A DNA stretch of 64,000 bases from Lentibacillus cibarius (GTDB lineage: Bacteria; Bacillota; Bacilli; Bacillales; Amphibacillaceae). The position numbers and the translations under genes are program-made. Below the pieces are notes generated by a model. It was not told the DNA's origin and searched no databases. It worked only from the letters and a program-made list of their open reading frames with translations. The stretch's first letter is position 1; every line of letters begins with the position of its first letter. Shown here piece by piece: positions 1 through 64,000 of this stretch. The stretch is taken from assembly GCF_005887555.1 (NCBI RefSeq), contig NZ_VCIA01000001.1, positions 806,001 through 870,000 on the forward strand. Reading direction: 5' to 3'.

Positions 1-1645
1 TCGCTTCCAGTTCTTCTTTATCTTTCGTCCGGCGATTAATGATACCACGAATGAGTCCGCCAAACATAATTGGTGCCGTCGTATGAATCGGCAAGTACAG
101 GCCGACAGCAAATGGTAGGGAACCAATGCCAAACAGTTCAACTGTTGCCGAAGCTGCTGCACCAATAAAAATCAAACTCCACGGCAAGTCGCCATGCATA
201 ATTCCATCTACAATCATTGACATAAGTACAGCCTGTGGTGCAGGCAGTTCCTCTGATCCAAATCCGTACGCATGATCAAGTAAAATCAGAATAAGTCCGA
301 TAACAATACTTGTAATCAAAACGCCATATAACTGGGCGATTTGCTGCCATTTCGGAGTTGAGCCAACGATATAACCCGTTTTCAAATCCTGGGAAGTATC
401 CCCGGCAATTGCCGCCGCAATACAAACAACCGAACCGATGATGATGGCAGTCGCTGCCCCTGCTTGTCCGGTCTGACCGATTGCAGAAAGTACAAGAGAA
501 ATAAAAATTAACGCCCCGATAGTCATACCGGAAACAGGGTTGGACGAACTACCGACAATACCAACAATCCGTGATGATACGGTCACAAAGAAAAAGCCAA
601 AGATAAATAATAGGATTGCACCAACAATACCGACATTAATCGTTGGATAAAACAATAGAATACCCATGAAAATCACCGTTAGAACGACAATCAATGACAT
701 TGGGATATCTCTGTCTGTACGCAGGTCCTCCATCTCACCGGCAGACGAAAATCCTTTAATTGCCCCAGCGAATGACGAGGCGATGGTCGGCAATGTTTTA
801 ATTAGACCCATAATACCACCGAACGCAACTGCACCAGCACCAATATAGCGTAAATAATTATCCCATATATCGTGAAAGCCCATTTCGGATATAGGTACTT
901 CACCAGGGTAGATTGGTGTAGTCGCAACATCACCAATAAAACTAATTAGTGGAATAATGCCAAGCCAGCCAAGAACACCACCGGCGAACATAATACCAGC
1001 AATGCGCGGGCCAATAATATAGCCGACACCAAGCATGGCCGGCAGTGTATCCATACCGATTGCAGCATTTTTAAATTTGTAAATTTCCCATTCCACAGAT
1101 GATGGAAAAGCTTTCACTGCATCTGTTAATAACTTAAACACTGCACCAATTCCAAGTCCGCCCATAACCAATTTCGCACCCTTGCCGCCTTCTTCACCGG
1201 CATGAAGTACCTCCGCACAAGCGGTACCTTCTGGATACGGCAATGTATCATGTTCCTTAACAATTAGCGCACGACGGAGCGGAATCATTAAAACCACACC
1301 TAAAATACCGCCGGCAAGCGCAATAATAGCTATGGTTGTCAAACTTGGCTGAAGCTGCCAGATAAACAACGCTGGCAATGTAAAAATAACACCAGCAGCC
1401 AGCGATTCCCCTGTGGAAGTAATCGTCTGGACAATATTATTTTCCAAGATGGACGTCCGCTTCATAATGATACGAAGAACGGCCATCGAAATAACCGCAG
1501 CCGGAATCGATGCAGACACTGTCATCCCTACAATCAGACCTAAATAAGCGTTCGCTGCACCAAACACGATGGCAAGCAACGCACCAATAAGCATCGCAAC
1601 CCATGTAAATTCAGGCGGATTCTTTGATGCAGCACCAATTACCTT
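1..1645 (-). CDS. OPT-family oligopeptide transporter, partial and 5'-truncated
   Basis: The minus strand is open from 1645 to the left edge (about 548 codons) and continues beyond it. The N-terminal part reads GAANAYLGLIVGMTVSASIP, the first-helix signature of OPT/YSL transporters, followed by a series of hydrophobic segments. Members import oligopeptides or metal chelates by proton coupling at the cytoplasmic membrane. The 5' end is abnormal: a TAG (1646-1648) lies directly upstream in frame, no ATG/GTG/TTG occurs before ATG 1594-1592, and that ATG falls inside the conserved first segment, so the usual 15-20 N-terminal residues have no start. Either an upstream rearrangement removed the start or the gene is a pseudogene. 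Family assignment is firm; functionality is doubtful. Confidence 0.8.
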
Positions 1646-1941
1646 CTAAAGGTTACGAGAATTGATAATAAACTGTAAAATTCCACAAAATATAAATTCC
1701 CTACTATTCTAACAATAGTAAGGAATTGGCGCTTCAATTTAATCATACTTGTCACAGGAGATCCAAGTATTTTTTTAAATTTTAACATGAAACATTTATT
1801 TACGAAAGATAGAATTTCACTTTCTTTCCGAAAATACTAAGCAATTTTAGTTTGTTCACTTTTAACCGCATTATACAATCAGCTTGCTATAATAAAAGAG
1901 CACCCCTATTTGTTAAAGGATGCTTCGTTGACTAATTTTCT
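1646..1941. other. Intergenic region with an imperfect hairpin
   Basis: About 300 AT-rich bases between the broken OPT gene and the next gene. A hairpin sits at 1695-1727: AATTCC and TACTATT arms pair with AATAGTA and GGAATT around a 5-nt loop, with one mismatch. It has no clear T-run. It could be an attenuator, a fragment of a mobile-element end, or chance. No promoter or conserved ORF was recognised. Confidence 0.35.
1889..1930 (-). terminator. Probable weak terminator of the downstream-facing P-loop gene
   Basis: Just after the stop at 1942 on the minus strand, AGCATCC pairs with GGGTGCT (one mismatch) and is followed by TTTTATT. Position and shape fit an intrinsic terminator, though the stem is short. 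Confidence 0.4.
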
Positions 1942-2946
1942 TCATAGGGATTGAACCAGCTTGGTAATGGCATCATTCGTAATATTTTTCATGTAGTCAT
2001 CTTCCCATCTATTCTGGTAACTGCCGGCCTCTTTCAAGTATTGAATCCCTTTCTTCATGCAAGCTTTATAACGCTTATTTAAATCATTAATTTGTGTCGC
2101 GTAAGCTTCGTCGGTTCCGGGTGCAACGAATTTTTCATACATGTCAATGATCTCTTCCCCATCACGTTTCGGGAAAAATTCATGTGGATCCGTGCTGTCA
2201 AAAATGCAAAAATCCAAGTCACGGACAAGTACCATATCAACACTATTTGGGTCAAAACTGCAATAGTACAACTCAATATCGAAGCCATAGTCCAGGCAAG
2301 CATTAGCAATCTTCTTCATCAAAACAGACTTACCCGTTCCTGCCCGACCTTTAATGTAGTAGACATGTTTTATGTTTTCAATCAAGTGTGGAACAACATT
2401 GACAACTCCATCTGCTGTGTTTGTACCGAAAAGCCGATGGTATCTCCGCGGCTCCCGCTGTTTTTTCGGTACATTCTTTAATAAATCGGCGATAAAATCA
2501 TCCGCAAACGAATTCGCACGGTTGAAATCCATCTGATTGATGAATACTTCCTCCAGTCCGTCATGAATCCGCAAACCTTCTGCAAAAGAGTCATACGCTT
2601 GTTGCATGAGATCATCTACATTCGGTCGGGCTGTTGCAGATGCAGGGAATGTGTCGCTGAGATCAATTGTAGTTGAATTGGCTTCAGCGATGGATTCGTC
2701 GATAAAAGCTAAGGATTGATTACGTATAATAATTCCGTCAAGATAGTCATTGCCAAATGAGCTTTGCAGTACTTCCAAATTATAGTTAGCGTATCGATCC
2801 ATAATCCCCCGGAATACTGCAGTTTTTAGCTTTGCTGATGGATGCCGCAACACAATAACTTTATCTATACCGGTCAGGTTAGTGTCCAAATGGTTGACAA
2901 GGCCTTCTGCTGTATTGCCGGTAACGTAATAATGCAAGTGAGACAA
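1942..2946 (-). CDS. PRK06851-like P-loop ATPase
   Basis: About 334 residues resembling the PRK06851 family of Bacillota proteins, built of two tandem P-loop halves. The second half has a proper Walker A (GRAGTGKS, near residue 203). In the first half the corresponding loop reads HPSAKLKT after LRH, so it is degenerate. The biochemical role of the family is not known to me. The start chosen is a TTG (2946) giving MSHLHYYVTGN, placed after an AAGGAAG ribosome binding site; the frame is open further upstream to a TTG at 2967. The gene lies alone between the OPT remnant and the distal end of the CRISPR array and shows no link to CRISPR function. Confidence 0.6.
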   Translation of the reverse strand: MSHLHYYVTGNTAEGLVNHLDTNLTGIDKVIVLRHPSAKLKTAVFRGIMDRYANYNLEVLQSSFGNDYLDGIIIRNQSLAFIDESIAEANSTTIDLSDTFPASATARPNVDDLMQQAYDSFAEGLRIHDGLEEVFINQMDFNRANSFADDFIADLLKNVPKKQREPRRYHRLFGTNTADGVVNVVPHLIENIKHVYYIKGRAGTGKSVLMKKIANACLDYGFDIELYYCSFDPNSVDMVLVRDLDFCIFDSTDPHEFFPKRDGEEIIDMYEKFVAPGTDEAYATQINDLNKRYKACMKKGIQYLKEAGSYQNRWEDDYMKNITNDAITKLVQSL

Positions 2947-3048
2947 ACGGAACACTTCCTTTAACAATGATGATGACGCCTAGATATTATATGCAGGTGA
3001 GGGGTGGTTGGTGAATAATATATAATATAATCTAAATACTTACTTGTG

Positions 3049-6000
3049 TTAATTTGATCCCACAGTTCAGATAAAACGCAAGCAATATGAAGAGTTGCTT
3101 GTCACGATTCATCTTTATATCCCTCTATGTTCAGATAAAACCTTGATAAACTCACCTGTCGTGTTATTCCGTATGACCTTTATATCCCACTATGTTCAGA
3201 TAAAACGCAGTCTACCCGCCAAACCATAAATGGTGTCCGATGTGCTTTATATCCCACTATGTTCAGATAAAACACTGAATTCCTGCACGGTATATTCAGT
3301 TTCTAGCTCCCTTTATATCCCACTATGTTCAGATAAAACATTTAACGCCAGAGTATCTAGTCAGGTTTAGTTACGATCTTTATATCCCACTATGTTCAGA
3401 TAAAACGGATGTATAGCTAGTTTTGTGTCACAAATGATAGTTAACTTTATATCCCACTATGTTCAGATAAAACATTCCTCGTGGTCCGGTTCCATTGCAG
3501 CGTCCTCTCCCTTTATATCCCACTATGTTCAGATAAAACGGTGGAACATATGTGATGGATTTGGGTGAGTTTTTACTTTATATCCCACTATGTTCAGATA
3601 AAACCCCGCTCCCTTCGTCCAGGACAGGTTTGTATGTTTCCTTTATATCCCACTATGTTCAGATAAAACAGGTTCCCCAAACGGCGTGGCTAGTCTTGAT
3701 TCGACCTTTATATCCCACTATGTTCAGATAAAACCACCGTGCCATTTGCGGGTGACTTGCAGGGATGTGTATCTTTATATCCCACTATGTTCAGATAAAA
3801 CAGAGATAAATGCATTAATTACCATATTTAATGAAAACTTTATATCCCACTATGTTCAGATAAAACGTTTGACCTTACGATGTCCGACACAACCAACACG
3901 CTCGCTTTATATCCCACTATGTTCAGATAAAACTAGAAATTATCTGCGTTGTCTGTCGGCATATAAATCTTTATATCCCACTATGTTCAGATAAAACGAA
4001 ATATCAATCGGTTCGATCGGCTTCCCGTTGTACTTTATATCCCACTATGTTCAGATAAAACTAAAGGGGTGAAGTCATGAGCAAGTGCATTGAATGCTTT
4101 ATATCCCACTATGTTCAGATAAAACTTAATCTATCCTTATCAAATTTTTTAAGTCTATATAGTCTTTATATCCCACTATGTTCAGATAAAACTCACTCAT
4201 ATGCTCGATATAGGACTGCACGGATGCCTTTATATCCCACTATGTTCAGATAAAACGATGGCAAGGTGTTCACTTGGGAAGATGGAGCAGACTTTATATC
4301 CCACTATGTTCAGATAAAACCCACCAGATAGATCAGCAGAACCGCCGCCATCTTTTCTTTATATCCCACTATGTTCAGATAAAACATTCATTGATAAAGA
4401 ACAGGACAATGTGATTCTTCCTTTATATCCCACTATGTTCAGATAAAACCACGGGCAAGAAATTTACCTGTGAGCGTTTGATTTCTTTATATCCCACTAT
4501 GTTCAGATAAAACGATTCCATACTCTCATTTTCAACATCCTTTCTAGCGCCTTTATATCCCACTATGTTCAGATAAAACTATGAATCTGATGGGATGCAG
4601 ATTGAAGCGACTTTCTTTATATCCCACTATGTTCAGATAAAACAAGCCGAGCAAGCAGACACACTGCAAAGCCAAATCGCTTTATATCCCACTATGTTCA
4701 GATAAAACCTGAATGGTGTGTTTGCTGACAACAAAGCAAATGACGACTTTATATCCCACTATGTTCAGATAAAACGCGCAGAATCCGCGGCCGCAGAAGG
4801 TAGCAGTGCTCTTTATATCCCACTATGTTCAGATAAAACACAGATTTTCGACATGATTGGCAACCTTGATTTATCTTTATATCCCACTATGTTCAGATAA
4901 AACGCAAGAGGCAGATGGATATTTGCAAACGTTGAAAGTTTCTTTATATCCCACTATGTTCAGATAAAACCCATTTGCCTTATCTTCAATGAGTTTAGCT
5001 CTTGCTTTCTTTATATCCCACTATGTTCAGATAAAACCCCGTTTCAAAACATTAGGGGCAAAACGTTATTTGGCTTTATATCCCACTATGTTCAGATAAA
5101 ACGTTGCTTCCCACTCTCCCCAGACTTTTTCGCGAATAGTCTTTATATCCCACTATGTTCAGATAAAACAGTTATTGACCCAGGTATTCGCGAAATCCTC
5201 AGATGTCTTTATATCCCACTATGTTCAGATAAAACTAAAATTCAAAAACAGAAAAAGGAGAGATGACTAAGCTTTATATCCCACTATGTTCAGATAAAAC
5301 TTTCGTATATGTTGCCAACCACTTCACAGTTTTCGTGCTTTATATCCCACTATGTTCAGATAAAACTGCAGTCCGGTGAATTGCATAAGATTTATCGCTC
5401 CGGGCTTTATATCCCACTATGTTCAGATAAAACAAAAAATAAATGCTATGTATTCATTAAATGGGGCAGCTTTATATCCCACTATGTTCAGATAAAACAA
5501 AATTCAAAAACAGAAAAAGGAGAGATGACTAAGCTTTATATCCCACTATGTTCAGATAAAACTTGCGATGCCGTCGTTCTTTGTGCGCTTTTCGTGCGTC
5601 TTTATATCCCACTATGTTCAGATAAAACAAACATTCTGTTATGTGTTGGCATAGTGGCGATGGTGACTTTATATCCCACTATGTTCAGATAAAACTCGTT
5701 TGTATGCAGGGGGCGCACCATCCGTTTTAACTTTATATCCCACTATGTTCAGATAAAACGAAAGTCTTTAAACGTTGATTCTTCCGAAATATCCGGCTTT
5801 ATATCCCACTATGTTCAGATAAAACAAAAAATAAATGCTATGTATTCATTAAATGGGGCAGCTTTATATCCCACTATGTTCAGATAAAACAAAATTCAAA
5901 AACAGAAAAAGGAGAGATGACTAAGCTTTATATCCCACTATGTTCAGATAAAACTCGTTTGTATGCAGGGGGCGCACCATCCGTTTTAACTTTATATCCC

Positions 6001-6668
6001 ACTATGTTCAGATAAAACAAAATTCAAAAACAGAAAAAGGAGAGATGACTAAGCTTTATATCCCACTATGTTCAGATAAAACCGATTCTCCTGTATCAGG
6101 ATCCGTTACTTCTTCACCCTTTATATCCCACTATGTTCAGATAAAACTGAATTGTACTATATCGAAACGAAAAACGCATAATCCGCTTTATATCCCACTA
6201 TGTTCAGATAAAACCGTCAACTCGACCTCTGCCTAATGCAGTTTGAGAATCTTTATATCCCACTATGTTCAGATAAAACATTACTGCCAACACGATGTCC
6301 CCCTTCTCATAGTGCTTTATATCCCACTATGTTCAGATAAAACAAGCCAATGGAATTTAATTCTTGAATGTGATGTATCTTTATATCCCACTATGTTCAG
6401 ATAAAACCTTTGTAATTGACTGGCTCCTTCGATGATTGCAATCTTTATATCCCACTATGTTCAGATAAAACTCTGAATATGGTCAGCGATATCCGCGCCA
6501 TCCTCTACCTTTATATCCCACTATGTTCAGATAAAACTCCTTGACCTGGTCTTGCTTACCCTTCGCCTGCCCTCTTTATATCCCACTATGTTCAGATAAA
6601 ACGATTTGAGTTGTTTGATTTCGTCGTCTGCTTTTCTGACTTTATATCCCACTATGTTCAGATAAAAC
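3049..6668 (-). CRISPR. Type I-B CRISPR array, about 56 repeats
   Basis: A 29-bp repeat (plus strand starts CTTTATATCCC, ends CAGATAAAAC) recurs about every 64-66 bp with 35-37-bp spacers; I count 56 repeats and 55 spacers. On the minus strand the repeat starts GTTTTATCTGAAC and ends GGATATAAAG, a type I-B-like sequence whose last 8 nt (ATATAAAG) would form the crRNA 5' handle. The two leftmost repeats are degenerate (3049-3077 strongly, 3113-3141 by one base), marking the old end; the repeat at 6640-6668 abuts the leader and cas2. Transcription is therefore leftward, with the cas genes. Three spacers occur more than once (5236-6053). Short ORFs crossing the array are artefacts of the repeat. 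Confidence 0.98.
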
Positions 6669-6845
6669 CCCTTAAAAAGACGCTAGCTAAGCCCCATGAA
6701 ATCAACATTTATGAAGTGTGGACAAGACTGATTTTGCAGTAAACCAGTAGTCTTCATACAACTTATTTCAAATATACCCCATCAAAATTATTATATCAAT
6801 GTATATGCCGATATTCCACAGTTGTTAGGTTTACTGCAAATTTGT
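6669..6845 (-). promoter_or_regulatory. CRISPR leader with long-range inverted repeat
   Basis: This AT-rich stretch of about 177 bp lies between the newest repeat and the stop codon of cas2, where a leader is expected. It contains a perfect 13-bp inverted repeat, TTTGCAGTAAACC at 6733-6745 and its complement at 6828-6840, separated by 82 bp. The repeat may serve adaptation or array transcription; neither is shown by sequence alone. Confidence 0.75.
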
Positions 6846-7109
6846 TTAAAGAAAGATATCATCAAACGATTTTTCTACACCATAGGCTGTCTTTTTCATA
6901 TGGTTAGGATTTCTCACTTCATATACATAGATTGAATCGACATCGGGATTAATAATTGATTCTATTTCATTTAAACATTGTAGCAATAATGTTTTCGTAA
7001 TTTCCCCCTCGAACACGGAATTTTGGGACCAGGTTAGATACTCCTTTAGTTTCTTGCATATTTTACCTACTCTTTTCTCTCCAACATCATATGTAATGAT
7101 AACAAACAT
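6846..7109 (-). CDS. cas2: CRISPR-associated endonuclease Cas2
   Basis: This 87-residue ferredoxin-fold protein starts MFVIITYDVGEKRVGKI, with the Cas2 beta-1 strand and its conserved aspartate (D8), then LTWSQNSVFEGEIT. Cas2 dimers bridge two Cas1 dimers in the spacer integration complex. The start follows the cas1 stop by one base, so translation is probably coupled. It is the last gene of the cas operon and is adjacent to the leader. Length is normal for the family. Confidence 0.97.
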   Translation of the reverse strand: MFVIITYDVGEKRVGKICKKLKEYLTWSQNSVFEGEITKTLLLQCLNEIESIINPDVDSIYVYEVRNPNHMKKTAYGVEKSFDDIFL

Positions 7110-7110
7110 C

Positions 7111-8100
7111 CTACCACCAAGCCTTCAATGGTTTATACTGCTGATCACCAATAAAATGCTTTATCAACTTGTAGCATTCCAGCCTAATAAAATATTTGTA
7201 AGAGACATTTCGCTTCAATCTACGGTGTTTAATTGTCGTTTCTAACTTCCCATTCCACTCTTTAATAAATTTCTTTTTTCCTGAATCATTCAGTATGACC
7301 ATATCCTCTAAATATTCAAAGTCTGATGTTTTTATTTGCTTTCGATTTAAGAGTGCAAATATGACCGCATCAACCAGGAGAGGCTTGAAGATCTCCGCTA
7401 TATCCAAACTCAATGAAAATCTTTTAGTAGAAGGTTCGTGTAAAAAACTCACCGTTGGATCTAAATGCGTTTTATAAATTTCGGTTAATACCGTTGTATA
7501 ACAAATGCTATTTCCAAATGATATTATTGCATTTAAAGGGTCCTTTGGAGGCCTCTTTGTACGCTCGTCAAATGCAAATTCAGCTGGCAAAATATAATTA
7601 AAAGAAGCATAATATAGTTGTCGGATTGTTCCTTCCACACCCATTATTTCTGGTATACGCTGAACATTGTCCAATAAATCCAAATGGGACTGCATACTTT
7701 CCATTATAGAAGCTACTTCATCATAATTTTTATGGTTCCTCAGATTACGAAGCATGTGAAAAGCACTGCTGGAAACAAATTGTTTTGCTAAATACTGCCT
7801 TTTCACTTCATTCAAATAATGGTTGCTCTGGTTCACGACCGTGAATCCGGACACCTGCCTCGACCGAGGATAATACGTACCATTGTAAAATCCGTAGTAA
7901 TTATAGAAGTGAATTCTCACATTATGCTGTGTTAACATATTCAGAAAGTCCGTATTAAAGTCTACCTTGCCAAATACATAGATATTTTCCATTTGATGAA
8001 CCGGTAACGATTTTTTATTTTCCTCTTTATCAATAAAATAAAATGTATTGTTTTTCCTCCGCATTCGGCCACTCTTAAAAATATAATAATCTTTATTCAT
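7111..8100 (-). CDS. cas1: CRISPR-associated integrase Cas1 (type I-B)
   Basis: This 329-residue Cas1 catalyses spacer integration into the leader-proximal repeat together with Cas2. Conserved features are the glutamate in GVEGTIRQLYY (about residue 156), the histidine in FLHEPSTKRFSLSLD (about 222), and the following acidic helix AEIFKPLLVDAVIF carrying the metal-binding residues. Its ATG overlaps the cas4 stop (TAATG), indicating coupling. Length and motifs are complete, so it should be active. Confidence 0.97.
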   Translation of the reverse strand: MNKDYYIFKSGRMRRKNNTFYFIDKEENKKSLPVHQMENIYVFGKVDFNTDFLNMLTQHNVRIHFYNYYGFYNGTYYPRSRQVSGFTVVNQSNHYLNEVKRQYLAKQFVSSSAFHMLRNLRNHKNYDEVASIMESMQSHLDLLDNVQRIPEIMGVEGTIRQLYYASFNYILPAEFAFDERTKRPPKDPLNAIISFGNSICYTTVLTEIYKTHLDPTVSFLHEPSTKRFSLSLDIAEIFKPLLVDAVIFALLNRKQIKTSDFEYLEDMVILNDSGKKKFIKEWNGKLETTIKHRRLKRNVSYKYFIRLECYKLIKHFIGDQQYKPLKAWW

Positions 8101-8594
8101 TACTCCTCACCTTCTTCCGCATAGCAAAAGTCGTAATAAGCGCATTTCGTACAGATTGGTGAATGAATAACTCCTGGCGGGTAAGATTGTTCCATAATTT
8201 CTTGGATAGATTCTTTAATTTTATCCAATTCTTCTTCATCTTTCTCTGTCAGCACTACTTCCTCCGTTCGTTTTTCTTTGGTATAACTAATCAGTCCTTT
8301 TTTGTTAAGCCCGCGTTTTTTAAGTTCATACAAGTAAAACAATAATTGCCACTTATCAGCCTTTGTCATTTTACTTGTAACTTTAACTTCTCTGACATAT
8401 TCACCATCAATAGCATCAATTTTTATATTATCGACTGCTAATTCTTTCTCCTCTGAATTTTTATAAGCACGTTCATGTAGTATCTTGCCGGTCTGTACAC
8501 GTTCATGTCCTTCTTCCAGTTGAATATTTTTAGCGTATAACCATAGCTTTCGATGGCACACAAAATAATACTGTATATGCAGACCACTGACCAT
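8100..8594 (-). CDS. cas4: CRISPR-associated exonuclease Cas4
   Basis: This 164-residue PD-(D/E)xK nuclease has a 4Fe-4S cluster. The N-terminal cysteine lies in YYFVCHRKLWLY and the C-terminal trio in ICTKCAYYDFCYAEE, the usual 1+3 cysteine arrangement; the central KVTSKMTKADKWQLLFY contains the nuclease lysine region and QLLFY helix. Cas4 trims prespacers and helps select PAM-proximal ends for Cas1-Cas2. It sits between cas3 and cas1, overlapping the latter, as in many I-B loci. Confidence 0.95.
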   Translation of the reverse strand: MVSGLHIQYYFVCHRKLWLYAKNIQLEEGHERVQTGKILHERAYKNSEEKELAVDNIKIDAIDGEYVREVKVTSKMTKADKWQLLFYLYELKKRGLNKKGLISYTKEKRTEEVVLTEKDEEELDKIKESIQEIMEQSYPPGVIHSPICTKCAYYDFCYAEEGEE

Positions 8595-8609
8595 TTCATC
8601 AACTCCTTA

Positions 8610-10826
8610 TTAATCGAGCATAATTCCCATTTCTGTTTTTTCGCCCAAACCAATCCCGGCCAATGTATCCGGTTCGAAGTCATAATCAACATCCAGAACC
8701 TCGACATCTGGCAATATGTTATACTTTTGTCCATCCTTTCCCGTCTGATAAAAGTCAATTGGTGTGCGTTCCTGTTTGTGTTTATAGGCAGGAATAGAAA
8801 CAGTGAACTTATCTATTTCACGACGTAGTTTTGTACGTTCACTTGAATCTTTTTCTGTTTCCAATGCTTCAAATAAATCTAGTATGTTATCGTATATAGT
8901 TCTGGGAATAACAGTAACCGACTGAATATCACGAAGAATTTCCTGTGCCTCATCATTCGTGTATTGATAATCTTCCAAGTAGTTCAATTTATGCACGGCA
9001 CGTTGAAATTCCGCGTAAAATGCTGATCTTTGCAATTCTTCTTTGGAATATATCTTTCTGACCAGTTCAACCTTCTCTTTTTCACTAATTGCTTTATAAT
9101 TAAAAGATTGTAAATATTTTTCTGTTATATTAACAATATCCTTATCGTATATTTTTGTGCCTGATACATCTTCAGTATAAATGTAAACATTCGGGTTATC
9201 ATGATCCAATTCTCTCTTTCGATAACAACGACCGAATCGCTGCAGCAAACTATCAATTGTCGAAAGTTCTGTAAACAGTACATCGAAGTCAATATCTATA
9301 GATGCTTCCACCAATTGTGTTGTAATCCAAATTCCGTTTTCTTCCTCTTCGGCAAACCTTTTTATCTCGTCCTCCAACAAAGCACGGTCACGTTGAATAA
9401 ACCGGGAATGCAATAGATGTACATTCTCACCCTTTAGTTGCTCGTAAAGTTCGATGGCCCGATCAACCGTATTAACAATTACGAGCACCTTTTGTTCAGT
9501 GGCCATTTCTGTTATCCGTCCAGTGTCATCTTTTATTGCAGTTTGCTGCAAACTGATTTTATGTCTGATAAAGGATTCGTCTACAAACTCCTCTGTTATT
9601 GCATTGTTATCTAGAATTCCTCTATCGGCTAGCTCGTCCAAATATATCTGCGGCATGGTTGCCGTCATAATCATGAATTTCCCGCCGATTTCATGAATCA
9701 TTTCAATCGCCTTAAGAAGCACTGCTACAATCCATGGGTTATAGGCCTGAATTTCATCAATAATCACTTTAGAAAAAGCCATTGTTGCGAAATACTTCTC
9801 GTAACCCTTAAATTTAAAAGGAAACTTCAAAATTTGATCAATCGTTGTGAACAACAATTTATTCGCGAAGTTTCTAGACTGATCATAAATGATTTCCCAA
9901 TCTTCATCGCCATTTTCATCCAAATGGGATGCACTTGTCCCGTGCAGTAAGCCAACATTTTTATAATTCATATTATTACGGACACGATCATAAAGTGCAT
10001 TTAATGAAACGCGAATGGGAAGTGTGAAGAATGTTTTGTCTTCTCCTGCCCACAACAACGCAGCCTCTGTTTTCCCCATTCCGGTCTGTGCAACAACGAT
10101 AAGATTCTTATTCTGATTTTTATAAGTGAATTCCTGGAGTGGGCGTAAGGCGTTTGATCCGAAGTTCTCCTGCATATAGTTGTGTGTCAGTTCGGCAATA
10201 TTGACATCCGTATCAACCTCTATGGGGACATGGGCAGATGCTGCGTGGTCTAAACGGTGGAGCAATCCTTTAATCAGGATATACAGGTTATATGTTTCTT
10301 TATTATCTTTTACTTCTGTGATTCGATCTTTTGGTTTTAGCGGATTCGTAATTTTAAATTTCTTCTGATTTTTATCCGGGACCTTTATATTCATTTCACT
10401 CACAATTTTTGGGAAATGATAGATTATTTCGTTCTCATACACTTCAGTTAGAAACGAAACATTAGGCTGGGTATTCCGTTCATGATGAAAGGCTATCGCT
10501 TGAATAAGAATTCGTCTTTCTTCTTTGCTTAGATCCCAATCACTAACCGGTAAAAAGAATGGTGATAAATAATTATGGGGCACATGTCCGAATTCAGATA
10601 CGGATACTGCCTCATCGGTTTTCAATGCCTTATGCATCTTTGTCTGAAAATCATTATTCACTTTGCCCAGATCATGATATTGGGCAGCCTTATACAATAA
10701 ATCCCATACTTTTTCATAAGGTATTTTTTCGTAATAAGCATTTTTCAACACAGTAAATCTAGATAACAACTCGTCAGTATGTTCTTTTAATGTCTCCATC
10801 TCAGGTCTTGTTTTAGCAATCAACAA
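8610..10826 (-). CDS. cas3: CRISPR-associated helicase-nuclease Cas3
   Basis: The effector nuclease-helicase is recruited by Cascade to degrade target DNA. From an assigned TTG start (10826) the protein has 738 residues: an HD nuclease domain (YHDLGK near 50, AFHHERN near 112), Walker A AQTGMGKT (near 247), a DEIQ box in place of DEAH/DExH (near 357), TATMP, and the arginine finger motif QRFGRCYRKR. The TTG is preferred because AGAGGTGA precedes it by about 5 nt; the frame stays open to 10910, inside cas5, without a comparable site. All nuclease and helicase motifs seem intact. Confidence 0.94.
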   Translation of the reverse strand: MLIAKTRPEMETLKEHTDELLSRFTVLKNAYYEKIPYEKVWDLLYKAAQYHDLGKVNNDFQTKMHKALKTDEAVSVSEFGHVPHNYLSPFFLPVSDWDLSKEERRILIQAIAFHHERNTQPNVSFLTEVYENEIIYHFPKIVSEMNIKVPDKNQKKFKITNPLKPKDRITEVKDNKETYNLYILIKGLLHRLDHAASAHVPIEVDTDVNIAELTHNYMQENFGSNALRPLQEFTYKNQNKNLIVVAQTGMGKTEAALLWAGEDKTFFTLPIRVSLNALYDRVRNNMNYKNVGLLHGTSASHLDENGDEDWEIIYDQSRNFANKLLFTTIDQILKFPFKFKGYEKYFATMAFSKVIIDEIQAYNPWIVAVLLKAIEMIHEIGGKFMIMTATMPQIYLDELADRGILDNNAITEEFVDESFIRHKISLQQTAIKDDTGRITEMATEQKVLVIVNTVDRAIELYEQLKGENVHLLHSRFIQRDRALLEDEIKRFAEEEENGIWITTQLVEASIDIDFDVLFTELSTIDSLLQRFGRCYRKRELDHDNPNVYIYTEDVSGTKIYDKDIVNITEKYLQSFNYKAISEKEKVELVRKIYSKEELQRSAFYAEFQRAVHKLNYLEDYQYTNDEAQEILRDIQSVTVIPRTIYDNILDLFEALETEKDSSERTKLRREIDKFTVSIPAYKHKQERTPIDFYQTGKDGQKYNILPDVEVLDVDYDFEPDTLAGIGLGEKTEMGIMLD

Positions 10827-10878
10827 TCTTATCACCTCTATTTTAATGGGCCAACGGGATATACCCGTTGGCAACAAG

Positions 10879-11589
10879 TTATTGGTTCCAGAAAACTGGG
10901 TAACCTTCATGATCTATTAATATTTGGCTATTAAAATAGTCTTCATTAATTTGCTCATTTCGTGGAATATAAATGGATGGTATTTTATTCCACTCTCTTA
11001 TTCCTTTTTTAATGGTGTATGTCCAGTTTAATAAATAGGGAACTCCCAACCCTTCTTCCGTTACTTGCGCTTTAGGTACGTAAACGGCATGTTTTGTGAA
11101 GCAATCGTCTGTCTCGGTCAATGATACAAAGTCAAGTTCATCAATTCGGAGCAGATCTTCATGCCGACCTAAGGAAACAAATGAAGTTAATTCCTGAAAA
11201 CCATGATAGATGTCATGTAACACCTCTTCTTCCGCTTTTATATGAAAAACAAGCTGAACATTATATAGCATATGGGTGTACAAGGGCATAGACGTCATAA
11301 CATTAGTTGAATACTCAGGAGTTTCCTCAGAAATACCTTCCAGTACGATTGGCATAGCAAACTCATGCTTTTTTACTAAATACGTTTTCCGGTAATCCAC
11401 CATCTGTGTTTCATAATCACCTTGAATGGAAAGTGAAAACGGAATAAGTCTGTCCGCATTCAAAACAGCATGAATCATCCCTTTCACTGTTGAATAAGGT
11501 GGTAGGGGATAAGTTTCTGTTACCTTATTGGCAAACGGCTTTTTATAGCATACTGTTTCCTGAAACGCCTTGATTCTTAGCACTTTCAT
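10879..11589 (-). CDS. cas5: Cascade subunit Cas5 (type I-B)
   Basis: This 236-residue RAMP protein caps the crRNA 5' handle. The N-terminus MKVLRIKAFQETVCYKKPFA followed by TYPLPPYSTVKGMIHAVL is typical of the Cas5b/Cas5t group, with a second repeat-associated fold after the mid region. Its ATG overlaps the cas7 TGA (ATGA), so translation is coupled and subunit production is balanced. Length is normal. Confidence 0.94.
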   Translation of the reverse strand: MKVLRIKAFQETVCYKKPFANKVTETYPLPPYSTVKGMIHAVLNADRLIPFSLSIQGDYETQMVDYRKTYLVKKHEFAMPIVLEGISEETPEYSTNVMTSMPLYTHMLYNVQLVFHIKAEEEVLHDIYHGFQELTSFVSLGRHEDLLRIDELDFVSLTETDDCFTKHAVYVPKAQVTEEGLGVPYLLNWTYTIKKGIREWNKIPSIYIPRNEQINEDYFNSQILIDHEGYPVFWNQ

Positions 11590-12473
11590 ACAGAAACACC
11601 GAAATAAGCGTCGACTTTTTTATTCAAATTTTCATAGAATTCATCAACAGTACCTGTCTTGGCAATACGATTAAATTCATCTTCATTATCAAACACTCCG
11701 CGAACATACCCGATATTCGTACTATCTTCAATCGATGAACCAAATACATTTGTTTTAATCGTATCTTCCAGTGACGGTGTATTTAATTGATCTTTACCTC
11801 CAAGGGACACACGGCCCTGGAAAAATGGATTCGGAATTGGATAAGCACCTCCAATGACGAACAACGGTGAAAGGTTCTCCTGCCTGCCACGAATTTCCCG
11901 ATTTAAAAATTTAGTAACTTCTAAGAATTGCTTTACACGATTCGCTTTCTCTTCGTCATTTAATTCCACATCTGCATCTTTTCCTACTCGTGACAAATCA
12001 ATGGTAACTGTGTACGTATAGTAACTGATATGCTGCTCAATCGTCGCTAAATTAGCGTCTTGGTTAATTCTTGAAGCAAGTCCCATATTGTTCAAGAATT
12101 CAAGGTCGCTCTTATACGGCTCTAACGATATTGCATGGCTCAACCTAGCAACTGCAGAACGTTTAGCTGCACCTGTTTTAGCTTTCGTTTTCATATAGCC
12201 AAACAGATCCATTTCTACCGAATCTTTAATGGTGCATTTTTCTTTAAACTGAATGACGCGCTGCTCTTTATCTACAACATCCAGGTTCCAATCAAAGAAT
12301 TGGTTCCCGAGGCGCACCATATCGTAACGCAAACTTTGCCTGGAAGCGAACGTGTATACACCACCATCACCCCGGTGGAATTTTTTCAATTCGGAAATAT
12401 TCGCGGTTCCCTCCCCATAATTTAATGAATTGGCACGGAAAACAACGGTAAATGTAATCGCCTTATTAGACAT
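11586..12473 (-). CDS. cas7: Cascade backbone subunit Cas7 (Cst2/DevR type)
   Basis: The backbone subunit polymerises along the crRNA spacer. The chosen ATG (12473) gives MSNKAITFTVVFRANSLNYG, the classical Cst2/DevR start; GGAAGGGGAG precedes it, whereas the frame extends seven codons further without better signals. Further signatures are FASRQSLRYDMVR and NREIRGRQENLSPLFVIGG. The start overlaps the cas8b/cas11 stop by about 8 nt. 295 residues, full length. Confidence 0.95.
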   Translation of the reverse strand: MSNKAITFTVVFRANSLNYGEGTANISELKKFHRGDGGVYTFASRQSLRYDMVRLGNQFFDWNLDVVDKEQRVIQFKEKCTIKDSVEMDLFGYMKTKAKTGAAKRSAVARLSHAISLEPYKSDLEFLNNMGLASRINQDANLATIEQHISYYTYTVTIDLSRVGKDADVELNDEEKANRVKQFLEVTKFLNREIRGRQENLSPLFVIGGAYPIPNPFFQGRVSLGGKDQLNTPSLEDTIKTNVFGSSIEDSTNIGYVRGVFDNEDEFNRIAKTGTVDEFYENLNKKVDAYFGVSV

Positions 12474-12774
12474 TGTTAAACTCCCCTTCCTCATTTGGTT
12501 TGGAAATTAATCCGGATACCCATGCATTAGCTACTGTTTCAAAGTCCATGCTTTTTTCGTGTAATGCTTCAAGCAGGATTGATGGCATTTCAAGTTCACT
12601 TGAGATATAAACTCTCATGACCGTATCCATGAATGTATTTCTATTCCCAGCCTGAACAGAATTTAATAAACGATAAGCCATACCCTGTGCCTTTTTAAGT
12701 CCAATCTTATTCCGCACTTGTTCAGCACTCTTGTACAATACCCAAATATACTTTTGTTGCTTTTCTGAATCCAT
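12466..12774 (-). CDS. cas11: Cascade small subunit Cas11b, translated from an internal start in cas8b
   Basis: The 3' part of the cas8b gene contains an ATG at 12774 preceded by AAGGAGGG about 10 nt upstream, a strong ribosome binding site deep inside an ORF. Translation yields a 102-residue, largely helical protein (MDSEKQQKYIWVLYKSAEQV at the N-terminus). In types I-B, I-C and I-D it is established that the small subunit Cas11 arises from such internal initiation within the large-subunit gene. This frame differs from that of the upstream cas8b segment because of a 1-nt frameshift, so the small subunit should be made even if the large one is damaged. Confidence 0.75.
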   Translation of the reverse strand: MDSEKQQKYIWVLYKSAEQVRNKIGLKKAQGMAYRLLNSVQAGNRNTFMDTVMRVYISSELEMPSILLEALHEKSMDFETVANAWVSGLISKPNEEGEFNNV

Positions 12775-14159
12775 ATGGTTTACACCCTCCTTCGAGTAAA
12801 ATTGATTAAAATGCCTCAAGATAGTCATGAACATAACTTCCAAAGGAGAATAATTATTTTTAACCTTGTCCCGGAGTGTTTCAAAAATAAAGATTCTCGT
12901 GTCCACGCCTTTAAGCAAATATTTAATAAACGCGGTTCGATTCTTATAAAAGATATATCCAAAAAGCTTGCTGTGTTTTCAAAAAGATGAATTAAATTGG
13001 GTGTCAAAATCATGTAATCTAGCATCGTCTTTTTAGCTTTGTAGTCCGATTCATACTCCAGTATAAGATAATTTTTCTTCAACATATCAGCCTTTAAACG
13101 CTGCTCACTAACTAAATCAAAAACCACTTCATCAAATGACATTTCCTCATCAGCTTCTGTATTATAATGTTCATTAGTATGGTATATTTGTTCAAAGGAA
13201 CCATCAAACTGTATAAATACCGATTTCCCATTCGATATCGTTGCACCTGCAGGGGCGCAAAACAGCAGCAATTTAGCAAGTGCACTTATAGGAAAATAGT
13301 TTTTCCCATCACTGTTCCAGGTACTGTTCAAGGCGTTTTTAAGACTAAGTGCCAGTGGTGAAAATACACTTTCTTCAAACGAGAAAAATCCTAATCGAAA
13401 ATCAGTCAAACTGCACTTAAGTACTTCTTCTTGTATGTATTCATTCATTTCTTCGCTGTTCTTGTTCTTAAGTGGACGTTTCAAAGATCCTAGAGATTTG
13501 TGTTCAGTATGTTGCAGTACATTGTGAGCACTTTCTGTACTACCTTGATCAATTGCTTGGATGAAATCCCATTCGTCAAGAACTGGTTGAATAAAGTCTT
13601 TCATTAGTAATTGTTTTTGTCCCTCGATATTTTTGGTATTATGAATCACGTTTAAAAAAGATACTTGACCGAAATACGGCTGAAAATAGATAGTTTTAAA
13701 TGTATTGCAGGTCAGCTTTTCATCTATTTCCCGTGTATATAGGTTTTCTATGATCCTATTAAGCCAGTCATCCATTACTTCATGATATGTTTTTTCATTT
13801 CTGTAGCTTTTGACATGTTCAAGAATTATGTGACCGGCATCGGTGTCTTTAAAATATTTGCTAATTTTGGTTTCAATTTCTTTCAATCGAGAGTTCAACA
13901 ATGATTTAACATTCTTGTTTCCTTTTTTCCATTTACTATGCCAGCTGTTAAGAATCTTTTCATGTCTCTTGGCAACACTATATTTGTTTAGAAAATAATA
14001 GAAAAACGCGTCAGGCAATACCTTCAGTTGTTCCTTTGTAACAACAAAACCGTCATTGGTTGTTGGAACATATACGCCATACGATTCTAGTATTCTTTTA
14101 TAACCAACCATCCCCTGAGTGAAAGCCCATTCGTTCATAGAGACTTCAACTTGTTCCAA
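12466..14159 (-). pseudogene. cas8b: Cascade large subunit Cas8b (Cst1-like), single-base frameshift
   Basis: The large subunit recognises PAM and recruits Cas3. Reading begins at TTG 14159, directly behind the cas6 stop with AGGAGGTG upstream, and gives MEQVEVSMNEWAFTQGMVGY, Cst1-like. The frame runs to 12825, but its last about 45 residues look unrelated. The homologous continuation (FYKNRTAFIKYLLKGVDTR onwards) lies in a -1 frame that is open from 12978 to 12466. Adding one A to the AAAA run at 12976-12979 restores LIHLFEKHSKLFGYIFYKN and a 564-residue protein; the span is 1694 bp, one short of a codon multiple. It may be a real mutation, a sequencing error, or (less likely) recoding; no canonical -1 slippery heptamer is present. 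Confidence 0.8.
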
Positions 14160-14876
14160 TCAATTCACCTCCTTCTCCATTTCTAAAAGTCCTAGACCTA
14201 ATGACCTCCGCATACTGATCCCGTTATCATAGAGACCCTGCAAGTCTTCAGGATCACCTTGAAGTTGTATAAGTCCTTTATTTGTTGTTAAATAAAGTGG
14301 TTTGTCCTGTTCCTGATGAAGGTTTTCTTTGAGAACTTGCTTGGTCATCATCGTTTGCACTACCTTGATTGGCTGTTTCATTTCTTTGCCGGAAGCTTCG
14401 CGAAGTACTAATTCCGCAACATAGGCTAATTCATTGGCAAAGTTACTGTCCGTTGCCAGCAGCGGTTTATTATCTTTTGATTCAATAAGTATAGGCGATA
14501 ATGTCCTAAATACAACATTTTCTTCGGTAATAGTTTTCTTGGGAAGTAAGCTTTTTCGTTTCAGGGTCACACGAGAACCTTTAATAAGGTATGCTTGTCC
14601 TTTTTGCGAGCCATTCATAAGATGCATAATAAATTCATAACTGGAGCTTGATACATTCAAATGTAATTCATTACCGTAAATCATATTCTGTCTAATATCC
14701 AGATTATTTATATATGTTGAGTAGGCAAACGGTTTCATTTGGCGCCTGTTCTGAACAAACAGGTAGTCATAGTATGTCTCGGATCCGTTTTTAATCATTT
14801 CCTTAAGGATGGATAACGTCCCCAGTCTGTATGCCACAGGAATCGACTGCATATCAAAGACTAATTTCACTCTCAC
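14160..14876 (-). CDS. cas6: CRISPR RNA endoribonuclease Cas6
   Basis: First gene of the cas operon, 238 residues. It cleaves the precursor crRNA within the repeat to leave the 8-nt handle. The C-terminal glycine-rich loop reads GISMRRSLGLGLLEME, matching the G-x-G-x-RR-S-x-G-x-G type motif of Cas6; the N-terminal half is a RAMP fold (MRVKLVFDMQSIPVAYR). Start is GTG 14876 with GGGGGTG five bases before. Its stop is immediately followed by the TTG of cas8b. Confidence 0.93.
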   Translation of the reverse strand: MRVKLVFDMQSIPVAYRLGTLSILKEMIKNGSETYYDYLFVQNRRQMKPFAYSTYINNLDIRQNMIYGNELHLNVSSSSYEFIMHLMNGSQKGQAYLIKGSRVTLKRKSLLPKKTITEENVVFRTLSPILIESKDNKPLLATDSNFANELAYVAELVLREASGKEMKQPIKVVQTMMTKQVLKENLHQEQDKPLYLTTNKGLIQLQGDPEDLQGLYDNGISMRRSLGLGLLEMEKEVN

Positions 14877-14961
14877 TTAATCACCCCCTTTCAAGTAATA
14901 TGATGTATTTATCCCCACTCTACCACATAGCCCATACAAAAACATGCACACCCCAAAAAAT

Positions 14962-15744
14962 TTAATACCATTCCGCTTTCCGGTCCTGGAAAATCGAGAT
15001 TTGGCTCCGGATGTCATCTACCTTATCCAATTCAATATCAGCTAAAACGATTTTTTCATCATCGCCGCCTTCTGTAACTATATTCCCCCACGGATCGACC
15101 ACCATGGACATGCCACCGAATTCGTTGTCCGGATCGGCGCCGACGCGGTTACAGGCGACAATGTAGCATTGGTTTTCTATTGCACGGGCCTGCAGTAATG
15201 TACACCAGTGATCAATGCGCTGTTTCGGCCATTGGGCGACGACATACATGACTTTTGCCCCATTCACCGCTGACTTGCGCATCCATTCCGGGAAGCGGAT
15301 GTCATAACAAATAAAACCTGCCGAATCGATGCCCGCTAGCTTAAAGTCTGGATAATCTTCCCCACTGGTCAGATGCAAATGCTCATCCATCAGCTGGAAT
15401 AGATGTAGCTTACTGTACTTATGGACAAGGTTTCCTTCTTCATCCACCACCAGCATCGTATTTTTCATATCTTCCCCGTCCTGTTCAGCTGCCGATCCGC
15501 CAACGATAGCGACATTCAATTCCCTGGCTAAGTCGCCTAAAAATTCAATCGTCGCTTTCGCATCTTTGTCAGCCAGCACGTCAAAGCGATCCAAATCATA
15601 GCCTGTGTCCCATAACTCGGGCAGAACAATAATTTCCGCTCCCACCTGCACGGCATCCATCACCCACTTGCCGACACGGTTGAAATTAACTTTTGGATCA
15701 CCATACGTTACATCCATTTGAATCATTGCCACTTTTTTCTTCAC
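14962..15744 (-). CDS. Carbon-nitrogen hydrolase, MtnU-like amidase
   Basis: A 260-residue nitrilase-superfamily amidase with the Glu-Lys-Cys triad visible: E in VLPELWDTGYD, K in KYSKLHLFQLMDE, and C in FICYDIRFPEWMRK. It closely resembles B. subtilis MtnU (YkrU), thought to be an omega-amidase acting on alpha-keto acid amides in methionine salvage; no other salvage genes are near, so the substrate is inferred. The GTG at 15744 is chosen because AGGAGG lies 8 nt upstream; the first GTG in the frame overlaps that site. A strong terminator pair follows the neighbouring gene upstream, so it is monocistronic. Confidence 0.85.
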   Translation of the reverse strand: MKKKVAMIQMDVTYGDPKVNFNRVGKWVMDAVQVGAEIIVLPELWDTGYDLDRFDVLADKDAKATIEFLGDLARELNVAIVGGSAAEQDGEDMKNTMLVVDEEGNLVHKYSKLHLFQLMDEHLHLTSGEDYPDFKLAGIDSAGFICYDIRFPEWMRKSAVNGAKVMYVVAQWPKQRIDHWCTLLQARAIENQCYIVACNRVGADPDNEFGGMSMVVDPWGNIVTEGGDDEKIVLADIELDKVDDIRSQISIFQDRKAEWY

Positions 15745-15868
15745 AACGAACACCTCCTGCCTTCAGCTTATCATGAAACTAATTCACACCCTACCGATTG
15801 GGATGATGACCTTCCGAATTGACCTTTTTAGCGACGCAAGACCGAGACAGTGAACGCTTCCTTCGCAT

Positions 15869-15908
15869 AAAAAATCCATGCGACCAGTTATTGCCGCATG
15901 GATTTTTC
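15869..15908. terminator. Bidirectional intrinsic terminator
   Basis: AAAAAATCCATGCG and CGCATGGATTTTT form a long perfect stem flanked by A- and T-runs, so it can terminate in either direction. It lies between the amidase gene and the YdjO-like gene. Confidence 0.8.
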
Positions 15909-15940
15909 CTATGGTAATTCAGCCTGTTTTCAAAACTTAA

Positions 15941-15967
15941 AAAAGCACTGGAAGTCCAGTGCCTTTT
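15941..15967. terminator. Intrinsic terminator after the YdjO-like gene
   Basis: GCACTGG-AAGT-CCAGTGC is a perfect stem with A-run and T-run flanks. It lies about 70 nt past the stop of the minus-strand YdjO-like gene. Confidence 0.75.
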
Positions 15968-16036
15968 ACATTAGAAAAGATGTCTGTTATCGACACCTTA
16001 GCTACAACCTATTCTATTTTCGTTTGCTTTAACTAA

Positions 16037-16222
16037 TTAATCCTCAAGCTCTGGAAGCACACGAACCTCTTTATTCATTGGAGATTGGCATAGCGGGCAT
16101 TGTGGCGTTTCTTCAAAACTGTATGATTCTCTCATCCAGCCGGCGCAATCCTCGTTCGTGCAAGCCCAAACATTGGTGTCCACTTCTTGAACCGGCTTTT
16201 TTGGTCCCCGAGAAAACGACAT
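16037..16222 (-). CDS. YdjO-like small zinc-ribbon protein
   Basis: A 61-residue protein resembling the B. subtilis cold-inducible protein YdjO. Cysteines in WACTNEDCAGWMR and QCPLCQSPM form a probable four-cysteine zinc site. The ATG at 16222 (MSFSRGPKK) has GAAGGGGG upstream; a longer frame to 16270 lacks a better site. Function of the family is not established beyond cold induction in B. subtilis. Confidence 0.75.
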   Translation of the reverse strand: MSFSRGPKKPVQEVDTNVWACTNEDCAGWMRESYSFEETPQCPLCQSPMNKEVRVLPELED

Positions 16223-16316
16223 AACAGCATCCCCCTTCATGGTATTACTACCATTATACGCCTTTATCAAAAAATAGTAAAATTTTCATCAAACCATGTT
16301 GGGGTGCTGCAGAGAG

Positions 16317-17045
16317 TTATAAAATAAATTTTTCAATCGCTTTACCGACACCGTGCTGTTCATTTGTATCGGTTACGTAATCAGCTGCATTTTTGATGGC
16401 TTCCTGTGCATTTCCCATTGCGACGCCAATACCGGCCGATTGAATCATTTTCATATCATTAAGACTGTCGCCTACTGCCAAGACGTTATCCATGGTAATA
16501 CCCAATTCTTCACAAACACGTTGTAGTGCGCTTGCTTTGTTTACACCTTTAGGATTGACTTCCACGTTTGTTGGGAGGGAATTGGTCAGCTCCAAGTCAT
16601 CATAATAGGACAACTCTTTCACAATCATATCTAATTTATCCGTATCTTGTGAATCACAGCCGAATTTAAGCCACTCATGCGCGGAGAAGTCATCAGGCCT
16701 ATTTCCATACCATACATCTCCAGTGGACATCATCCACGTATTAACCCCCACCCCTTTACACAATTGCCACATCATTTTCACCCGGTCCGGAACGAGTAAA
16801 TGCCGTTCAAGCAATTCTTTTTCCATCGTCCATAGCTCGCCGCCATTGCAGGTTACCAGGTACGATTGCAAGTTAAGAGATTCAGCATACGGATAGCACG
16901 AGCCGATCCATCTCCCTGTACTAAGCACGACTCGCACCCCTTTATCAAGTGCCTGTGTTATTCTTTCCTTATTATATGCAGCAATCGTTTCCTCGCCTGT
17001 CAGCAATGTCCCATCCATATCCAACGCTACCAATTTAATATCCAT
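16317..17045 (-). CDS. Cof-type HAD-family phosphatase
   Basis: 242 residues with HAD motif I DMDGTLL (D9, D11), motif II STGRW, and motif IV GDSLNDMKMI; the intervening region is the Cof-type (C2) cap. Such enzymes dephosphorylate small sugar phosphates or cofactors in the cytosol; substrate cannot be read from sequence. Its ATG shares one base with the stop of the upstream MFS gene (TAATG), so the two form a coupled operon. Confidence 0.85.
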   Translation of the reverse strand: MDIKLVALDMDGTLLTGEETIAAYNKERITQALDKGVRVVLSTGRWIGSCYPYAESLNLQSYLVTCNGGELWTMEKELLERHLLVPDRVKMMWQLCKGVGVNTWMMSTGDVWYGNRPDDFSAHEWLKFGCDSQDTDKLDMIVKELSYYDDLELTNSLPTNVEVNPKGVNKASALQRVCEELGITMDNVLAVGDSLNDMKMIQSAGIGVAMGNAQEAIKNAADYVTDTNEQHGVGKAIEKFIL

Positions 17046-18232
17046 TACTCTGACGCCTCTCTTTCCAATGTTCCTTTGTCATAAATTCGTGTTGTCACAT
17101 ACGGAACTAATAATAACAATAGTAAAACAAAGAATAATGCTTCTATATTATACAAATCAACAATTAAACCACCAAGGAACGGTCCAATCATTCGCCCGGC
17201 CGAACCGACGCTGTTGACGAACCCTTGATAAAATCCTTCCCGGCCTGGTGGTGCTAAGTCATTCGCCAGTGTAGGGACTGCAGGCCACACAAGCATTTCA
17301 CCGATTGTCAGAATAACCATCGCTACCGCAAAAAACGCGAACACATCAGCAAACATAGCAACGACGTAGGACACAAGAAAAATCGTCGTCCCTACATAAA
17401 TTTGCACCTTTTCCGATGTAATGACCTTGGTTATCCATGCGATCAATGGCTGGCCGACAACGATGAGAAATCCATTTAGTGCCCAAAGCAAACTATATTT
17501 ATCAAGCGAAATCCCAATATCCTGTGTGTAGGACGCGATGGTCGATTGCCACTGACTATAGGCAATCCAAGAAACCAGCAATCCGCTACACAGAATAAGC
17601 AAGGCAATAAATGCCGACTTATCTTTTATTTTCTCACTCTGTTCAAAAACCGATGTGTGGACACGGTTATTTCTTACAATATCCATATTTCTGAACGTAA
17701 TCAACGTAAACAGAAAAAACATGCCAAACAATGTAGCGTTGGAAATAAACACATAATTAAACGAAAGACTTGCTACATAGCCAGCAATAGACGCACCAAG
17801 AGCAACGCCTAGATTTCGGGCTACATAGATGGCATTAAAGGAACGTCGTCCACCATCAGGCCAAACTGACCCGGCCATAGCAAACATAACCGGCCATGTC
17901 ATACCAGCACTGAAGCCGATTATGACAAGCAAGATAGAGTATGGCACAATGCTATGGTAAAAGGATAACGTAACTGCTGAAACAAATGCAGTCCCCGTAC
18001 CGATCAAAACGGTTTTGTACGCACTAAATTTATCGAATAGCACACCACCAACGAGATTGCCGATAATGGCCGCTCCCTGGTTCAGCGCCAAAATGAACCC
18101 GGCAAACGCAAGCGTCTTGCCGAGTTCATTGTGCATATATATCGTATTTAACGGCCACAGAAAGGAAGCACCTGTTACATTGATTGTCGTTCCTATTACC
18201 AACAACCAGATATATCTCGGCAATCCAATCAA
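17045..18232 (-). CDS. MFS transporter, multidrug-efflux type
   Basis: 395 residues with about 12 hydrophobic helices and an MFS motif A-like loop GGVLFDKFSAYKTVL between helices 2 and 3, plus GFSAGMTWPVMFAMAG. It resembles Bacillus YttB-like exporters; substrate unknown. It is transcribed first in a two-gene operon with the HAD phosphatase, with overlapping stop and start. Divergent from the SLC13 gene. Confidence 0.8.
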   Translation of the reverse strand: MIGLPRYIWLLVIGTTINVTGASFLWPLNTIYMHNELGKTLAFAGFILALNQGAAIIGNLVGGVLFDKFSAYKTVLIGTGTAFVSAVTLSFYHSIVPYSILLVIIGFSAGMTWPVMFAMAGSVWPDGGRRSFNAIYVARNLGVALGASIAGYVASLSFNYVFISNATLFGMFFLFTLITFRNMDIVRNNRVHTSVFEQSEKIKDKSAFIALLILCSGLLVSWIAYSQWQSTIASYTQDIGISLDKYSLLWALNGFLIVVGQPLIAWITKVITSEKVQIYVGTTIFLVSYVVAMFADVFAFFAVAMVILTIGEMLVWPAVPTLANDLAPPGREGFYQGFVNSVGSAGRMIGPFLGGLIVDLYNIEALFFVLLLLLLVPYVTTRIYDKGTLEREASE

Positions 18233-18400
18233 CCCACTTCTTATCGAATATCATCATTTAATTTTAATATATTTCGATGGTCTAAGCAATTATTAGTTTT
18301 TGGTATGTAATAAAATGGTGGATTAAATGGAATCACTTAATGAAGATGCTGAAGCGCACCCCCGTGACTGAGTTCGGCCTCGGAGCCGCGCGACTTTCCT

Positions 18401-18480
18401 GTTTTTCGCGCGAGTTTCTGCCTGGGCCGCGCATGTTTCTCGTTTTTCGCGCGAGTTTCTGCCTGGGTCGCGCGAAAAGG
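18401..18480. repeat. Two 41-bp tandem GC-rich units capable of hairpin formation
   Basis: Two copies (18401-18441 and 18442-18480) begin GTTTTTCGCGCGAGTTTCTG and continue CCTGGG; a third degraded part lies at about 18378-18400. In the second unit TTTTCGCGCGA (18444-18454) is perfectly complementary to TCGCGCGAAAA (18468-18478). The CG-rich composition contrasts with the AT-rich surroundings between the divergent MFS and SLC13 genes. It could be a dispersed repeat or a regulatory stem. Confidence 0.7.
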
Positions 18481-18583
18481 ACAATTGCTATTTTCAACAT
18501 TTTTCATTATAATGTAACAAAGAATGACAACGTTTGCATTCTTATAATTCTATCATTTGGGGGCAACAAAGGGGGAAACATAC

Positions 18584-20230
18584 GTGATAACCGCTACATG
18601 GGACTGGTTATGGGACAAACATAATCAGGCAAAGAAACTGCTGCAATTTTTTGCACGGCCGAATGAATCCAAGTTAGGATCTGAAAGCACACATCCGGAT
18701 TCGGCAACTGGTAATGGCGGGGATGGTGGCAACCGATCCTATAGACCTGCGCAATTAATTGGCTTATTTTTAGGTCCGATTCTTTTTCTACTATCCTTTC
18801 TATTTTTCCACCCGGAAGGACTGGGTAGCGAGGCCCAGGCGATTCTGTCCAGCACACTTTGGATCGCTGTCTGGTGGATGACGGAAGCTGTTCCAATTCC
18901 GGTAACATCCCTGCTTCCGATTGTTCTTTTTCCGCTAACCGGCGGACTGGACGTAGATGCAACGACATCTTCGTATGGAGATGACACTATCTTCCTGTTT
19001 ATGGGAGGATTTATGATTGCGCTTGCCATGGAAAAATGGAATCTCCATCGACGAATTGCATTGAACATTATCACGATGATCGGCACTAACACCGAACGAA
19101 TCATCCTTGGATTTATGGTAGCAACCGGATTTTTGTCAATGTGGATTTCTAACACGGCCACCGCCATGATGATGGTGCCGATCGGACTTGCTATCATTTA
19201 TCAAGTGTCCGACCAACTCAAAGACGATGACTCCATCGATACGTCTCCGGAAAACTTTGGATTCGGAAAAGCACTCATGCTGGCTATCGCCTATTCCGCA
19301 TCGGTCGGTGGCATTGCAACATTGATTGGAACGCCTCCTAATACGGCGCTTGCCGGGTCCATAGATAAGTTGTATGGCATAGAGTTGTCTTTCGCTAAAT
19401 GGATGCTGTTTGGCGTGCCAATCGCTTGGATTTTTATTTTTATCATATGGTTTTATTTGGTCAAAGTTGCTTATCCTTTGAAATTCAGTCAGCTGCCTGG
19501 CGGGAAAGAAGTCATTCAGAGCGAAAAAGATAAACTTGGTCGGGCTTCATACGAGGAAAAAATCGTCCTGACCGTGTTTACACTTGCCGCTCTGGCCTGG
19601 ATTAGCCGTTCATTCGTTCTAGCGGAAATCAATGAAAATATTAATGATGCGATTATTGCGATGACGGCATCAATCGTATTGTTTATCATTCCGTCTAAAA
19701 ACAATAAAGGTGACCATTTGCTTGACTGGAATACTGCCGTCAAACTCCCATGGGGAATACTCCTCCTGTTCGGCGGTGGGCTTGCCATTGCCAGCGGATT
19801 TAGCCAATCAGGGCTGTCGGAGTGGATTGGCAGTCAACTGAACGTACTAGAAAATATCAATCTATTTATCGTATTGCTTGTTGTGGCTGGTATGGTTATT
19901 TTCCTTACCGAAATCACATCTAATACGGCAACAGCAAACATGATGTACCCGATTATGGCTTCATTAGCGATTGCACTTGGCATCCATCCATTTGCAGCGA
20001 TGATCGCAGCCGGTGTTGCTGCATCGTGTGCATTCATGCTTCCGGTCGCGACACCACCGAATGCTGTCGTGTTTGGCTCTGGGTATTTACGGATTCCGGA
20101 CATGGCTAAAGCCGGATTCGCCTTGAATATAATCGGCATTCTGCTTGTCGGCCTTGCCGTTTATTTCTGGCTCCCTGTAGCATGGGGCCTCGACCTGAGT
20201 GAAATCCCGGAAATGCTTAAAACCAACTAA
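18584..20230 (+). CDS. SLC13/DASS-family sodium:dicarboxylate symporter
   Basis: One of the few plus-strand genes; 548 residues from GTG 18584, chosen for the AAAGGGGG site 9 nt upstream. After a polar N-terminal tail of about 70 residues come many hydrophobic helices, including the two family signatures SNTATAMMMVP and TSNTATANMMYP (the SNT motifs that bind sodium and carboxylate) and TPPN/TPPNAVVFGSGY. Such carriers import C4-dicarboxylates or related acids with Na+. The extended hydrophilic N-terminus is longer than in SdcS-like proteins. Confidence 0.88.
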   Translation: MITATWDWLWDKHNQAKKLLQFFARPNESKLGSESTHPDSATGNGGDGGNRSYRPAQLIGLFLGPILFLLSFLFFHPEGLGSEAQAILSSTLWIAVWWMTEAVPIPVTSLLPIVLFPLTGGLDVDATTSSYGDDTIFLFMGGFMIALAMEKWNLHRRIALNIITMIGTNTERIILGFMVATGFLSMWISNTATAMMMVPIGLAIIYQVSDQLKDDDSIDTSPENFGFGKALMLAIAYSASVGGIATLIGTPPNTALAGSIDKLYGIELSFAKWMLFGVPIAWIFIFIIWFYLVKVAYPLKFSQLPGGKEVIQSEKDKLGRASYEEKIVLTVFTLAALAWISRSFVLAEINENINDAIIAMTASIVLFIIPSKNNKGDHLLDWNTAVKLPWGILLLFGGGLAIASGFSQSGLSEWIGSQLNVLENINLFIVLLVVAGMVIFLTEITSNTATANMMYPIMASLAIALGIHPFAAMIAAGVAASCAFMLPVATPPNAVVFGSGYLRIPDMAKAGFALNIIGILLVGLAVYFWLPVAWGLDLSEIPEMLKTN

Positions 20231-20294
20231 AAAAGGAAAGCCTCGACCGATGCGCTCCCCTTAATGGGGATCCACATCACGAGGCTTTCCTTTT
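20231..20294. terminator. Convergent terminator overlapping a coding end
   Basis: AAAAGGAAAGCCTCG (20231-20245) is exactly complementary to CGAGGCTTTCCTTTT (20280-20294). It lies right after the SLC13 stop and includes the last codons and stop (20277-20279) of the convergent MFS gene, so one hairpin serves both transcripts. Confidence 0.88.
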
Positions 20295-21473
20295 ATTTTG
20301 CCGCATAAAACGAATGAACAAGACGTAAATAACCGGAACACACGCAATCGCTGCAATTAGCCCCGTCCAGCCAATCTGATTCCATAATGGCCCCAGTGCG
20401 GAACTGCCAAGCGACACGCCAATATAATAGGAAACAAGATAAAGACTGGAAGCACTGCCTTTATGATGGCTCACTTCCTCTCCGACCGACGAAGCTGTCA
20501 GAGAATGCGCTGTAAAAAAGCCAAGACACGTGACACATAGTCCAGTGGCAATCATCCATAGGTCGGGTCCCAGTGTCAGTAGCATGCCGCCCGCCATAAC
20601 AAACACGCCGGCAATCCGAACCGCTCGCAGACCGAAGTGACCGGCCAACCAGCCTGCAACTGGTGAACCTATCACTCCAAGGCCATAAGCCAGAAACATA
20701 TAGGAGATCACCTCTAGTGATAGTGAAAACGGCGGCGCCTCCAGATAAAATGGCAAATACGTCCACATACCGGTAAACGACAGCTGCAGCACAATACCTA
20801 GACCAAAAATTAACAATAGCGACGGATTTTTCAAATGGTAGGCAAACCACTTCAGATCGTTGGAAAAAGCATCCCGGCTCGGTTCGAAAAAGCGTGACTT
20901 CGGCAGCATGAGGATAACCGCTGCCAGAATGATAATACCAAGCCCTGCCAAAACATAAAACGCCATCTGCCATGAAAAATGGTCGGTAATGTAACCCGTC
21001 ACCACCCGTCCAACCATTCCACCAAGCGCGTTGCTGGATATGTAAAGCGCTGTTGCCACATGTACACGGCGTCGGTCAATTTCCTCACTCAAGTACGCTA
21101 AGGCAGCCGCCGGAAGTCCTGCCAGGGCAAATCCTTGCAGAAACCTCAAAGCCAGCAGAACCATAAACGAATCAAACAGTGGCATGACTACAAACGGAAT
21201 CGCCGAACCAGCTAAGGACAATTTGATAAAAGTCGTCCGCCCATAGCGATCTGATAAAAATCCAAGCACAATCAATCCGATAATCAGACCGGCTACCGTC
21301 AGCGATAACGACAGTCCCGAGGCAGATACCGACACGCCAAACGTTTTCACAAAAACCGGAAACAGTGGCTGCACGGCATACATACCGGCGAAAACGAAAA
21401 ACGATGCCAGTGCCAGACTAATAGTAATTCGCCAAAAGTGAACATTTGTAATCGCTTGTTCCCGCTGTCGCAT
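20277..21473 (-). CDS. MFS transporter, YnfM-like
   Basis: 398 residues with 12 predicted helices. Features are an N-terminal GMYAVQPLFPVFVKTFGVS segment and motif A-like GFLSDRYGRTTFIKL, as in the YnfM/AraJ-like group of efflux carriers. Substrate unknown. The gene's last six codons lie in the terminator stem shared with the convergent SLC13 gene. A separate MFS gene lies 113 bp upstream on the same strand. Confidence 0.82.
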   Translation of the reverse strand: MRQREQAITNVHFWRITISLALASFFVFAGMYAVQPLFPVFVKTFGVSVSASGLSLSLTVAGLIIGLIVLGFLSDRYGRTTFIKLSLAGSAIPFVVMPLFDSFMVLLALRFLQGFALAGLPAAALAYLSEEIDRRRVHVATALYISSNALGGMVGRVVTGYITDHFSWQMAFYVLAGLGIIILAAVILMLPKSRFFEPSRDAFSNDLKWFAYHLKNPSLLLIFGLGIVLQLSFTGMWTYLPFYLEAPPFSLSLEVISYMFLAYGLGVIGSPVAGWLAGHFGLRAVRIAGVFVMAGGMLLTLGPDLWMIATGLCVTCLGFFTAHSLTASSVGEEVSHHKGSASSLYLVSYYIGVSLGSSALGPLWNQIGWTGLIAAIACVPVIYVLFIRFMRQNKRKAS

Positions 21474-21585
21474 CTATTTCACATCCAATGACAATCAATC
21501 TTGTAAATGCCGGCTTAAACCGGCTTTTGTTTATTTATTCACCGTGAAATATTATTTCTGCTGAAAATGATAGATTTGCACCATG

Positions 21586-22812
21586 TTAATTTTCCCCAGT
21601 TTGAATCGTTTCCGTTTCCAATACGTAACGATCACGACCGGCACCTATTCCGAAAATCATAACCATCAGTATGACACTTATCAGCGTAATGAGCGGAACA
21701 GTCCACGCGTGTGTCACATCATATAAAAATCCAATAAACATGGGACCAACCGCAGCCAGTGTATACCCAATCGACTGCGCCATTCCGGATAGTTCCGCTG
21801 CATGCTTCGCGTTGTTAGCACGCATTCCTAAAAAGGCAAGTGCCAAAGCAAACGTTCCACTAAGCGTAATCCCCACCAAAATAGTGCTGATGACCATTGC
21901 TACAAATGAGTCACCAATCAATAAACCACTATAACCGCCAAGCGCAATCAACCCCATGACAAACACAATACTGCGCTGCGACTTCATTTTTCCGGCAGCA
22001 ACCGGGACGATAAAACTAGCAGGCAATCCGACAAATTGAGCAATTGAAAGCATCCAGCCAGCAGTCCCCATCGCCATACCGTTATCATGTAAAATTTCCG
22101 GTAGCCATGAAATCGTGACATAAAACATGAACGACTGCAGTCCCATAAAGCAGGCAACCTGCCAGGCAAGTGGTGACTTCCACATCCGATTGTCATGTAC
22201 ACCTACATATTTTATGTTGGCATCCTCATCGTCTTTGTTTTTTTTCGATAAGTATAACCAAATAATTATCCCCAGAACGGATGGTATTGCCCATACAAGG
22301 AGCGCTGGCTGCCAGCCCATTCCAAGCCCCTCCGCAAACGGTATGCTCAAACCGGAAGCGGCAGCAGCCAATGTACCCATCGCCGTTGAATACACACTTG
22401 TCATTAACCCAACTTTTTGCGGGAATTTCTCCTTTATGACCCCTGGTAGGAGAACGTTCAGCATGGCAATCCCCATGCCGATGAACAATGTTCCAGCGAA
22501 AAGAAGCGTCATCACTGAAATCAATCGTATGCTAATTCCAAACAATAGCAGTACAAGCCCTACTAAAAGCATTCGTTCATTGGAAAAACGATTGCCAAGC
22601 CTTGGAGCAATCGGCGACATAAGTGCAAAGGCTACTAGCGGCAGACTTGTTAGCATCCCCGCGCTCCAATTGGACAGACCGACATCATCACGGATCATAC
22701 CAATCACCGGGCCGACTGATGTGATTGCCGGACGCAAATTGAATGCGACAAGTACAATCCCTGCCACAAGTAAAAAACGGTATAACTGTCTTGTCGAATA
22801 ATCCTTTGTCAT
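21586..22812 (-). CDS. MFS transporter, CynX/NimT family
   Basis: 408 residues with 12 helices. The start VAFNLRPAITSVGPVIG is the hallmark of the CynX/NimT (cyanate / 2-nitroimidazole) family, with B. subtilis YycB a relative. Start taken at ATG 22812 (MTKDYSTRQL), which follows AGAAAGGAA; the frame extends 21 codons upstream without a site. Real substrate unknown. Confidence 0.82.
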   Translation of the reverse strand: MTKDYSTRQLYRFLLVAGIVLVAFNLRPAITSVGPVIGMIRDDVGLSNWSAGMLTSLPLVAFALMSPIAPRLGNRFSNERMLLVGLVLLLFGISIRLISVMTLLFAGTLFIGMGIAMLNVLLPGVIKEKFPQKVGLMTSVYSTAMGTLAAAASGLSIPFAEGLGMGWQPALLVWAIPSVLGIIIWLYLSKKNKDDEDANIKYVGVHDNRMWKSPLAWQVACFMGLQSFMFYVTISWLPEILHDNGMAMGTAGWMLSIAQFVGLPASFIVPVAAGKMKSQRSIVFVMGLIALGGYSGLLIGDSFVAMVISTILVGITLSGTFALALAFLGMRANNAKHAAELSGMAQSIGYTLAAVGPMFIGFLYDVTHAWTVPLITLISVILMVMIFGIGAGRDRYVLETETIQTGEN

Positions 22813-23155
22813 GTCTGAAATTCCTTTCTGTAAAGCTCTGCGGACGAACAGCAAGCAAACCACTTTAGAAACCATGCACCACGCATTTCCAAATAAGAAA
22901 CCTCACTGATATCCAATACAATTCCTTAACCTACTATAGCATAACGACCATGATTCAAAAAGAATAAGTGATTTTTGCATTGAGTAACGATTCTCATTGA
23001 AAAAATACATACGAAATAATTCACGAAAGACGAGTAGAATTACATAAAAAATTCCTTGCCGGAGCAAAGAATATCTGGACCACACTCTATTTCTCTGATG
23101 TTTCTGCTTATTTAGCGATGTTCAAGGCTATCTTTACTTTCATCCTTTTAAGCTG
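22813..23155. other. Intergenic region, nothing recognised
   Basis: About 340 AT-rich bases between the CynX-like gene and the LuxR-type regulator. No conserved ORF, tRNA or clear terminator was recognised; the promoter of the CynX-like gene should lie in the left part. Confidence 0.4.
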
Positions 23156-23791
23156 CTATACCACAAACCATTTATTCCTAATAGCCACTAGAGCTGCATT
23201 CGTTCTATTTGTTACATGAAGCTTTTTTAAAATTGATATCACATGGTTTTTCACTGTTTTGGACGATATAAATAAGTTTTCAGCTATCTTTTCGTTTTGA
23301 TTGCCCCTAACAATTTGCTCAAGTATTTCCCACTCTCTTTCAGTTAAAATTCCATTAGGACGCTTCACTTCCTTATAGGTTATCCTTAAATAGTCATCTA
23401 GAAGTATAGGGGACAGATGAGGATGAATATATCGTCGATTTTCCAGCATGTTATTTATAGCATAAATTAACTCGGTCGATTCCATTCCATTAAAGAAATA
23501 ACCTAAGAGCCCTAATTGAAATAACTGTGTCATCGTTTCATTTTCAACCTCAGAGACCCATACAGCTACTCTTTTCTCCAGTTTCAAACAATGTTTAATC
23601 AGTTCAAAAGCATTTATGTCTGAATCCATATCAATCACAATTAGATCAGCAGACTGCTCTTTTCCATAAAATGAATGAAGTTGTCTCGATCCATAAGTCG
23701 TCAATTTATGCCGTGGTAATTCTTGCTGCAAAACCTTTTGTATTCCATCCCGTAATATCCCTGGTTCTTTAATTAAAACAATGTTGCTCAT
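23156..23791 (-). CDS. LuxR/NarL-type response regulator with atypical receiver
   Basis: 211 residues: receiver-like domain (1-about 120) and LuxR helix-turn-helix (LTEREWEILEQIVRGNQNEK near 148-167, then SSKTVKNHVISILKKL). The phospho-acceptor position is present (IVID, D54), but the acidic pair that binds Mg2+ in DegU-like regulators is replaced by K8-E9-P10, so phosphorylation may be weak or absent. No histidine kinase is adjacent. It lies just beyond the terminator of the chemotaxis operon, same strand, and may regulate motility; this is inference. Confidence 0.75.
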   Translation of the reverse strand: MSNIVLIKEPGILRDGIQKVLQQELPRHKLTTYGSRQLHSFYGKEQSADLIVIDMDSDINAFELIKHCLKLEKRVAVWVSEVENETMTQLFQLGLLGYFFNGMESTELIYAINNMLENRRYIHPHLSPILLDDYLRITYKEVKRPNGILTEREWEILEQIVRGNQNEKIAENLFISSKTVKNHVISILKKLHVTNRTNAALVAIRNKWFVV

Positions 23792-23823
23792 GTTATTTTT
23801 CTCCTCGTTTTATAAGATTCTAT

Positions 23824-23865
23824 AGGTGAATGAAAATGGTATGGAAACCGGGCTTTCATTCACCT
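23824..23865 (-). terminator. Terminator of the chemotaxis operon
   Basis: AGGTGAATGAAA (23824-23835) pairs perfectly with TTTCATTCACCT (23854-23865), about 20 nt after the stop of the first mcp. It separates the che operon from the LuxR-type gene. Confidence 0.75.
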
Positions 23866-23884
23866 TTACATTTCTTCCTATTCA

Positions 23885-25903
23885 CTAAAGCCGGAATTGC
23901 CGTACCAGTCCATTCAGCTCCTGAGCAAGTTTAGCCAAATCGGTCGCGCTTGAAGCAACTTCTTCCATGGAACTGCTTGTCTGTTGGGAGGATGCTGATG
24001 TCTGCTCAACCCCAGCGGCTGACTCTTCAGATACTGCTGCGATTTCCTGGATGGAACTGTTCATTTGCTGACTGTTCACAGCGATTTCCGACAGGTTTTC
24101 TGACACTGATTGAATGCTATTTACAACATTTGTAACCGCTTCTCGAATGTTTTCAAATTTTTTACCGGTTGTTTGAACTTGTTCGGTACCTTTTTCAACC
24201 TCGGTGTAACCTACCTGGAGCGAATCGGTTACAGCAGTAGATTCACTTTGGATATTCGACACGATAGTAGTAATATCCGTAACCGATTCAGCTACTTGCT
24301 CTGCCAGCTTTCGGACCTCATCGGCCACTACAGCAAATCCTTGACCATGTTCACCCGCCCGTGCTGCTTCAATAGCGGCATTCAGCGCCAACAAATTCGT
24401 CTGATCGGCTATATCCTTTATAACAGAAACCAGTTTGGAAATCTCTTGTGATTGAGTATCAAGTCCCTGCACCTTTTGTACAGCATCACTTACAATTCGA
24501 TCAATTCTTTCCATCTGAATACTGGAATTTTCCATTAACTGACTACCTTCCTCCGTCATACTTAACACATCATTTGACGACTGTTTTATCTGTTCGCCGT
24601 TTTCATTTGCTTCTTGGACCTTCGTCGTAAATGACGTCATCACAGAGGAAAGGTCACTGGAATTGTTTGCCTGCGTTTCGGACCCACTTGCCAATTCTTG
24701 CATGGTGGAAGCGATCTGTTCCGCACCAGACTTCACTTCACTAGCCGATTGCGTCAACTCCTCGCTTTGACTGCTGACTGTTTCTGATACCCGCCCAATC
24801 TGCTGAAGTAAGTCCCTCATTTGTTCGTTCATGTCATTTGATGCTGTTATCAATTGTCCAATTTCGTCATCCGTTTTCCTTTCAATTGGTTCCTGTGTCA
24901 GGTCACCACTGGCTATTGCTTTCATTCGTTCCACTACGGTTTGAATCGGATTCGATATTCGACGTGTTATCACAAGCGAAACAGCAATCGCCACTGCAAA
25001 GACGATGGCAAGAGTGATACCAATAGGCAAGAGAATAGCTTGTGCTTTATTCTCAAATTCGTTTTTGTTAATGATTCCACCAATAGTCCAACCAGTCGTC
25101 GGATTCTTGAAATATCCAATTAATTTATCTGTTCCATTAGATTGAAAATCGACTGTACCACGTTTTCCCGAATCGGAAATCGTCTGATAGTAAGACGTGT
25201 TTGATATGTCTTCACCAATCCGCTCTTTATCCGGGTGAGCCAAAAGACTTCCTGAATTATCAATTAGTACAGCATTACCTGTATCACCAACTTCAACCTT
25301 ATCAATCATACTAAACAGAAAGTCAACGGACACATCAGCACTTATAGCCCCCTTTAACTCGCCATCGTTATAGTAAGCTTGAGCCGCGCTGACGACTGTT
25401 TCACCTGAAGCTTTATCAATATATGGTTCCGTCCAAATAGTGTTCCCTTCAGCTTCCACAGCCTGCTTATACCATGGCCGTTCCCTTGGGTCGTAATCCT
25501 CTCCTAGGTCAGAATTTGGATAAATAATTGTTTCACCTGATTTCTCCATTCCGGTCAGAACATTTTTAATAGACTCATTTGCATCACCGGTGTCCTTAAA
25601 ATAGTCAAATAACACTTGCCTCTCTTCTGACTGATAATCCGTAAGTATTTCTTTGGAGGTAAGTCTACTAAGTGTGTTGTCTATATTACTAAAAAATAGT
25701 TCAAACGTATCATTCATGCCTGTCATCTGACTCTCAACGTTTCCGGACAGTTCCTCGGTAGTTAAGTTAACACTTGAATTATAGCTTATAAGTCCAACGA
25801 CACCACCAGTTATTAAGATTAAAATTAAAAACGGCACTAGAATCCTTAACTGAATGCTTCGGTTGAAAAAACGTCCTTTTTTCACTTTTTTTTCACTTGT
25901 CAT
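23885..25903 (-). CDS. Methyl-accepting chemotaxis protein 1 (dCache sensor)
   Basis: 672 residues: short basic cytoplasmic N-terminus, TM1 (about 22-42), an extracellular double-Cache domain with [16 protein letters not shown] and [20 protein letters not shown] typical of dCache_1, TM2 (about 290-312), HAMP, and a signalling tip with the invariant [20 protein letters not shown]. Such receptors bind amino acids or other small ligands and control CheA. The C-terminal tail has no CheR-tethering pentapeptide. It is the last gene of the operon. A close paralogue is at 32240-34258. Confidence 0.95.
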
Positions 25904-25946
25904 TTTTCTCCTCCTCCGAATATGAATTTTGTCTTTTTCTTAAGTG

Positions 25947-26303
25947 CTACAAGACTTTTTCCAAGGCTTCTTTAATCCGGTCTGCACTAAATGGCTTGAC
26001 AATAAAATCGTTGGCTCCTGCACGGATGGCTTCTAAAACCATTTCCTGCTGTCCCATAGCAGAGCACATAATGATTTTGACGTCTGAGTTCAGTTTTTTG
26101 ATTTCTTTCACCGCTTCTACACCATTCATCTCTGGCATCGTTATATCCATTGTTATTAGTTCAGGCTCTAATTCCTTATATTTTTCAACAGCATCCTGTC
26201 CATTCTCAGCTTCCCCGATAACCTCATGCCCAAGTTGAGTCAAATTGTTTTTTAGCTGCATGCGCATAAATGCCGCATCATCTGTCACAAGTATTTTCGT
26301 CAT
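25947..26303 (-). CDS. cheY: Chemotaxis response regulator CheY
   Basis: 118-residue single receiver domain with all key residues: D8-D9, phospho-acceptor D53 (ITMDITMPEMNG), S81 and K103 (FIVKPF). It carries the phosphate from CheA to the flagellar switch. Lies between cheW and mcp in the same operon. Full length. Confidence 0.96.
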   Translation of the reverse strand: MTKILVTDDAAFMRMQLKNNLTQLGHEVIGEAENGQDAVEKYKELEPELITMDITMPEMNGVEAVKEIKKLNSDVKIIMCSAMGQQEMVLEAIRAGANDFIVKPFSADRIKEALEKVL

Positions 26304-26316
26304 AGTACAATTCCTC

Positions 26317-26787
26317 CTATTCCACTTCTTCTTCAGCTGCTTCTTTCAATTCATTGACTTCTTCCAAATTTAAAATCTGATCCATTTCCAGTAAGATTAA
26401 TAGACTATCATCGAATTTGGCGACGCCTTTTATAAACGATTCATTGATTCCATTAATCACTTCCGGTGCCGGTTCAATCGTACTTGTATCAATATCCACG
26501 ACATCGGAAGCTTCATCGACGAGTAATCCAGCCTGTACATCTCCCATTTGCACAATTAGCATCCGCGTTCCCTTTTCACGTGATGTTTCACCAAGTCGCA
26601 GTCGCTGCTTTAAGTCAATAACGGGGGTAATTTCCCCACGCAAATTGACAACTCCTTTTATGAACTCTGATGTCCGCGGAATACTAGTTATGTTTTCCAA
26701 TTCCTCAATAGATAGCACTTCCATCACGTTAGCTCCATATTTTTGTTGATCCATCTGGAAAACAATTACTTTCATGGAATCTTCCAT
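26317..26787 (-). CDS. cheW: Chemotaxis coupling protein CheW (copy 1)
   Basis: 156 residues, two SH3-like subdomains, with VVNLRGEITPVIDLKQRL (residue about 49 onwards) as the family signature. It couples receptors to CheA. The ATG at 26787 (MEDSMKVIVFQ) follows GAGGAGG by six bases; the frame extends slightly upstream into cheA. A very similar copy lies at 34331-34792 next to the second mcp. Confidence 0.95.
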   Translation of the reverse strand: MEDSMKVIVFQMDQQKYGANVMEVLSIEELENITSIPRTSEFIKGVVNLRGEITPVIDLKQRLRLGETSREKGTRMLIVQMGDVQAGLLVDEASDVVDIDTSTIEPAPEVINGINESFIKGVAKFDDSLLILLEMDQILNLEEVNELKEAAEEEVE

Positions 26788-26798
26788 ACAAATCCTCC

Positions 26799-28820
26799 TC
26801 ATTTAATCAGTTCATTTGGGTCAATAATGAGCGACACTTGTCCATTACCTAATATCGTTGCACCTGAAATCGCGTACACATTTTTTAAATAGTTACCCAA
26901 TGACTTAAGAACAACTTCCTTTTTGCCAATAAACGAATCGACCATTAAACCGGTCATTTTATCGGCTTTTTTTATAATAACAACAGGTTGATAATTATTT
27001 TTATTCTCCACATCACTTTCTTGAACGTTGAATACATCCTGGAGTGAAACTAACGGAACAACTTTGCCGCGGAAATCCATTACCTTTTGCCGTTGGACGT
27101 GCATTATTTCTTTTTCTTCCAATAAAACCGTCTCAATAACGGAGGAAAGTGGAATGCCGTAGATTTCGTCCTGCACATGAACCAGCAACGTATTTAAAAT
27201 GGACAAGGTCAACGGCAACTGGATTGAAAATTTACTTCCTTTACCTGGTTCGGATTCCACATTAATATCCCCACCAAGCGCTTCGATTTTCATACGTACG
27301 GCGTCTAAACCAACACCGCGCCCCGAAATATCCGATACACTCTTCGCAGTACTAAACCCGGAAGCAAAGATGAATTGATAAACGTCTTCGTCCTTTAAAC
27401 TTTGGGAATGATCAGCGGACAATAATCCATTTTCAATTGCTTTATTAGCAACTTTTTCACGATTTATGCCTTCCCCGTCATCTTCTATTTCAATGAACAC
27501 ATGATTACCGCTATGATAAGACCTGAGCGTTAGGTTGCCTACTTCCGGCTTGCCATTTGCTAAGCGCTCTTCCGGTGACTCAATCCCATGATCAACAGAA
27601 TTTCGGATTAAATGAACAAGCGGATCACCAATTTCATCAATTACCGTTCTGTCAAGCTCCGTTTCTGCACCGACAATATTAAGATCAATTTTTTTATGTA
27701 AGTCCTTTGCTAGCCCTCGCACCATTCGTGGGAACCGATTAAAGACTTGTTCCACAGGCACCATACGCATCGTTAAAATAACACGCTGCATATCCTGCGA
27801 CACTCTAGCAATATGTTCGATGGTATCGGTTAGTTCCTGGTTTTTCAGCTGACTTGAGATATCCTCCAGTCGACCGCGATCAAGCACCAATTCCTCAAAC
27901 AAGTTCATCAAATGATCGATTCGGTCACTGCTGACTCGGATTGTCTTGGATGAAGCATGCTTGGATTTCTTTCCGGAAGCTTTTTCTTGTTCAGAGACAC
28001 TCTTATCAGATTCGGGCTGCGGACTTTTATGTTGCGATTTTTCTTCAGCTTGTTCCTCTTCAGGCGCTTCATTCCCGGCGTCAAACGCTACAATCGTCAC
28101 ATCATCAATCTCTGAAACAGTATGAATACGACTCTTGATTGATTCTGCTGATTCATTTGATAATAGAACAATTGAAAAGGACTGTTCAAAGGCTTCTGCT
28201 TCTAGTTCCTCAACCGTTGGAACCGATTTAATTACTTCGCCGAGCTTTTCCAACACTTCGAATACCATATAAACGCGTGCAGCCTTCAACATACAACCAT
28301 CCACAAGCTTCACGGTTATCTGAAAGGTACTATATCCCTGTTCCGCAGCTTGGTGAGCAACCGTCAACTGGTAGTCATCCAGTGCTAACTCGTTCATAAT
28401 CGTTGTTTCCTGTTTATTTCGTCCCCCTGATGATGTACCTGTCCCATTCTCAATCTGTTCAAGCTGTTGAACAAGACCACTGACATCTTTGCTTCCATCC
28501 TCCCCACTATTGATGGCACTGACCATTTCTTCTAAGTCTTCCAGCGCTTCCACTAATATATCAATGACTTGTTCCGAGACTGCCAGCTCGCTTTTCCGGA
28601 TTTTATCAAGCACATTTTCCATTTTATGTGTCAGGGACGCAATGTCATCGAATTCCATCGTCGCTGCCATCCCCTTCAATGTATGAGCCGAGCGAAAGAT
28701 CTCATCAACCAGGTCAAGATTGTCTGGCTGCTTTTCTAATTCAAGCAGATTATCGTTAATCGACTGGAGATGTTCATTACTTTCATCAAGAAAAATCTCC
28801 ATGTATTCATTTGTCTCCAT
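26799..28820 (-). CDS. cheA: Chemotaxis histidine kinase CheA
   Basis: 673 residues. Hpt domain with SAHTLKGMAATMEF (phosphoryl H near 47), P2 CheY-binding region, an acidic-polar linker (about 250-290), dimerisation helix pair, HATPase with HLIRNSVDHGIESPEER (N box) and DDGEGINREKVANKA, then ISGRGVGLDAVR (G1), and a C-terminal CheW-like domain. All catalytic boxes are present. Central kinase of this chemotaxis operon, between cheX and cheW. Confidence 0.96.
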   Translation of the reverse strand: METNEYMEIFLDESNEHLQSINDNLLELEKQPDNLDLVDEIFRSAHTLKGMAATMEFDDIASLTHKMENVLDKIRKSELAVSEQVIDILVEALEDLEEMVSAINSGEDGSKDVSGLVQQLEQIENGTGTSSGGRNKQETTIMNELALDDYQLTVAHQAAEQGYSTFQITVKLVDGCMLKAARVYMVFEVLEKLGEVIKSVPTVEELEAEAFEQSFSIVLLSNESAESIKSRIHTVSEIDDVTIVAFDAGNEAPEEEQAEEKSQHKSPQPESDKSVSEQEKASGKKSKHASSKTIRVSSDRIDHLMNLFEELVLDRGRLEDISSQLKNQELTDTIEHIARVSQDMQRVILTMRMVPVEQVFNRFPRMVRGLAKDLHKKIDLNIVGAETELDRTVIDEIGDPLVHLIRNSVDHGIESPEERLANGKPEVGNLTLRSYHSGNHVFIEIEDDGEGINREKVANKAIENGLLSADHSQSLKDEDVYQFIFASGFSTAKSVSDISGRGVGLDAVRMKIEALGGDINVESEPGKGSKFSIQLPLTLSILNTLLVHVQDEIYGIPLSSVIETVLLEEKEIMHVQRQKVMDFRGKVVPLVSLQDVFNVQESDVENKNNYQPVVIIKKADKMTGLMVDSFIGKKEVVLKSLGNYLKNVYAISGATILGNGQVSLIIDPNELIK

Positions 28821-28844
28821 GTAAGGATTCCTCCCTCCTGCTAA

Positions 28845-29306
28845 TTAATCAAGTAATAAATAGACTGTCATATCACCTATATCGGTGAATGTGACCGTAA
28901 CATCAATCCCTTGCTTAAAACCCAAAATTTTCGTATTCCCTTGCATCATGGTAGGGGATGTGATGTTTAGCGAAATCCCTTCTGTAATGATATTAGTTGA
29001 AAGGCCGCCTGCGATCATATTTCCAAGTTCACCGCTAAAGGATATAAGCATTTCTCCTTCAAGTGACATGCCGTACATGGTTTCTCCAATCGCGCTAAAC
29101 ACCTCCGGATCGCCCGAAAGGACAAGTTTCCCCTGTATATCTCCGGTGATGCCAATCAATACCCCGTACTCAAGATGGAACTCTTTTGCCAATAATGTGG
29201 GTTTCTGTCGTGAATATTGCACAGGAACTACTGTATCAAGAGAAGTAAACGTGGCATTAAGTAGGTCAGTCACAGCTTTATTACGTTCGTTTGTTGTCAA
29301 TTGCAT
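28845..29306 (-). CDS. cheX: CheX-family CheY-P phosphatase
   Basis: 153 residues resembling CheX, which dephosphorylates CheY-P. The catalytic E-x-x-N motif appears as E93-L-G-N96 (SFSGELGNMIAGGLS), and the fold's beta strands (GVLIGITGDIQGKLVLSG) match. It lies between motB and cheA, consistent with signal removal within the same operon. No second ExxN motif as in CheC is seen. Confidence 0.85.
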   Translation of the reverse strand: MQLTTNERNKAVTDLLNATFTSLDTVVPVQYSRQKPTLLAKEFHLEYGVLIGITGDIQGKLVLSGDPEVFSAIGETMYGMSLEGEMLISFSGELGNMIAGGLSTNIITEGISLNITSPTMMQGNTKILGFKQGIDVTVTFTDIGDMTVYLLLD

Positions 29307-29311
29307 TATCT

Positions 29312-30106
29312 TTATCCCCTCTCATTCTTAGTTGAATCGCCTTCTTCTAAGTCAATGTCATAGTTTGGTAGTATGAGCAATTCCACCCGTCTGTTTTTGG
29401 CCATATTTTTTCCATTAGTATTGGGTGCAATTGGATGATGCTCACCATATCCTTTCGAGCTGAACCGTTCAGGATCCAATTGTTCATTTTTTAATAATAA
29501 CCGCATGAAGTTAATGGCTCGCATTGCGCTCAGCTCCCAATTCGATGAAAATTCACTGGTATGGATAGGACGGTTATCCGTATGTCCACTGACAATAATC
29601 TCGTGTGGCGGGTCGGTATATAAAAAATTAGACACTTCTCTAGCAACAGCTTTTCCTTTCGCTTTCACTTTCGCACTACCGGTATCAAATGATACATCAT
29701 TAAGGATCGTTATTAGCAGTCCTTCACCGGATAGAGTCGTTCCTATTACATCTGTTAACCCATTTTTACTAATGTAATCATTAATTTGCTTCTGCAAGTT
29801 CTGTAATTGTGTTAGCTCTGCCGCTCCTTTGTCTTTCTCGTTATCTTTCCTATTACTATCTCCCGTTTCCGCGGCCGGTCCCGTTGGTTCTTTGTCAATG
29901 GTACTGCTGTTGTTCTCCAACACCCCATTTCCTCCGCTAAGTTCACTATTAAATACTTGAACAAGCCTTTCGTATTTCTGGGCGTCGATTTCACTCATAG
30001 CAAACAACACAATAAATAACGCAACTAAAAGGGTCAACAAGTCAGAATATGGGAGCAGCCATGACTCACTCACATGTGGCCGATTACGCTGTTTCTTGTT
30101 CTTCAT
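29312..30106 (-). CDS. motB: Flagellar stator protein MotB
   Basis: 264 residues: basic N-terminus, one TM helix (SESWLLPYSDLLTLLVALFI) bearing the proton/sodium-binding aspartate D22, a plug/linker rich in polar residues, and an OmpA-like peptidoglycan-binding domain with SGHTDNRP and NRRVELLI. The TM segment resembles MotB rather than MotS, but ion specificity is not settled. Its start overlaps the motA 3' end by 23 nt, so translation is coupled. Confidence 0.94.
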   Translation of the reverse strand: MKNKKQRNRPHVSESWLLPYSDLLTLLVALFIVLFAMSEIDAQKYERLVQVFNSELSGGNGVLENNSSTIDKEPTGPAAETGDSNRKDNEKDKGAAELTQLQNLQKQINDYISKNGLTDVIGTTLSGEGLLITILNDVSFDTGSAKVKAKGKAVAREVSNFLYTDPPHEIIVSGHTDNRPIHTSEFSSNWELSAMRAINFMRLLLKNEQLDPERFSSKGYGEHHPIAPNTNGKNMAKNRRVELLILPNYDIDLEEGDSTKNERG

Positions 30107-30890
30107 CGTCTCCCTCCTGCATAATATCTGTCATTTCTTTTGACGATAGATATGAACTCAGCTTATCTTTAATCATGCGCGGCGAGTCCCCATTTGTGAT
30201 GGATAGTAATCCCTCAATCATAATCTGTTTAATTCGAACTTCATTCTCCGATTTCTCTTTCAACTTATTGGCAAACGGATGCCATAAGACATAACCTGAA
30301 AAGATCCCTAATAATGTGGCAATGAATGCTGCTGAAATTGCTTTCCCAAGTGCCTCGATATCGTTTAAGTCACTCAAAGCAGCAATGAGTCCGATTACAG
30401 CACCAAGTACTCCTAATGTGGGGGCATAGGTGCCTGCCTGCGTAAAAATAGCAATCCCTTTTTGGTGTCTTTCTTCCATAGCATCGATTTTTTCGATTAA
30501 TACTTCTCGAATGAAGTCAGGTGACTGACCGTCAACAGCCAATTGCAGACCGGAAGAAAGAAAAGTATCATTCACGTTGTCAATCTCTTTTTCCAGCCAT
30601 AGAAGTCCCTCGTTCCTTGTTATTTTCGCCCAGTGTTCAAATTGCTTAATAATCTCCTGCACATTATTTGTTTTTTCTTCAGTGAAAATGATTTTCAACA
30701 GGGTAGGAACTTTTGTTAATGTGTTCATTGGAAAAGCTATAAAAACAGAAGCTGCAGTACCTAGGAAAATAATCAACAGTGCTGCTGGATTTATTACAGC
30801 AGCAGGATTGACTCCTTTCAAAAACATTCCCACGCCAATTGCAATAAGTCCAAATACGATTCCAGTGATTGATGCTTTATCTACTTTCAA
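30084..30890 (-). CDS. motA: Flagellar stator protein MotA
   Basis: 268 residues with four TM helices, cytoplasmic loop carrying charged residues that contact FliG, and the family segment GTYAPTLGVLGAVIGLIAAL near 155-175 containing the conserved proline and glycines. Assembles 5:2 with MotB. It starts 7 nt after the EAL gene stop, so all three share one transcript beginning at the c-di-GMP riboswitch. Confidence 0.95.
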   Translation of the reverse strand: MKVDKASITGIVFGLIAIGVGMFLKGVNPAAVINPAALLIIFLGTAASVFIAFPMNTLTKVPTLLKIIFTEEKTNNVQEIIKQFEHWAKITRNEGLLWLEKEIDNVNDTFLSSGLQLAVDGQSPDFIREVLIEKIDAMEERHQKGIAIFTQAGTYAPTLGVLGAVIGLIAALSDLNDIEALGKAISAAFIATLLGIFSGYVLWHPFANKLKEKSENEVRIKQIMIEGLLSITNGDSPRMIKDKLSSYLSSKEMTDIMQEGDDEEQETA

Positions 30891-30897
30891 AACGTAA

Positions 30898-31629
30898 TTA
30901 CACCTGTCCTAACTTCCATAACTTTGGAATATAATAGTTTATTGGTTTAGGCCTGCCAAAGAAATATCCCTGCCCAAAAGAAACACCCAGCTCCTTCGCT
31001 TTCTGTAAATCCCCTTCGTTTTCAAAACCCTCTAAAATAACCTTTGTATCTCCGCCAAAAAGGTGAAGCATCAACCTAATTACTTGCTGTTTTTTAGGTG
31101 AATTTGCTAATCCATTTGTGAAATAACGACCAATCTTTGCAATATCCGGATTGATTTCCAAAATCGCCTTTAGCGTTGATTCGCCTTTACCTACATCATC
31201 CATTGCTATTAAAAAGCCTTCTTTTTTAATTTCTTTTATTACCTGGCCAAAAAGAGACAAATCAATATCCGAATGGGCTTCGTTTATTTCGAAAACAATA
31301 TTGTGAGCCTTTGTATCAATAATTGATTTCACTTTTTCCAGGAAGCTATAAAATGATGAATCCATTACTGTTATAGGAAAAACGTTAACACATATGTATA
31401 AATCACTTAATCCTTCCATTTCATTCTTTAAGCTGCTAATAGCTTTCATAATTGATTCCATGTCTGTAGCAACTAACTGGTTTTGTTCTTTCGCATATTC
31501 AAACAATAATTGTGGATCGTCGAACTCATCCGAACGAAGAAGCATTTCGAAACCGCAAATATCATTCGAAAATAAATTGATTATCGGTTGAACAACGTGA
31601 TAGTAATCCAATTCAGTTACTGTCCTCAT
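30898..31629 (-). CDS. EAL-domain c-di-GMP phosphodiesterase
   Basis: 243 residues, essentially a free-standing EAL domain without GGDEF or membrane segment. Metal/catalytic positions are all present: E28 (in ExLxR-like EMLLR), N82, E114, D144-D145 (DDVGKG), K165, E200/E203 (EGFE), and Q220 (GQGYFFGRP). It should hydrolyse c-di-GMP to pGpG. First gene of the operon with motA and motB and headed by a c-di-GMP-I riboswitch, suggesting feedback. The usual KID motif reads KIG and DDFGTG reads DDVGKG, so activity needs testing. Confidence 0.88.
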   Translation of the reverse strand: MRTVTELDYYHVVQPIINLFSNDICGFEMLLRSDEFDDPQLLFEYAKEQNQLVATDMESIMKAISSLKNEMEGLSDLYICVNVFPITVMDSSFYSFLEKVKSIIDTKAHNIVFEINEAHSDIDLSLFGQVIKEIKKEGFLIAMDDVGKGESTLKAILEINPDIAKIGRYFTNGLANSPKKQQVIRLMLHLFGGDTKVILEGFENEGDLQKAKELGVSFGQGYFFGRPKPINYYIPKLWKLGQV

Positions 31630-31759
31630 CTTTCATACCTCTTTTAATCTGTTTCTATAATATCTATCTGAATCTTTCCTTCTAAGGACCACCCCATACC
31701 ATTCATTTATACCCAGGACATAGCACCTATTTCCCAAAAAACTTCATACCATTAAACAC

Positions 31760-31795
31760 AAAAATTGGCTATTCTATAGTAGTTGAATAGCCAAT
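31760..31795 (-). terminator. Intrinsic terminator downstream of the c-di-GMP-I aptamer
   Basis: On the minus strand ATTGGCTATTC (arm at 31785-31795) pairs perfectly with GAATAGCCAAT (arm at 31764-31774), and the transcript continues with a short U-run. It lies between the aptamer and the EAL start, so it is the likely expression platform. Confidence 0.8.
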
Positions 31796-31824
31796 TAGTT
31801 TAAATAAAACTATCTAATTAAAAA

Positions 31825-31912
31825 ATTGGTAGCCAGGCGATCATGATGTATACTATTACATTTTAGACTCTTAGCTTTGCGTCCTACTCTTTCGATGTAG
31901 TTTGCCTTTTTC
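31825..31912 (-). promoter_or_regulatory. Cyclic-di-GMP-I (GEMM-I) riboswitch upstream of the EAL-mot-che operon
   Basis: Read on the minus strand: AAGGCAAACTA, then GAAA, then GGACGCAAAGCTA, a variable P1/P3 arm, and GCCTGGCTACC near the end. These are the conserved GEMM-I pieces (GGCAAAC, GAAA tetraloop, GGACGCAAAGC, and the tetraloop-receptor/GCCUGG arm). The aptamer is followed by an intrinsic terminator and then by the EAL gene. Ligand binding is inferred from the motif; direction of control (ON or OFF) is not established from sequence. Confidence 0.88.
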
Positions 31913-31952
31913 AATTGATTAAATTGTAATGGTATAAAGTTCCTATGGGCAT

Positions 31953-31982
31953 ATTATAAACGCTCTTGTCGACAAAAAGCAA
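31953..31982 (-). promoter_or_regulatory. Probable SigA promoter of the riboswitch-led operon
   Basis: On the minus strand TTGCTT (31982-31977) and TATAAT (31958-31953) are separated by 18 bp, about 40 bp ahead of the aptamer. The spacer contains the palindrome TTGTCGACAA (31966-31975), a possible operator. Confidence 0.5.
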
Positions 31983-32239
31983 CATGATTTTACAAAAGTT
32001 TACATTTCATCCCGCAAATGCTTCATTTATATTGTCTGCTTTTGGTATGGGAATTCCAAAGTTCTCAATAATCTACCTTTACAAACTATCCATGAATAAA
32101 AACGAAAGCGACTCTCAGTACTTATCCGGTTGCCCGCCGACAAATCACTCAATAAGCTATTTGATTTTGAATTGATTTGGCGGCGGAGCCTTTAGCCTTC
32201 ATTTATCCTGCATCAACTACAACCGATTGAAGTTTTACT
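31983..32239. other. Rest of the gap between the operon promoter and mcp2
   Basis: About 250 bp containing the 3' region of mcp2, with no further gene or element recognised. A 69-codon plus-strand frame here has no ribosome binding site and no recognisable homology. Confidence 0.35.
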
Positions 32240-34258
32240 TTATAAGCGGAATTGCCGTACTAGTCCATTCAATTCTTCTGCGAGTTTGGCCAAATCGTCC
32301 GCACTGGATGCCACTTCTTCCATGGAACTGCTTGTCTGCTGAGAGGAAGCAGAAGTCTGTTCGACTCCAGCGGCAGACTCTTCAGAGACGGCAGCAATCT
32401 CCTGGACAGAACTATTCATTTGTTGACTGTTGGCAGCAATTTCCGATAGGTTGTCCGATACCGTCTGAATGCTATTGACGACATCTGTAACCGCTCTTCG
32501 TATGTTTTCAAATTTTTCACCGGTTGTGCGAATTTGCTCGGTTCCTTTTTCAACTTCTTTATAGCCTTCCTGTAGCGAATCGGTCACAGTGCTGGACTCC
32601 CCTTGGATGTTTGTAACAATCGTAGTAATATCTTTAACTGATTCTGCGACTTGTTCTGCCAATTTACGAACCTCATCGGCCACCACAGCAAATCCTTGAC
32701 CATGCTCACCTGCCCGTGCAGCTTCAATAGCGGCATTCAATGCCAGTAAATTCGTCTGGTCAGCTATGTCTTTTATAACGGACACAAGTTTGGAAATCTC
32801 TTGTGATTGAGCGTCTAGCCCCTCTACCTTCTGTACGGCATCCTGTACAATTTGATCAATTTTCTCCATCTGGCTGCTGGAACTTTCCATCAACTGACTG
32901 CCTTCCTCTGTCATACGGAAGACTTCATTTGATGATTGATGTATCTGTTCCCCGCTTTCATTTGCTTCCTGTACCTTGACCGTGAATGTCGACATAAAGG
33001 ATGACAGTTCACTCGCACTGTTTGCTTGTGTCTCTGACCCTGATGCCAGTTCCTGCATGGTAGAAGCAACTTGTTCGGCACCTGATTTCACTTCATTAGC
33101 CGACTGTGTCAGCTCCTCGCTCTGACTGCTAACTGTGTCGGATACTTCACCTATTTGGTTAAGTAAATCACGCATATGTTGATTCATCTCGTTAGTCGTG
33201 ATTACCAATTGCCCAATTTCGTCATTTGTCTTCACTTCAAGCGGTTCTTGTGTTAAGTCACCGCTGGCTATTGCTTTCATCCGTTCCACCACGGTGTTGA
33301 TTGGCTTAGATATACGACGAGTTATCATAATCGACACCACAATTGTTAGTATAAATACTACCACAATCGTAATACCAATCGTTAAGAGGACAATCTGTGC
33401 CTTTTTTGCAAATTCAGATTTATCAATAATACCACCGATTGTCCATCCAGTCGTTTCATTTTTGGCAAATCCCATCAATTTATCTTCTCCACCAGACTGA
33501 AAATCAACAGTACCACGTTTATCAGCGTCTACTATGGTCTGATAGAAAGATGCATCAGATATATCCTCACCAATCTGCTTTTTATCTGGATGGGCAAGGT
33601 AGCTCCCTGATTGATCAATCAGTACTGCATGACCAGTGTCACCTATTTCTGCCTTGTTAATGATGCCTAGCAACGAATTTACGGATATGTCTGAACTGAC
33701 GACACCTAGTAGCTCGTCATCGTTATAGTAAGCCTGAGCAGCACTTATGACTGTTTCACCTGAAGCCTTGTCTATGTATGGTTCTGTCCAGACGGTGGTT
33801 CCTTCAGCCTCTACAGCCTGTTTGTACCATGATCGTTCCCTTGGGTCGAAATCCTCACCAAGATCAGCATCCGGATAAATGATTGTTTCTCCTGTTTCTT
33901 TTATTCCTGCATATACATTTTTCACCGATTCATTTGCCTCACCGGTTTCTTTAAAATAGTCAAACAGCGCTTCTTTCTCGTTTGGTTGATATTCCGATAG
34001 TAACTCATTTGAGGCAAAACGGGTCAGCATATAATCAATATTGTTAAAGAATAATTCAAATGTATCATCCATGCCTGCCATCTGACTTTTTATATTCTCT
34101 GTCATCTCACCTTTTGTTACTTCAACATTTGTTTTGTAGCTTACTAAAGCAACAACCCCGCCTGCACATGCCATTAAGATTAAAAACGGTATAAGGATCC
34201 TATACTGCACACGCCGGTTGAAAATCCACCCTTTTTTTTCCTTATTTCCTTTGCCCAT
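32240..34258 (-). CDS. Methyl-accepting chemotaxis protein 2 (dCache sensor)
   Basis: 672 residues with the same plan as the first receptor: TM1, dCache domain ([36 protein letters not shown]), TM2 near 290-315, HAMP and signalling tip [20 protein letters not shown]. The signalling domain is nearly identical to mcp1, while the sensor half has diverged, so this is a recent paralogue. It follows a second cheW in a two-gene operon. Confidence 0.95.
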
Positions 34259-34330
34259 TCTTATCCTCTCCTATGTATAAGCTTCAAAGCATATTGCATC
34301 TGTAACCCATTTCTGGTCTTGATTCATCAC

Positions 34331-34792
34331 CTATTCTTCAGCTGCCTGTTTCAACTCATTGACTTCTTCTAAATTTAAAATTTGATCCATTTTCAATAAG
34401 ATTAATAGACTGTTTTCCAGTTTGGCGACGCCTTGTATAAATGACTCGTTAACACCATTAATTACTTCCGGTGCCGGCTCAATCGTACTTGCATCAATAT
34501 CCATAACATCAGAAACATCGTCAACAAGTAACCCAGCCTTCACATCTCCCATTTCCACAATTAACATCCGTGTTCCCTTTTTGCGCTCCGTTTCTCCAAG
34601 CCGCAGCCGCTGCTTCAAATCAATAACAGGGGTGATCTCCCCACGTAAATTGACAACCCCTTTTATAAAGTCCGATGTCCGGGGTACGCTTGTGATACTT
34701 TCTAACTCTTCAATAGAGAGAACTTCCATAACACTAGCACCATATTTTTGCCCATTCATATGAAAGACAATCACTTTAATCGAATCACGCAT
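34331..34792 (-). CDS. Chemotaxis coupling protein CheW (copy 2)
   Basis: 153 residues, near-identical in layout to the first CheW and carrying VVNLRGEITPVIDLKQRL. AAAGGAGG precedes the ATG. It precedes mcp2 by about 70 nt and appears to be duplicated with it. Possible specialisation for the second receptor is unproven. Confidence 0.93.
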   Translation of the reverse strand: MRDSIKVIVFHMNGQKYGASVMEVLSIEELESITSVPRTSDFIKGVVNLRGEITPVIDLKQRLRLGETERKKGTRMLIVEMGDVKAGLLVDDVSDVMDIDASTIEPAPEVINGVNESFIQGVAKLENSLLILLKMDQILNLEEVNELKQAAEE

Positions 34793-34970
34793 TTATATCC
34801 TCCTTTTCACTTAATTCGTGCATTTGGCTCGCTCTGTTAGTGATGACAACCGATTAGCACGGTTTATCACTTTTCTCATGAATTTCCTAGATGTTGAATA
34901 GATCTTTTAAGCACCAAATAATCCTTGAACAAGTTCATCAAATTCCACTAGTCATCTCGGCCTATATTTT

Positions 34971-34997
34971 ATATCGGCTAATATAACCATTTCATAA
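34971..34997 (-). promoter_or_regulatory. Possible SigD promoter for cheW2-mcp2
   Basis: The minus strand shows GCCGATAT (34978-34971), a perfect SigD -10, with TTAT (34997-34994) at the -35 spacing of 15 in place of TAAA. It would give a leader of about 170 nt. The poor -35 lowers confidence. Confidence 0.45.
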
Positions 34998-35053
34998 ACC
35001 TTCATAGTAATATTAAAACAATTAATTCACACGCTTATTTAGCCTTACAAAGT

Positions 35054-35090
35054 AAAAAAGCTATTCAAGAAAACAAGAATAGCTTAAAAA
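35054..35090 (-). terminator. Intrinsic terminator after the sigma-like gene
   Basis: AAGCTATTC (35059-35067) and GAATAGCTT (35077-35085) form a stem flanked by A/T-runs, about 70 nt beyond the stop of the 35157-35579 gene. Confidence 0.7.
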
Positions 35091-35156
35091 TTAGCATACA
35101 CGGGTAAATAACTTTTGATAAACCTCGCATGATACCCGGTGTTTGTCAGATTCGAT

Positions 35157-35579
35157 TCATCCAGCACCCCGATGATAATTATTTAGCAACCAATCATTCA
35201 GCAAAATATGGCCATACAGCCATTTCCATTGGTTGACCAAGAATCTCCTTTGAATGGCATGCCTGATAAACATGTTTTGTTGAGATTCGTTGTTAGTTTC
35301 AAGCATTGGAACAAGTTGCTGGCTAATGAAGTGTGGTGGCGATTGTTGCCTATGTAAATTAATTCCTATCCAGCGTTTCATGTTCGCTTCAGCAAATAAA
35401 GAAAATTCTCCTTCCCCTGCATCAAACGTCCTACATGCCTCCCATAGCCCAAAAATCGATTCCTGGATAACGTCCTCCTTCCAGTCATATAGTCCCATTT
35501 CCTGTGTAAAAAAATTTACCTTTTCCATGAACTGATCCGCAACAACGAAAGATGATTGCTCCAATTCCTTGCTCATCAT
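35157..35579 (-). CDS. Sigma-70-like region 2 protein, apparently C-terminally truncated
   Basis: 140 residues. QESIFGLWEACRTFDAGEGE followed by FSLFAEANMKRWIGINL corresponds to the region 2 of sigma-70 family factors. The C-terminus QWKWLYGHILLNDWLLNNYH resembles the beginning of a region 4 helix-turn-helix that then stops early, so region 4 seems lost. If truncated by mutation it is a pseudogene; alternatively a short anti-sigma-like or phage-type factor. AAGGGTG precedes the ATG pair. Confidence 0.55.
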   Translation of the reverse strand: MMSKELEQSSFVVADQFMEKVNFFTQEMGLYDWKEDVIQESIFGLWEACRTFDAGEGEFSLFAEANMKRWIGINLHRQQSPPHFISQQLVPMLETNNESQQNMFIRHAIQRRFLVNQWKWLYGHILLNDWLLNNYHRGAG

Positions 35580-36018
35580 AGCTACACACCCTTATAACAG
35601 AATTTAATTTATATTCAAACTCTACTATCCATTATACACATTGGTCAATTCGCGTAACTATATGACTTATTTTGTCGAATGCGTCATTCTCATTTACTTT
35701 CCATAAAGATTTGTGTCGAATAATGGGTTTTCGCGTCGTATTTAGGTAAAAAAAGGAAGTAATTGTTACGGTTGATATAAGTATGAATTTTTTGTGAAAA
35801 TTTCCAAAAAATTTAATTATATATTTAAACAAAGTATTGCTTTTTATGTAGTGATATGATAATAATCCTTTTCATCCAGTATGTTTCTAGGTACGTTTGA
35901 TGAACTCGCACGCTTGTTTTGTTTGAATGCTTGTCATTCATACAAAAAGCAGACATCCTTAAACAGATGCCTGCTTATAAATTAATATGGACATTTAAAG
36001 TTCTCAGGTAGACAGTCT
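35580..36018. other. Intergenic region between the sigma-like gene and fabI
   Basis: About 440 AT-rich bases. The only element recognised is the fabI terminator at 35943-35976; the left half should hold the promoter of the sigma-like gene but no convincing -35/-10 pair was picked out. Confidence 0.4.
35943..35976 (-). terminator. fabI terminator
   Basis: AAGCAGACATCC and GATGCCTGCTT form an imperfect stem (one bulged or mismatched base) followed on the minus strand by a T-run, 45 nt beyond the fabI stop. Confidence 0.75.
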
Positions 36019-36798
36019 TTACGAGCCAGCCATGATGTGAAACCCGGAATCAACGTGCAGCACTTCACCGGTTACCCCGCGTGCCAAATCACTCAGTAAG
36101 AAAAGTGTCGCATCCCCTACCTGATCGTGATCGACTTGGCGGCGAAGTGGTGCTTTTTCCTCGATAACCGACATTTTTTCATTAAAGCCGGAAACACCTT
36201 TTGCTGATAGGGTGCGAATGGGGCCTGCTGATACGGCGTTAACACGGACGCCATCTTTGCCGACGTCTTCAGCCAGATAGCGCACACTGGCTTCCAATGC
36301 GGCTTTAGCAACGCCCATCACGTTATAATTAGGAACAACCCGTTCCGAACCGAGGTACGTCTGCGTAACAATGCCTCCGCCCTCAGTCATCAGTTTCCTT
36401 GCTTCATGTGTCACGGCAACGAGCGAGTACGCACTAATATTCTGCGCCGTCAAGTACCCATCACGGGACGTAGCGGCATATTCGCCCTGCAGCTCGTCCG
36501 TATTGGCAAATGCGACAGAATGGACGAGCCCATGAATCGTACCCACTTGTTCGCCAATTTCCTGGAATGCCTGTTTGATACTGTCATCATCCTCTACATC
36601 ACAGGCAACCACCATTTTCGGCTTGATCTCATTTTTAGCGAGTAGTTTTTCCAGCTTTTGTTTGGACCGTTCCTGCCGATACGTTAAAATCAAATTTGCT
36701 CCGGCATTATGGAGTGATTTAGCAATCCCCCACGCGATGCTGCGATTGTTCGCAACCCCCATCACAACTATTGTTTTATCCTGCAATATTGTATTCAT
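36019..36798 (-). CDS. fabI: Enoyl-[acyl-carrier-protein] reductase FabI
   Basis: 259-residue short-chain dehydrogenase that reduces enoyl-ACP with NAD(P)H in the last step of fatty acid elongation. Seen are VMGVANNRSIAWGIAKSLH (cofactor loop), Y148, and the catalytic Y158-x6-K165 pair (NYNVMGVAK). The Y-x6-K spacing separates FabI from ordinary SDRs. Monocistronic with its own terminator. Target of triclosan-type inhibitors in the family. Confidence 0.95.
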   Translation of the reverse strand: MNTILQDKTIVVMGVANNRSIAWGIAKSLHNAGANLILTYRQERSKQKLEKLLAKNEIKPKMVVACDVEDDDSIKQAFQEIGEQVGTIHGLVHSVAFANTDELQGEYAATSRDGYLTAQNISAYSLVAVTHEARKLMTEGGGIVTQTYLGSERVVPNYNVMGVAKAALEASVRYLAEDVGKDGVRVNAVSAGPIRTLSAKGVSGFNEKMSVIEEKAPLRRQVDHDQVGDATLFLLSDLARGVTGEVLHVDSGFHIMAGS

Positions 36799-37120
36799 AT
36801 ATGTACCTCCGATTTAAGGATTATATATATAATGTAGCACAATGAAGACCAGGTGTTAAATGGAGAAAGGTAAATAGGCTGGGAAAAATAGTCGTGAAAC
36901 GCGCCGTTCACCGTTCACCGATTTGTTCTAATAGATTCTTTTTTTCTTTCGGAAGTGACTCGGTGAGACGATTAAATTGTGTTTGATAATCCTATTCCTA
37001 GCGCTTAAGGGGGATTAAATCCGGAGAGCCGACAGCCTTTTTATCCAGTTTCCGTTTGTCACACACAACGGATATATCGACTGCACAATACTTTCCATTC
37101 TTTATTCATTTTTTGGCGTC
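36799..37120. other. Intergenic region with decayed coding traces
   Basis: On the minus strand a stretch between about 36900 and 37060 reads KLDKKAVGSPDLIPLKR, two stops, then DYQTQFNRLTESLPKEKKNL. It looks like eroded coding sequence with multiple stops and no start. Identity unknown; may be chance. Confidence 0.25.
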
Positions 37121-37438
37121 CTACACATTGGGCAATTCTGGTATGTCGGAAAAGATATCATTCATTGAAAACGACACACATTTGATATAGTTGGACTCGA
37201 TGGGATGATCCATTTTATCTTTGCGATCGCGTTTGATGGACGTTGGGGACAAAATTTCAATAACAAGATCCGGACTTCCTTCGACACCTTTGTTTGTAAT
37301 TAGATGAAGCTTGTCCTTATGGATCATGATTAGGTCAGGTTGACGGACCTCTTTATCAGATAATATGACATCGATAGGTGCGGGTATCGTAACAAATTCA
37401 TTTTTACAACTTCGAACTAATAATGAGATGGAACGCAA
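37121..37438 (-). pseudogene. Remnant of an Uma2-family (DUF820) nuclease-fold gene
   Basis: 105 codons. PAPIDVILSDKEVRQPDLIM and GSPDLVIEILSPTSIKRDRK are the Uma2 core, including the D..E-x-L PD-(D/E)xK-like residues. The N-terminal domain is missing, and after KMDHP the protein jumps to SFSMNDIFSDIPELPNV, which normally lies much later, indicating an internal deletion. No ribosome binding site is apparent. Such genes are abundant, often decayed passengers. Confidence 0.7.
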
Positions 37439-37532
37439 AAATGGACTGGTTAAGCATTAAGCAGCTTCGAGAGGAAAAGAGATTAAATGCTCCTGATGAA
37501 TAGCTGCTTAATAACCAATCTAAAAGGAAAAA

Positions 37533-37901
37533 TCACGAAATAACATATGGCCTGAAATACTTTTCCAATACCTCGCTCCATTTGTTAAAGGCTGGCAACA
37601 ACGCGGACTGCAGCACTTCCTGAACGTGAGTGTATGCTTTTGCCTCGTAGGATTCCACAGCTTTGTTCAGCGCATTTCTAACATCCTCTGTTAATGACGC
37701 TACATCATCATTAACGAATATTTCCGGTAATTGGAGGACCGACTGTTCCATTGACGAAAAAGCCTGTACAATATCGCTAAACAACGTAATCGATGCTTCT
37801 CCTTTTCCCTGCTTCAGCAATGTTTGTGTATGTGCTAACGCTTCCTGGACCGTTTCCATTAGTCCGGAAGTTTCTCTCATAACAACGATATACTTTTCCA
37901 T
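37533..37901 (-). CDS. Unknown helical protein downstream of fliD
   Basis: 122 residues, almost entirely predicted alpha-helix with no TM or signal. I do not recognise the family with confidence. It follows fliD by 72 nt on the same strand, the position of fliS/fliT flagellar chaperones in B. subtilis, but lacks the FliS signature. It might be a FliT-like export chaperone; this is inferred from context only. Confidence 0.6.
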   Translation of the reverse strand: MEKYIVVMRETSGLMETVQEALAHTQTLLKQGKGEASITLFSDIVQAFSSMEQSVLQLPEIFVNDDVASLTEDVRNALNKAVESYEAKAYTHVQEVLQSALLPAFNKWSEVLEKYFRPYVIS

Positions 37902-37973
37902 AAATCACCCTCACTTTTGATGCATGAATAGAATTAGGTTCTTTCATCATACTGCTATGTCGCTTAGAATAGC

Positions 37974-40106
37974 TTAGCCGCCAAATTGCTGCATTAAATA
38001 ATTGGACTGTGAATTCATACGCTGGATCGCCTTTTCCATTTGGGTGAATTGACGCCAGTATCTATCCTCTACACGAACCAGACGGTCTTCGAATGAAGTG
38101 ATGCGTTCGTTCATATCATCCAGTCGCTCACCCATGGTGTACTGTTTTTTCGTGGTAAACGAGTTACCGGCTTTTTCCGTAATCTGGTCCATCACCTGAT
38201 TAACGGAATCCGTCATCCGCTGCAGAATTCCCTTCTCATTATAGGAAGCCCCTTCACTCGTGAACAATTCTTCAACCGCTTCAGGATTATCCTGTATAGC
38301 CGATTTCAATTTTGCTTCGTCAATTTTCAGCTTGCCGCCTTCACGATAATTGGATGTTGTCGTGATGCCGATACTGGACAGCTGGTTATAGGCTGACGGT
38401 ATGCCACTGTTCTCCACCTGTGTGTAAAAATCAAGCCGCATGTCATTCAGGGCACCAGATAGCATAGGATCTCGTCGCAGCATTCCACTTTTGGATTTTT
38501 CTTCCCATAATTCCTGCTCTCGTTCGCTCATGGATTCCCGCTGCTTATCGGTTAAAGGCTTGTAGTCACGGTACCGCTCTTCCTGAAGCCTATCTTGGAC
38601 ATTGCCAATCAGCTCATTATACTTTTCGACAAACCCTTTGATATTTTCAAAGACCGCTTCCGTGTCATTGGAGATATTCACCTTGACATTTCCATTGGAA
38701 AATTCTTGTTTGAGATTAAACGTCACCCCGGAAACTTCAAATGAATTGGACGTTCTTTCTGTCTTCAGTCCGTTCAACGTGAATTTTGCATTTTGACCAC
38801 CAGTTTCTTGTACGGCGTCATTAAAAAACAGTTGATTTACCGCAAAATCACCCTTAGCTTCAATTTCGTCTCCATTTGAATCATTAAAACTCCCTGTTTC
38901 CGTTCTTGTAAGCGACATCTTACCGGACATCTCATCGTAGAACATATTAACACCATTGTCTGCTCTGTTGACTTCACTGACCATGGAATCAAAGGATTGA
39001 CTCGCTTTGATATTGAAAGTCTCGTCTTTGAATCCTTCTTCGGTATGGGCACCTATGTTGAAGTTTGCATAATCATATTGATACTCGACTTTAACTTTTG
39101 ATCCGGCTTCAATAGAATCATCCATGGTAATGGTTCCTTCGTCAAAATTGATGGTTCCAGCTACCTCATCATTACTTTTTTTAATTATTTCTGTAGGCTC
39201 ACCTGTATCAGATACTTCTTTTGCCCCTGATAATTTATACGTATCCCCGTCTATTTTTAGAGTGAATTTATTTGAATCATTTTTCGCAATCTGCTGGTTC
39301 GAGAGCTTAATCGTTGTCCCTTTTTCAGATGTCGTCATTGTATCTATCTGTCGATCCGTAACATACTTAACATCAACTTGTGTTCCCTTATCAAGGCTTT
39401 TATTAAATGTTAAAACACCTGTATCAGTGTCCACTAAAACCTGATTATTAGCCAAATCATAATCATCTACCGTTTTACTCGGATCCTTGTAAATCGCCGT
39501 ATAATAGTCATTGCCTACCCGAATCGACATATCCTCTACTATGTCTGTTTCATCGTTTGCGTTTTTTGTATTTTTTATAGAAACACTTTCCTCGGAAATA
39601 CCTTCTTGAAGGTTAAGATAAATCTGATTATTATTATCTGATTCCATGGAAATAGACTCAGATTTGATACTCCCCTGGTTCCAAATGCTAGAGTCACTAG
39701 GATCATCAAATAATTCCTTAAGACTTTTACTCGTATCGACAGAAGACGGATCACTGAAAATCTTACTACCATTTACCTTCGTTGCGGCACTTGCCAGCTG
39801 CTCTACCTCTGAAATATTATAGGATGACTGACTAGCAGCACTAGAAGCACTTGCTGTAACAAAGTCTTCATTGGTAGATGATGATGTCCTGGCCCGAAAC
39901 GTTGTCGACATCTTCATATCGGTCAGCTGGGACCGGAACTCCATAAACTGCTTATTCACATCGCGGTACGCATCCCGCTGCCACGTCATCCACGTCTTGT
40001 CCTGCTCCATTTTTTGTAGCGGCATTCGCTCTGCCTTCATCAGGTCCGAAACCATCTTATCAATATCCATACCTGAAGCCAGTCCGCCAATTCGCATATC
40101 ATTCAC
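37974..40106 (-). CDS. fliD: Flagellar filament cap protein FliD
   Basis: 710 residues. N-terminal MRIGGLASGMDIDKMVSDLM is the FliD signature (D0), and the C-terminal RLVRVEDRYWRQFTQMEKAI coiled coil with final SNYLMQQFGG completes the D0-D1 core. B. subtilis FliD is about 500 residues, so roughly 200 extra residues lie in the central D2-D3 part, with repeated acidic beta segments (e.g. DTDTGVLTFNKSLDKG and FDEGTITMDDSIEAGSKVK). Needed for flagellin polymerisation; the insertion would be surface-exposed. Confidence 0.93.
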   Translation of the reverse strand: MNDMRIGGLASGMDIDKMVSDLMKAERMPLQKMEQDKTWMTWQRDAYRDVNKQFMEFRSQLTDMKMSTTFRARTSSSTNEDFVTASASSAASQSSYNISEVEQLASAATKVNGSKIFSDPSSVDTSKSLKELFDDPSDSSIWNQGSIKSESISMESDNNNQIYLNLQEGISEESVSIKNTKNANDETDIVEDMSIRVGNDYYTAIYKDPSKTVDDYDLANNQVLVDTDTGVLTFNKSLDKGTQVDVKYVTDRQIDTMTTSEKGTTIKLSNQQIAKNDSNKFTLKIDGDTYKLSGAKEVSDTGEPTEIIKKSNDEVAGTINFDEGTITMDDSIEAGSKVKVEYQYDYANFNIGAHTEEGFKDETFNIKASQSFDSMVSEVNRADNGVNMFYDEMSGKMSLTRTETGSFNDSNGDEIEAKGDFAVNQLFFNDAVQETGGQNAKFTLNGLKTERTSNSFEVSGVTFNLKQEFSNGNVKVNISNDTEAVFENIKGFVEKYNELIGNVQDRLQEERYRDYKPLTDKQRESMSEREQELWEEKSKSGMLRRDPMLSGALNDMRLDFYTQVENSGIPSAYNQLSSIGITTTSNYREGGKLKIDEAKLKSAIQDNPEAVEELFTSEGASYNEKGILQRMTDSVNQVMDQITEKAGNSFTTKKQYTMGERLDDMNERITSFEDRLVRVEDRYWRQFTQMEKAIQRMNSQSNYLMQQFGG

Positions 40107-40161
40107 CCCTGAGGTTTTGGTTCTCTATGAAAATAGTGTTTATTAAACCTTCTTTTCTATT

Positions 40162-40189
40162 ATATCGGTAGGGTAAAGGAAAATGTTTA
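40162..40189 (-). promoter_or_regulatory. Probable SigD promoter of fliD
   Basis: Minus strand TAAA (40189-40186), 16-bp spacer, ACCGATAT (40169-40162), close to the SigD consensus TAAA-N15-GCCGATAA. It sits about 55 bp upstream of the fliD start. Confidence 0.6.
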
Positions 40190-40368
40190 GATAGGAACTA
40201 ATTACATTTTATTAATCCGAAATAACTAGAAATATCTATTACTTACCTCTTTCCTCAAATTAGGAAGGAATGGATGAAATTAAATAGACAATATAAAGTG
40301 AATCCAGTTGCTGGACTCATATACTGATATGGGAAGTCCATAATTTAATGAACTCCCCCTAATTAAAT

Positions 40369-42063
40369 TTAAAGCTTAAAACTTCGAACTAATCCTTTAA
40401 GACCCTCCGCTAATTTAGCAAGGTCATCTGCGCTGGAAGCAACCCCCTCCATCGAGCTAGTTGTTTGTTGAGAAGATGCGGATGTTTGTTCAACTCCTGC
40501 AGCGGACTCCTGGGAAACGGATGCAATCTCCTGAATGGAACTATTCATTTGTTGACTGGTCGCGGAGATTTCAGATAAATTTTCGGATACCGTTTCAATA
40601 CTATTGACGACATCCGTTATAGCTTCACTAATGCCATCAAACTTCTCACCAGTCGAGTTAATTTGTTTTGTTCCTTTATCTGCTTCCTTATAGCCTTCTT
40701 GTAAAGAATTGGCTACTGAGCCTGTTTCAATTTGGATATTACTTACAATACCAGTAATATCCGTCACGGACTCAGAAACTTGTTCTGCCAGTTTTCTTAC
40801 CTCATCAGCAACTACAGCAAATCCTTTGCCATGTTCACCGGCTCTAGCAGCTTCGATTGCTGCATTTAAAGCTAATAGGTTGGTCTGGTCAGCAATGTCT
40901 TTAATAACAGAAACGAGCTTGGAAATGTCTTGTGAATGTGCATCCAATCCTTGAACCTTTTGAAAAGCATCTTGTACGATACTATCTATTTTTTCCATCT
41001 GGTTCTTAGAATCGTTCATCAATTGGCTACCTTCATCTGTCATACGAAGTACAGTAGTAGAAGCTTGGTGTATCTGTTCACCATTTTCGTTGGCTTCTTG
41101 CACTCGTGTCGTGAACGTTGACATGGCTGAAGATAATTCACTTGAGCTATTCGCTTGTGTTTCTGAACCGGATGCTAGTTCCTGCATCGTAGTCGCAATT
41201 TGTTCAGACCCTAATTTCACTTCATTGGCAGATTGCGTTAACTCTTCACTTTGGCTGCTTACCATTTCAGAAACTTGATTGATTTGATTTAAAAGATCAC
41301 GCATATTTGTATTCATTTCGTTTGTCGCTGTGACTAATTGTCCCACCTCATCCTCTGATTTGGTTTCAAGTAAATCGTGTGTTAAATCGCCATTCGAAAT
41401 AAGCTTCATTCGATTCATAACAGCTTTTATTGGATTGGAGATAATTCGGGCGGTAATAATAGCCGTGATAATACCTAGAACAACTATTAAAGCGGATGTA
41501 ATCACCACAGTAAGTACAGTAGTTTTCGCATTGGCCGTCATTTCTTCCCCTATCTTTTTTATCTCGGCTTCCCTTTGATTAGCAAGGGATTTAAATTCAT
41601 CTATTAATTCATTTCCCATTGGTTGTACATCGTTTTGCATCACTTCCATTGCACTTTCAATATTCCCATTTTCATACTTTGCAATCACCTTATCAGTTAG
41701 CTTACCCCACTCGGTTTTCTTATCTATCAACTTTTGCAACTGATTAGAATTACTAATTTCAAGCGCTTTATTCTCTAATTTTATATTTTCGTCTATACCA
41801 GCATTAAATTCTTTTTTATAGGCATTATCTTTATACAATAATAACCCACGCAACAGACTTGTTCTTTTCGTCATGTTATTGGCAAGGTTCTCATCAGTAA
41901 TTAATAAGCTAATTTCTTTGTTTATCATATTTTGCATACTACTGTTTGTTTTTTGTAAAGCGTATATGTTATATACACTTAATAAAACAACCAATACAAG
42001 GATAATACTAAACCCGAATAGTACCTTAGTTGTAATCCGTTTAAATTTTAGTAACCCTTTCAT
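40369..42063 (-). CDS. Methyl-accepting chemotaxis protein 3 (4HB sensor)
   Basis: 564 residues: TM1 (about 12-30), a four-helix-bundle ligand domain (about 32-185) instead of dCache, TM2 (about 186-208), HAMP, then the signalling domain with [20 protein letters not shown]. The signalling half resembles the two other receptors. Transcribed behind its own c-di-GMP-I riboswitch and terminator. Confidence 0.93.
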
Positions 42064-42270
42064 TTCGCATCCCCTTCTTTTCTAATAATTTGATATTTCA
42101 TTGTCCATAAGTAAAGTTAATGTCACATTTATTTGTTTTCTCTAAAGACCCTCCAATCCAGTTGCTCGCTCATACGAAAAACAGCCTCTTTCAAAAGTTT
42201 TTTCATGTCATGACCCTCTTAAAACCGCTGCATAAACAGGAAAGAAAATCAAAAATAGTTTTATTCAATT

Positions 42271-42301
42271 AAAAAGGCTATTCAATAGTTATTGAATAGC
42301 C
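42271..42301 (-). terminator. Intrinsic terminator of the second riboswitch
   Basis: GGCTATTCAAT (42276-42286) and ATTGAATAGCC (42291-42301) form a perfect stem with a 4-nt loop, followed on the minus strand by U5. It lies between the aptamer and mcp3. Confidence 0.82.
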
Positions 42302-42334
42302 AAAATCAAAATAATATGCATCATATTAAAAATA

Positions 42335-42423
42335 GTGGCAGCCTGGCGATCATTATACACGGCGCATGTGTATAGTAGACCCATTAGCTTTGCGTCCTAT
42401 CCTTTCAGATAGTTTGCCTTTTT
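42335..42423 (-). promoter_or_regulatory. Cyclic-di-GMP-I (GEMM-I) riboswitch upstream of mcp3
   Basis: Minus strand contains AAGGCAAACTAT, GAAA, GGACGCAAAGCTAATGG and CGCCAGGCTGCCAC in the right order and spacing for GEMM-I. The core pieces match those of the riboswitch at 31825-31912, while the P1/P3 arm differs. A perfect terminator hairpin follows. mcp3 is the first gene downstream (start 42063). A TATAAT-like -10 is at 42472-42467. Confidence 0.88.
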
Positions 42424-42671
42424 CTTTATTATTTTTGTAGGAAAAAAACACCATTACCCATGGACTATTATAGTGTAATAAACTTCTTCTTCTTAAATCA
42501 ACAAGATTTCTAAAGTCTATATTTTTCGATATTTTATACGATAACATTCAACTACATAAATATTGGGGAACAGCTCATTGGTATAGTAAAACTAATTAAC
42601 AGCAGCAAATAAAAAAACAGGAGACCGAAACAGTTATCAGCCTCCTGCGATTCAATCTATTAACCTCGAAA
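42424..42671. other. Promoter region of riboswitch-led mcp3
   Basis: About 250 bp between the aptamer and the end of the ABC ATPase gene. A TATAAT (42472-42467, minus) is the best -10; no convincing -35 was found. Nothing else was recognised. Confidence 0.35.
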
Positions 42672-43466
42672 TCATCCCAATATCGCACGGTCATTCTCAA
42701 ATTGCTCGCCGCGGATGCGTTGAAATTCTTCCAGCAATTGTTCAATGGTCAGTTTTTCTTTTTCCTTTTCAGGTAAATCTAAAATAATTTGCCCTTTATC
42801 CATCATGATCAGCCGATTCCCCAAATCGAGCGCCTGCTGCATATTGTGGGTAACCATTAAAGTCGTTAATTGAAACTTTTCAACAATATCTTCCGTGATG
42901 TCTGTAATTAACTGTGCGCGGGAAGGATCCAACGCTGCTGTATGCTCATCCAACATTAAAATATCCGGTTCGGTAAATGTCGCCATCAGCAGGGACAATG
43001 CCTGACGCTCCCCACCGGAAAGCAATCCCACTTTGGCATTAAGTCGATCTTCCAGTCCAAGGTGTAGCGTTTGTAAATAATCCCGGAACATGGTCCTCCG
43101 TTTTTTTGTAACACCGGGTTTAAGTTTGCGCGTTTTATTGCGCGCATAAGCCATGGCCAGATTTTCCTCAATTGTCATGGATGGTGCAGTCCCGGCCATC
43201 GGATCCTGGAAAACGCGTCCAATCAATTTTGACCGCTTGTATTCTGGTAAATGAGCCACCTGCCGATGATTAATCAAAACATCGCCGACATCGGGGATGA
43301 TATGACCGGCAACAGTGTTCATTAGCGTCGATTTACCCGCACCGTTACTGCCAATAACGGTGACAAAATCGCCTTTTTCTAGTACTAGATTAATTTGCTG
43401 CAAAGCCTCTTTTTCATCCGGGGTACCTTCATTAAATGTAACGGAAATATCATTTAGTTGAAGCAT
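42672..43466 (-). CDS. ABC transporter ATP-binding protein
   Basis: 264 residues: Walker A GSNGAGKS, Q-loop QDPMAGTAPSM, signature LLSGGERQALSLLMA, Walker B DILMLDEHTAALDP, switch H in MVTHNMQQ. It powers import with the adjacent permease and lipoprotein of the same operon (start to stop spacing of one base). Its length fits importer ATPases. Confidence 0.92.
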   Translation of the reverse strand: MLQLNDISVTFNEGTPDEKEALQQINLVLEKGDFVTVIGSNGAGKSTLMNTVAGHIIPDVGDVLINHRQVAHLPEYKRSKLIGRVFQDPMAGTAPSMTIEENLAMAYARNKTRKLKPGVTKKRRTMFRDYLQTLHLGLEDRLNAKVGLLSGGERQALSLLMATFTEPDILMLDEHTAALDPSRAQLITDITEDIVEKFQLTTLMVTHNMQQALDLGNRLIMMDKGQIILDLPEKEKEKLTIEQLLEEFQRIRGEQFENDRAILG

Positions 43467-44465
43467 TTACACAACTCCTTTTGCCTTTGTTCCGCTAAGC
43501 TCTGCGCGTTTTCGTTTACGCCGTAGTTTTTCCTTCCGTGCTCGCATTACTTTTGGTGCAACTAAGGCGGCGATAACGAGCAGTGCTGTAATCAGCTTCA
43601 TATCTCCGGTTTCCAAAAACTCCACTCGTAAGGCCATGGTGACAACCATTCGGTAAATAACAGCACCGCCAATAACTGCAAGTGTTGTCCATACAATCGT
43701 TTTTGTACCAAATAATGCTTCACCAATGATGACAGAGGCTAACCCAATAATAATCATTCCAATCCCCATACCAACATCAGCGAACCCACCATGCTGAGCA
43801 ATGAGCGCTCCTGACAAAGCAACCAGAGCATTGGATATGCCAACCCCCGTAATAATCAATAAATCCGTATTGGCTGACAAACTGCGGATCATCCGCTGAT
43901 TATCCCCAGTTGCGCGTAACGCCAGCCCTATCTCTGTTTTTAAATAATAATCGGTTAACAACTTAATCAACATCGTGGCAACAATCATAACAAACAAAAT
44001 ACCCCACGTTGACGGTAATTGTTCCATGCCAAAAGATGCTAGCATCCCATTCAGCAGTCCATCAATCCCGGTTGCACTCCAAATGCTCTCCAATTGTTTA
44101 AAAACCGTTGATTCCTGCAGTAATGATAGGGTCGGCTGCCCCATGATTCGTAAATTGATCGAATATAGTGCAATCATCATCAAAATGCCGGATAACAATG
44201 CATTAATATTCCCTTTCGCATGAAGGGATCCGGTAATACATCCGGCTAAAAATCCGGCAATTGCTGCGAACAGTGTCGCTAAAATGGGTGGCACCCCATT
44301 CATAATAGAGATAGAAGCAACAGCCGCACCTGTCACAAAACTTCCATCAACGGTCAAATCCGGAAAATCCAACACACGGAAGGTTAAATATACTCCTAAG
44401 GCCATAATGGCATAAATAATTCCTGATTCCACTGCTCCAAATAATGCGATAAACATGATGTCCAC
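43467..44465 (-). CDS. ABC transporter permease (BPD_transp_2 type)
   Basis: 332 residues with 8-10 hydrophobic helices; the start GAVESGIIYAIMALGVYLTF and LDFPDLTVDGSFVTGAAVAS are typical of permeases in putative tryptophan/tyrosine (TrpXYZ-like) ABC systems. C-terminal basic tail (RARKEKLRRKRKR). Follows the binding-protein gene after a hairpin and is followed directly by the ATPase. Confidence 0.88.
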   Translation of the reverse strand: MDIMFIALFGAVESGIIYAIMALGVYLTFRVLDFPDLTVDGSFVTGAAVASISIMNGVPPILATLFAAIAGFLAGCITGSLHAKGNINALLSGILMMIALYSINLRIMGQPTLSLLQESTVFKQLESIWSATGIDGLLNGMLASFGMEQLPSTWGILFVMIVATMLIKLLTDYYLKTEIGLALRATGDNQRMIRSLSANTDLLIITGVGISNALVALSGALIAQHGGFADVGMGIGMIIIGLASVIIGEALFGTKTIVWTTLAVIGGAVIYRMVVTMALRVEFLETGDMKLITALLVIAALVAPKVMRARKEKLRRKRKRAELSGTKAKGVV

Positions 44466-44616
44466 CCCCGTGCCTATTTTGTAACGTCAGAAAGTATAAA
44501 ATATGAATGACCTTATCATAAAAACTTCGGCTCGCTCAGAGACCTGGCGAATACCAAGTTTTTTAACAGGATATGTCTATTTAAATGACGTGTTCGTTCA
44601 AGTTGATAAGTACAAT

Positions 44617-44646
44617 GCAGCAGGGAGGGGCAATCCTGCCTGCTGC
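44617..44646 (-). promoter_or_regulatory. Inter-cistronic hairpin
   Basis: GCAGCAGG (44617-44624) and CCTGCTGC (44639-44646) form a stem between the binding-protein gene and the permease. With little T-run it looks like a partial terminator or stabiliser that would keep the binding protein in excess of the membrane components. Confidence 0.55.
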
Positions 44647-44667
44647 GATTGTAAAAAATGATATGAA

Positions 44668-45681
44668 CTATTCATCTTTTAAGATTTTTGCATTTTCGTC
44701 CCATTCATCGTTCCATTCCACACCTTGTTCCTCTGCCGCTTGTTTGTTAATGAATAACTGCATTTCCTGTGGATATTCAACAGCTATATCATTTGGCTTT
44801 TTATTCCCCTTCAGAATTTCTACCGCCATTTCTCCTGTTCGGTAACCAATTTTTTCATAATCAATTCCGTAAGTGGCAAATCCACCTTTCTTCAGTGAAT
44901 CCGGTTCACCTACGATCATTGGAATGTCTTGCTCATTGGCAACACCCACCACACTATCCAAAGCGGAAACAACCGTATTATCAGTAATGATATAAAAGAC
45001 GTCCACTTTGCTGACAAGTGTTTGCGTTGCCTGCTGTACTTCAGCAGAATTGGCAACGGTCCGCTCAGCAAACGACAAATTGGTGCCATCAGCCGCCTTT
45101 TTCACAGCTTCAATTTGTGTGACAGAATTTTGCTCCCCTGCATTGTAGATTAAGCCAACTTGCGCATCGTCAAAATTATCCGCAATAAATTGTACCGTAT
45201 TTTTAACCGCATCCGGGTGAAGATCGACAACACCAGTCGCGTTTCCTCCCGGCTGTTCCATGGATTCAACCAGGCCAGCTTCCACTGCGTCTGTTACCGA
45301 GGTGAATAGAATAGGAATATCTTCTGTCGCCTGTACCGCGCCAAGTGCACTAGGCGTCGAATTGGCAAAAATCAAATCCACTTGATCAGCCACAAAATTT
45401 TCCGCAATGGGGGTAACATTGTTCTGATCCCCCTGCGCACTTTGTAAATCATATTCCACACTCAAGTCCGCGTCCGCAAGCGCATTCTGAAAACCTTCAT
45501 AAGCTGCATCAAGAGACGGATGTTCAACAATTTGCGTCGCTCCAACGGCATACGTCTTTTCTTCATCGGAAGCCTCCGCATCGCCCGAATCATCAGTACC
45601 ACTACTTTCATTACCGTCACCACATGCGGTAATGACCATGAAACTAATGAGTGCAATAATGAATAATAAGCCTTTTTTCAT
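44668..45681 (-). CDS. ABC transporter substrate-binding lipoprotein
   Basis: 337 residues. ATG 45681 follows CAGGGGGAAG; the 33 preceding open codons lack a site. Signal peptide ends at ITAC (lipobox, C20). The mature protein resembles the pfam04392 'ABC_sub_bind' family, including ANSTPSALGAVQ and LIYNAGEQNSVTQIEAV. Such proteins are often called TrpX-like, but the substrate is not known here and no T-box or trp leader was found upstream. Confidence 0.88.
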   Translation of the reverse strand: MKKGLLFIIALISFMVITACGDGNESSGTDDSGDAEASDEEKTYAVGATQIVEHPSLDAAYEGFQNALADADLSVEYDLQSAQGDQNNVTPIAENFVADQVDLIFANSTPSALGAVQATEDIPILFTSVTDAVEAGLVESMEQPGGNATGVVDLHPDAVKNTVQFIADNFDDAQVGLIYNAGEQNSVTQIEAVKKAADGTNLSFAERTVANSAEVQQATQTLVSKVDVFYIITDNTVVSALDSVVGVANEQDIPMIVGEPDSLKKGGFATYGIDYEKIGYRTGEMAVEILKGNKKPNDIAVEYPQEMQLFINKQAAEEQGVEWNDEWDENAKILKDE

Positions 45682-46201
45682 CTTTTTCTTCCCCCTGTTC
45701 ATGTTTTTCTGACTCTTTATACTGTTAAAAATTATGGTAATTATATCATAGGGTGTAGAAGAGTCAAGGTGTTTGCGCAATTTCGTGGAACTAGAACTAA
45801 AAAAGGTAGAAGCAACATGAAGTCATACGTCTCTATGGGGCTACTATTTAGGCCAAGCTATATAAGTCTACTTTATTCAAAGCAGTCACATGTATTGTTG
45901 GAAGTTCGAGGATGCTCTGACATTTGACAGTCGGATGTATTTATGCGATGATTATCTATTGTGAGTGAAGTAATGATAAGAACTAAATTCTGGCATTCTA
46001 CTCGATTGTTTTTGAAGATGCTTAATCACACTGGCGCGACTTCGGGGTCGCAAGGACGTCAGAGCAGGTAGGGCTGACGTTGCTTAAGTTAGAAAAATCC
46101 AGTGGAACACAAACCGCGGCAAAGTTGGAATCTTAATTAATCGGATTCCCGCCTGATAAGGCTAATTAATAAAAATGAAAGCTTATGTGTTACTTTATTG
46201 A
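45682..46201. other. Intergenic region, nothing recognised
   Basis: About 520 bases upstream of the ABC operon. It contains no recognisable T-box, riboswitch or gene. The promoter of the ABC operon must be in the left part. Confidence 0.4.
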
Positions 46202-46240
46202 CCAAAGGGGTACTCTTATAACAAGGGTACCCCTTTTTCA
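46202..46240 (+). terminator. Intrinsic terminator hairpin
   Basis: AAAGGGGTAC and GTACCCCTTTTT form a stem with a T-run on the plus strand. No intact plus-strand gene precedes it; it may belong to a lost gene or act bidirectionally. Confidence 0.7.
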
Positions 46241-46251
46241 ATGGGTGAACG

Positions 46252-46344
46252 TTAGGACTCGACCTCGATCATTCTGGGCCGCACAACGTATTCGTCTTTA
46301 GCTATATCAATTCCTACAATTAATGTAGAAATGTAAGTTGCCAT
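46252..46344 (-). pseudogene. N-terminal remnant of an IS110-family transposase
   Basis: 30 codons from ATG 46344: MATYISTLIVGIDIAKDEYV, the DEDD start of IS110 transposases (GIDIAKD contains the first catalytic aspartate). The frame ends at 46252; the +1 frame gives VAQNDRGRVL, so a frameshift follows, and the rest of the gene is missing. About 100 bp upstream may derive from the element's left-end non-coding region. Confidence 0.7.
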
Positions 46345-46609
46345 ATTTTCTGATTTTTATTAAGTTCACTTTGGGCCCTTCTTCGTATATTTAGAGTTAT
46401 GATCATGACACCCTATATCAAGGGGCCCTCTTTGTTTCAAACCTGAAATAATACCTTTCCCCAAGATTACTCTGCCGATCCAAGCAAAAGCCCATTATAC
46501 GATAAATGGAAAAAACCGAACTGACTCGAAATCTGGCGGAAACTTTGAATCTTCGTTTGTCTCTACCTCACATCAGGAGAATTCCATGGCGACAAGCATC
46601 AAGCCCCAT
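46345..46609. other. Intergenic region beside yjfB
   Basis: About 260 bp with the 3' flank of yjfB and probable leftover of the IS110 end. No gene, terminator or promoter was recognised. Confidence 0.3.
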
Positions 46610-46810
46610 TTAACCTTTCATGTCAATGTTTCCTCCTAAATGTGGTTGAGCTGCATGCTCAATGGCAGCTACATTATTTGTACTCAATAACTTTTGAACA
46701 GCTTCCCCCTGTCGCTCGGCATTCCCCATTGCCATCTTCATAACTGAAATAGAAGCTTGTTGTTGAACTTGGCTTTGATTCAACACCATTGACATTAATG
46801 CAATATCCAT
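46610..46810 (-). CDS. YjfB-family putative motility protein
   Basis: 66 residues starting MDIALMSMVLNQSQVQQQAS, like Bacillus YjfB, a small SigD-regulon protein annotated as a motility protein with unknown function. All-helical, no signal. No good SigD promoter was found upstream. Lies alone at the border of the mobile-element cluster. Confidence 0.7.
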   Translation of the reverse strand: MDIALMSMVLNQSQVQQQASISVMKMAMGNAERQGEAVQKLLSTNNVAAIEHAAQPHLGGNIDMKG

Positions 46811-47175
46811 CAGAACACCATCTTTCTCTATTTAATGATCATCCAGGTATAATCATCTTACGTCTAGTCTTAGTGTCTTTCGAGTCATCGAATAGTTCAT
46901 GCCGATTTTCCCTTCAACAAAATTTGTGAATTTCGGGAGTGACAGTCACAACGCGAGCCAAATCTCACTTCTAATCTTAGCATTTCTTATCTTCTTTATC
47001 TATGACTGTCTTTGACAGCTATTATTTCGGGAAGGACTGACATCCCCCTCATAAATAGATAACGCATTCCGGGTATATTCTTCATTAAAAATTCACATCC
47101 ACTACTAGATTATAGGTAGATGTATCCTTTATAATTGGCTGGGTTTAAATGATTATTAGTACATAAGGAGCATTT
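46811..47175. other. Intergenic region with promoter of the split small gene
   Basis: About 360 bp. The right part carries TATAAT at 47130-47135 on the plus strand upstream of AAGGAG (47164-47169) and the ATG at 47176, a likely promoter for the IS66-split gene. A -35 is not clear. The left part shows nothing. Confidence 0.35.
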
Positions 47176-47231
47176 ATGATACAAATAAAATACAAGGACT
47201 TAGAACAATTAATGGAAATGATTAATCATCA
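47176..47231 (+). pseudogene. 5' part of a 32-codon gene split by IS66
   Basis: ATG 47176 with AAGGAG ahead, reading MIQIKYKDLEQLMEMINHH up to the IS66 target duplication (47224-47231). Removing IS66 plus one target copy joins it to 53121-53163 to give a 32-residue protein ending RKLMLETALELIK. Family not recognised. Confidence 0.7.
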
Positions 47232-47283
47232 GTAAGCGTAAAATAATCCCCACCTATAAAAAGATGGGGATTTCATGTATGCT

Positions 47284-47513
47284 TTATTTAGATTTATTTG
47301 GAACATGACATTCCTGAGGGAGTGTTGCTGACCATGGCAGGTATTGAGCCAATTGCTCCTTATCCGTCGTATCCATATTGGGAAGTTCCTCAAACAGATA
47401 GCTCAGGTAGTTGAATGGATTCAATCCATTCTCTTTGGCTGTCTCTACTACACTATAAATAATTGCGCTAGACTTCGCACCTTTTGTGGTATTGCTGAAA
47501 AGCCAATTTTTTC
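47284..47513 (-). pseudogene. 3' fragment of IS66 tnpC
   Basis: Minus-strand reading RKNWLFSNTTKGAKSSAIIY continuing through NPFNYLSYLFEELPNMD to a stop at 47284 is the conserved C-terminus of IS66 transposase. It continues the 50934-52346 fragment, whose end SIKPFIIGR immediately precedes it in homologues. Confidence 0.9.
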
Positions 47514-47679
47514 TATTATGTGTTTAAGAACATAAGCGCAATTATGTTCTTAACCTAGTTATGTGCTGAAAATAAATATAAACCTTTTGGATAAATCCAT
47601 TTTATCTAATTTCAGTACATAACGTTATAAGCATTGTCCTTTTGCTAAGATAAGAGTAAAAGAAAAGGAGCCAATGCTT

Positions 47680-48879
47680 ATGTACAACGAAACACAAATT
47701 ACTAACTTTGAAAAACATCTTGGTGAGAAGGGTTATTCCGACCTTGTTATTGGACAGTATCTTCGGAAAGTTAAAGATTTTTTAAAGTGCGATGAAGTAC
47801 ATTTTGTCCGAAGGACAGATCATGAGGAATTAAAGAAAGCTATAGAGAAGTATTTAGTAAAAATTCCATTGTCATCACAAAAAGGCACTATTCAAGCCGC
47901 TCTTCATGCTTATTATTACTTTCTTAGTGGTTACCAAATCTTCAGACGGCTAAATCTTTCAGATTTTGAAATAAATCCGTCTATTGAGGTTGAAATAGAT
48001 AGGTTTCGAACATATTTAACTGAAGTGGCCAAACTAAGTGATAATACAATCTTTTCTCAATGTAATACCGTAAAATTATTTTTATATTCTAGTTTTCCAG
48101 AAAAAGACTTTTCGCCAGAAAAACTGACTGCCGATCATGTTCGAAGATACCTAACTGACACACTGCGTCATATTTCAAATGCATCAAAGAAAACTATGAT
48201 AGTCAGAATTAGAAGTTACGCAAAGTTTCTTGAATTCAGAGATGGCTTCAACTTAGAGGAAATTTTGAATTTACCAATGACACCGCCTGTTTGGAAACAG
48301 GCAAGAATCTCCAAACATCTAACTGATTCAGAAATAGATACCCTTTTTTCATCATATGATCAATCAAATCCAACCGGAATCCGGAACTACGCAATTGCAC
48401 GATGTTTAAAAGATTTAGGTCTTCGCTGTTCGGAAGCAGCTAAACTTTCATTGGATGACTTTGATTGGTTAAATGGAATTGTAACTATTAGACAAACAAA
48501 GTCACATTCCGAAAGAAGTCTTCCACTTCATGCTGTTACAGGCAAAGCTATTGAAAAATATTTATTACATTCCCGTCCAGCTACCCAAGAAAGAATTTTA
48601 TTTGTGAGATTTAAAAAAGAACCGGGACAGCCGATGGGAACTTCCCAAGTTCGAAATACGGTAAGAGGTGCTGCTATTAGAGCCGGATTGGAGAATTTCA
48701 CTGGCACACATATGTTAAGACATACGGCAGCTAAAGAAATGATCAATAATGGTGTTGAATTAAAGATGATCGCAGATATTCTGGGACATGAATCTATTGA
48801 AACAACCAGTATTTATACGAAGATAAACTTCACACAGTTACAGGAAGTTGCTGGAACTTGGCCAGAGGTGAGATCATGA
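47680..48879 (+). CDS. Tyrosine recombinase of RIT element, first (RitA-like)
   Basis: 399 residues. Core-binding domain (SAM-like, about 1-200), catalytic domain with R in DLGLRCSEAAKL, K in RQTKSHSERSLPL, H-x-x-R in MLRHTAAKEM, GHESIETT and Y in SIYTKI; the whole R-K-HxxR-H-Y set is present. The second ATG (47680) is preferred since AAGGAG is 9 nt before it, against 3 nt for the first. Stop overlaps the next gene's ATG (ATGA). Confidence 0.9.
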   Translation: MYNETQITNFEKHLGEKGYSDLVIGQYLRKVKDFLKCDEVHFVRRTDHEELKKAIEKYLVKIPLSSQKGTIQAALHAYYYFLSGYQIFRRLNLSDFEINPSIEVEIDRFRTYLTEVAKLSDNTIFSQCNTVKLFLYSSFPEKDFSPEKLTADHVRRYLTDTLRHISNASKKTMIVRIRSYAKFLEFRDGFNLEEILNLPMTPPVWKQARISKHLTDSEIDTLFSSYDQSNPTGIRNYAIARCLKDLGLRCSEAAKLSLDDFDWLNGIVTIRQTKSHSERSLPLHAVTGKAIEKYLLHSRPATQERILFVRFKKEPGQPMGTSQVRNTVRGAAIRAGLENFTGTHMLRHTAAKEMINNGVELKMIADILGHESIETTSIYTKINFTQLQEVAGTWPEVRS

Positions 48880-49835
48880 ATAGTAATCTCATCTCAAGGC
48901 AGGTAGAAGAATATATTTCTTATAAAAGGGGTCTTGGATTTCAGATTAAAATAGAATCTCAGGAATTAAGACGTTTTGCGGCATATACTGTCTCGATAGG
49001 GTATGAAGGTTCATTGGCCAAGGATGTTGCATTCCAATGGGCTACCCTTAAACCAGAATATTCACGGTGGTATATGGCAAGAAGGATGGAGACAATTCGA
49101 ACATTCGCAAAGTATATTTGTGTATTGGATCCCATGGCACAGATGCCTCCAAAGGGTATGTTTGGGAAATGTCATGGGAGAACGACCCCATACATCTTTA
49201 CTGAAGAAGAAATATGCATATTAATGAAAGCTTCAATGGAATTATATGCACCTGACGGTCTTAGATGTAGGACCATCTCTGCTGCAATTGGTCTCTTGTG
49301 GTCTACAGGGATGCGTCCAAATGAAGTATGTCAATTAATGGACGACGATGTCGATTTAAAAAACGGGCGGATTACTATTAGGGAGACCAAGTTTTCAAAA
49401 ACTAGGATTATTCCTATTCATGAAACCACTAATTCGAAACTAAGTTCATATATAAATGCTAGGGATAAACTAAGGGAGGACTTTTCAGACCGACATTTCC
49501 TAATTACTTCAGGAAGTCGTAAACTGGCATTACGTAATTTTGAGTATGCATTGCAAGTAATCAGAAAGCAGCTCCTGGCAGATAATAAGGAATGGAATAG
49601 ACGGCCTCCCAGATTATATGATATACGCCATACATTCGCATGTAACACTCTGCTAGGCTGGCTTAAAAACGGTATAAATATAGATAGGAAAATACTATAC
49701 CTTTCCACTTATCTTGGCCACGTTAAAGTAGAAGATACCTATTGGTATCTTACAGGGACACCTGAGTTATTACAGATCGTTTCTGGAAATTTTGAAAAAT
49801 ACTTTTATGAGGGCGGTGTCAGCCATGGAGAGTAG
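48876..49835 (+). CDS. Tyrosine recombinase of RIT element, second (RitB-like)
   Basis: 319 residues. Catalytic R in STGMRPNEVCQ, K in RETKFSKTRIIPIH, RLYDIRHTFACNTL (HxxR region), YLGHVKVEDTYWYL with terminal tyrosine. The start ATG overlaps the previous stop and has AGAGGTGA close before it; upstream TTG extension is within ritA. Divergent in the catalytic domain from its neighbours, as usual in RIT trios where all three proteins act together. Confidence 0.88.
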   Translation: MNSNLISRQVEEYISYKRGLGFQIKIESQELRRFAAYTVSIGYEGSLAKDVAFQWATLKPEYSRWYMARRMETIRTFAKYICVLDPMAQMPPKGMFGKCHGRTTPYIFTEEEICILMKASMELYAPDGLRCRTISAAIGLLWSTGMRPNEVCQLMDDDVDLKNGRITIRETKFSKTRIIPIHETTNSKLSSYINARDKLREDFSDRHFLITSGSRKLALRNFEYALQVIRKQLLADNKEWNRRPPRLYDIRHTFACNTLLGWLKNGINIDRKILYLSTYLGHVKVEDTYWYLTGTPELLQIVSGNFEKYFYEGGVSHGE

Positions 49836-50832
49836 TGATTTCCAAAGCCTCCTTCAAAACTTTTTCCTGAAATGGATGATGAGTCAAAAGAAAGTGTCCC
49901 CTTCTACTGTTCAAACGTATAAGGATACGTTCCGTATCCTATTAAAATATATGTATGATGAACATGGCGTGAAACCAGGTTCCATAAACATGGAAATAAT
50001 AAATGCGGATATTATTATAGGATTCATGCATTACTTGGAAAATAATCGAAAAAACAAGTATAAGACAGTAAACAATAGGCTTGCGGCAATAAAATCGTTT
50101 ATGGAATACGTATCCTACGAATGCCCAGAATATTCAGGAACTGCACAAAAGATAAAGGCCATACCCTTTCGAAAAATAGAAAAGAAGGAAATCTGCTATC
50201 TCACCAAGGAGGAAATGGATTCATTACTTAATTCCTGTGAAACCGAAAATTCCGAAGGAAGGCGTGATTATCTTATGTTGCTTCTCCTTTATAATTCAGG
50301 GATGCGGGTTTCGGAAATGATTTCGATACAAGGGAAAGATGCTCTTTTTTCCGATAATGGAAAATGTCATTTGAGAATTATAGGAAAAGGGAGAAAGGAA
50401 CGGACTGTTCCTTTATGGCGAACGACATCGGAGTATCTTGCTGATTTTATGTATGAGTGTGGAATTCAAGAGGATGATTACTTGTTATCTGGCAGGAATG
50501 TAAAACATTTAACCCGTTCTGGGGTGCGTTATAGAATAGATCGCATCGTTAAGAAAGCAACTGCCATTTGTCCATCTTTAAATGATAAAACAGTAACGCC
50601 CCATGTGTTTCGGCATTCAACTGCAATGAGCCTGCTCCAATCAGGAATTGATATTTCAACAATAGCTATGTGGCTAGGGCACGAAAGTATTGAGACTACA
50701 CATAAATATATGGTGGCTGATATAAAATTAAAGGAACGTGCGTTAAACAAACTACATGAACCTGAATCGAATGAAACGGACTATAGATATCAAGTAACTG
50801 ATGAAATCCTTCAATTCTTAAATTCATTATAA
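49825..50832 (+). CDS. Tyrosine recombinase of RIT element, third (RitC-like)
   Basis: 335 residues, XerC/D-like. R in NSGMRVSEMISIQG, K in IGKGRKERTVPL, HVFRHSTAMSLLQSG, LGHESIETTHKY complete the catalytic set. The ATG at 49825 is inside the 3' end of the second gene (11-nt overlap) with GAGGGCGG ahead; the open frame to 49792 is less likely. Ends 70 nt before the right inverted repeat. Confidence 0.88.
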   Translation: MESSDFQSLLQNFFLKWMMSQKKVSPSTVQTYKDTFRILLKYMYDEHGVKPGSINMEIINADIIIGFMHYLENNRKNKYKTVNNRLAAIKSFMEYVSYECPEYSGTAQKIKAIPFRKIEKKEICYLTKEEMDSLLNSCETENSEGRRDYLMLLLLYNSGMRVSEMISIQGKDALFSDNGKCHLRIIGKGRKERTVPLWRTTSEYLADFMYECGIQEDDYLLSGRNVKHLTRSGVRYRIDRIVKKATAICPSLNDKTVTPHVFRHSTAMSLLQSGIDISTIAMWLGHESIETTHKYMVADIKLKERALNKLHEPESNETDYRYQVTDEILQFLNSL

Positions 50833-50903
50833 TAAGTATGTTATGTGCTGAGTCCTATAGTAAGTCGTTAATTTTAAAGTGCTTTTAAAAGCGGTTGGTA
50901 AAC

Positions 50904-52346
50904 TCAGCACATAACTAGGTTAAGTACATAATTTCGGCCGATAATAAAAGGTTTAATTGAACGTTCTGCGCGATTGTTATCGATCTCCAAACGCCCATCC
51001 TTTAAAAAGGCCTCTAAGCGCTCCCACTGGTTACGACAATATTTAATGGCTTTGCCAAGAGCACTTTTTGGTAGTACGCGCGGCGTTTGTTCTTTAAGCC
51101 ATGCCAAAAAAGCCTCCAGTACGGGCTGGCTGCGCTCCAAGCGCTTTTCATAGCGCTCTTGTGGACTTGCGTCTTTTAATTCACGTTCCATATCAAAAAG
51201 CTTATTACAGAAGGCCAAGCCTTCTTTCGCTTTCACGGCAGTGGTAGATGCAGATTCAGGCAGTGCCCGCAATGCTTCCGTGAAATTACGGCGTGCATGC
51301 GCCCAACATCCAACGGGCACAACATTAGAAATACTGTTGTAACCTGCGTACCCATCGACATGCAAATAACCTTGAAAGTCAGCCAGAAACCGCTGTGGAT
51401 GCTTGCTTGCACGTGTTTGTTGGTAGTCATAAAGCACGATTGGGAAACTTTCCCGTCCGGTGCGGTACAGCCATATATAAGACGTAGATTTAGCAGGCCG
51501 GTCCGGTTCTGAAAGAACCTGCAGTGTTGTTTCATCTGCATGCAAAATATCGTGTTTTATTAAATGAGCATACATCTCATCGTATATATGCTTAAGCCAA
51601 GTATTGGCACCATATAAAACCCAATTTGCCAGCGTTTGGCGTGGAATGGATACACCAAAGCGTTCTAAGTGCTTCTCTTGCCGATATAGTGGCATGCCTT
51701 CTACATACTTCTGTGTCATGGTGTAAGCCATCGCAGATGGAGATGCCAAGCTGCCTGGAAATACAGGTTCTGGCATCTTCGCTGTCATGATAGGCGTTTC
51801 GATTCCATGGCGTTCACAGTGGCGGCAGCTATAAACGTGGCGTACGTGCTCTACGACTTTCACTTGCGCAGGAATGACCTTTAGTTCTTTACGCACTTCC
51901 GTGCTCATATCGTGTAACGCTCCTCCGCAGCACGAACAGACCTGTTCCTCATCGGATAGACGATATTCAATCGTTTCCGCAGGCAGGTTTTCAAGCTTTT
52001 GATCACGCTCGCCACGCTGTTTCTTGCGTGTATATGTAATCGTTTCGACAGTCGGTTCTTCAACAGTCGAATCAGCTGTTTCTTCGGCTTCATTAAAAAG
52101 CGAGAGCTGGTCTGGGTTGGACTTCTCACTGGAGGATCCAAATTGACGTTGTTGGCTAAGGCGAAACTGTTCCTCATACCATTTCAGCTTAGCCTCTAAC
52201 GCCTCGTTTTCCATCTCAAGCTTTTCGTTTTGCGCTTTATAATATTCAATTGATTCTTTGGATGGTTGCGTTGTATTTTCCATAAGATAAGTATACGAAA
52301 AAGAACCCGACTTGCCTAGTCGAATTCCCATATTTTTATATTTCAA
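50904..52346 (-). pseudogene. 5' part of IS66 transposase TnpC
   Basis: About 470 residues of IS66 transposase (IS66 family, DDE). It holds zinc-finger-like CSCCGGALHDM, the catalytic core around LHADETTLQVL and YAGYNSISNVVPVGCWAHAR, and ends NRAERSIKPFIIGR before running into the RIT end and stopping at 50904. Start is uncertain: ATG 52283 (MENTTQPSKESI) or upstream ATG. Its true C-terminus lies at 47284-47513. Confidence 0.88.
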
Positions 52347-52350
52347 TTTC

Positions 52351-52707
52351 TTAAAGAATAGTACGTGCTTTTACTTCCCGGTGTGCCTGCTTCTGTTCAA
52401 TTGACAAGCCATCCAGGAGCCAACGAAGTTGGCGTGGACTAATATCCATTGGCTCCGTTTCTTTGTCTGATGGCCAATGGAATGTTCCTCTTTCCAGCCT
52501 CCGGTAATGCAACCAAAAGCCGTTGTTATCCCACTGAAGGATTTTTAACTTGTCACGTTTCCGATTACAGAACACGAACAAACAAGGGGAAAAGGGATCG
52601 AGGTCGAAGCATTCTTTTACAATGACCGCCAGACCATCGATAGATTTGCGCAAATCCGTGCTACCGCGGGCAAGGTACACACGGTCGAATGGCACATTCG
52701 TCAACAT
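52351..52707 (-). CDS. IS66 accessory protein TnpB
   Basis: 118 residues, IS66 ORF2 family. Signature VYLARGSTDLRKSIDGLAVI and KILQWDNNGFWLHYRRLERG. It is required for IS66 transposition in some members. Lies between tnpA (overlap of about 7 nt) and tnpC in the usual IS66 order. Confidence 0.93.
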   Translation of the reverse strand: MLTNVPFDRVYLARGSTDLRKSIDGLAVIVKECFDLDPFSPCLFVFCNRKRDKLKILQWDNNGFWLHYRRLERGTFHWPSDKETEPMDISPRQLRWLLDGLSIEQKQAHREVKARTIL

Positions 52708-53027
52708 TGGTTGTGCAGGACATGAATGATATCGGACAGTAAGCTGACGTTGGCTCCCGGACGTACTTCAACGGATATGACACCATAGTGAATAAAGATA
52801 GATTCCTGTCCTTCAGAAGATGTGATTTCATCGTCCACCTGGACGGTGAGCCATTGTGTTGGTTCCGGTTCGGCAGAAATCCTATCGTTATCAAATCGCC
52901 TTACCCAATAATACATTTGGTGGACTTTAATTTCTTGATCCCGGCACCATTCAGCAATCGTTTGCCCGCTTTCTTTCCAAGCGTCATATCGCGATTTCCA
53001 TTCTATTCTTTTGTCTTTTAGGGTCAT
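52701..53027 (-). CDS. IS66 protein TnpA
   Basis: 108 residues with a Trp/helix-turn-helix type N-terminus (MTLKDKRIEWKSRYDAWKES, SGQTIAEWCRDQEIKVHQMY) typical of IS66 TnpA-like DNA-binding proteins. First gene of the IS, about 85 bp from its right end. Confidence 0.9.
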   Translation of the reverse strand: MTLKDKRIEWKSRYDAWKESGQTIAEWCRDQEIKVHQMYYWVRRFDNDRISAEPEPTQWLTVQVDDEITSSEGQESIFIHYGVISVEVRPGANVSLLSDIIHVLHNQC

Positions 53028-53120
53028 CGCTTAACCTCCCTGAATTAATTTTCTAAGAAGATTATCGCATGGATGACCATTGGCTACTATGTGTATTTTA
53101 TTTGACGCTTACAATCATCA

Positions 53121-53163
53121 TAGAAAATTGATGCTTGAAACTGCGTTGGAGTTAATTAAATAA
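53121..53163 (+). pseudogene. 3' part of the IS66-split small gene
   Basis: After the second target copy the sequence TAGAAAATTGATGC continues the reading begun at 47176 and reaches TAA at 53161-53163; the join yields RKLMLETALELIK. Confidence 0.65.
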
Positions 53164-53193
53164 AAACCCCACTCTTCTAAAGAGTAGGGCTTT
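53164..53193 (+). terminator. Terminator of the split small gene
   Basis: CCCCACTCT and AGAGTAGGG form a stem with one mismatch, followed by TTT, directly behind the small gene's stop. Confidence 0.6.
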
Positions 53194-53207
53194 ACTATTA
53201 TATCTGT

Positions 53208-54236
53208 TTAAAATTTATTCTCTTCCAAATGCTCCCAAGCCTTCCCAATATGCTTCTCTTTAAATATTTTCTTCTTCCGCTCATTCCAACTATGAACTTC
53301 CCCTATAATTTTTTGTATATCGTCTTGTATTTCTGGTTTGTTCGCTGCAACCCAATGAACAGTTGCCAGTAATTCCAAACCGTATGGAGTTTCAAATCCA
53401 TGAATTATTTTCCGTACTGCTTCAAGATGCTTGGATGCTGATTCATCATCTTTTAGAAATGTTTCTGCCTTTTCTGCTGCATTCCTCATTAAATAAATTT
53501 CGGCGTCTCTACTTCTATCTCCAAACCCTCGAATAAAGTGACCATCTATACGTTGTAATACATGATTAAGATTATCAGCATAGGGACCGAATTTTCCTTT
53601 TTCAAATCTTAATCGAAGAGGTTCACCAACATTCTGAAGGAAATAAGCCAATTTTTGAATCTCTAGTAGTGATAACTTATATCCCGGAATCGAGTAATCA
53701 TTCATTAGCATTAAAAATAATGCTCTTGCCCTAGTCATTTTCGGAGGATTAGTTTTAATTTTTATTTGATCAGGTTTAGGACTCCCCGCGGGTTCATAGA
53801 GATGAACTTCAACATCAGGTATTTGCTCAAATGCTTTTTCAATTTTCGGACGTATCTCAGACCATTTGAGTCCTCCATTACCACAACCAAGAGGTGGTAG
53901 CGCAATAGATTTTAACCCCAAATCCTTTACGACTTTTACTAAATCAACTAAACCAGATTCAATATCTTCTTTTCGGGATCTGCTTTTCCAGTGACGTTTT
54001 GTTGGGAAATTAATAATGAATTTAGGATTAAATAGTGATTTAGTATCAACAACATGCATTTTACCGGGCTGCATTTCTTCCTGCCTACATGCTTTTTGGT
54101 ATTCAGTAAACATTTTGGGGTAAGCCTGTTTAAATTGAAGGGCAATTCCTTTACCCATAACCCCAACACAGTTTACTGTATTAACCAATGCTTCCGCTTC
54201 ATCATTAAGAAGATTGCCTTGTTTTAAAATAATCAT
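53208..54236 (-). CDS. darG: DarG antitoxin, DNA ADP-ribosylglycohydrolase
   Basis: 342 residues. N-terminal macrodomain (1-about 155) with NTVNCVGVMGKGIALQFK and LPPLGCGNGGLKW; C-terminal about 180 residues (EIQKLAYFLQNVGEPLRL onwards) as in DarG. DarG removes ADP-ribose that the toxin DarT adds to thymidine in single-stranded DNA, and its C-terminal domain blocks DarT. Start ATG 54236 follows GGGAGGTGA. The expected darT, normally just upstream, is reduced to an apparent tail (54257-54400), so DarG is probably an orphan. Confidence 0.88.
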   Translation of the reverse strand: MIILKQGNLLNDEAEALVNTVNCVGVMGKGIALQFKQAYPKMFTEYQKACRQEEMQPGKMHVVDTKSLFNPKFIINFPTKRHWKSRSRKEDIESGLVDLVKVVKDLGLKSIALPPLGCGNGGLKWSEIRPKIEKAFEQIPDVEVHLYEPAGSPKPDQIKIKTNPPKMTRARALFLMLMNDYSIPGYKLSLLEIQKLAYFLQNVGEPLRLRFEKGKFGPYADNLNHVLQRIDGHFIRGFGDRSRDAEIYLMRNAAEKAETFLKDDESASKHLEAVRKIIHGFETPYGLELLATVHWVAANKPEIQDDIQKIIGEVHSWNERKKKIFKEKHIGKAWEHLEENKF

Positions 54237-54256
54237 TTTAATCACCTCCCATTTAG

Positions 54257-54400
54257 TTAGTAATACCAATCTCTAACTGCTATTGGTTTATTATAATTCA
54301 TTAGTGTTGCATAAAATTTTTTGGTTTTGTCAAACACCCTATAAGTTCCAGTAAATGTCTTTTCTAAATATTCAGTACAATTATCTTGTTTTTTATGAAA
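54257..54400 (-). pseudogene. Probable 3' remnant of toxin gene darT
   Basis: The frame ending at TAA 54257 reads about 48 codons and finishes NYNKPIAVRDWYY. The terminal (R/D)WYY is a DarT hallmark and the spacing to darG (20 nt) is as expected. No start codon remains and the upstream side runs into an IS4-type element. The 5' boundary is not certain. Confidence 0.5.
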
Positions 54401-54466
54401 AAAAGTCAAAGGGGATATGACCGGTAGTTCTTATCCACAATTTACATTTATTTCCGTCATATACTG

Positions 54467-55717
54467 TTAAAAAAATAACGGATCATACGTTAAGTCGTTA
54501 AGATGAGCCACCTCGCCTTCTTCAAATTGGCTTACAATATGTTGAAATTCTTTCTCCCAGTTATACTTTTTACGACCTTTTGACGTTCTTGTTGGTTTAC
54601 GGAACAGAGACCGCAAAAATTCTTCCAATGGGCTGAATAAAAGGTTTTTGAGCGTTCGTTTTAATTCTAATAGCGATCCTTCATGATGAAATTTCAACTG
54701 TAATAACACTTGTAAGCAGTACGTGATTAAAGCGATCCAAATTTGTGTGTAAACGGCATTTTCGCTTTTGCCATAAAATGATTTTATTTTTAAATGCTGC
54801 TTCATCCACTTGAAAAATGTTTCGATTTTCCAGCGATAGCGGTATAAATCACCAATCTCTTTGGCAGATAGTTCGAAACAGTTAGTAACAATGACAACCA
54901 CATTGCCTTCGCTATCTTTTGTTTTAATAAGGCGCAAGGGTTGCGTCATTTTGGTTCCATTTTGCACACTGCCCAGGTACACTTCCTAATCAAGAAAAAT
55001 GTTGTTTTCCGTGTCCGGAACTTGTTCCGAGATAACCTCTATTTCTGCATTTTTCTTTGTTCTTGTGACAAACCGAACATCATCAAAGCAAAGTTTATCA
55101 AATTGCTTATAGTCATTGTAGCCCCGGTCAAACAAATGAATGGCGTTTGAATCAATATCGATTAATTCATCCATCTGGGATCTATCCGCATGCTTGGCTG
55201 GCAGCATAACAGCTTTGTCAGGCATGGTTATATCCTTTGTCACGACTACTCGCAAGTGGAGTCGAACACCTGACTTCGTTTTGCGAAACGTTGCCCAGGG
55301 ATACTGGCTCAAACTCATCGACATAGTGGATGAATCAATAACCAGTAGTTTTCCAATATCACGTATCATCGATGGATGTTTCATTTGCGCTTGTGTCTCG
55401 AACACCAGATGTCTAAATACCTTTTCAAACATTCGAGGAGTGAGATTACACTGTTTCCGGGATAGTTGTGACGTACTAATGGTGTCCACTTCAATCTTCT
55501 GTTGGATGTCCTGATTATCCTTGAGTTGTTTCGATAGCTCTCTTAAACTTTCGGTCTCATTCAGTTGCGCAATAATCAACAGTTCCAGGAATTTGTAGGC
55601 CGTCAGTTTTTTTATGTACTGATCAATATCCGTAACGTTGATCACGTTTAAAAATTTTTGTTCATCAAGTACCTTGAACAGTTCATTTATTGTGGATTTT
55701 GTGGTATTCTTGTCCAT
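54467..55717 (-). pseudogene. IS4-family transposase with in-frame amber codon
   Basis: 416 codons with a single TAG at 54986-54988, between NNIFLD and EVYLGSVQNG, in an otherwise continuous frame. N-terminal part has VIDSSTMSMSLSQYPWATF and HLFDRGYNDYKQF (DDE aspartates); C-terminal part has YRYRWKIETFFKWMKQHLKI, the IS4 Y-(2)-R-(3)-E-(6)-K signature. The stop splits the DDE core, so it is inactive unless suppressed. Ends and target duplication could not be resolved. Confidence 0.85.
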
Positions 55718-56097
55718 ACGGTGTCTCCTTGTAATGGGATTTGGACAGAGCTACCTAATCCCTATTATAAGGGGATTTTTTATTTATTTAAAGACTTTAT
55801 CACCATAATTCCCAATATTCCGTAATTATTTTTAGAAGGAGTATTGATTGACAAAATAGTTTTTTATTTATGCAATACTAATGATTTTGCACTAAACAAT
55901 ATTCATATTATTCTTCCTGTATTTAATATTAAGAGTGTATCTGGCATGTTTCGGACTCGCATCTTCATTATGGATATATTTTAATTTCAATGAGCTTTTA
56001 TTGAAATCTAACAAGAGTAATGGAATACTAATAGGGAATTTTTGTTCCTTAAATATATACTCTAAAGAATTATTATTCTACTAGGTAAAAATAAGAA
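55718..56097. other. Intergenic region with IS end and coding scrap
   Basis: Near 55750-55780 a hairpin (AATCCCTATTATAAGGGGATT) probably belongs to the IS4 end. On the minus strand 55892-56077 is an open stretch of 61 codons with no start (SLEYIFKEQKFPISIPLLLL onwards, ending YRKNNMNIV); identity unknown, possibly the tail of a lost gene. Confidence 0.35.
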
Positions 56098-56493
56098 TTA
56101 TGTTAAAACCTTCTTAAGATCACGTTTGATTTTTTTAGTTGATACTGTTGGTGTTCTACTAAGATATTTCACTTTACAATAACTGCTTAAATAATCGAAA
56201 CGCCCTTCCCAATCATCACCCATAACCAATGTATCAACCATAAAGTTCTCTATATCCCAGATTTTTTGTTCCCAATTACTTTCAGGTATAACAGAATCCA
56301 CGTATCGTATTGACTCTAGTAATATCTTTCTTTCATCATATCTAAAGTAACTTTTCTTTCCTTTTTGATGATTAAAAGTATCTGTTGATAGTCCAACAAT
56401 CAAATAATCCCCCAGATTTTTAGCACGTCTTAATAAATTAATATGTCCATAATGAAGTAAGTCAAAGGTTCCATAAGTTAATATTGTTTTCAT
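56098..56493 (-). CDS. tagD: Glycerol-3-phosphate cytidylyltransferase TagD
   Basis: 131 residues. Nucleotidyltransferase motifs TYGTFDLLHYGH (HxGH at 14-17) and RTPTVSTKKI (variant of RTEGISTT). It makes CDP-glycerol from glycerol-3-phosphate and CTP, the donor for TagF-type transferases. Start ATG 56493 gives MKTILTYGTF, the normal N-terminus; the frame runs further upstream. Adjacent to a gene with a TagF domain and to hag, not to a teichoic-acid operon. Confidence 0.93.
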   Translation of the reverse strand: MKTILTYGTFDLLHYGHINLLRRAKNLGDYLIVGLSTDTFNHQKGKKSYFRYDERKILLESIRYVDSVIPESNWEQKIWDIENFMVDTLVMGDDWEGRFDYLSSYCKVKYLSRTPTVSTKKIKRDLKKVLT

Positions 56494-56625
56494 TCTAAAT
56501 TTAACCTCACAACTATAATTTTTCAGTAAAAAAGCTTCAATCAAAATAATTAAAGATTCTAGTCTAATCTTTTAATATTACACATTATCAGAAGCTTAAC
56601 GAATGGTATTTAATCTCGTCATTAT

Positions 56626-59600
56626 TTATATAAGTAATGACGAGATAAATTTCCATAACCTTTCAGATGATTTCCCATCAGTGTGTTGATGTACACTGTT
56701 CATTATTACCTTTCTTGACAAACAATAATAGTTATCTTCTTCCTCATAATTTATTATTTCATTTTGAAGTTGTTTTTGACTAACAACCTTGGGACCAGGT
56801 GTCCAATCTTCAAATGGTTCTAGACAAAATCCTCTTTCTTTTTGATACTCTCTTAAATCTGGTGTAGTAAAAATAATAGGTTTATTTAATAATAAATAAT
56901 CAAAATAAACTGAACTGTAATCTGTAATTAGGATATCTGTTGCACTTAAAACTTCATAAAGATCAACAAATGCTTTATTCGCTTCATATTCAGGGTAAGC
57001 ATTAATTCTAGAACTATTGAATATATGTTCACTAAATTTCTTTTTATGAATTGGATGAAGTTTAACTATTAATTCATAATTATTTTTTTTTAAAAAGTTT
57101 TCTAGGGAACTTAAGCTGAAATCATTAAATCCAAATAGGTTAGAAAAATTATATGCGTTTCTTACATCTGTACTGCGGAAAGTGGGCATAAAGAATATAA
57201 ACTTTTGTCCCTTGTCCTCTTCACCTAACAACTTTAATAATAACTTTCTACTATTATTTTCGTTAAAAAGTAAGTCATTTCGTGGAGAACCAGTAATCAC
57301 AAAATTATCCGGATCCACTTTAATTGATTTGTTGATTGTTTTACTATAAAAATCTGAATATGAAGTTAAGTAATTTATTTGGCTCCAGAAAGGTTCAATA
57401 GAATTTTTATCAAAATAACTAGGATCCATATAGAACATATTTTTTATCGGAAATCCGTGCCATGTATCTATGACAATCTTCTTATCGGTTTTTGCACTTC
57501 TATTTAAATTATATTCCATATTTGTCGTCACAATAATATCACTTTCTATAGACTTTCGAGCAAATTCATTTGTTGCTCCTTTAACAAAATCTATTACAAA
57601 TTCGTCTGAAATGTATGAAGGAATTGATTTATATAGGGCTAATGTATTGCAACCACTATAATCCCTATATCCCAGTAATATTCTTGGTTTTCTGTTAATA
57701 AAATTACTTTTCAGAGTATGTTTCTTTTGTGTTAAACTATAATTATTGGTTTTTAAATTTTGTAAAACCCATTGTTCTCCTGTCTTTACACCTTCTATCG
57801 ATGCACTTATTTTACTATCACTAATTAAAAGAAACTCTATTTTAGAATAATTATATTCTTTATTCAAACAAGTAATATATGGGTAGCATACACTAAATTC
57901 ATCCTCTTTAAGTGAATGATTAGTTAAAAGATATTTATCTATAGAATTCAAAAATATATCTAGTATTGTATTTTGCTCTTTAAGTACTAAATTTAATTTA
58001 GCATTAACCTCATCTTTTAAATTTTGCTCATTTGTAAGCATTATAATCTTTCTATACAATTCAACGGTTAAATTCATTTGTTCAAATTGCTCATGACAAT
58101 AAGCGAGATTATAAAGACAATCAACATGGTTAGGATTAATTTCTAATCCTTTATTTAAAATGCCTTTTGCCTCTTCATACATACCTTGCTGCATCAATAT
58201 CACAGCCTTTATTGAATATAAATCAGCATCATTAGTAACCACTTGCAAGGATTCATTTACAAAATCTAAAGCTTCATTATAAAGATTTTGTGATATTAAA
58301 TGAACGAGTTGTTCCTTCATTTTGTCTGTTTCATACGGCAGCATTATTCGCTCACTAGCTTGGACATAATCATTAAGCAATTTTTCTAATCCTTGCTTCA
58401 TTTGCGGGTATACCCCTAAAGCCTTCCGTAAATATCTAATATAAAAAACATCATCTTCTCCTTTTTGTAATTCAGCTTTTAACATATAAATAAAAAAAGC
58501 ATCCTCTTCACTTTTCACATCATGTATTCTTTCTGATTCTATAATGTTGGTATGATAATAGTTCCTTATAAAAGATATGCCCTCCTGAACGAAACGACTA
58601 AATAAAGATTGATTGAATTCATCATCTTTTTCATTATTGAGAACTAAAGCATAGCGTAGTAACGGTTTATTTATTCGGATCTTATCTAAATCATCTTCAA
58701 ATGGGAAGGTTTGAAGATACTCATAAATAACCTTATTCAAACCATCATATTGCTTACACAAATATTTAAAATAATTATTTAAATTCGATTCCTTTGCATC
58801 TGATAACAATTCATAAAGCGGATACTTATAGTACATTAAATAATATAATATGTCGCCATAATAATTGGGTGAATCCGAAAAGTCTATATCCTTTATATTG
58901 CTAAGCCATTTAAGATTATTTTCTTTATTTATTTCCAGACGGATTTTATTTAGCAAATTATAGTTTGAGTTCCCATCCGCAAAAAATTCGAGAAACTCTC
59001 TTTTCTTTTCCATGTCTTCCATGTTAAATAGTAAGCTTTCAAGTTGTTTATAAAATATACCGGAAACCTCTTCATCATATTCAAGTAATCTATTCATAAA
59101 CTCCTGTAAAAGCTTATAATCCTCTAACTCCTTAAATAAATTAAGGGTTATGGGAATAATTTTTACTAAATATTGCGTTTTATTTATTTTCATAATATAG
59201 TGCTTAGCATTTTCATAGTCCTTTTCCTTTTCATATAATATACATAAATCCGTATATACCACTTCTACGGCGCCGAATGTTTTAATAACAACGGTTGAAT
59301 CTTGTGCGGCAGGGTTATCTTGATACCTTTTAACTAACTCCAAATATTTATTGTAACTAGCTATGGCTTCCTTATTTTTCCCCATTTGAGATTGTGCTTT
59401 TCCTAAATAGCAATAGAAGTCCATAATACCATCTTTTGTATTAATCGCTTCTTTACAAATTTTCTCCACGTCAAATATTTTTTTATTATTCATTAATGCA
59501 ATAGCTAAGCCAGAATAGACATACATTGTTTTAGATAGATCTATTCTTTTTTCTTTAGCCACCTCATACGCTTTTTGACTATAATATAATTCCTTATCAT

Positions 59601-60243
59601 AATATTTTTTCATGGCGTACGTATTTGCTATATGATGTAGATAGTAGATATTATCTGGATCTTTTTCTAATTCTTTTTCTAACAAACCTCTATTTCTGGT
59701 GTATTTTCTTTCCATTAGTGCGTCATCTGTATTGTCATAACCGTAATGAACCAAGGTCAAATCTAATAAATGGGTCGGCCCTTTCTTGAGGGGCTGTTCA
59801 TGAATGGCACCCACATATTTAAAGTCGCCAGTATTTTTAAACATCCTAGCAATTACAACATAATTATAAAGACCCTTTTCTTCATTAGCGATATTTTTCA
59901 AATTAACAAACATGGAATTATAATTTCGATCTTTACCAGATTGATAAAATTCAATTAATACTTCAGGATTTAAAATTACTTCATCCCCGTCTAAAACAAA
60001 CAACCATTCTCCTTTTGCATAGCTAATAGATTTATTACGCATCGAAGCAAAATCATCATCCCATTCATGAAAGTAAATCTTATCAGTATACTTCCTTGCA
60101 ATATCAACCGTATTGTCATCAGATCCTGTATCAACGATGATTATTTCACTTTTAATCACTTCTCTAATTGGATTGATACTTTCCAATACTCCTTCTATAT
60201 GCTTAGCTTCATTTTTCACTACCATGACAAAACTTATTTTCAT
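56626..60243 (-). CDS. GT2-TPR-TagF fusion protein
   Basis: 1205 residues, cytosolic by sequence. Residues 1-about 200: family 2 glycosyltransferase (VMVVKNEAKHIEGVLESI, VDTGSDDNT, LDGDE as the DxD region). About 200-800: tetratricopeptide-like helical repeats (e.g. AVILMQQGMYEEAKGILNKG, then NPNHVDCLYNLAYCHEQFEQ). About 840-1205: CDP-glycerol glycerophosphotransferase (TagF) domain with VIDTWHGFPIKN, GSPRNDLLF, LHPIH and TDYSSVYFDYLLLNKPIIF. Starts at ATG 60243, with GGAGG eight bases before. It lies between tagD and hag, so I infer it modifies flagellin with a glycan carrying glycerol phosphate; a teichoic-acid role is the alternative. Confidence 0.85.
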   Translation of the reverse strand: MKISFVMVVKNEAKHIEGVLESINPIREVIKSEIIIVDTGSDDNTVDIARKYTDKIYFHEWDDDFASMRNKSISYAKGEWLFVLDGDEVILNPEVLIEFYQSGKDRNYNSMFVNLKNIANEEKGLYNYVVIARMFKNTGDFKYVGAIHEQPLKKGPTHLLDLTLVHYGYDNTDDALMERKYTRNRGLLEKELEKDPDNIYYLHHIANTYAMKKYYDKELYYSQKAYEVAKEKRIDLSKTMYVYSGLAIALMNNKKIFDVEKICKEAINTKDGIMDFYCYLGKAQSQMGKNKEAIASYNKYLELVKRYQDNPAAQDSTVVIKTFGAVEVVYTDLCILYEKEKDYENAKHYIMKINKTQYLVKIIPITLNLFKELEDYKLLQEFMNRLLEYDEEVSGIFYKQLESLLFNMEDMEKKREFLEFFADGNSNYNLLNKIRLEINKENNLKWLSNIKDIDFSDSPNYYGDILYYLMYYKYPLYELLSDAKESNLNNYFKYLCKQYDGLNKVIYEYLQTFPFEDDLDKIRINKPLLRYALVLNNEKDDEFNQSLFSRFVQEGISFIRNYYHTNIIESERIHDVKSEEDAFFIYMLKAELQKGEDDVFYIRYLRKALGVYPQMKQGLEKLLNDYVQASERIMLPYETDKMKEQLVHLISQNLYNEALDFVNESLQVVTNDADLYSIKAVILMQQGMYEEAKGILNKGLEINPNHVDCLYNLAYCHEQFEQMNLTVELYRKIIMLTNEQNLKDEVNAKLNLVLKEQNTILDIFLNSIDKYLLTNHSLKEDEFSVCYPYITCLNKEYNYSKIEFLLISDSKISASIEGVKTGEQWVLQNLKTNNYSLTQKKHTLKSNFINRKPRILLGYRDYSGCNTLALYKSIPSYISDEFVIDFVKGATNEFARKSIESDIIVTTNMEYNLNRSAKTDKKIVIDTWHGFPIKNMFYMDPSYFDKNSIEPFWSQINYLTSYSDFYSKTINKSIKVDPDNFVITGSPRNDLLFNENNSRKLLLKLLGEEDKGQKFIFFMPTFRSTDVRNAYNFSNLFGFNDFSLSSLENFLKKNNYELIVKLHPIHKKKFSEHIFNSSRINAYPEYEANKAFVDLYEVLSATDILITDYSSVYFDYLLLNKPIIFTTPDLREYQKERGFCLEPFEDWTPGPKVVSQKQLQNEIINYEEEDNYYCLSRKVIMNSVHQHTDGKSSERLWKFISSLLI

Positions 60244-60305
60244 CTTTATATCCTCCAAGTTATTATGACACCCATTTTCAGAGAATGCTATTTTCTATAT
60301 CCCCT

Positions 60306-60375
60306 TTTAAAATCATTCTTTTTATAACAAGAGTGATTTTAAAAAGAGATATTAGACATAACTAATATCTCTTTT
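60306..60375 (-). terminator. Two tandem hairpins; hag terminator
   Basis: AAAAGAGATATTAG (60342-60355) pairs perfectly with CTAATATCTCTTTT (60362-60375), right after the hag stop at 60387. Just beyond lies a second imperfect hairpin whose arms contain TTTTAAAATCATTCT and AGAGTGATTTTAAAA (60306-60344). Strong termination between hag and the fusion gene suggests separate control. Confidence 0.85.
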
Positions 60376-60386
60376 ATTAATTCAAT

Positions 60387-61652
60387 TTATCGAAGAAGCT
60401 GTAGAACTCCTTGTGGCATTTGGTTTGCCTGAGCCAACATGGATTGTGATGCTTGAGAAAGAATAGATGCCTTAGTTTGATTCATCATTTCTTTCGCCAT
60501 GTCCACATCACGAATACGTGATTCAGCAGCAGTTAGGTTTTCTGATGATGTACCTAAGTTATTGATTGTATGATCTAAACGGTTCTGAACAGCACCTAAT
60601 TTAGAACGTTCGCTAGACACTCTTTCAATTGCCTGATCTATAACAGAGGTAGCAGCAGATGCTTTGTCACTAGTAGAAACATCGAGCGCATATTCGGTAG
60701 ATCCAGAAGTTTCACCTAATTGGCCAGTTGATGTGAACGATGCTCCTGAAACCGAATCATCACCTACACCTGTTGCTGAACCTCCCGCGCTACCTGAAAT
60801 TCCTAATGATTCAGACCGCATGTCTGAGATTTCCACTGTGAGTTGTTGACCTTGGTTTGCACCAATTTGGAATGAAGCACCACTTCCTTCTTCTCCACCA
60901 CTCAGTGATACAGAATTAGTATCAAAAGTACCAGCTGAAACGGTTGATCCGTCACTTTCTACTGTAAGCTCACTTACACTGACTCCATTTGATGCATCGT
61001 CAGAAGCGCCACGTATAATACTTTGAATATCAGCCGCATCATAACTTTGACCGGAAGCTAATTCTACACTTAATGAATTATTACCATCAAAGCTAGCAGA
61101 TTCATTACTAGCAGTAATAGACGCTGATGAAAAACTAATAGATATTGAATTACCATCAGTTCCACCAGTATTTAAATCAAAAGAAAATGAAGTACTACCA
61201 ATGCTCGCGTCTGCAGAAGCTGATGTTACTGATTGCGTCCCGTCAAGCAAATTCTGCGTATTAAATTCTGTATTATTACCAATACGAGAAATTTCAGAGG
61301 TTAGTTGGTTAATTTCTTTTTGGATTTCACCACGGTCTGTTTCTGTGTTTGTATCGTTCGATGCTTGTACAGTAAGTTCACGCATACGTTGAAGAATTGA
61401 ATGCGTTTCATTTAAAGAACCTTCAGCCGTTTGAATCATAGAAATACCGTCCTGAGCATTCGTTTGTGCTTGCTCCAACCCACGAATTTGCCCACGCATT
61501 TTCTCAGAGATTGCTAGACCTGCTGCATCATCTGAAGCATTGTTAATTCTTAAACCAGAAGATAACTTCTCCATTGAGCTTTGTTGCGCATTGTTTGCAG
61601 AACCTAACTGACGATACGTGTTCAGAGCGGCTATGTTGTGATTAATTCTCAT
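60387..61652 (-). CDS. hag: Flagellin
   Basis: 421 residues. N-terminus MRINHNIAALNTYRQLGSAN and C-terminus with AESRIRDVDMAKEM and ANQMPQGVLQLLR are the conserved D0/D1 helices needed for export and assembly. The middle (about 145-330) is long, serine/threonine/glycine-rich and variable, larger than in B. subtilis Hag (304 residues), and a plausible site for O-modification by the adjacent transferase. ATG 61652 follows GGAGG in a hairpin loop. Own SigD promoter and terminator. Confidence 0.97.
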   Translation of the reverse strand: MRINHNIAALNTYRQLGSANNAQQSSMEKLSSGLRINNASDDAAGLAISEKMRGQIRGLEQAQTNAQDGISMIQTAEGSLNETHSILQRMRELTVQASNDTNTETDRGEIQKEINQLTSEISRIGNNTEFNTQNLLDGTQSVTSASADASIGSTSFSFDLNTGGTDGNSISISFSSASITASNESASFDGNNSLSVELASGQSYDAADIQSIIRGASDDASNGVSVSELTVESDGSTVSAGTFDTNSVSLSGGEEGSGASFQIGANQGQQLTVEISDMRSESLGISGSAGGSATGVGDDSVSGASFTSTGQLGETSGSTEYALDVSTSDKASAATSVIDQAIERVSSERSKLGAVQNRLDHTINNLGTSSENLTAAESRIRDVDMAKEMMNQTKASILSQASQSMLAQANQMPQGVLQLLR

Positions 61653-61672
61653 TTTACATACCTCCATGTAAA
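61653..61672 (-). promoter_or_regulatory. hag Shine-Dalgarno in a hairpin loop (CsrA-site-like)
   Basis: On the minus strand TTTACAT-GGAGGT-ATGTAAA precedes the ATG directly: a 7-bp stem with GGA in the loop. This matches CsrA binding sites and the known hag leader of B. subtilis. No csrA or fliW is in the window. Confidence 0.6.
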
Positions 61673-61741
61673 TAATAGTTTTGTGCGGGGCACGTCCTTA
61701 TGTCCCGCGCGGGGTTCCTGCTTGTAAAAGCAAAGCCCCCT

Positions 61742-61759
61742 ATGTTATGGCCATAACAT
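61742..61759. promoter_or_regulatory. Perfect 18-bp palindrome in the hag leader
   Basis: ATGTTATGGCCATAACAT is its own reverse complement, between the SigD start site and the hag RBS. It could be an operator or an RNA stem. Confidence 0.5.
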
Positions 61760-61785
61760 TTATCCATCATGATGATGTATTTCTT

Positions 61786-61812
61786 ATATCGGCACGATTC
61801 GGGAATGTTTTA
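61786..61812 (-). promoter_or_regulatory. SigD promoter of hag
   Basis: Minus strand TAAA (61812-61809), spacer of exactly 15, GCCGATAT (61793-61786): near-perfect SigD consensus. Expected start site around 61779, giving a leader of about 125 nt. Confidence 0.9.
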
Positions 61813-61863
61813 ATCTTTTTTAGGGGAATTTTTTACAGTCTTGATATACTCTTAAAAAAGCAC

Positions 61864-61892
61864 AAAAAAATAAGCCTGCGTGCTGCAAGCTT
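61864..61892 (-). terminator. Terminator of the coiled-coil gene
   Basis: On the minus strand AAGCTTGC and GCAGGCTT form a stem followed by a U7 run, directly behind the stop of the 61893-62177 gene. Confidence 0.75.
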
Positions 61893-62177
61893 TTACCAAT
61901 CTATACCTACTTCTTTTTGCAGGATTGAAATATTTGCGTTCGTCTCACTCAGGTCATTGTTAAAATTATTTAGCTTATGATCTATTCTGCGCATATCGCC
62001 CCGCATCTTTTTCATCTCTGTCTCCATTGTTCCCACCCTTGCTTCTAGGCTTTCTGTTCTATCTTCTAAATTACCAACTCTACCTTCCAACCTGCTAATA
62101 CTTTCCTTAACTTCTCCGACATCTTTTGATAGCTCTTTGATTGCAACAAACAAGTCGTCCATGGTTGTATCACTCAT
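61893..62177 (-). CDS. Small coiled-coil protein of unknown function
   Basis: 94 residues, charged, with long heptad repeats (e.g. ISRLEGRVGNLEDRTESLEA), no TM or signal. GGAGGTG precedes the ATG. I do not recognise a family. It lies upstream of hag on the same strand with its own terminator, hence a separate transcript. Confidence 0.6.
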   Translation of the reverse strand: MSDTTMDDLFVAIKELSKDVGEVKESISRLEGRVGNLEDRTESLEARVGTMETEMKKMRGDMRRIDHKLNNFNNDLSETNANISILQKEVGIDW

Positions 62178-62245
62178 CCAGTTTCACCTCCATTTCAATA
62201 CATTCATCGTAGCACCACGAAGTATCTTCAACAAGTTTAGAAAAA

Positions 62246-62285
62246 CTCGTCATTCGCCTCATCTTATAGCGAATGACGAAGTGTT
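62246..62285. terminator. Hairpin between jetD and the coiled-coil gene
   Basis: CGTCATTCGC and GCGAATGACG form a perfect stem, about 130 nt beyond the jetD stop. Probable terminator of the Wadjet operon. Confidence 0.55.
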
Positions 62286-62412
62286 TCTTACAAGGTCACC
62301 CATAAATTTTACTTTCTGACGTTGGAACATAATATGAAATTTCGACCATTAGACATTCTCAAAATTCAATTTTGACCAGGATTAACTTTAACTTTACCAC
62401 AATGATTTTGAC

Positions 62413-63695
62413 TTATTTTTCAAATTCACCTTTTTTCATATCCTCCACCATCCGCTCCACTAACGCTTCCTGGTACCCGGCCTTACCTTTTTCGCGCATG
62501 CGTGCGGCCACGTCAGCCAACGTTGGGTGCTCAATCCGGTTCAGTTTTTCCAGCCGCTCGTCCGGCAGCTCTTTTACCGGATTGCTAGCGGCATAGGCTT
62601 CTACATCCATGTGCCATAGTTTCACACGGCCGTCCGGATACCTGTTCAATAGCCGCTGCGCCATGCCGAGGCCTTCCGGGTCGAAATCGCCGGCGTAATG
62701 CAGGGTGTTTCCTGATTCCACCAGCCGGTCCAGCAACATGAGCGCGGCGAGAGTGAACTGGCCGTTGGTGCAGACGATTGGGACACCCTTCCTGTAGTCC
62801 AATATTGTGGCACATACGCCGGAATTCTCAACCACCCAGACGTCTGAGCCGTACGCAGGATAAACGGCTGTTACATTCACTAGCTCCCGAATCGGTACAA
62901 TTTGCACGGTGTTTTCACTGACGGCGGCTTCCCACACGGGGTGGGTGCCTGTTTCTGTTTCAGCAAGCAGTCCGGCACAAGTAACATAATTCAGCAGGTC
63001 GTCCCGGTAAATATGATAATGCTGCAGAAGCTCGTTAATCGCTTCCGTGCTTGTCGGAACAGGCTCGCGAACACCAATCGCTAGTACGTTCAGCCACAAC
63101 TTCCCTTGATCGGTATGCAAGTCAAACACATGCGGGTCACCGGTTACACGTTGGCTGAACATCGGCAAGCGCTCCAGTGATGATGGCAATTGGCCCCACG
63201 CAGCCTGCAGCCGGTCCACCATCCCCACAAAACGTTCTGGCTCCCGCTCCAGCAGTGTCCAAATCCAGCGGGTTTCGCCCGGGTTCTCAACCAAATAATC
63301 AAACCAAAATGCAAGCGACGTATATTTTTCCCTTAGACTAGCTACAAAAGCGTGTAAACCAGCTTCCTTTTCCTGCTTCCGCTGCTTTTTCGAGATAATC
63401 TCTTCCCCAAAAAACGCATCAAGCAAGGATTTCAGCGCCACGTCACTAAAACGGGTATCAGCCAGTTGCCGCTCGAACGCTGGCATCGAAATCGTTCCTT
63501 TGGCAGCCAGCTTCAACCCTGGCATGCCAAAGAATCCGCCAATTACCTCTAGTTCTTCATCAGTAAACAATCGAACGGGAACGGTACCGCCTATTCTGCC
63601 AAGGGATTCGTATTTCTTTTTGAACTCGCTAAATAATTTTTGATAAGCGGCTTCACTTTTAAAAAAGTCCACCGCTTGTTGAAGGTTTTTTCCAT
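62413..63695 (-). CDS. jetD: Wadjet type II nuclease subunit JetD (TIGR02679-like), 5' frame uncertain
   Basis: About 427 residues counted from the likely start. It resembles TIGR02679, the JetD protein of type II Wadjet, with a TOPRIM-like end: VVENSGVCATILDYRKGVP, then AGDFDPEGLGMAQRLLNRYP. JetD cleaves plasmid DNA in the JetABCD complex. The open frame begins near GTG 63672 (MDFFKSEAAYQ). A better RBS AAAAGGAG and ATG (63695) lie just ahead but are out of frame; one more A in the A6 run after that ATG would give MEKNLQQAVDFFKSE. So this may be sequencing error, mutation or a slippage switch. Confidence 0.75.
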
Positions 63696-63710
63696 CGAAT
63701 CGTACTCCTT

Positions 63711-64000
63711 TTACGAATCCAGTGTTGTAGCTGTTTCTTCTTCAGGAATGTCTAAGTGCCTTGTGTTGCCGTCCCAATAATAGCGGATAACGGTGACAAA
63801 TCCTTCATTTTTCGGGCGGACGAGTTCAGCGATAGCGAGCGACGAAATCGTGTCATAATCGCCCCAGAGCACTTGCGAGTTCATAATATAATCGAATCCG
63901 AGCTCCTCGACGATTTCAAACATTTCCCGAATGTTGTTCTCATCGACACCAGCAAATGCCTCGTCCAACGAAATGATATATGGCGCGGTGTCATCGGCCT
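63711..64000 (-). CDS. jetC: C-terminal part of Wadjet type II JetC (SMC-like ATPase)
   Basis: The minus frame is open from the right edge to TAA 63711. It reads PYIISLDEAFAGVDENNIRE, the Walker B/D-loop of a TIGR02680-type SMC-like ATPase, then the conserved tail. Its stop is 15 nt before the jetD ATG. Only about 96 residues of a protein normally over 1000 are visible. Confidence 0.78.
   Translation of the reverse strand, partial: ADDTAPYIISLDEAFAGVDENNIREMFEIVEELGFDYIMNSQVLWGDYDTISSLAIAELVRPKNEGFVTVIRYYWDGNTRHLDIPEEETATTLDS

Follow-up and report, generated by a model that had tools for sequence, protein, structure and literature searches.

The riboswitch and the operon behind it

What is a c-di-GMP riboswitch doing in front of an operon that begins with a gene for a probable c-di-GMP phosphodiesterase and continues with stator and chemotaxis genes? 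The locus lies in a 64,000-nt stretch of the Lentibacillus cibarius genome (the window hereafter; NZ_VCIA01000001.1, positions 806,001 to 870,000). The initial annotation had recognised pieces of a GEMM-I core on the minus strand at 31825-31912. The covariance-model search proposed there as a check agrees with this: RF01051 matches at 31825-31916 (minus strand) with 70.3 bits (E 9.7e-12; gathering score 35), and model positions 1-87 of 87 are aligned. Our own covariance model (R1) gives this aptamer 76.5 bits, a score to be read with the fact that the aptamer is a training member of R1. Both the covariance-model alignment and an alignment of 25 aptamers place in it the ligand-contacting core GGCAAAC, GACGCAAAG and terminal CC, which we take to be the c-di-GMP contact positions of the GEMM-I core; one base of the conserved CC presumably pairs with the ligand guanine, as in the Vc2 structure. 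Judged by its sequence, the element is a riboswitch whose class is known and whose location is unusual and recurrent, and it would be expected to respond to c-di-GMP.

The operon was checked by ORF list, Pfam and NCBIfam. It comprises, all on the minus strand, genes for a stand-alone EAL protein of 243 a.a., probably a c-di-GMP phosphodiesterase (30898-31629; PF00563, 113 bits, cut-off 31.3), motA (30084-30890; NF005997, 392 bits, cut-off 340), motB (29312-30106; NF005831, 316 bits, cut-off 301), cheX (28845-29306; PF13690, 46 bits, cut-off 27), cheA (26799-28820; Pfam), cheW (26317-26802; PF01584), a cheY-type receiver (25947-26303; PF00072) and a dCache methyl-accepting chemotaxis protein (mcp, 23885-25903; PF02743 and PF00015). 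MotA and MotB both exceed the NCBIfam equivalog cut-offs, and the stator they form is presumably H+-coupled. The gaps are 7 nt (EAL/motA), 5 nt (motB/cheX), 24 nt (cheX/cheA), 13 nt (cheW/cheY) and 43 nt (cheY/mcp, the largest from EAL through mcp), with overlaps of 23 nt for motA/motB and 4 nt for cheA/cheW; EAL through mcp are probably co-transcribed. Gene order and short spacing are thus as first annotated, except that seven genes, not eight, follow EAL. The end of the operon is less clear than had been assumed: the hairpin after mcp (23824-23865, minus strand), which had been called the terminator, has no U tract, making it a doubtful one, and we did not accept it as the certain end. A luxR-type regulator 93 nt beyond mcp (23156-23791, minus strand; PF00196) may therefore share the transcript as a ninth member. 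There is a terminator-like site 3' of luxR at 23072-23051, and luxR homologues are found in or beside the CheA clusters of several relatives.

The CheA of this operon is the only one found in the genome, a point absent from the initial annotation. CheW-domain matches number three, all in the window: the operon's CheA, its CheW, and a second CheW at 34331-34792. The flagellar operon of this genome has the order flhA-flhF-flhG-cheB-cheC-cheD-sigD and lacks cheA and cheW; only 41 nt separate cheB from cheC, at the site where relatives have cheA and cheW. The window's CheA has neither the cheB-cheA-cheW-cheC context of a classic fla/che CheA nor a place in the fla clade. A second stator, MotPS, adjoins ccpA, and no R1 match to a c-di-GMP-I riboswitch was found in the 16-kb stretch surrounding it. 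Among c-di-GMP-related domains, the genome has eight GGDEF matches, seven EAL matches (in both cases two are fragments of a single interrupted gene) and three PilZ matches. One of the PilZ proteins is 216 a.a. long, presumably similar in size to the motor brake of B. subtilis.

The whole genome (3 contigs, 99% complete) holds four RF01051 aptamers, two of them in the window. Of the two outside, one precedes a Spo0E-like gene with a CheY-type receiver next in line, and the other, which has an altered 3' end, precedes another CheY-type receiver; with the EAL operon and a chemoreceptor as the remaining targets, chemotaxis or CheY-type genes follow all four. One CheY-type gene has an aptamer (L004, 1501-1582) that lost its 3' CC and behind which no terminator was found; it may be a decayed riboswitch.

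Several other elements of the window deserve mention. The second riboswitch (aptamer 42334-42428, minus strand, 71.3 bits to RF01051) is located 10.4 kb upstream of the first, has a terminator of the same GGCTATTC..GAATAGCC family (42276-42302, minus strand) and precedes the gene for a 4HB-type chemoreceptor (40369-42063, minus strand). A third copy of the platform hairpin (35060-35083, minus strand) follows a small sigma-like gene and precedes cheW2-mcp2. We considered a decayed third aptamer at this place and rejected it, as a filter-off model search of 20000-48000 gave nothing above noise there. The sigma-like gene (35157-35579) encodes 140 a.a., whose match to sigma-70 region 2 falls short of the cut-off (22.2 versus 24 bits); weak homologues occur beside motility genes in genomes G050 and G044, and in G050 (L150) a complete riboswitch follows the homologous gene. 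About 180 nt before cheW2, at 34971-34978, is the word GCCGATAT, which we take to be a sigma-D-type -10 word; four such words in the window versus 1.8 expected make it weak evidence. The window also has a CRISPR array at 3113-6668, in which 55 direct repeats, spaced by about 65 nt, match CRISPR-DR43 (RF01352), and a match to the small RNA BsrC (RF01410; 46006-46093, minus strand, 67.6 bits).

Predicted switching of the leader

Upstream of the aptamer is a promoter-like sequence on the minus strand (31953-31982), with a weak -35 (TTGCTT, 31982-31977), an 18-nt spacer and a perfect -10 (TATAAT, 31958-31953). It is not among the matches of our consensus promoter scan, which overall showed no excess of promoter-like sites (33 found versus 32.9 expected). 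Four of the 13 motA-type leaders carry 11 of 12 matches to TAAA-N14..16-GCCGATAT, presumably the sigma-D consensus; the best score in the window's leader is 9 of 12, reached by 23.5% of its shuffles, and for this leader we do not claim a sigma-D promoter acting as an AND gate.

Folding of the leader predicts three mutually exclusive pairings (all on the minus strand). In P1, AATTGAAAAA (31907-31916) pairs with TTTTTTAATT (31816-31825, read 31916-31907 with 31825-31816). In the antiterminator, CCAATT (31824-31829), which includes the conserved CC of the aptamer, pairs with 31796-31791, and an inner stem is added. The third is an intrinsic terminator at 31763-31796 (12-bp stem formed by 31796-31785 with 31774-31763, 10-nt loop, U-rich tail, -14.0 kcal/mol), situated 133 nt before EAL. 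The perfect hairpin of the initial annotation is thus real as a predicted structure, and the aptamer, terminator and antiterminator fold as alternatives of the OFF type, with the terminator between aptamer and gene and the antiterminator excluded by P1 (a statement about folding only). The pairing of the CC with the 5' arm of the terminator has a probability of 0.97 (shuffled mean 0.06), and 0.99 in the second riboswitch of the window. The pattern GCTATTC-N3..14-GAATAGC occurs three times in the window (0.03 expected).

For a transcript cut before the 3' arm of the terminator, the antiterminator ensemble (-26.0 kcal/mol) is lower in energy than the P1 ensemble (-23.8 kcal/mol). For the finished leader the best fold combines P1 with the terminator (-35.0 kcal/mol, versus -29.2 kcal/mol for the best antiterminator fold); the decision would thus have to be kinetic, since these energies favour the terminator even without ligand. 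The antiterminator takes the conserved CC and part of the 3' strand of P1, so ligand binding should favour termination.

We consider it probable that the class I riboswitch is of the transcriptional OFF type and controls the EAL-motAB-cheXAWY-mcp operon, and plausible that EAL adds a positive feedback. At low c-di-GMP, the nascent leader would form the antiterminator (CCAATT with AATTGG) and the polymerase would read through, so that the cell would make the EAL protein, the MotAB stator and its single detected CheA. At high c-di-GMP, ligand and P1 would hold the 3' end of the aptamer, the terminator would fold and the operon would be silent. If the EAL protein degrades c-di-GMP, its coupling to an OFF switch gives a double-negative, that is positive, feedback, which would sharpen or lock the motile state; the initial annotation had given no sign for the loop. 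The OFF state should lose chemotaxis and MotAB and not necessarily all rotation, given that no c-di-GMP-I riboswitch was found near MotPS. c-di-GMP is a 'settle down' signal, and one RNA may turn off steering as the cell settles. Should the loop work, RNA sensing and enzymatic erasure of c-di-GMP would be combined in one transcript that also decides the presence of the chemotaxis kinase, a compact and testable case of riboswitch-based bistability in motility.

The EAL protein and the possible feedback

The feedback depends on the EAL protein being an active enzyme. E28, N82, E114, D144, D145, K165, E200 and Q220 are invariant across 16 aligned proteins including that of the window; these (E, N, E, D, D, K, E, Q) we take to be the eight metal-binding and catalytic residues of the RocR list, with a spacing that presumably fits RocR. 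The nearest solved chains are the EAL proteins Bd1971 and Lmo0131. It is thus likely, by sequence, that the protein hydrolyses c-di-GMP. Two exchanges set it apart from its homologues: Asp167, two residues after the catalytic Lys (K-x-D motif), is Gly here and Asp in all 15 other aligned homologues, and the near-invariant Ser86 is Ile. The loop through c-di-GMP degradation proposed in the initial annotation is therefore plausible and no more, with the eight catalytic residues speaking for it and the loss of Asp167 against it.

In another reading the leader is an OFF switch, but the EAL protein has no phosphodiesterase activity: it might bind c-di-GMP, or act as a protein partner at the motor or receptor array, and there would be no enzymatic feedback. 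A precedent exists in an EAL protein that, according to the accessible part of its description (PMC5579053), regulates flagella and chemotaxis independently of phosphodiesterase activity. The unique Gly at position 167 fits this reading, as does a second copy of the locus in G044, where the EAL frame is broken and motA and motB are full length; the invariance of all eight catalytic residues in the 16 proteins speaks against it, and on balance we consider it rather unlikely.

EAL genes are also found behind this riboswitch elsewhere. Among the best 30 EAL loci in the family, nine have the riboswitch upstream of EAL; three of these lead into motA (G000, G044 and G045), and six are other loci. 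In three of the six (G069, G117 and G107), stretches of 16-17 kb around EAL showed neither stator genes nor cheA beside it; for the others (G012, G082 and G016) the flank viewed was 1.5 kb.

Recurrence in related genomes

In the 159 genomes of the family, an EAL homologue (E up to 1e-20) was detected in 73, RF01051 in 120 and CheA (E up to 1e-50) in 145. A tree of 34 CheA proteins separates 25 encoded outside fla/che ('mot') from nine fla/che proteins with 100/100 support; the window's CheA is of the mot type. We collected 42 CheA clusters outside fla/che (the best-scoring ones, not a random draw; 25 of them appear in the tree, and the label of the remainder comes from neighbouring genes alone), a few of which (e.g. 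G068, G082, G086, G065 and G155) have neither motAB nor cheX beside CheA in the stretch fetched. Counting a riboswitch if it lies within 250 nt of a cluster gene, we observed one at 17 of the 42 clusters and at none of the nine fla/che loci. It precedes EAL-motA in G000 and G044, motA or luxR-motA in G156, G010, G092, G091, G095 and G101, cheX in G044, G062, G016, G095, G101, G058, G096, G010, G125, G097 and G093, luxR-cheX in G078, and a shortened cheA in G050. No riboswitch was found at the cluster in the other 25, which include G155 (near a contig end) and G157 (region before motA not fetched); among them, G068 has a riboswitch before a cheX that is separate from cheA; in G104 one precedes an MCP gene behind the cluster. 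Outside the 42 clusters, riboswitches were found in G045 (EAL-motA, in an operon truncated by the contig end), in the second, degenerate G044 copy, and before motA in G048 and G053. Within the genus, G044 has both types of CheA, G000 the mot type only, and G048 and G053 the fla type only. Recurrence in relatives, which the initial annotation did not include, also supports riboswitch and operon layout as annotated there; the feedback stays at plausible.

The expression platform was compared across 32 leaders at chemotaxis, stator or EAL-motA genes (own genome and relatives), kept from a set of 44 in which a stricter terminator finder reports a terminator in 30. The 12 leaders left out belong to EAL-only genes, to genes of other kinds or to unclear targets; seven of them have no terminator by the stricter finder, and some may act on translation. 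A terminator is present in 31 of the 32 leaders, and in these 31 the pairing between the CC of the aptamer and the 5' arm of the terminator has a mean probability of 0.64, versus 0.08 in shuffles (60 mononucleotide shuffles per leader of the stretch that begins at the CC and ends at the 3' arm of the terminator). The probability is above 0.5 in 21 leaders and at most 0.17 in ten, e.g. 0.03 for EAL in G044, 0.00 for motA in G048 and G053, and 0.03 for a cheY leader of the own genome. Some of these ten use a different platform, and the scripted choice of the CC may be off for at least two.

We also searched 397 genomes of the order for the platform motif CCAA-N5..30-TTGGCTATTC-N3..15-GAATAG without regard to the aptamer. 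It matched in nine genomes (a lower bound, as only exact matches count; the reverse-pattern control gave 0). The match in the own genome was not counted, the terminator there being read on the opposite strand. The other eight, from four other families of the order, all lie directly behind a c-di-GMP-I aptamer (8/8), and the next gene is motA (G205), cheX (G493 and G347), an MCP gene (G507 and G513) or one for an unidentified protein (G236, G341 and G197). A shared expression platform thus recurs across genera and families.

There are two further readings of the leader. The leader may bind c-di-GMP with little effect on expression, another promoter, read-through or a masking structure dominating. 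The 133 nt between terminator and EAL and the weak promoter calls suit such a leader, and Bc1 of the B. cereus group, in the available portion of its report (PMC11218506), binds c-di-GMP without a response in vitro or in the cell; a platform kept behind aptamers across genera and families argues against it, and we regard it as improbable. An ON switch, with EAL providing negative feedback (homeostasis), likewise seems improbable: class I Bc2 of the same group is reported as ON (PMC6366702, as excerpted), as is Bc1 in a reporter (PMC11218506), and the terminator is in the best finished-leader fold without ligand, but ligand should oppose an antiterminator built from the conserved CC and a portion of the 3' strand of P1, and turning on motility genes at high c-di-GMP is contrary to the usual logic. 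Against the preferred reading, an OFF switch with possible feedback through EAL, stand the ten of 31 leaders failing the antiterminator test, the loss of Asp167, the 25 of 42 clusters without a riboswitch and the lack of a recognised strong promoter.

As a broader and more tentative proposal, perhaps not quite as likely to be right as wrong, chemotaxis in several lineages would have come to rest on a CheA encoded away from the flagellar operon, within a module that is gated by RNA and headed in this genus by a c-di-GMP-degrading enzyme. Riboswitch, enzyme, stator and kinase would then make a self-reinforcing, possibly bistable switch between motile and sessile states, and the riboswitch with its GGCTATTC platform would have moved as a cassette among motA, cheX, mcp and EAL genes.

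Comparison with known systems

The riboswitch class and its logic are already known. The apparent novelty lies in the targets: a single RNA gate, with an expression platform that other genera and families share, stands before the genome's one detected CheA, MotAB and a probable phosphodiesterase. Among the literature matches listed (titles and abstract starts, with most subscription papers outside the scope), there is no description of this circuit or of a c-di-GMP riboswitch before motAB or cheXAWY.

The B. subtilis fla/che operon has the order cheB-cheA-cheW-cheC-cheD-sigD, which is also present in relatives of L. cibarius. The genome studied here has the flhF-flhG-cheB-cheC-cheD-sigD order in common with B. 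subtilis but is without cheA and cheW there, and the window's CheA belongs to a clade apart from the nine fla-type CheA proteins (100/100 support).

Class I switches of C. difficile are of the OFF type according to the accessible text, and flgB is under the control of one (PMC6366702); at one class I locus the gene rose with c-di-GMP, which was ascribed to its promoter (PMC6200980). The switch of the window resembles the C. difficile Cd1 (Cdi-1-3) of the flgB operon in having a class I aptamer, ligand-induced termination (predicted here) and a motility operon as target (PMC6366702 and PMC6200980, as far as excerpted). The targets themselves differ: early flagellar genes for Cd1, and the stator, the chemotaxis kinase and an EAL gene here. 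Bc1 of the B. cereus group stands before MCP genes, with no clear c-di-GMP response in the part of the report at hand (PMC11218506), and so has a chemotaxis gene as target like the second riboswitch of the window. According to the same source, however, Bc1 has a double terminator, whereas one terminator was found in the leader described here, whose target is an operon of eight genes, or nine with luxR.
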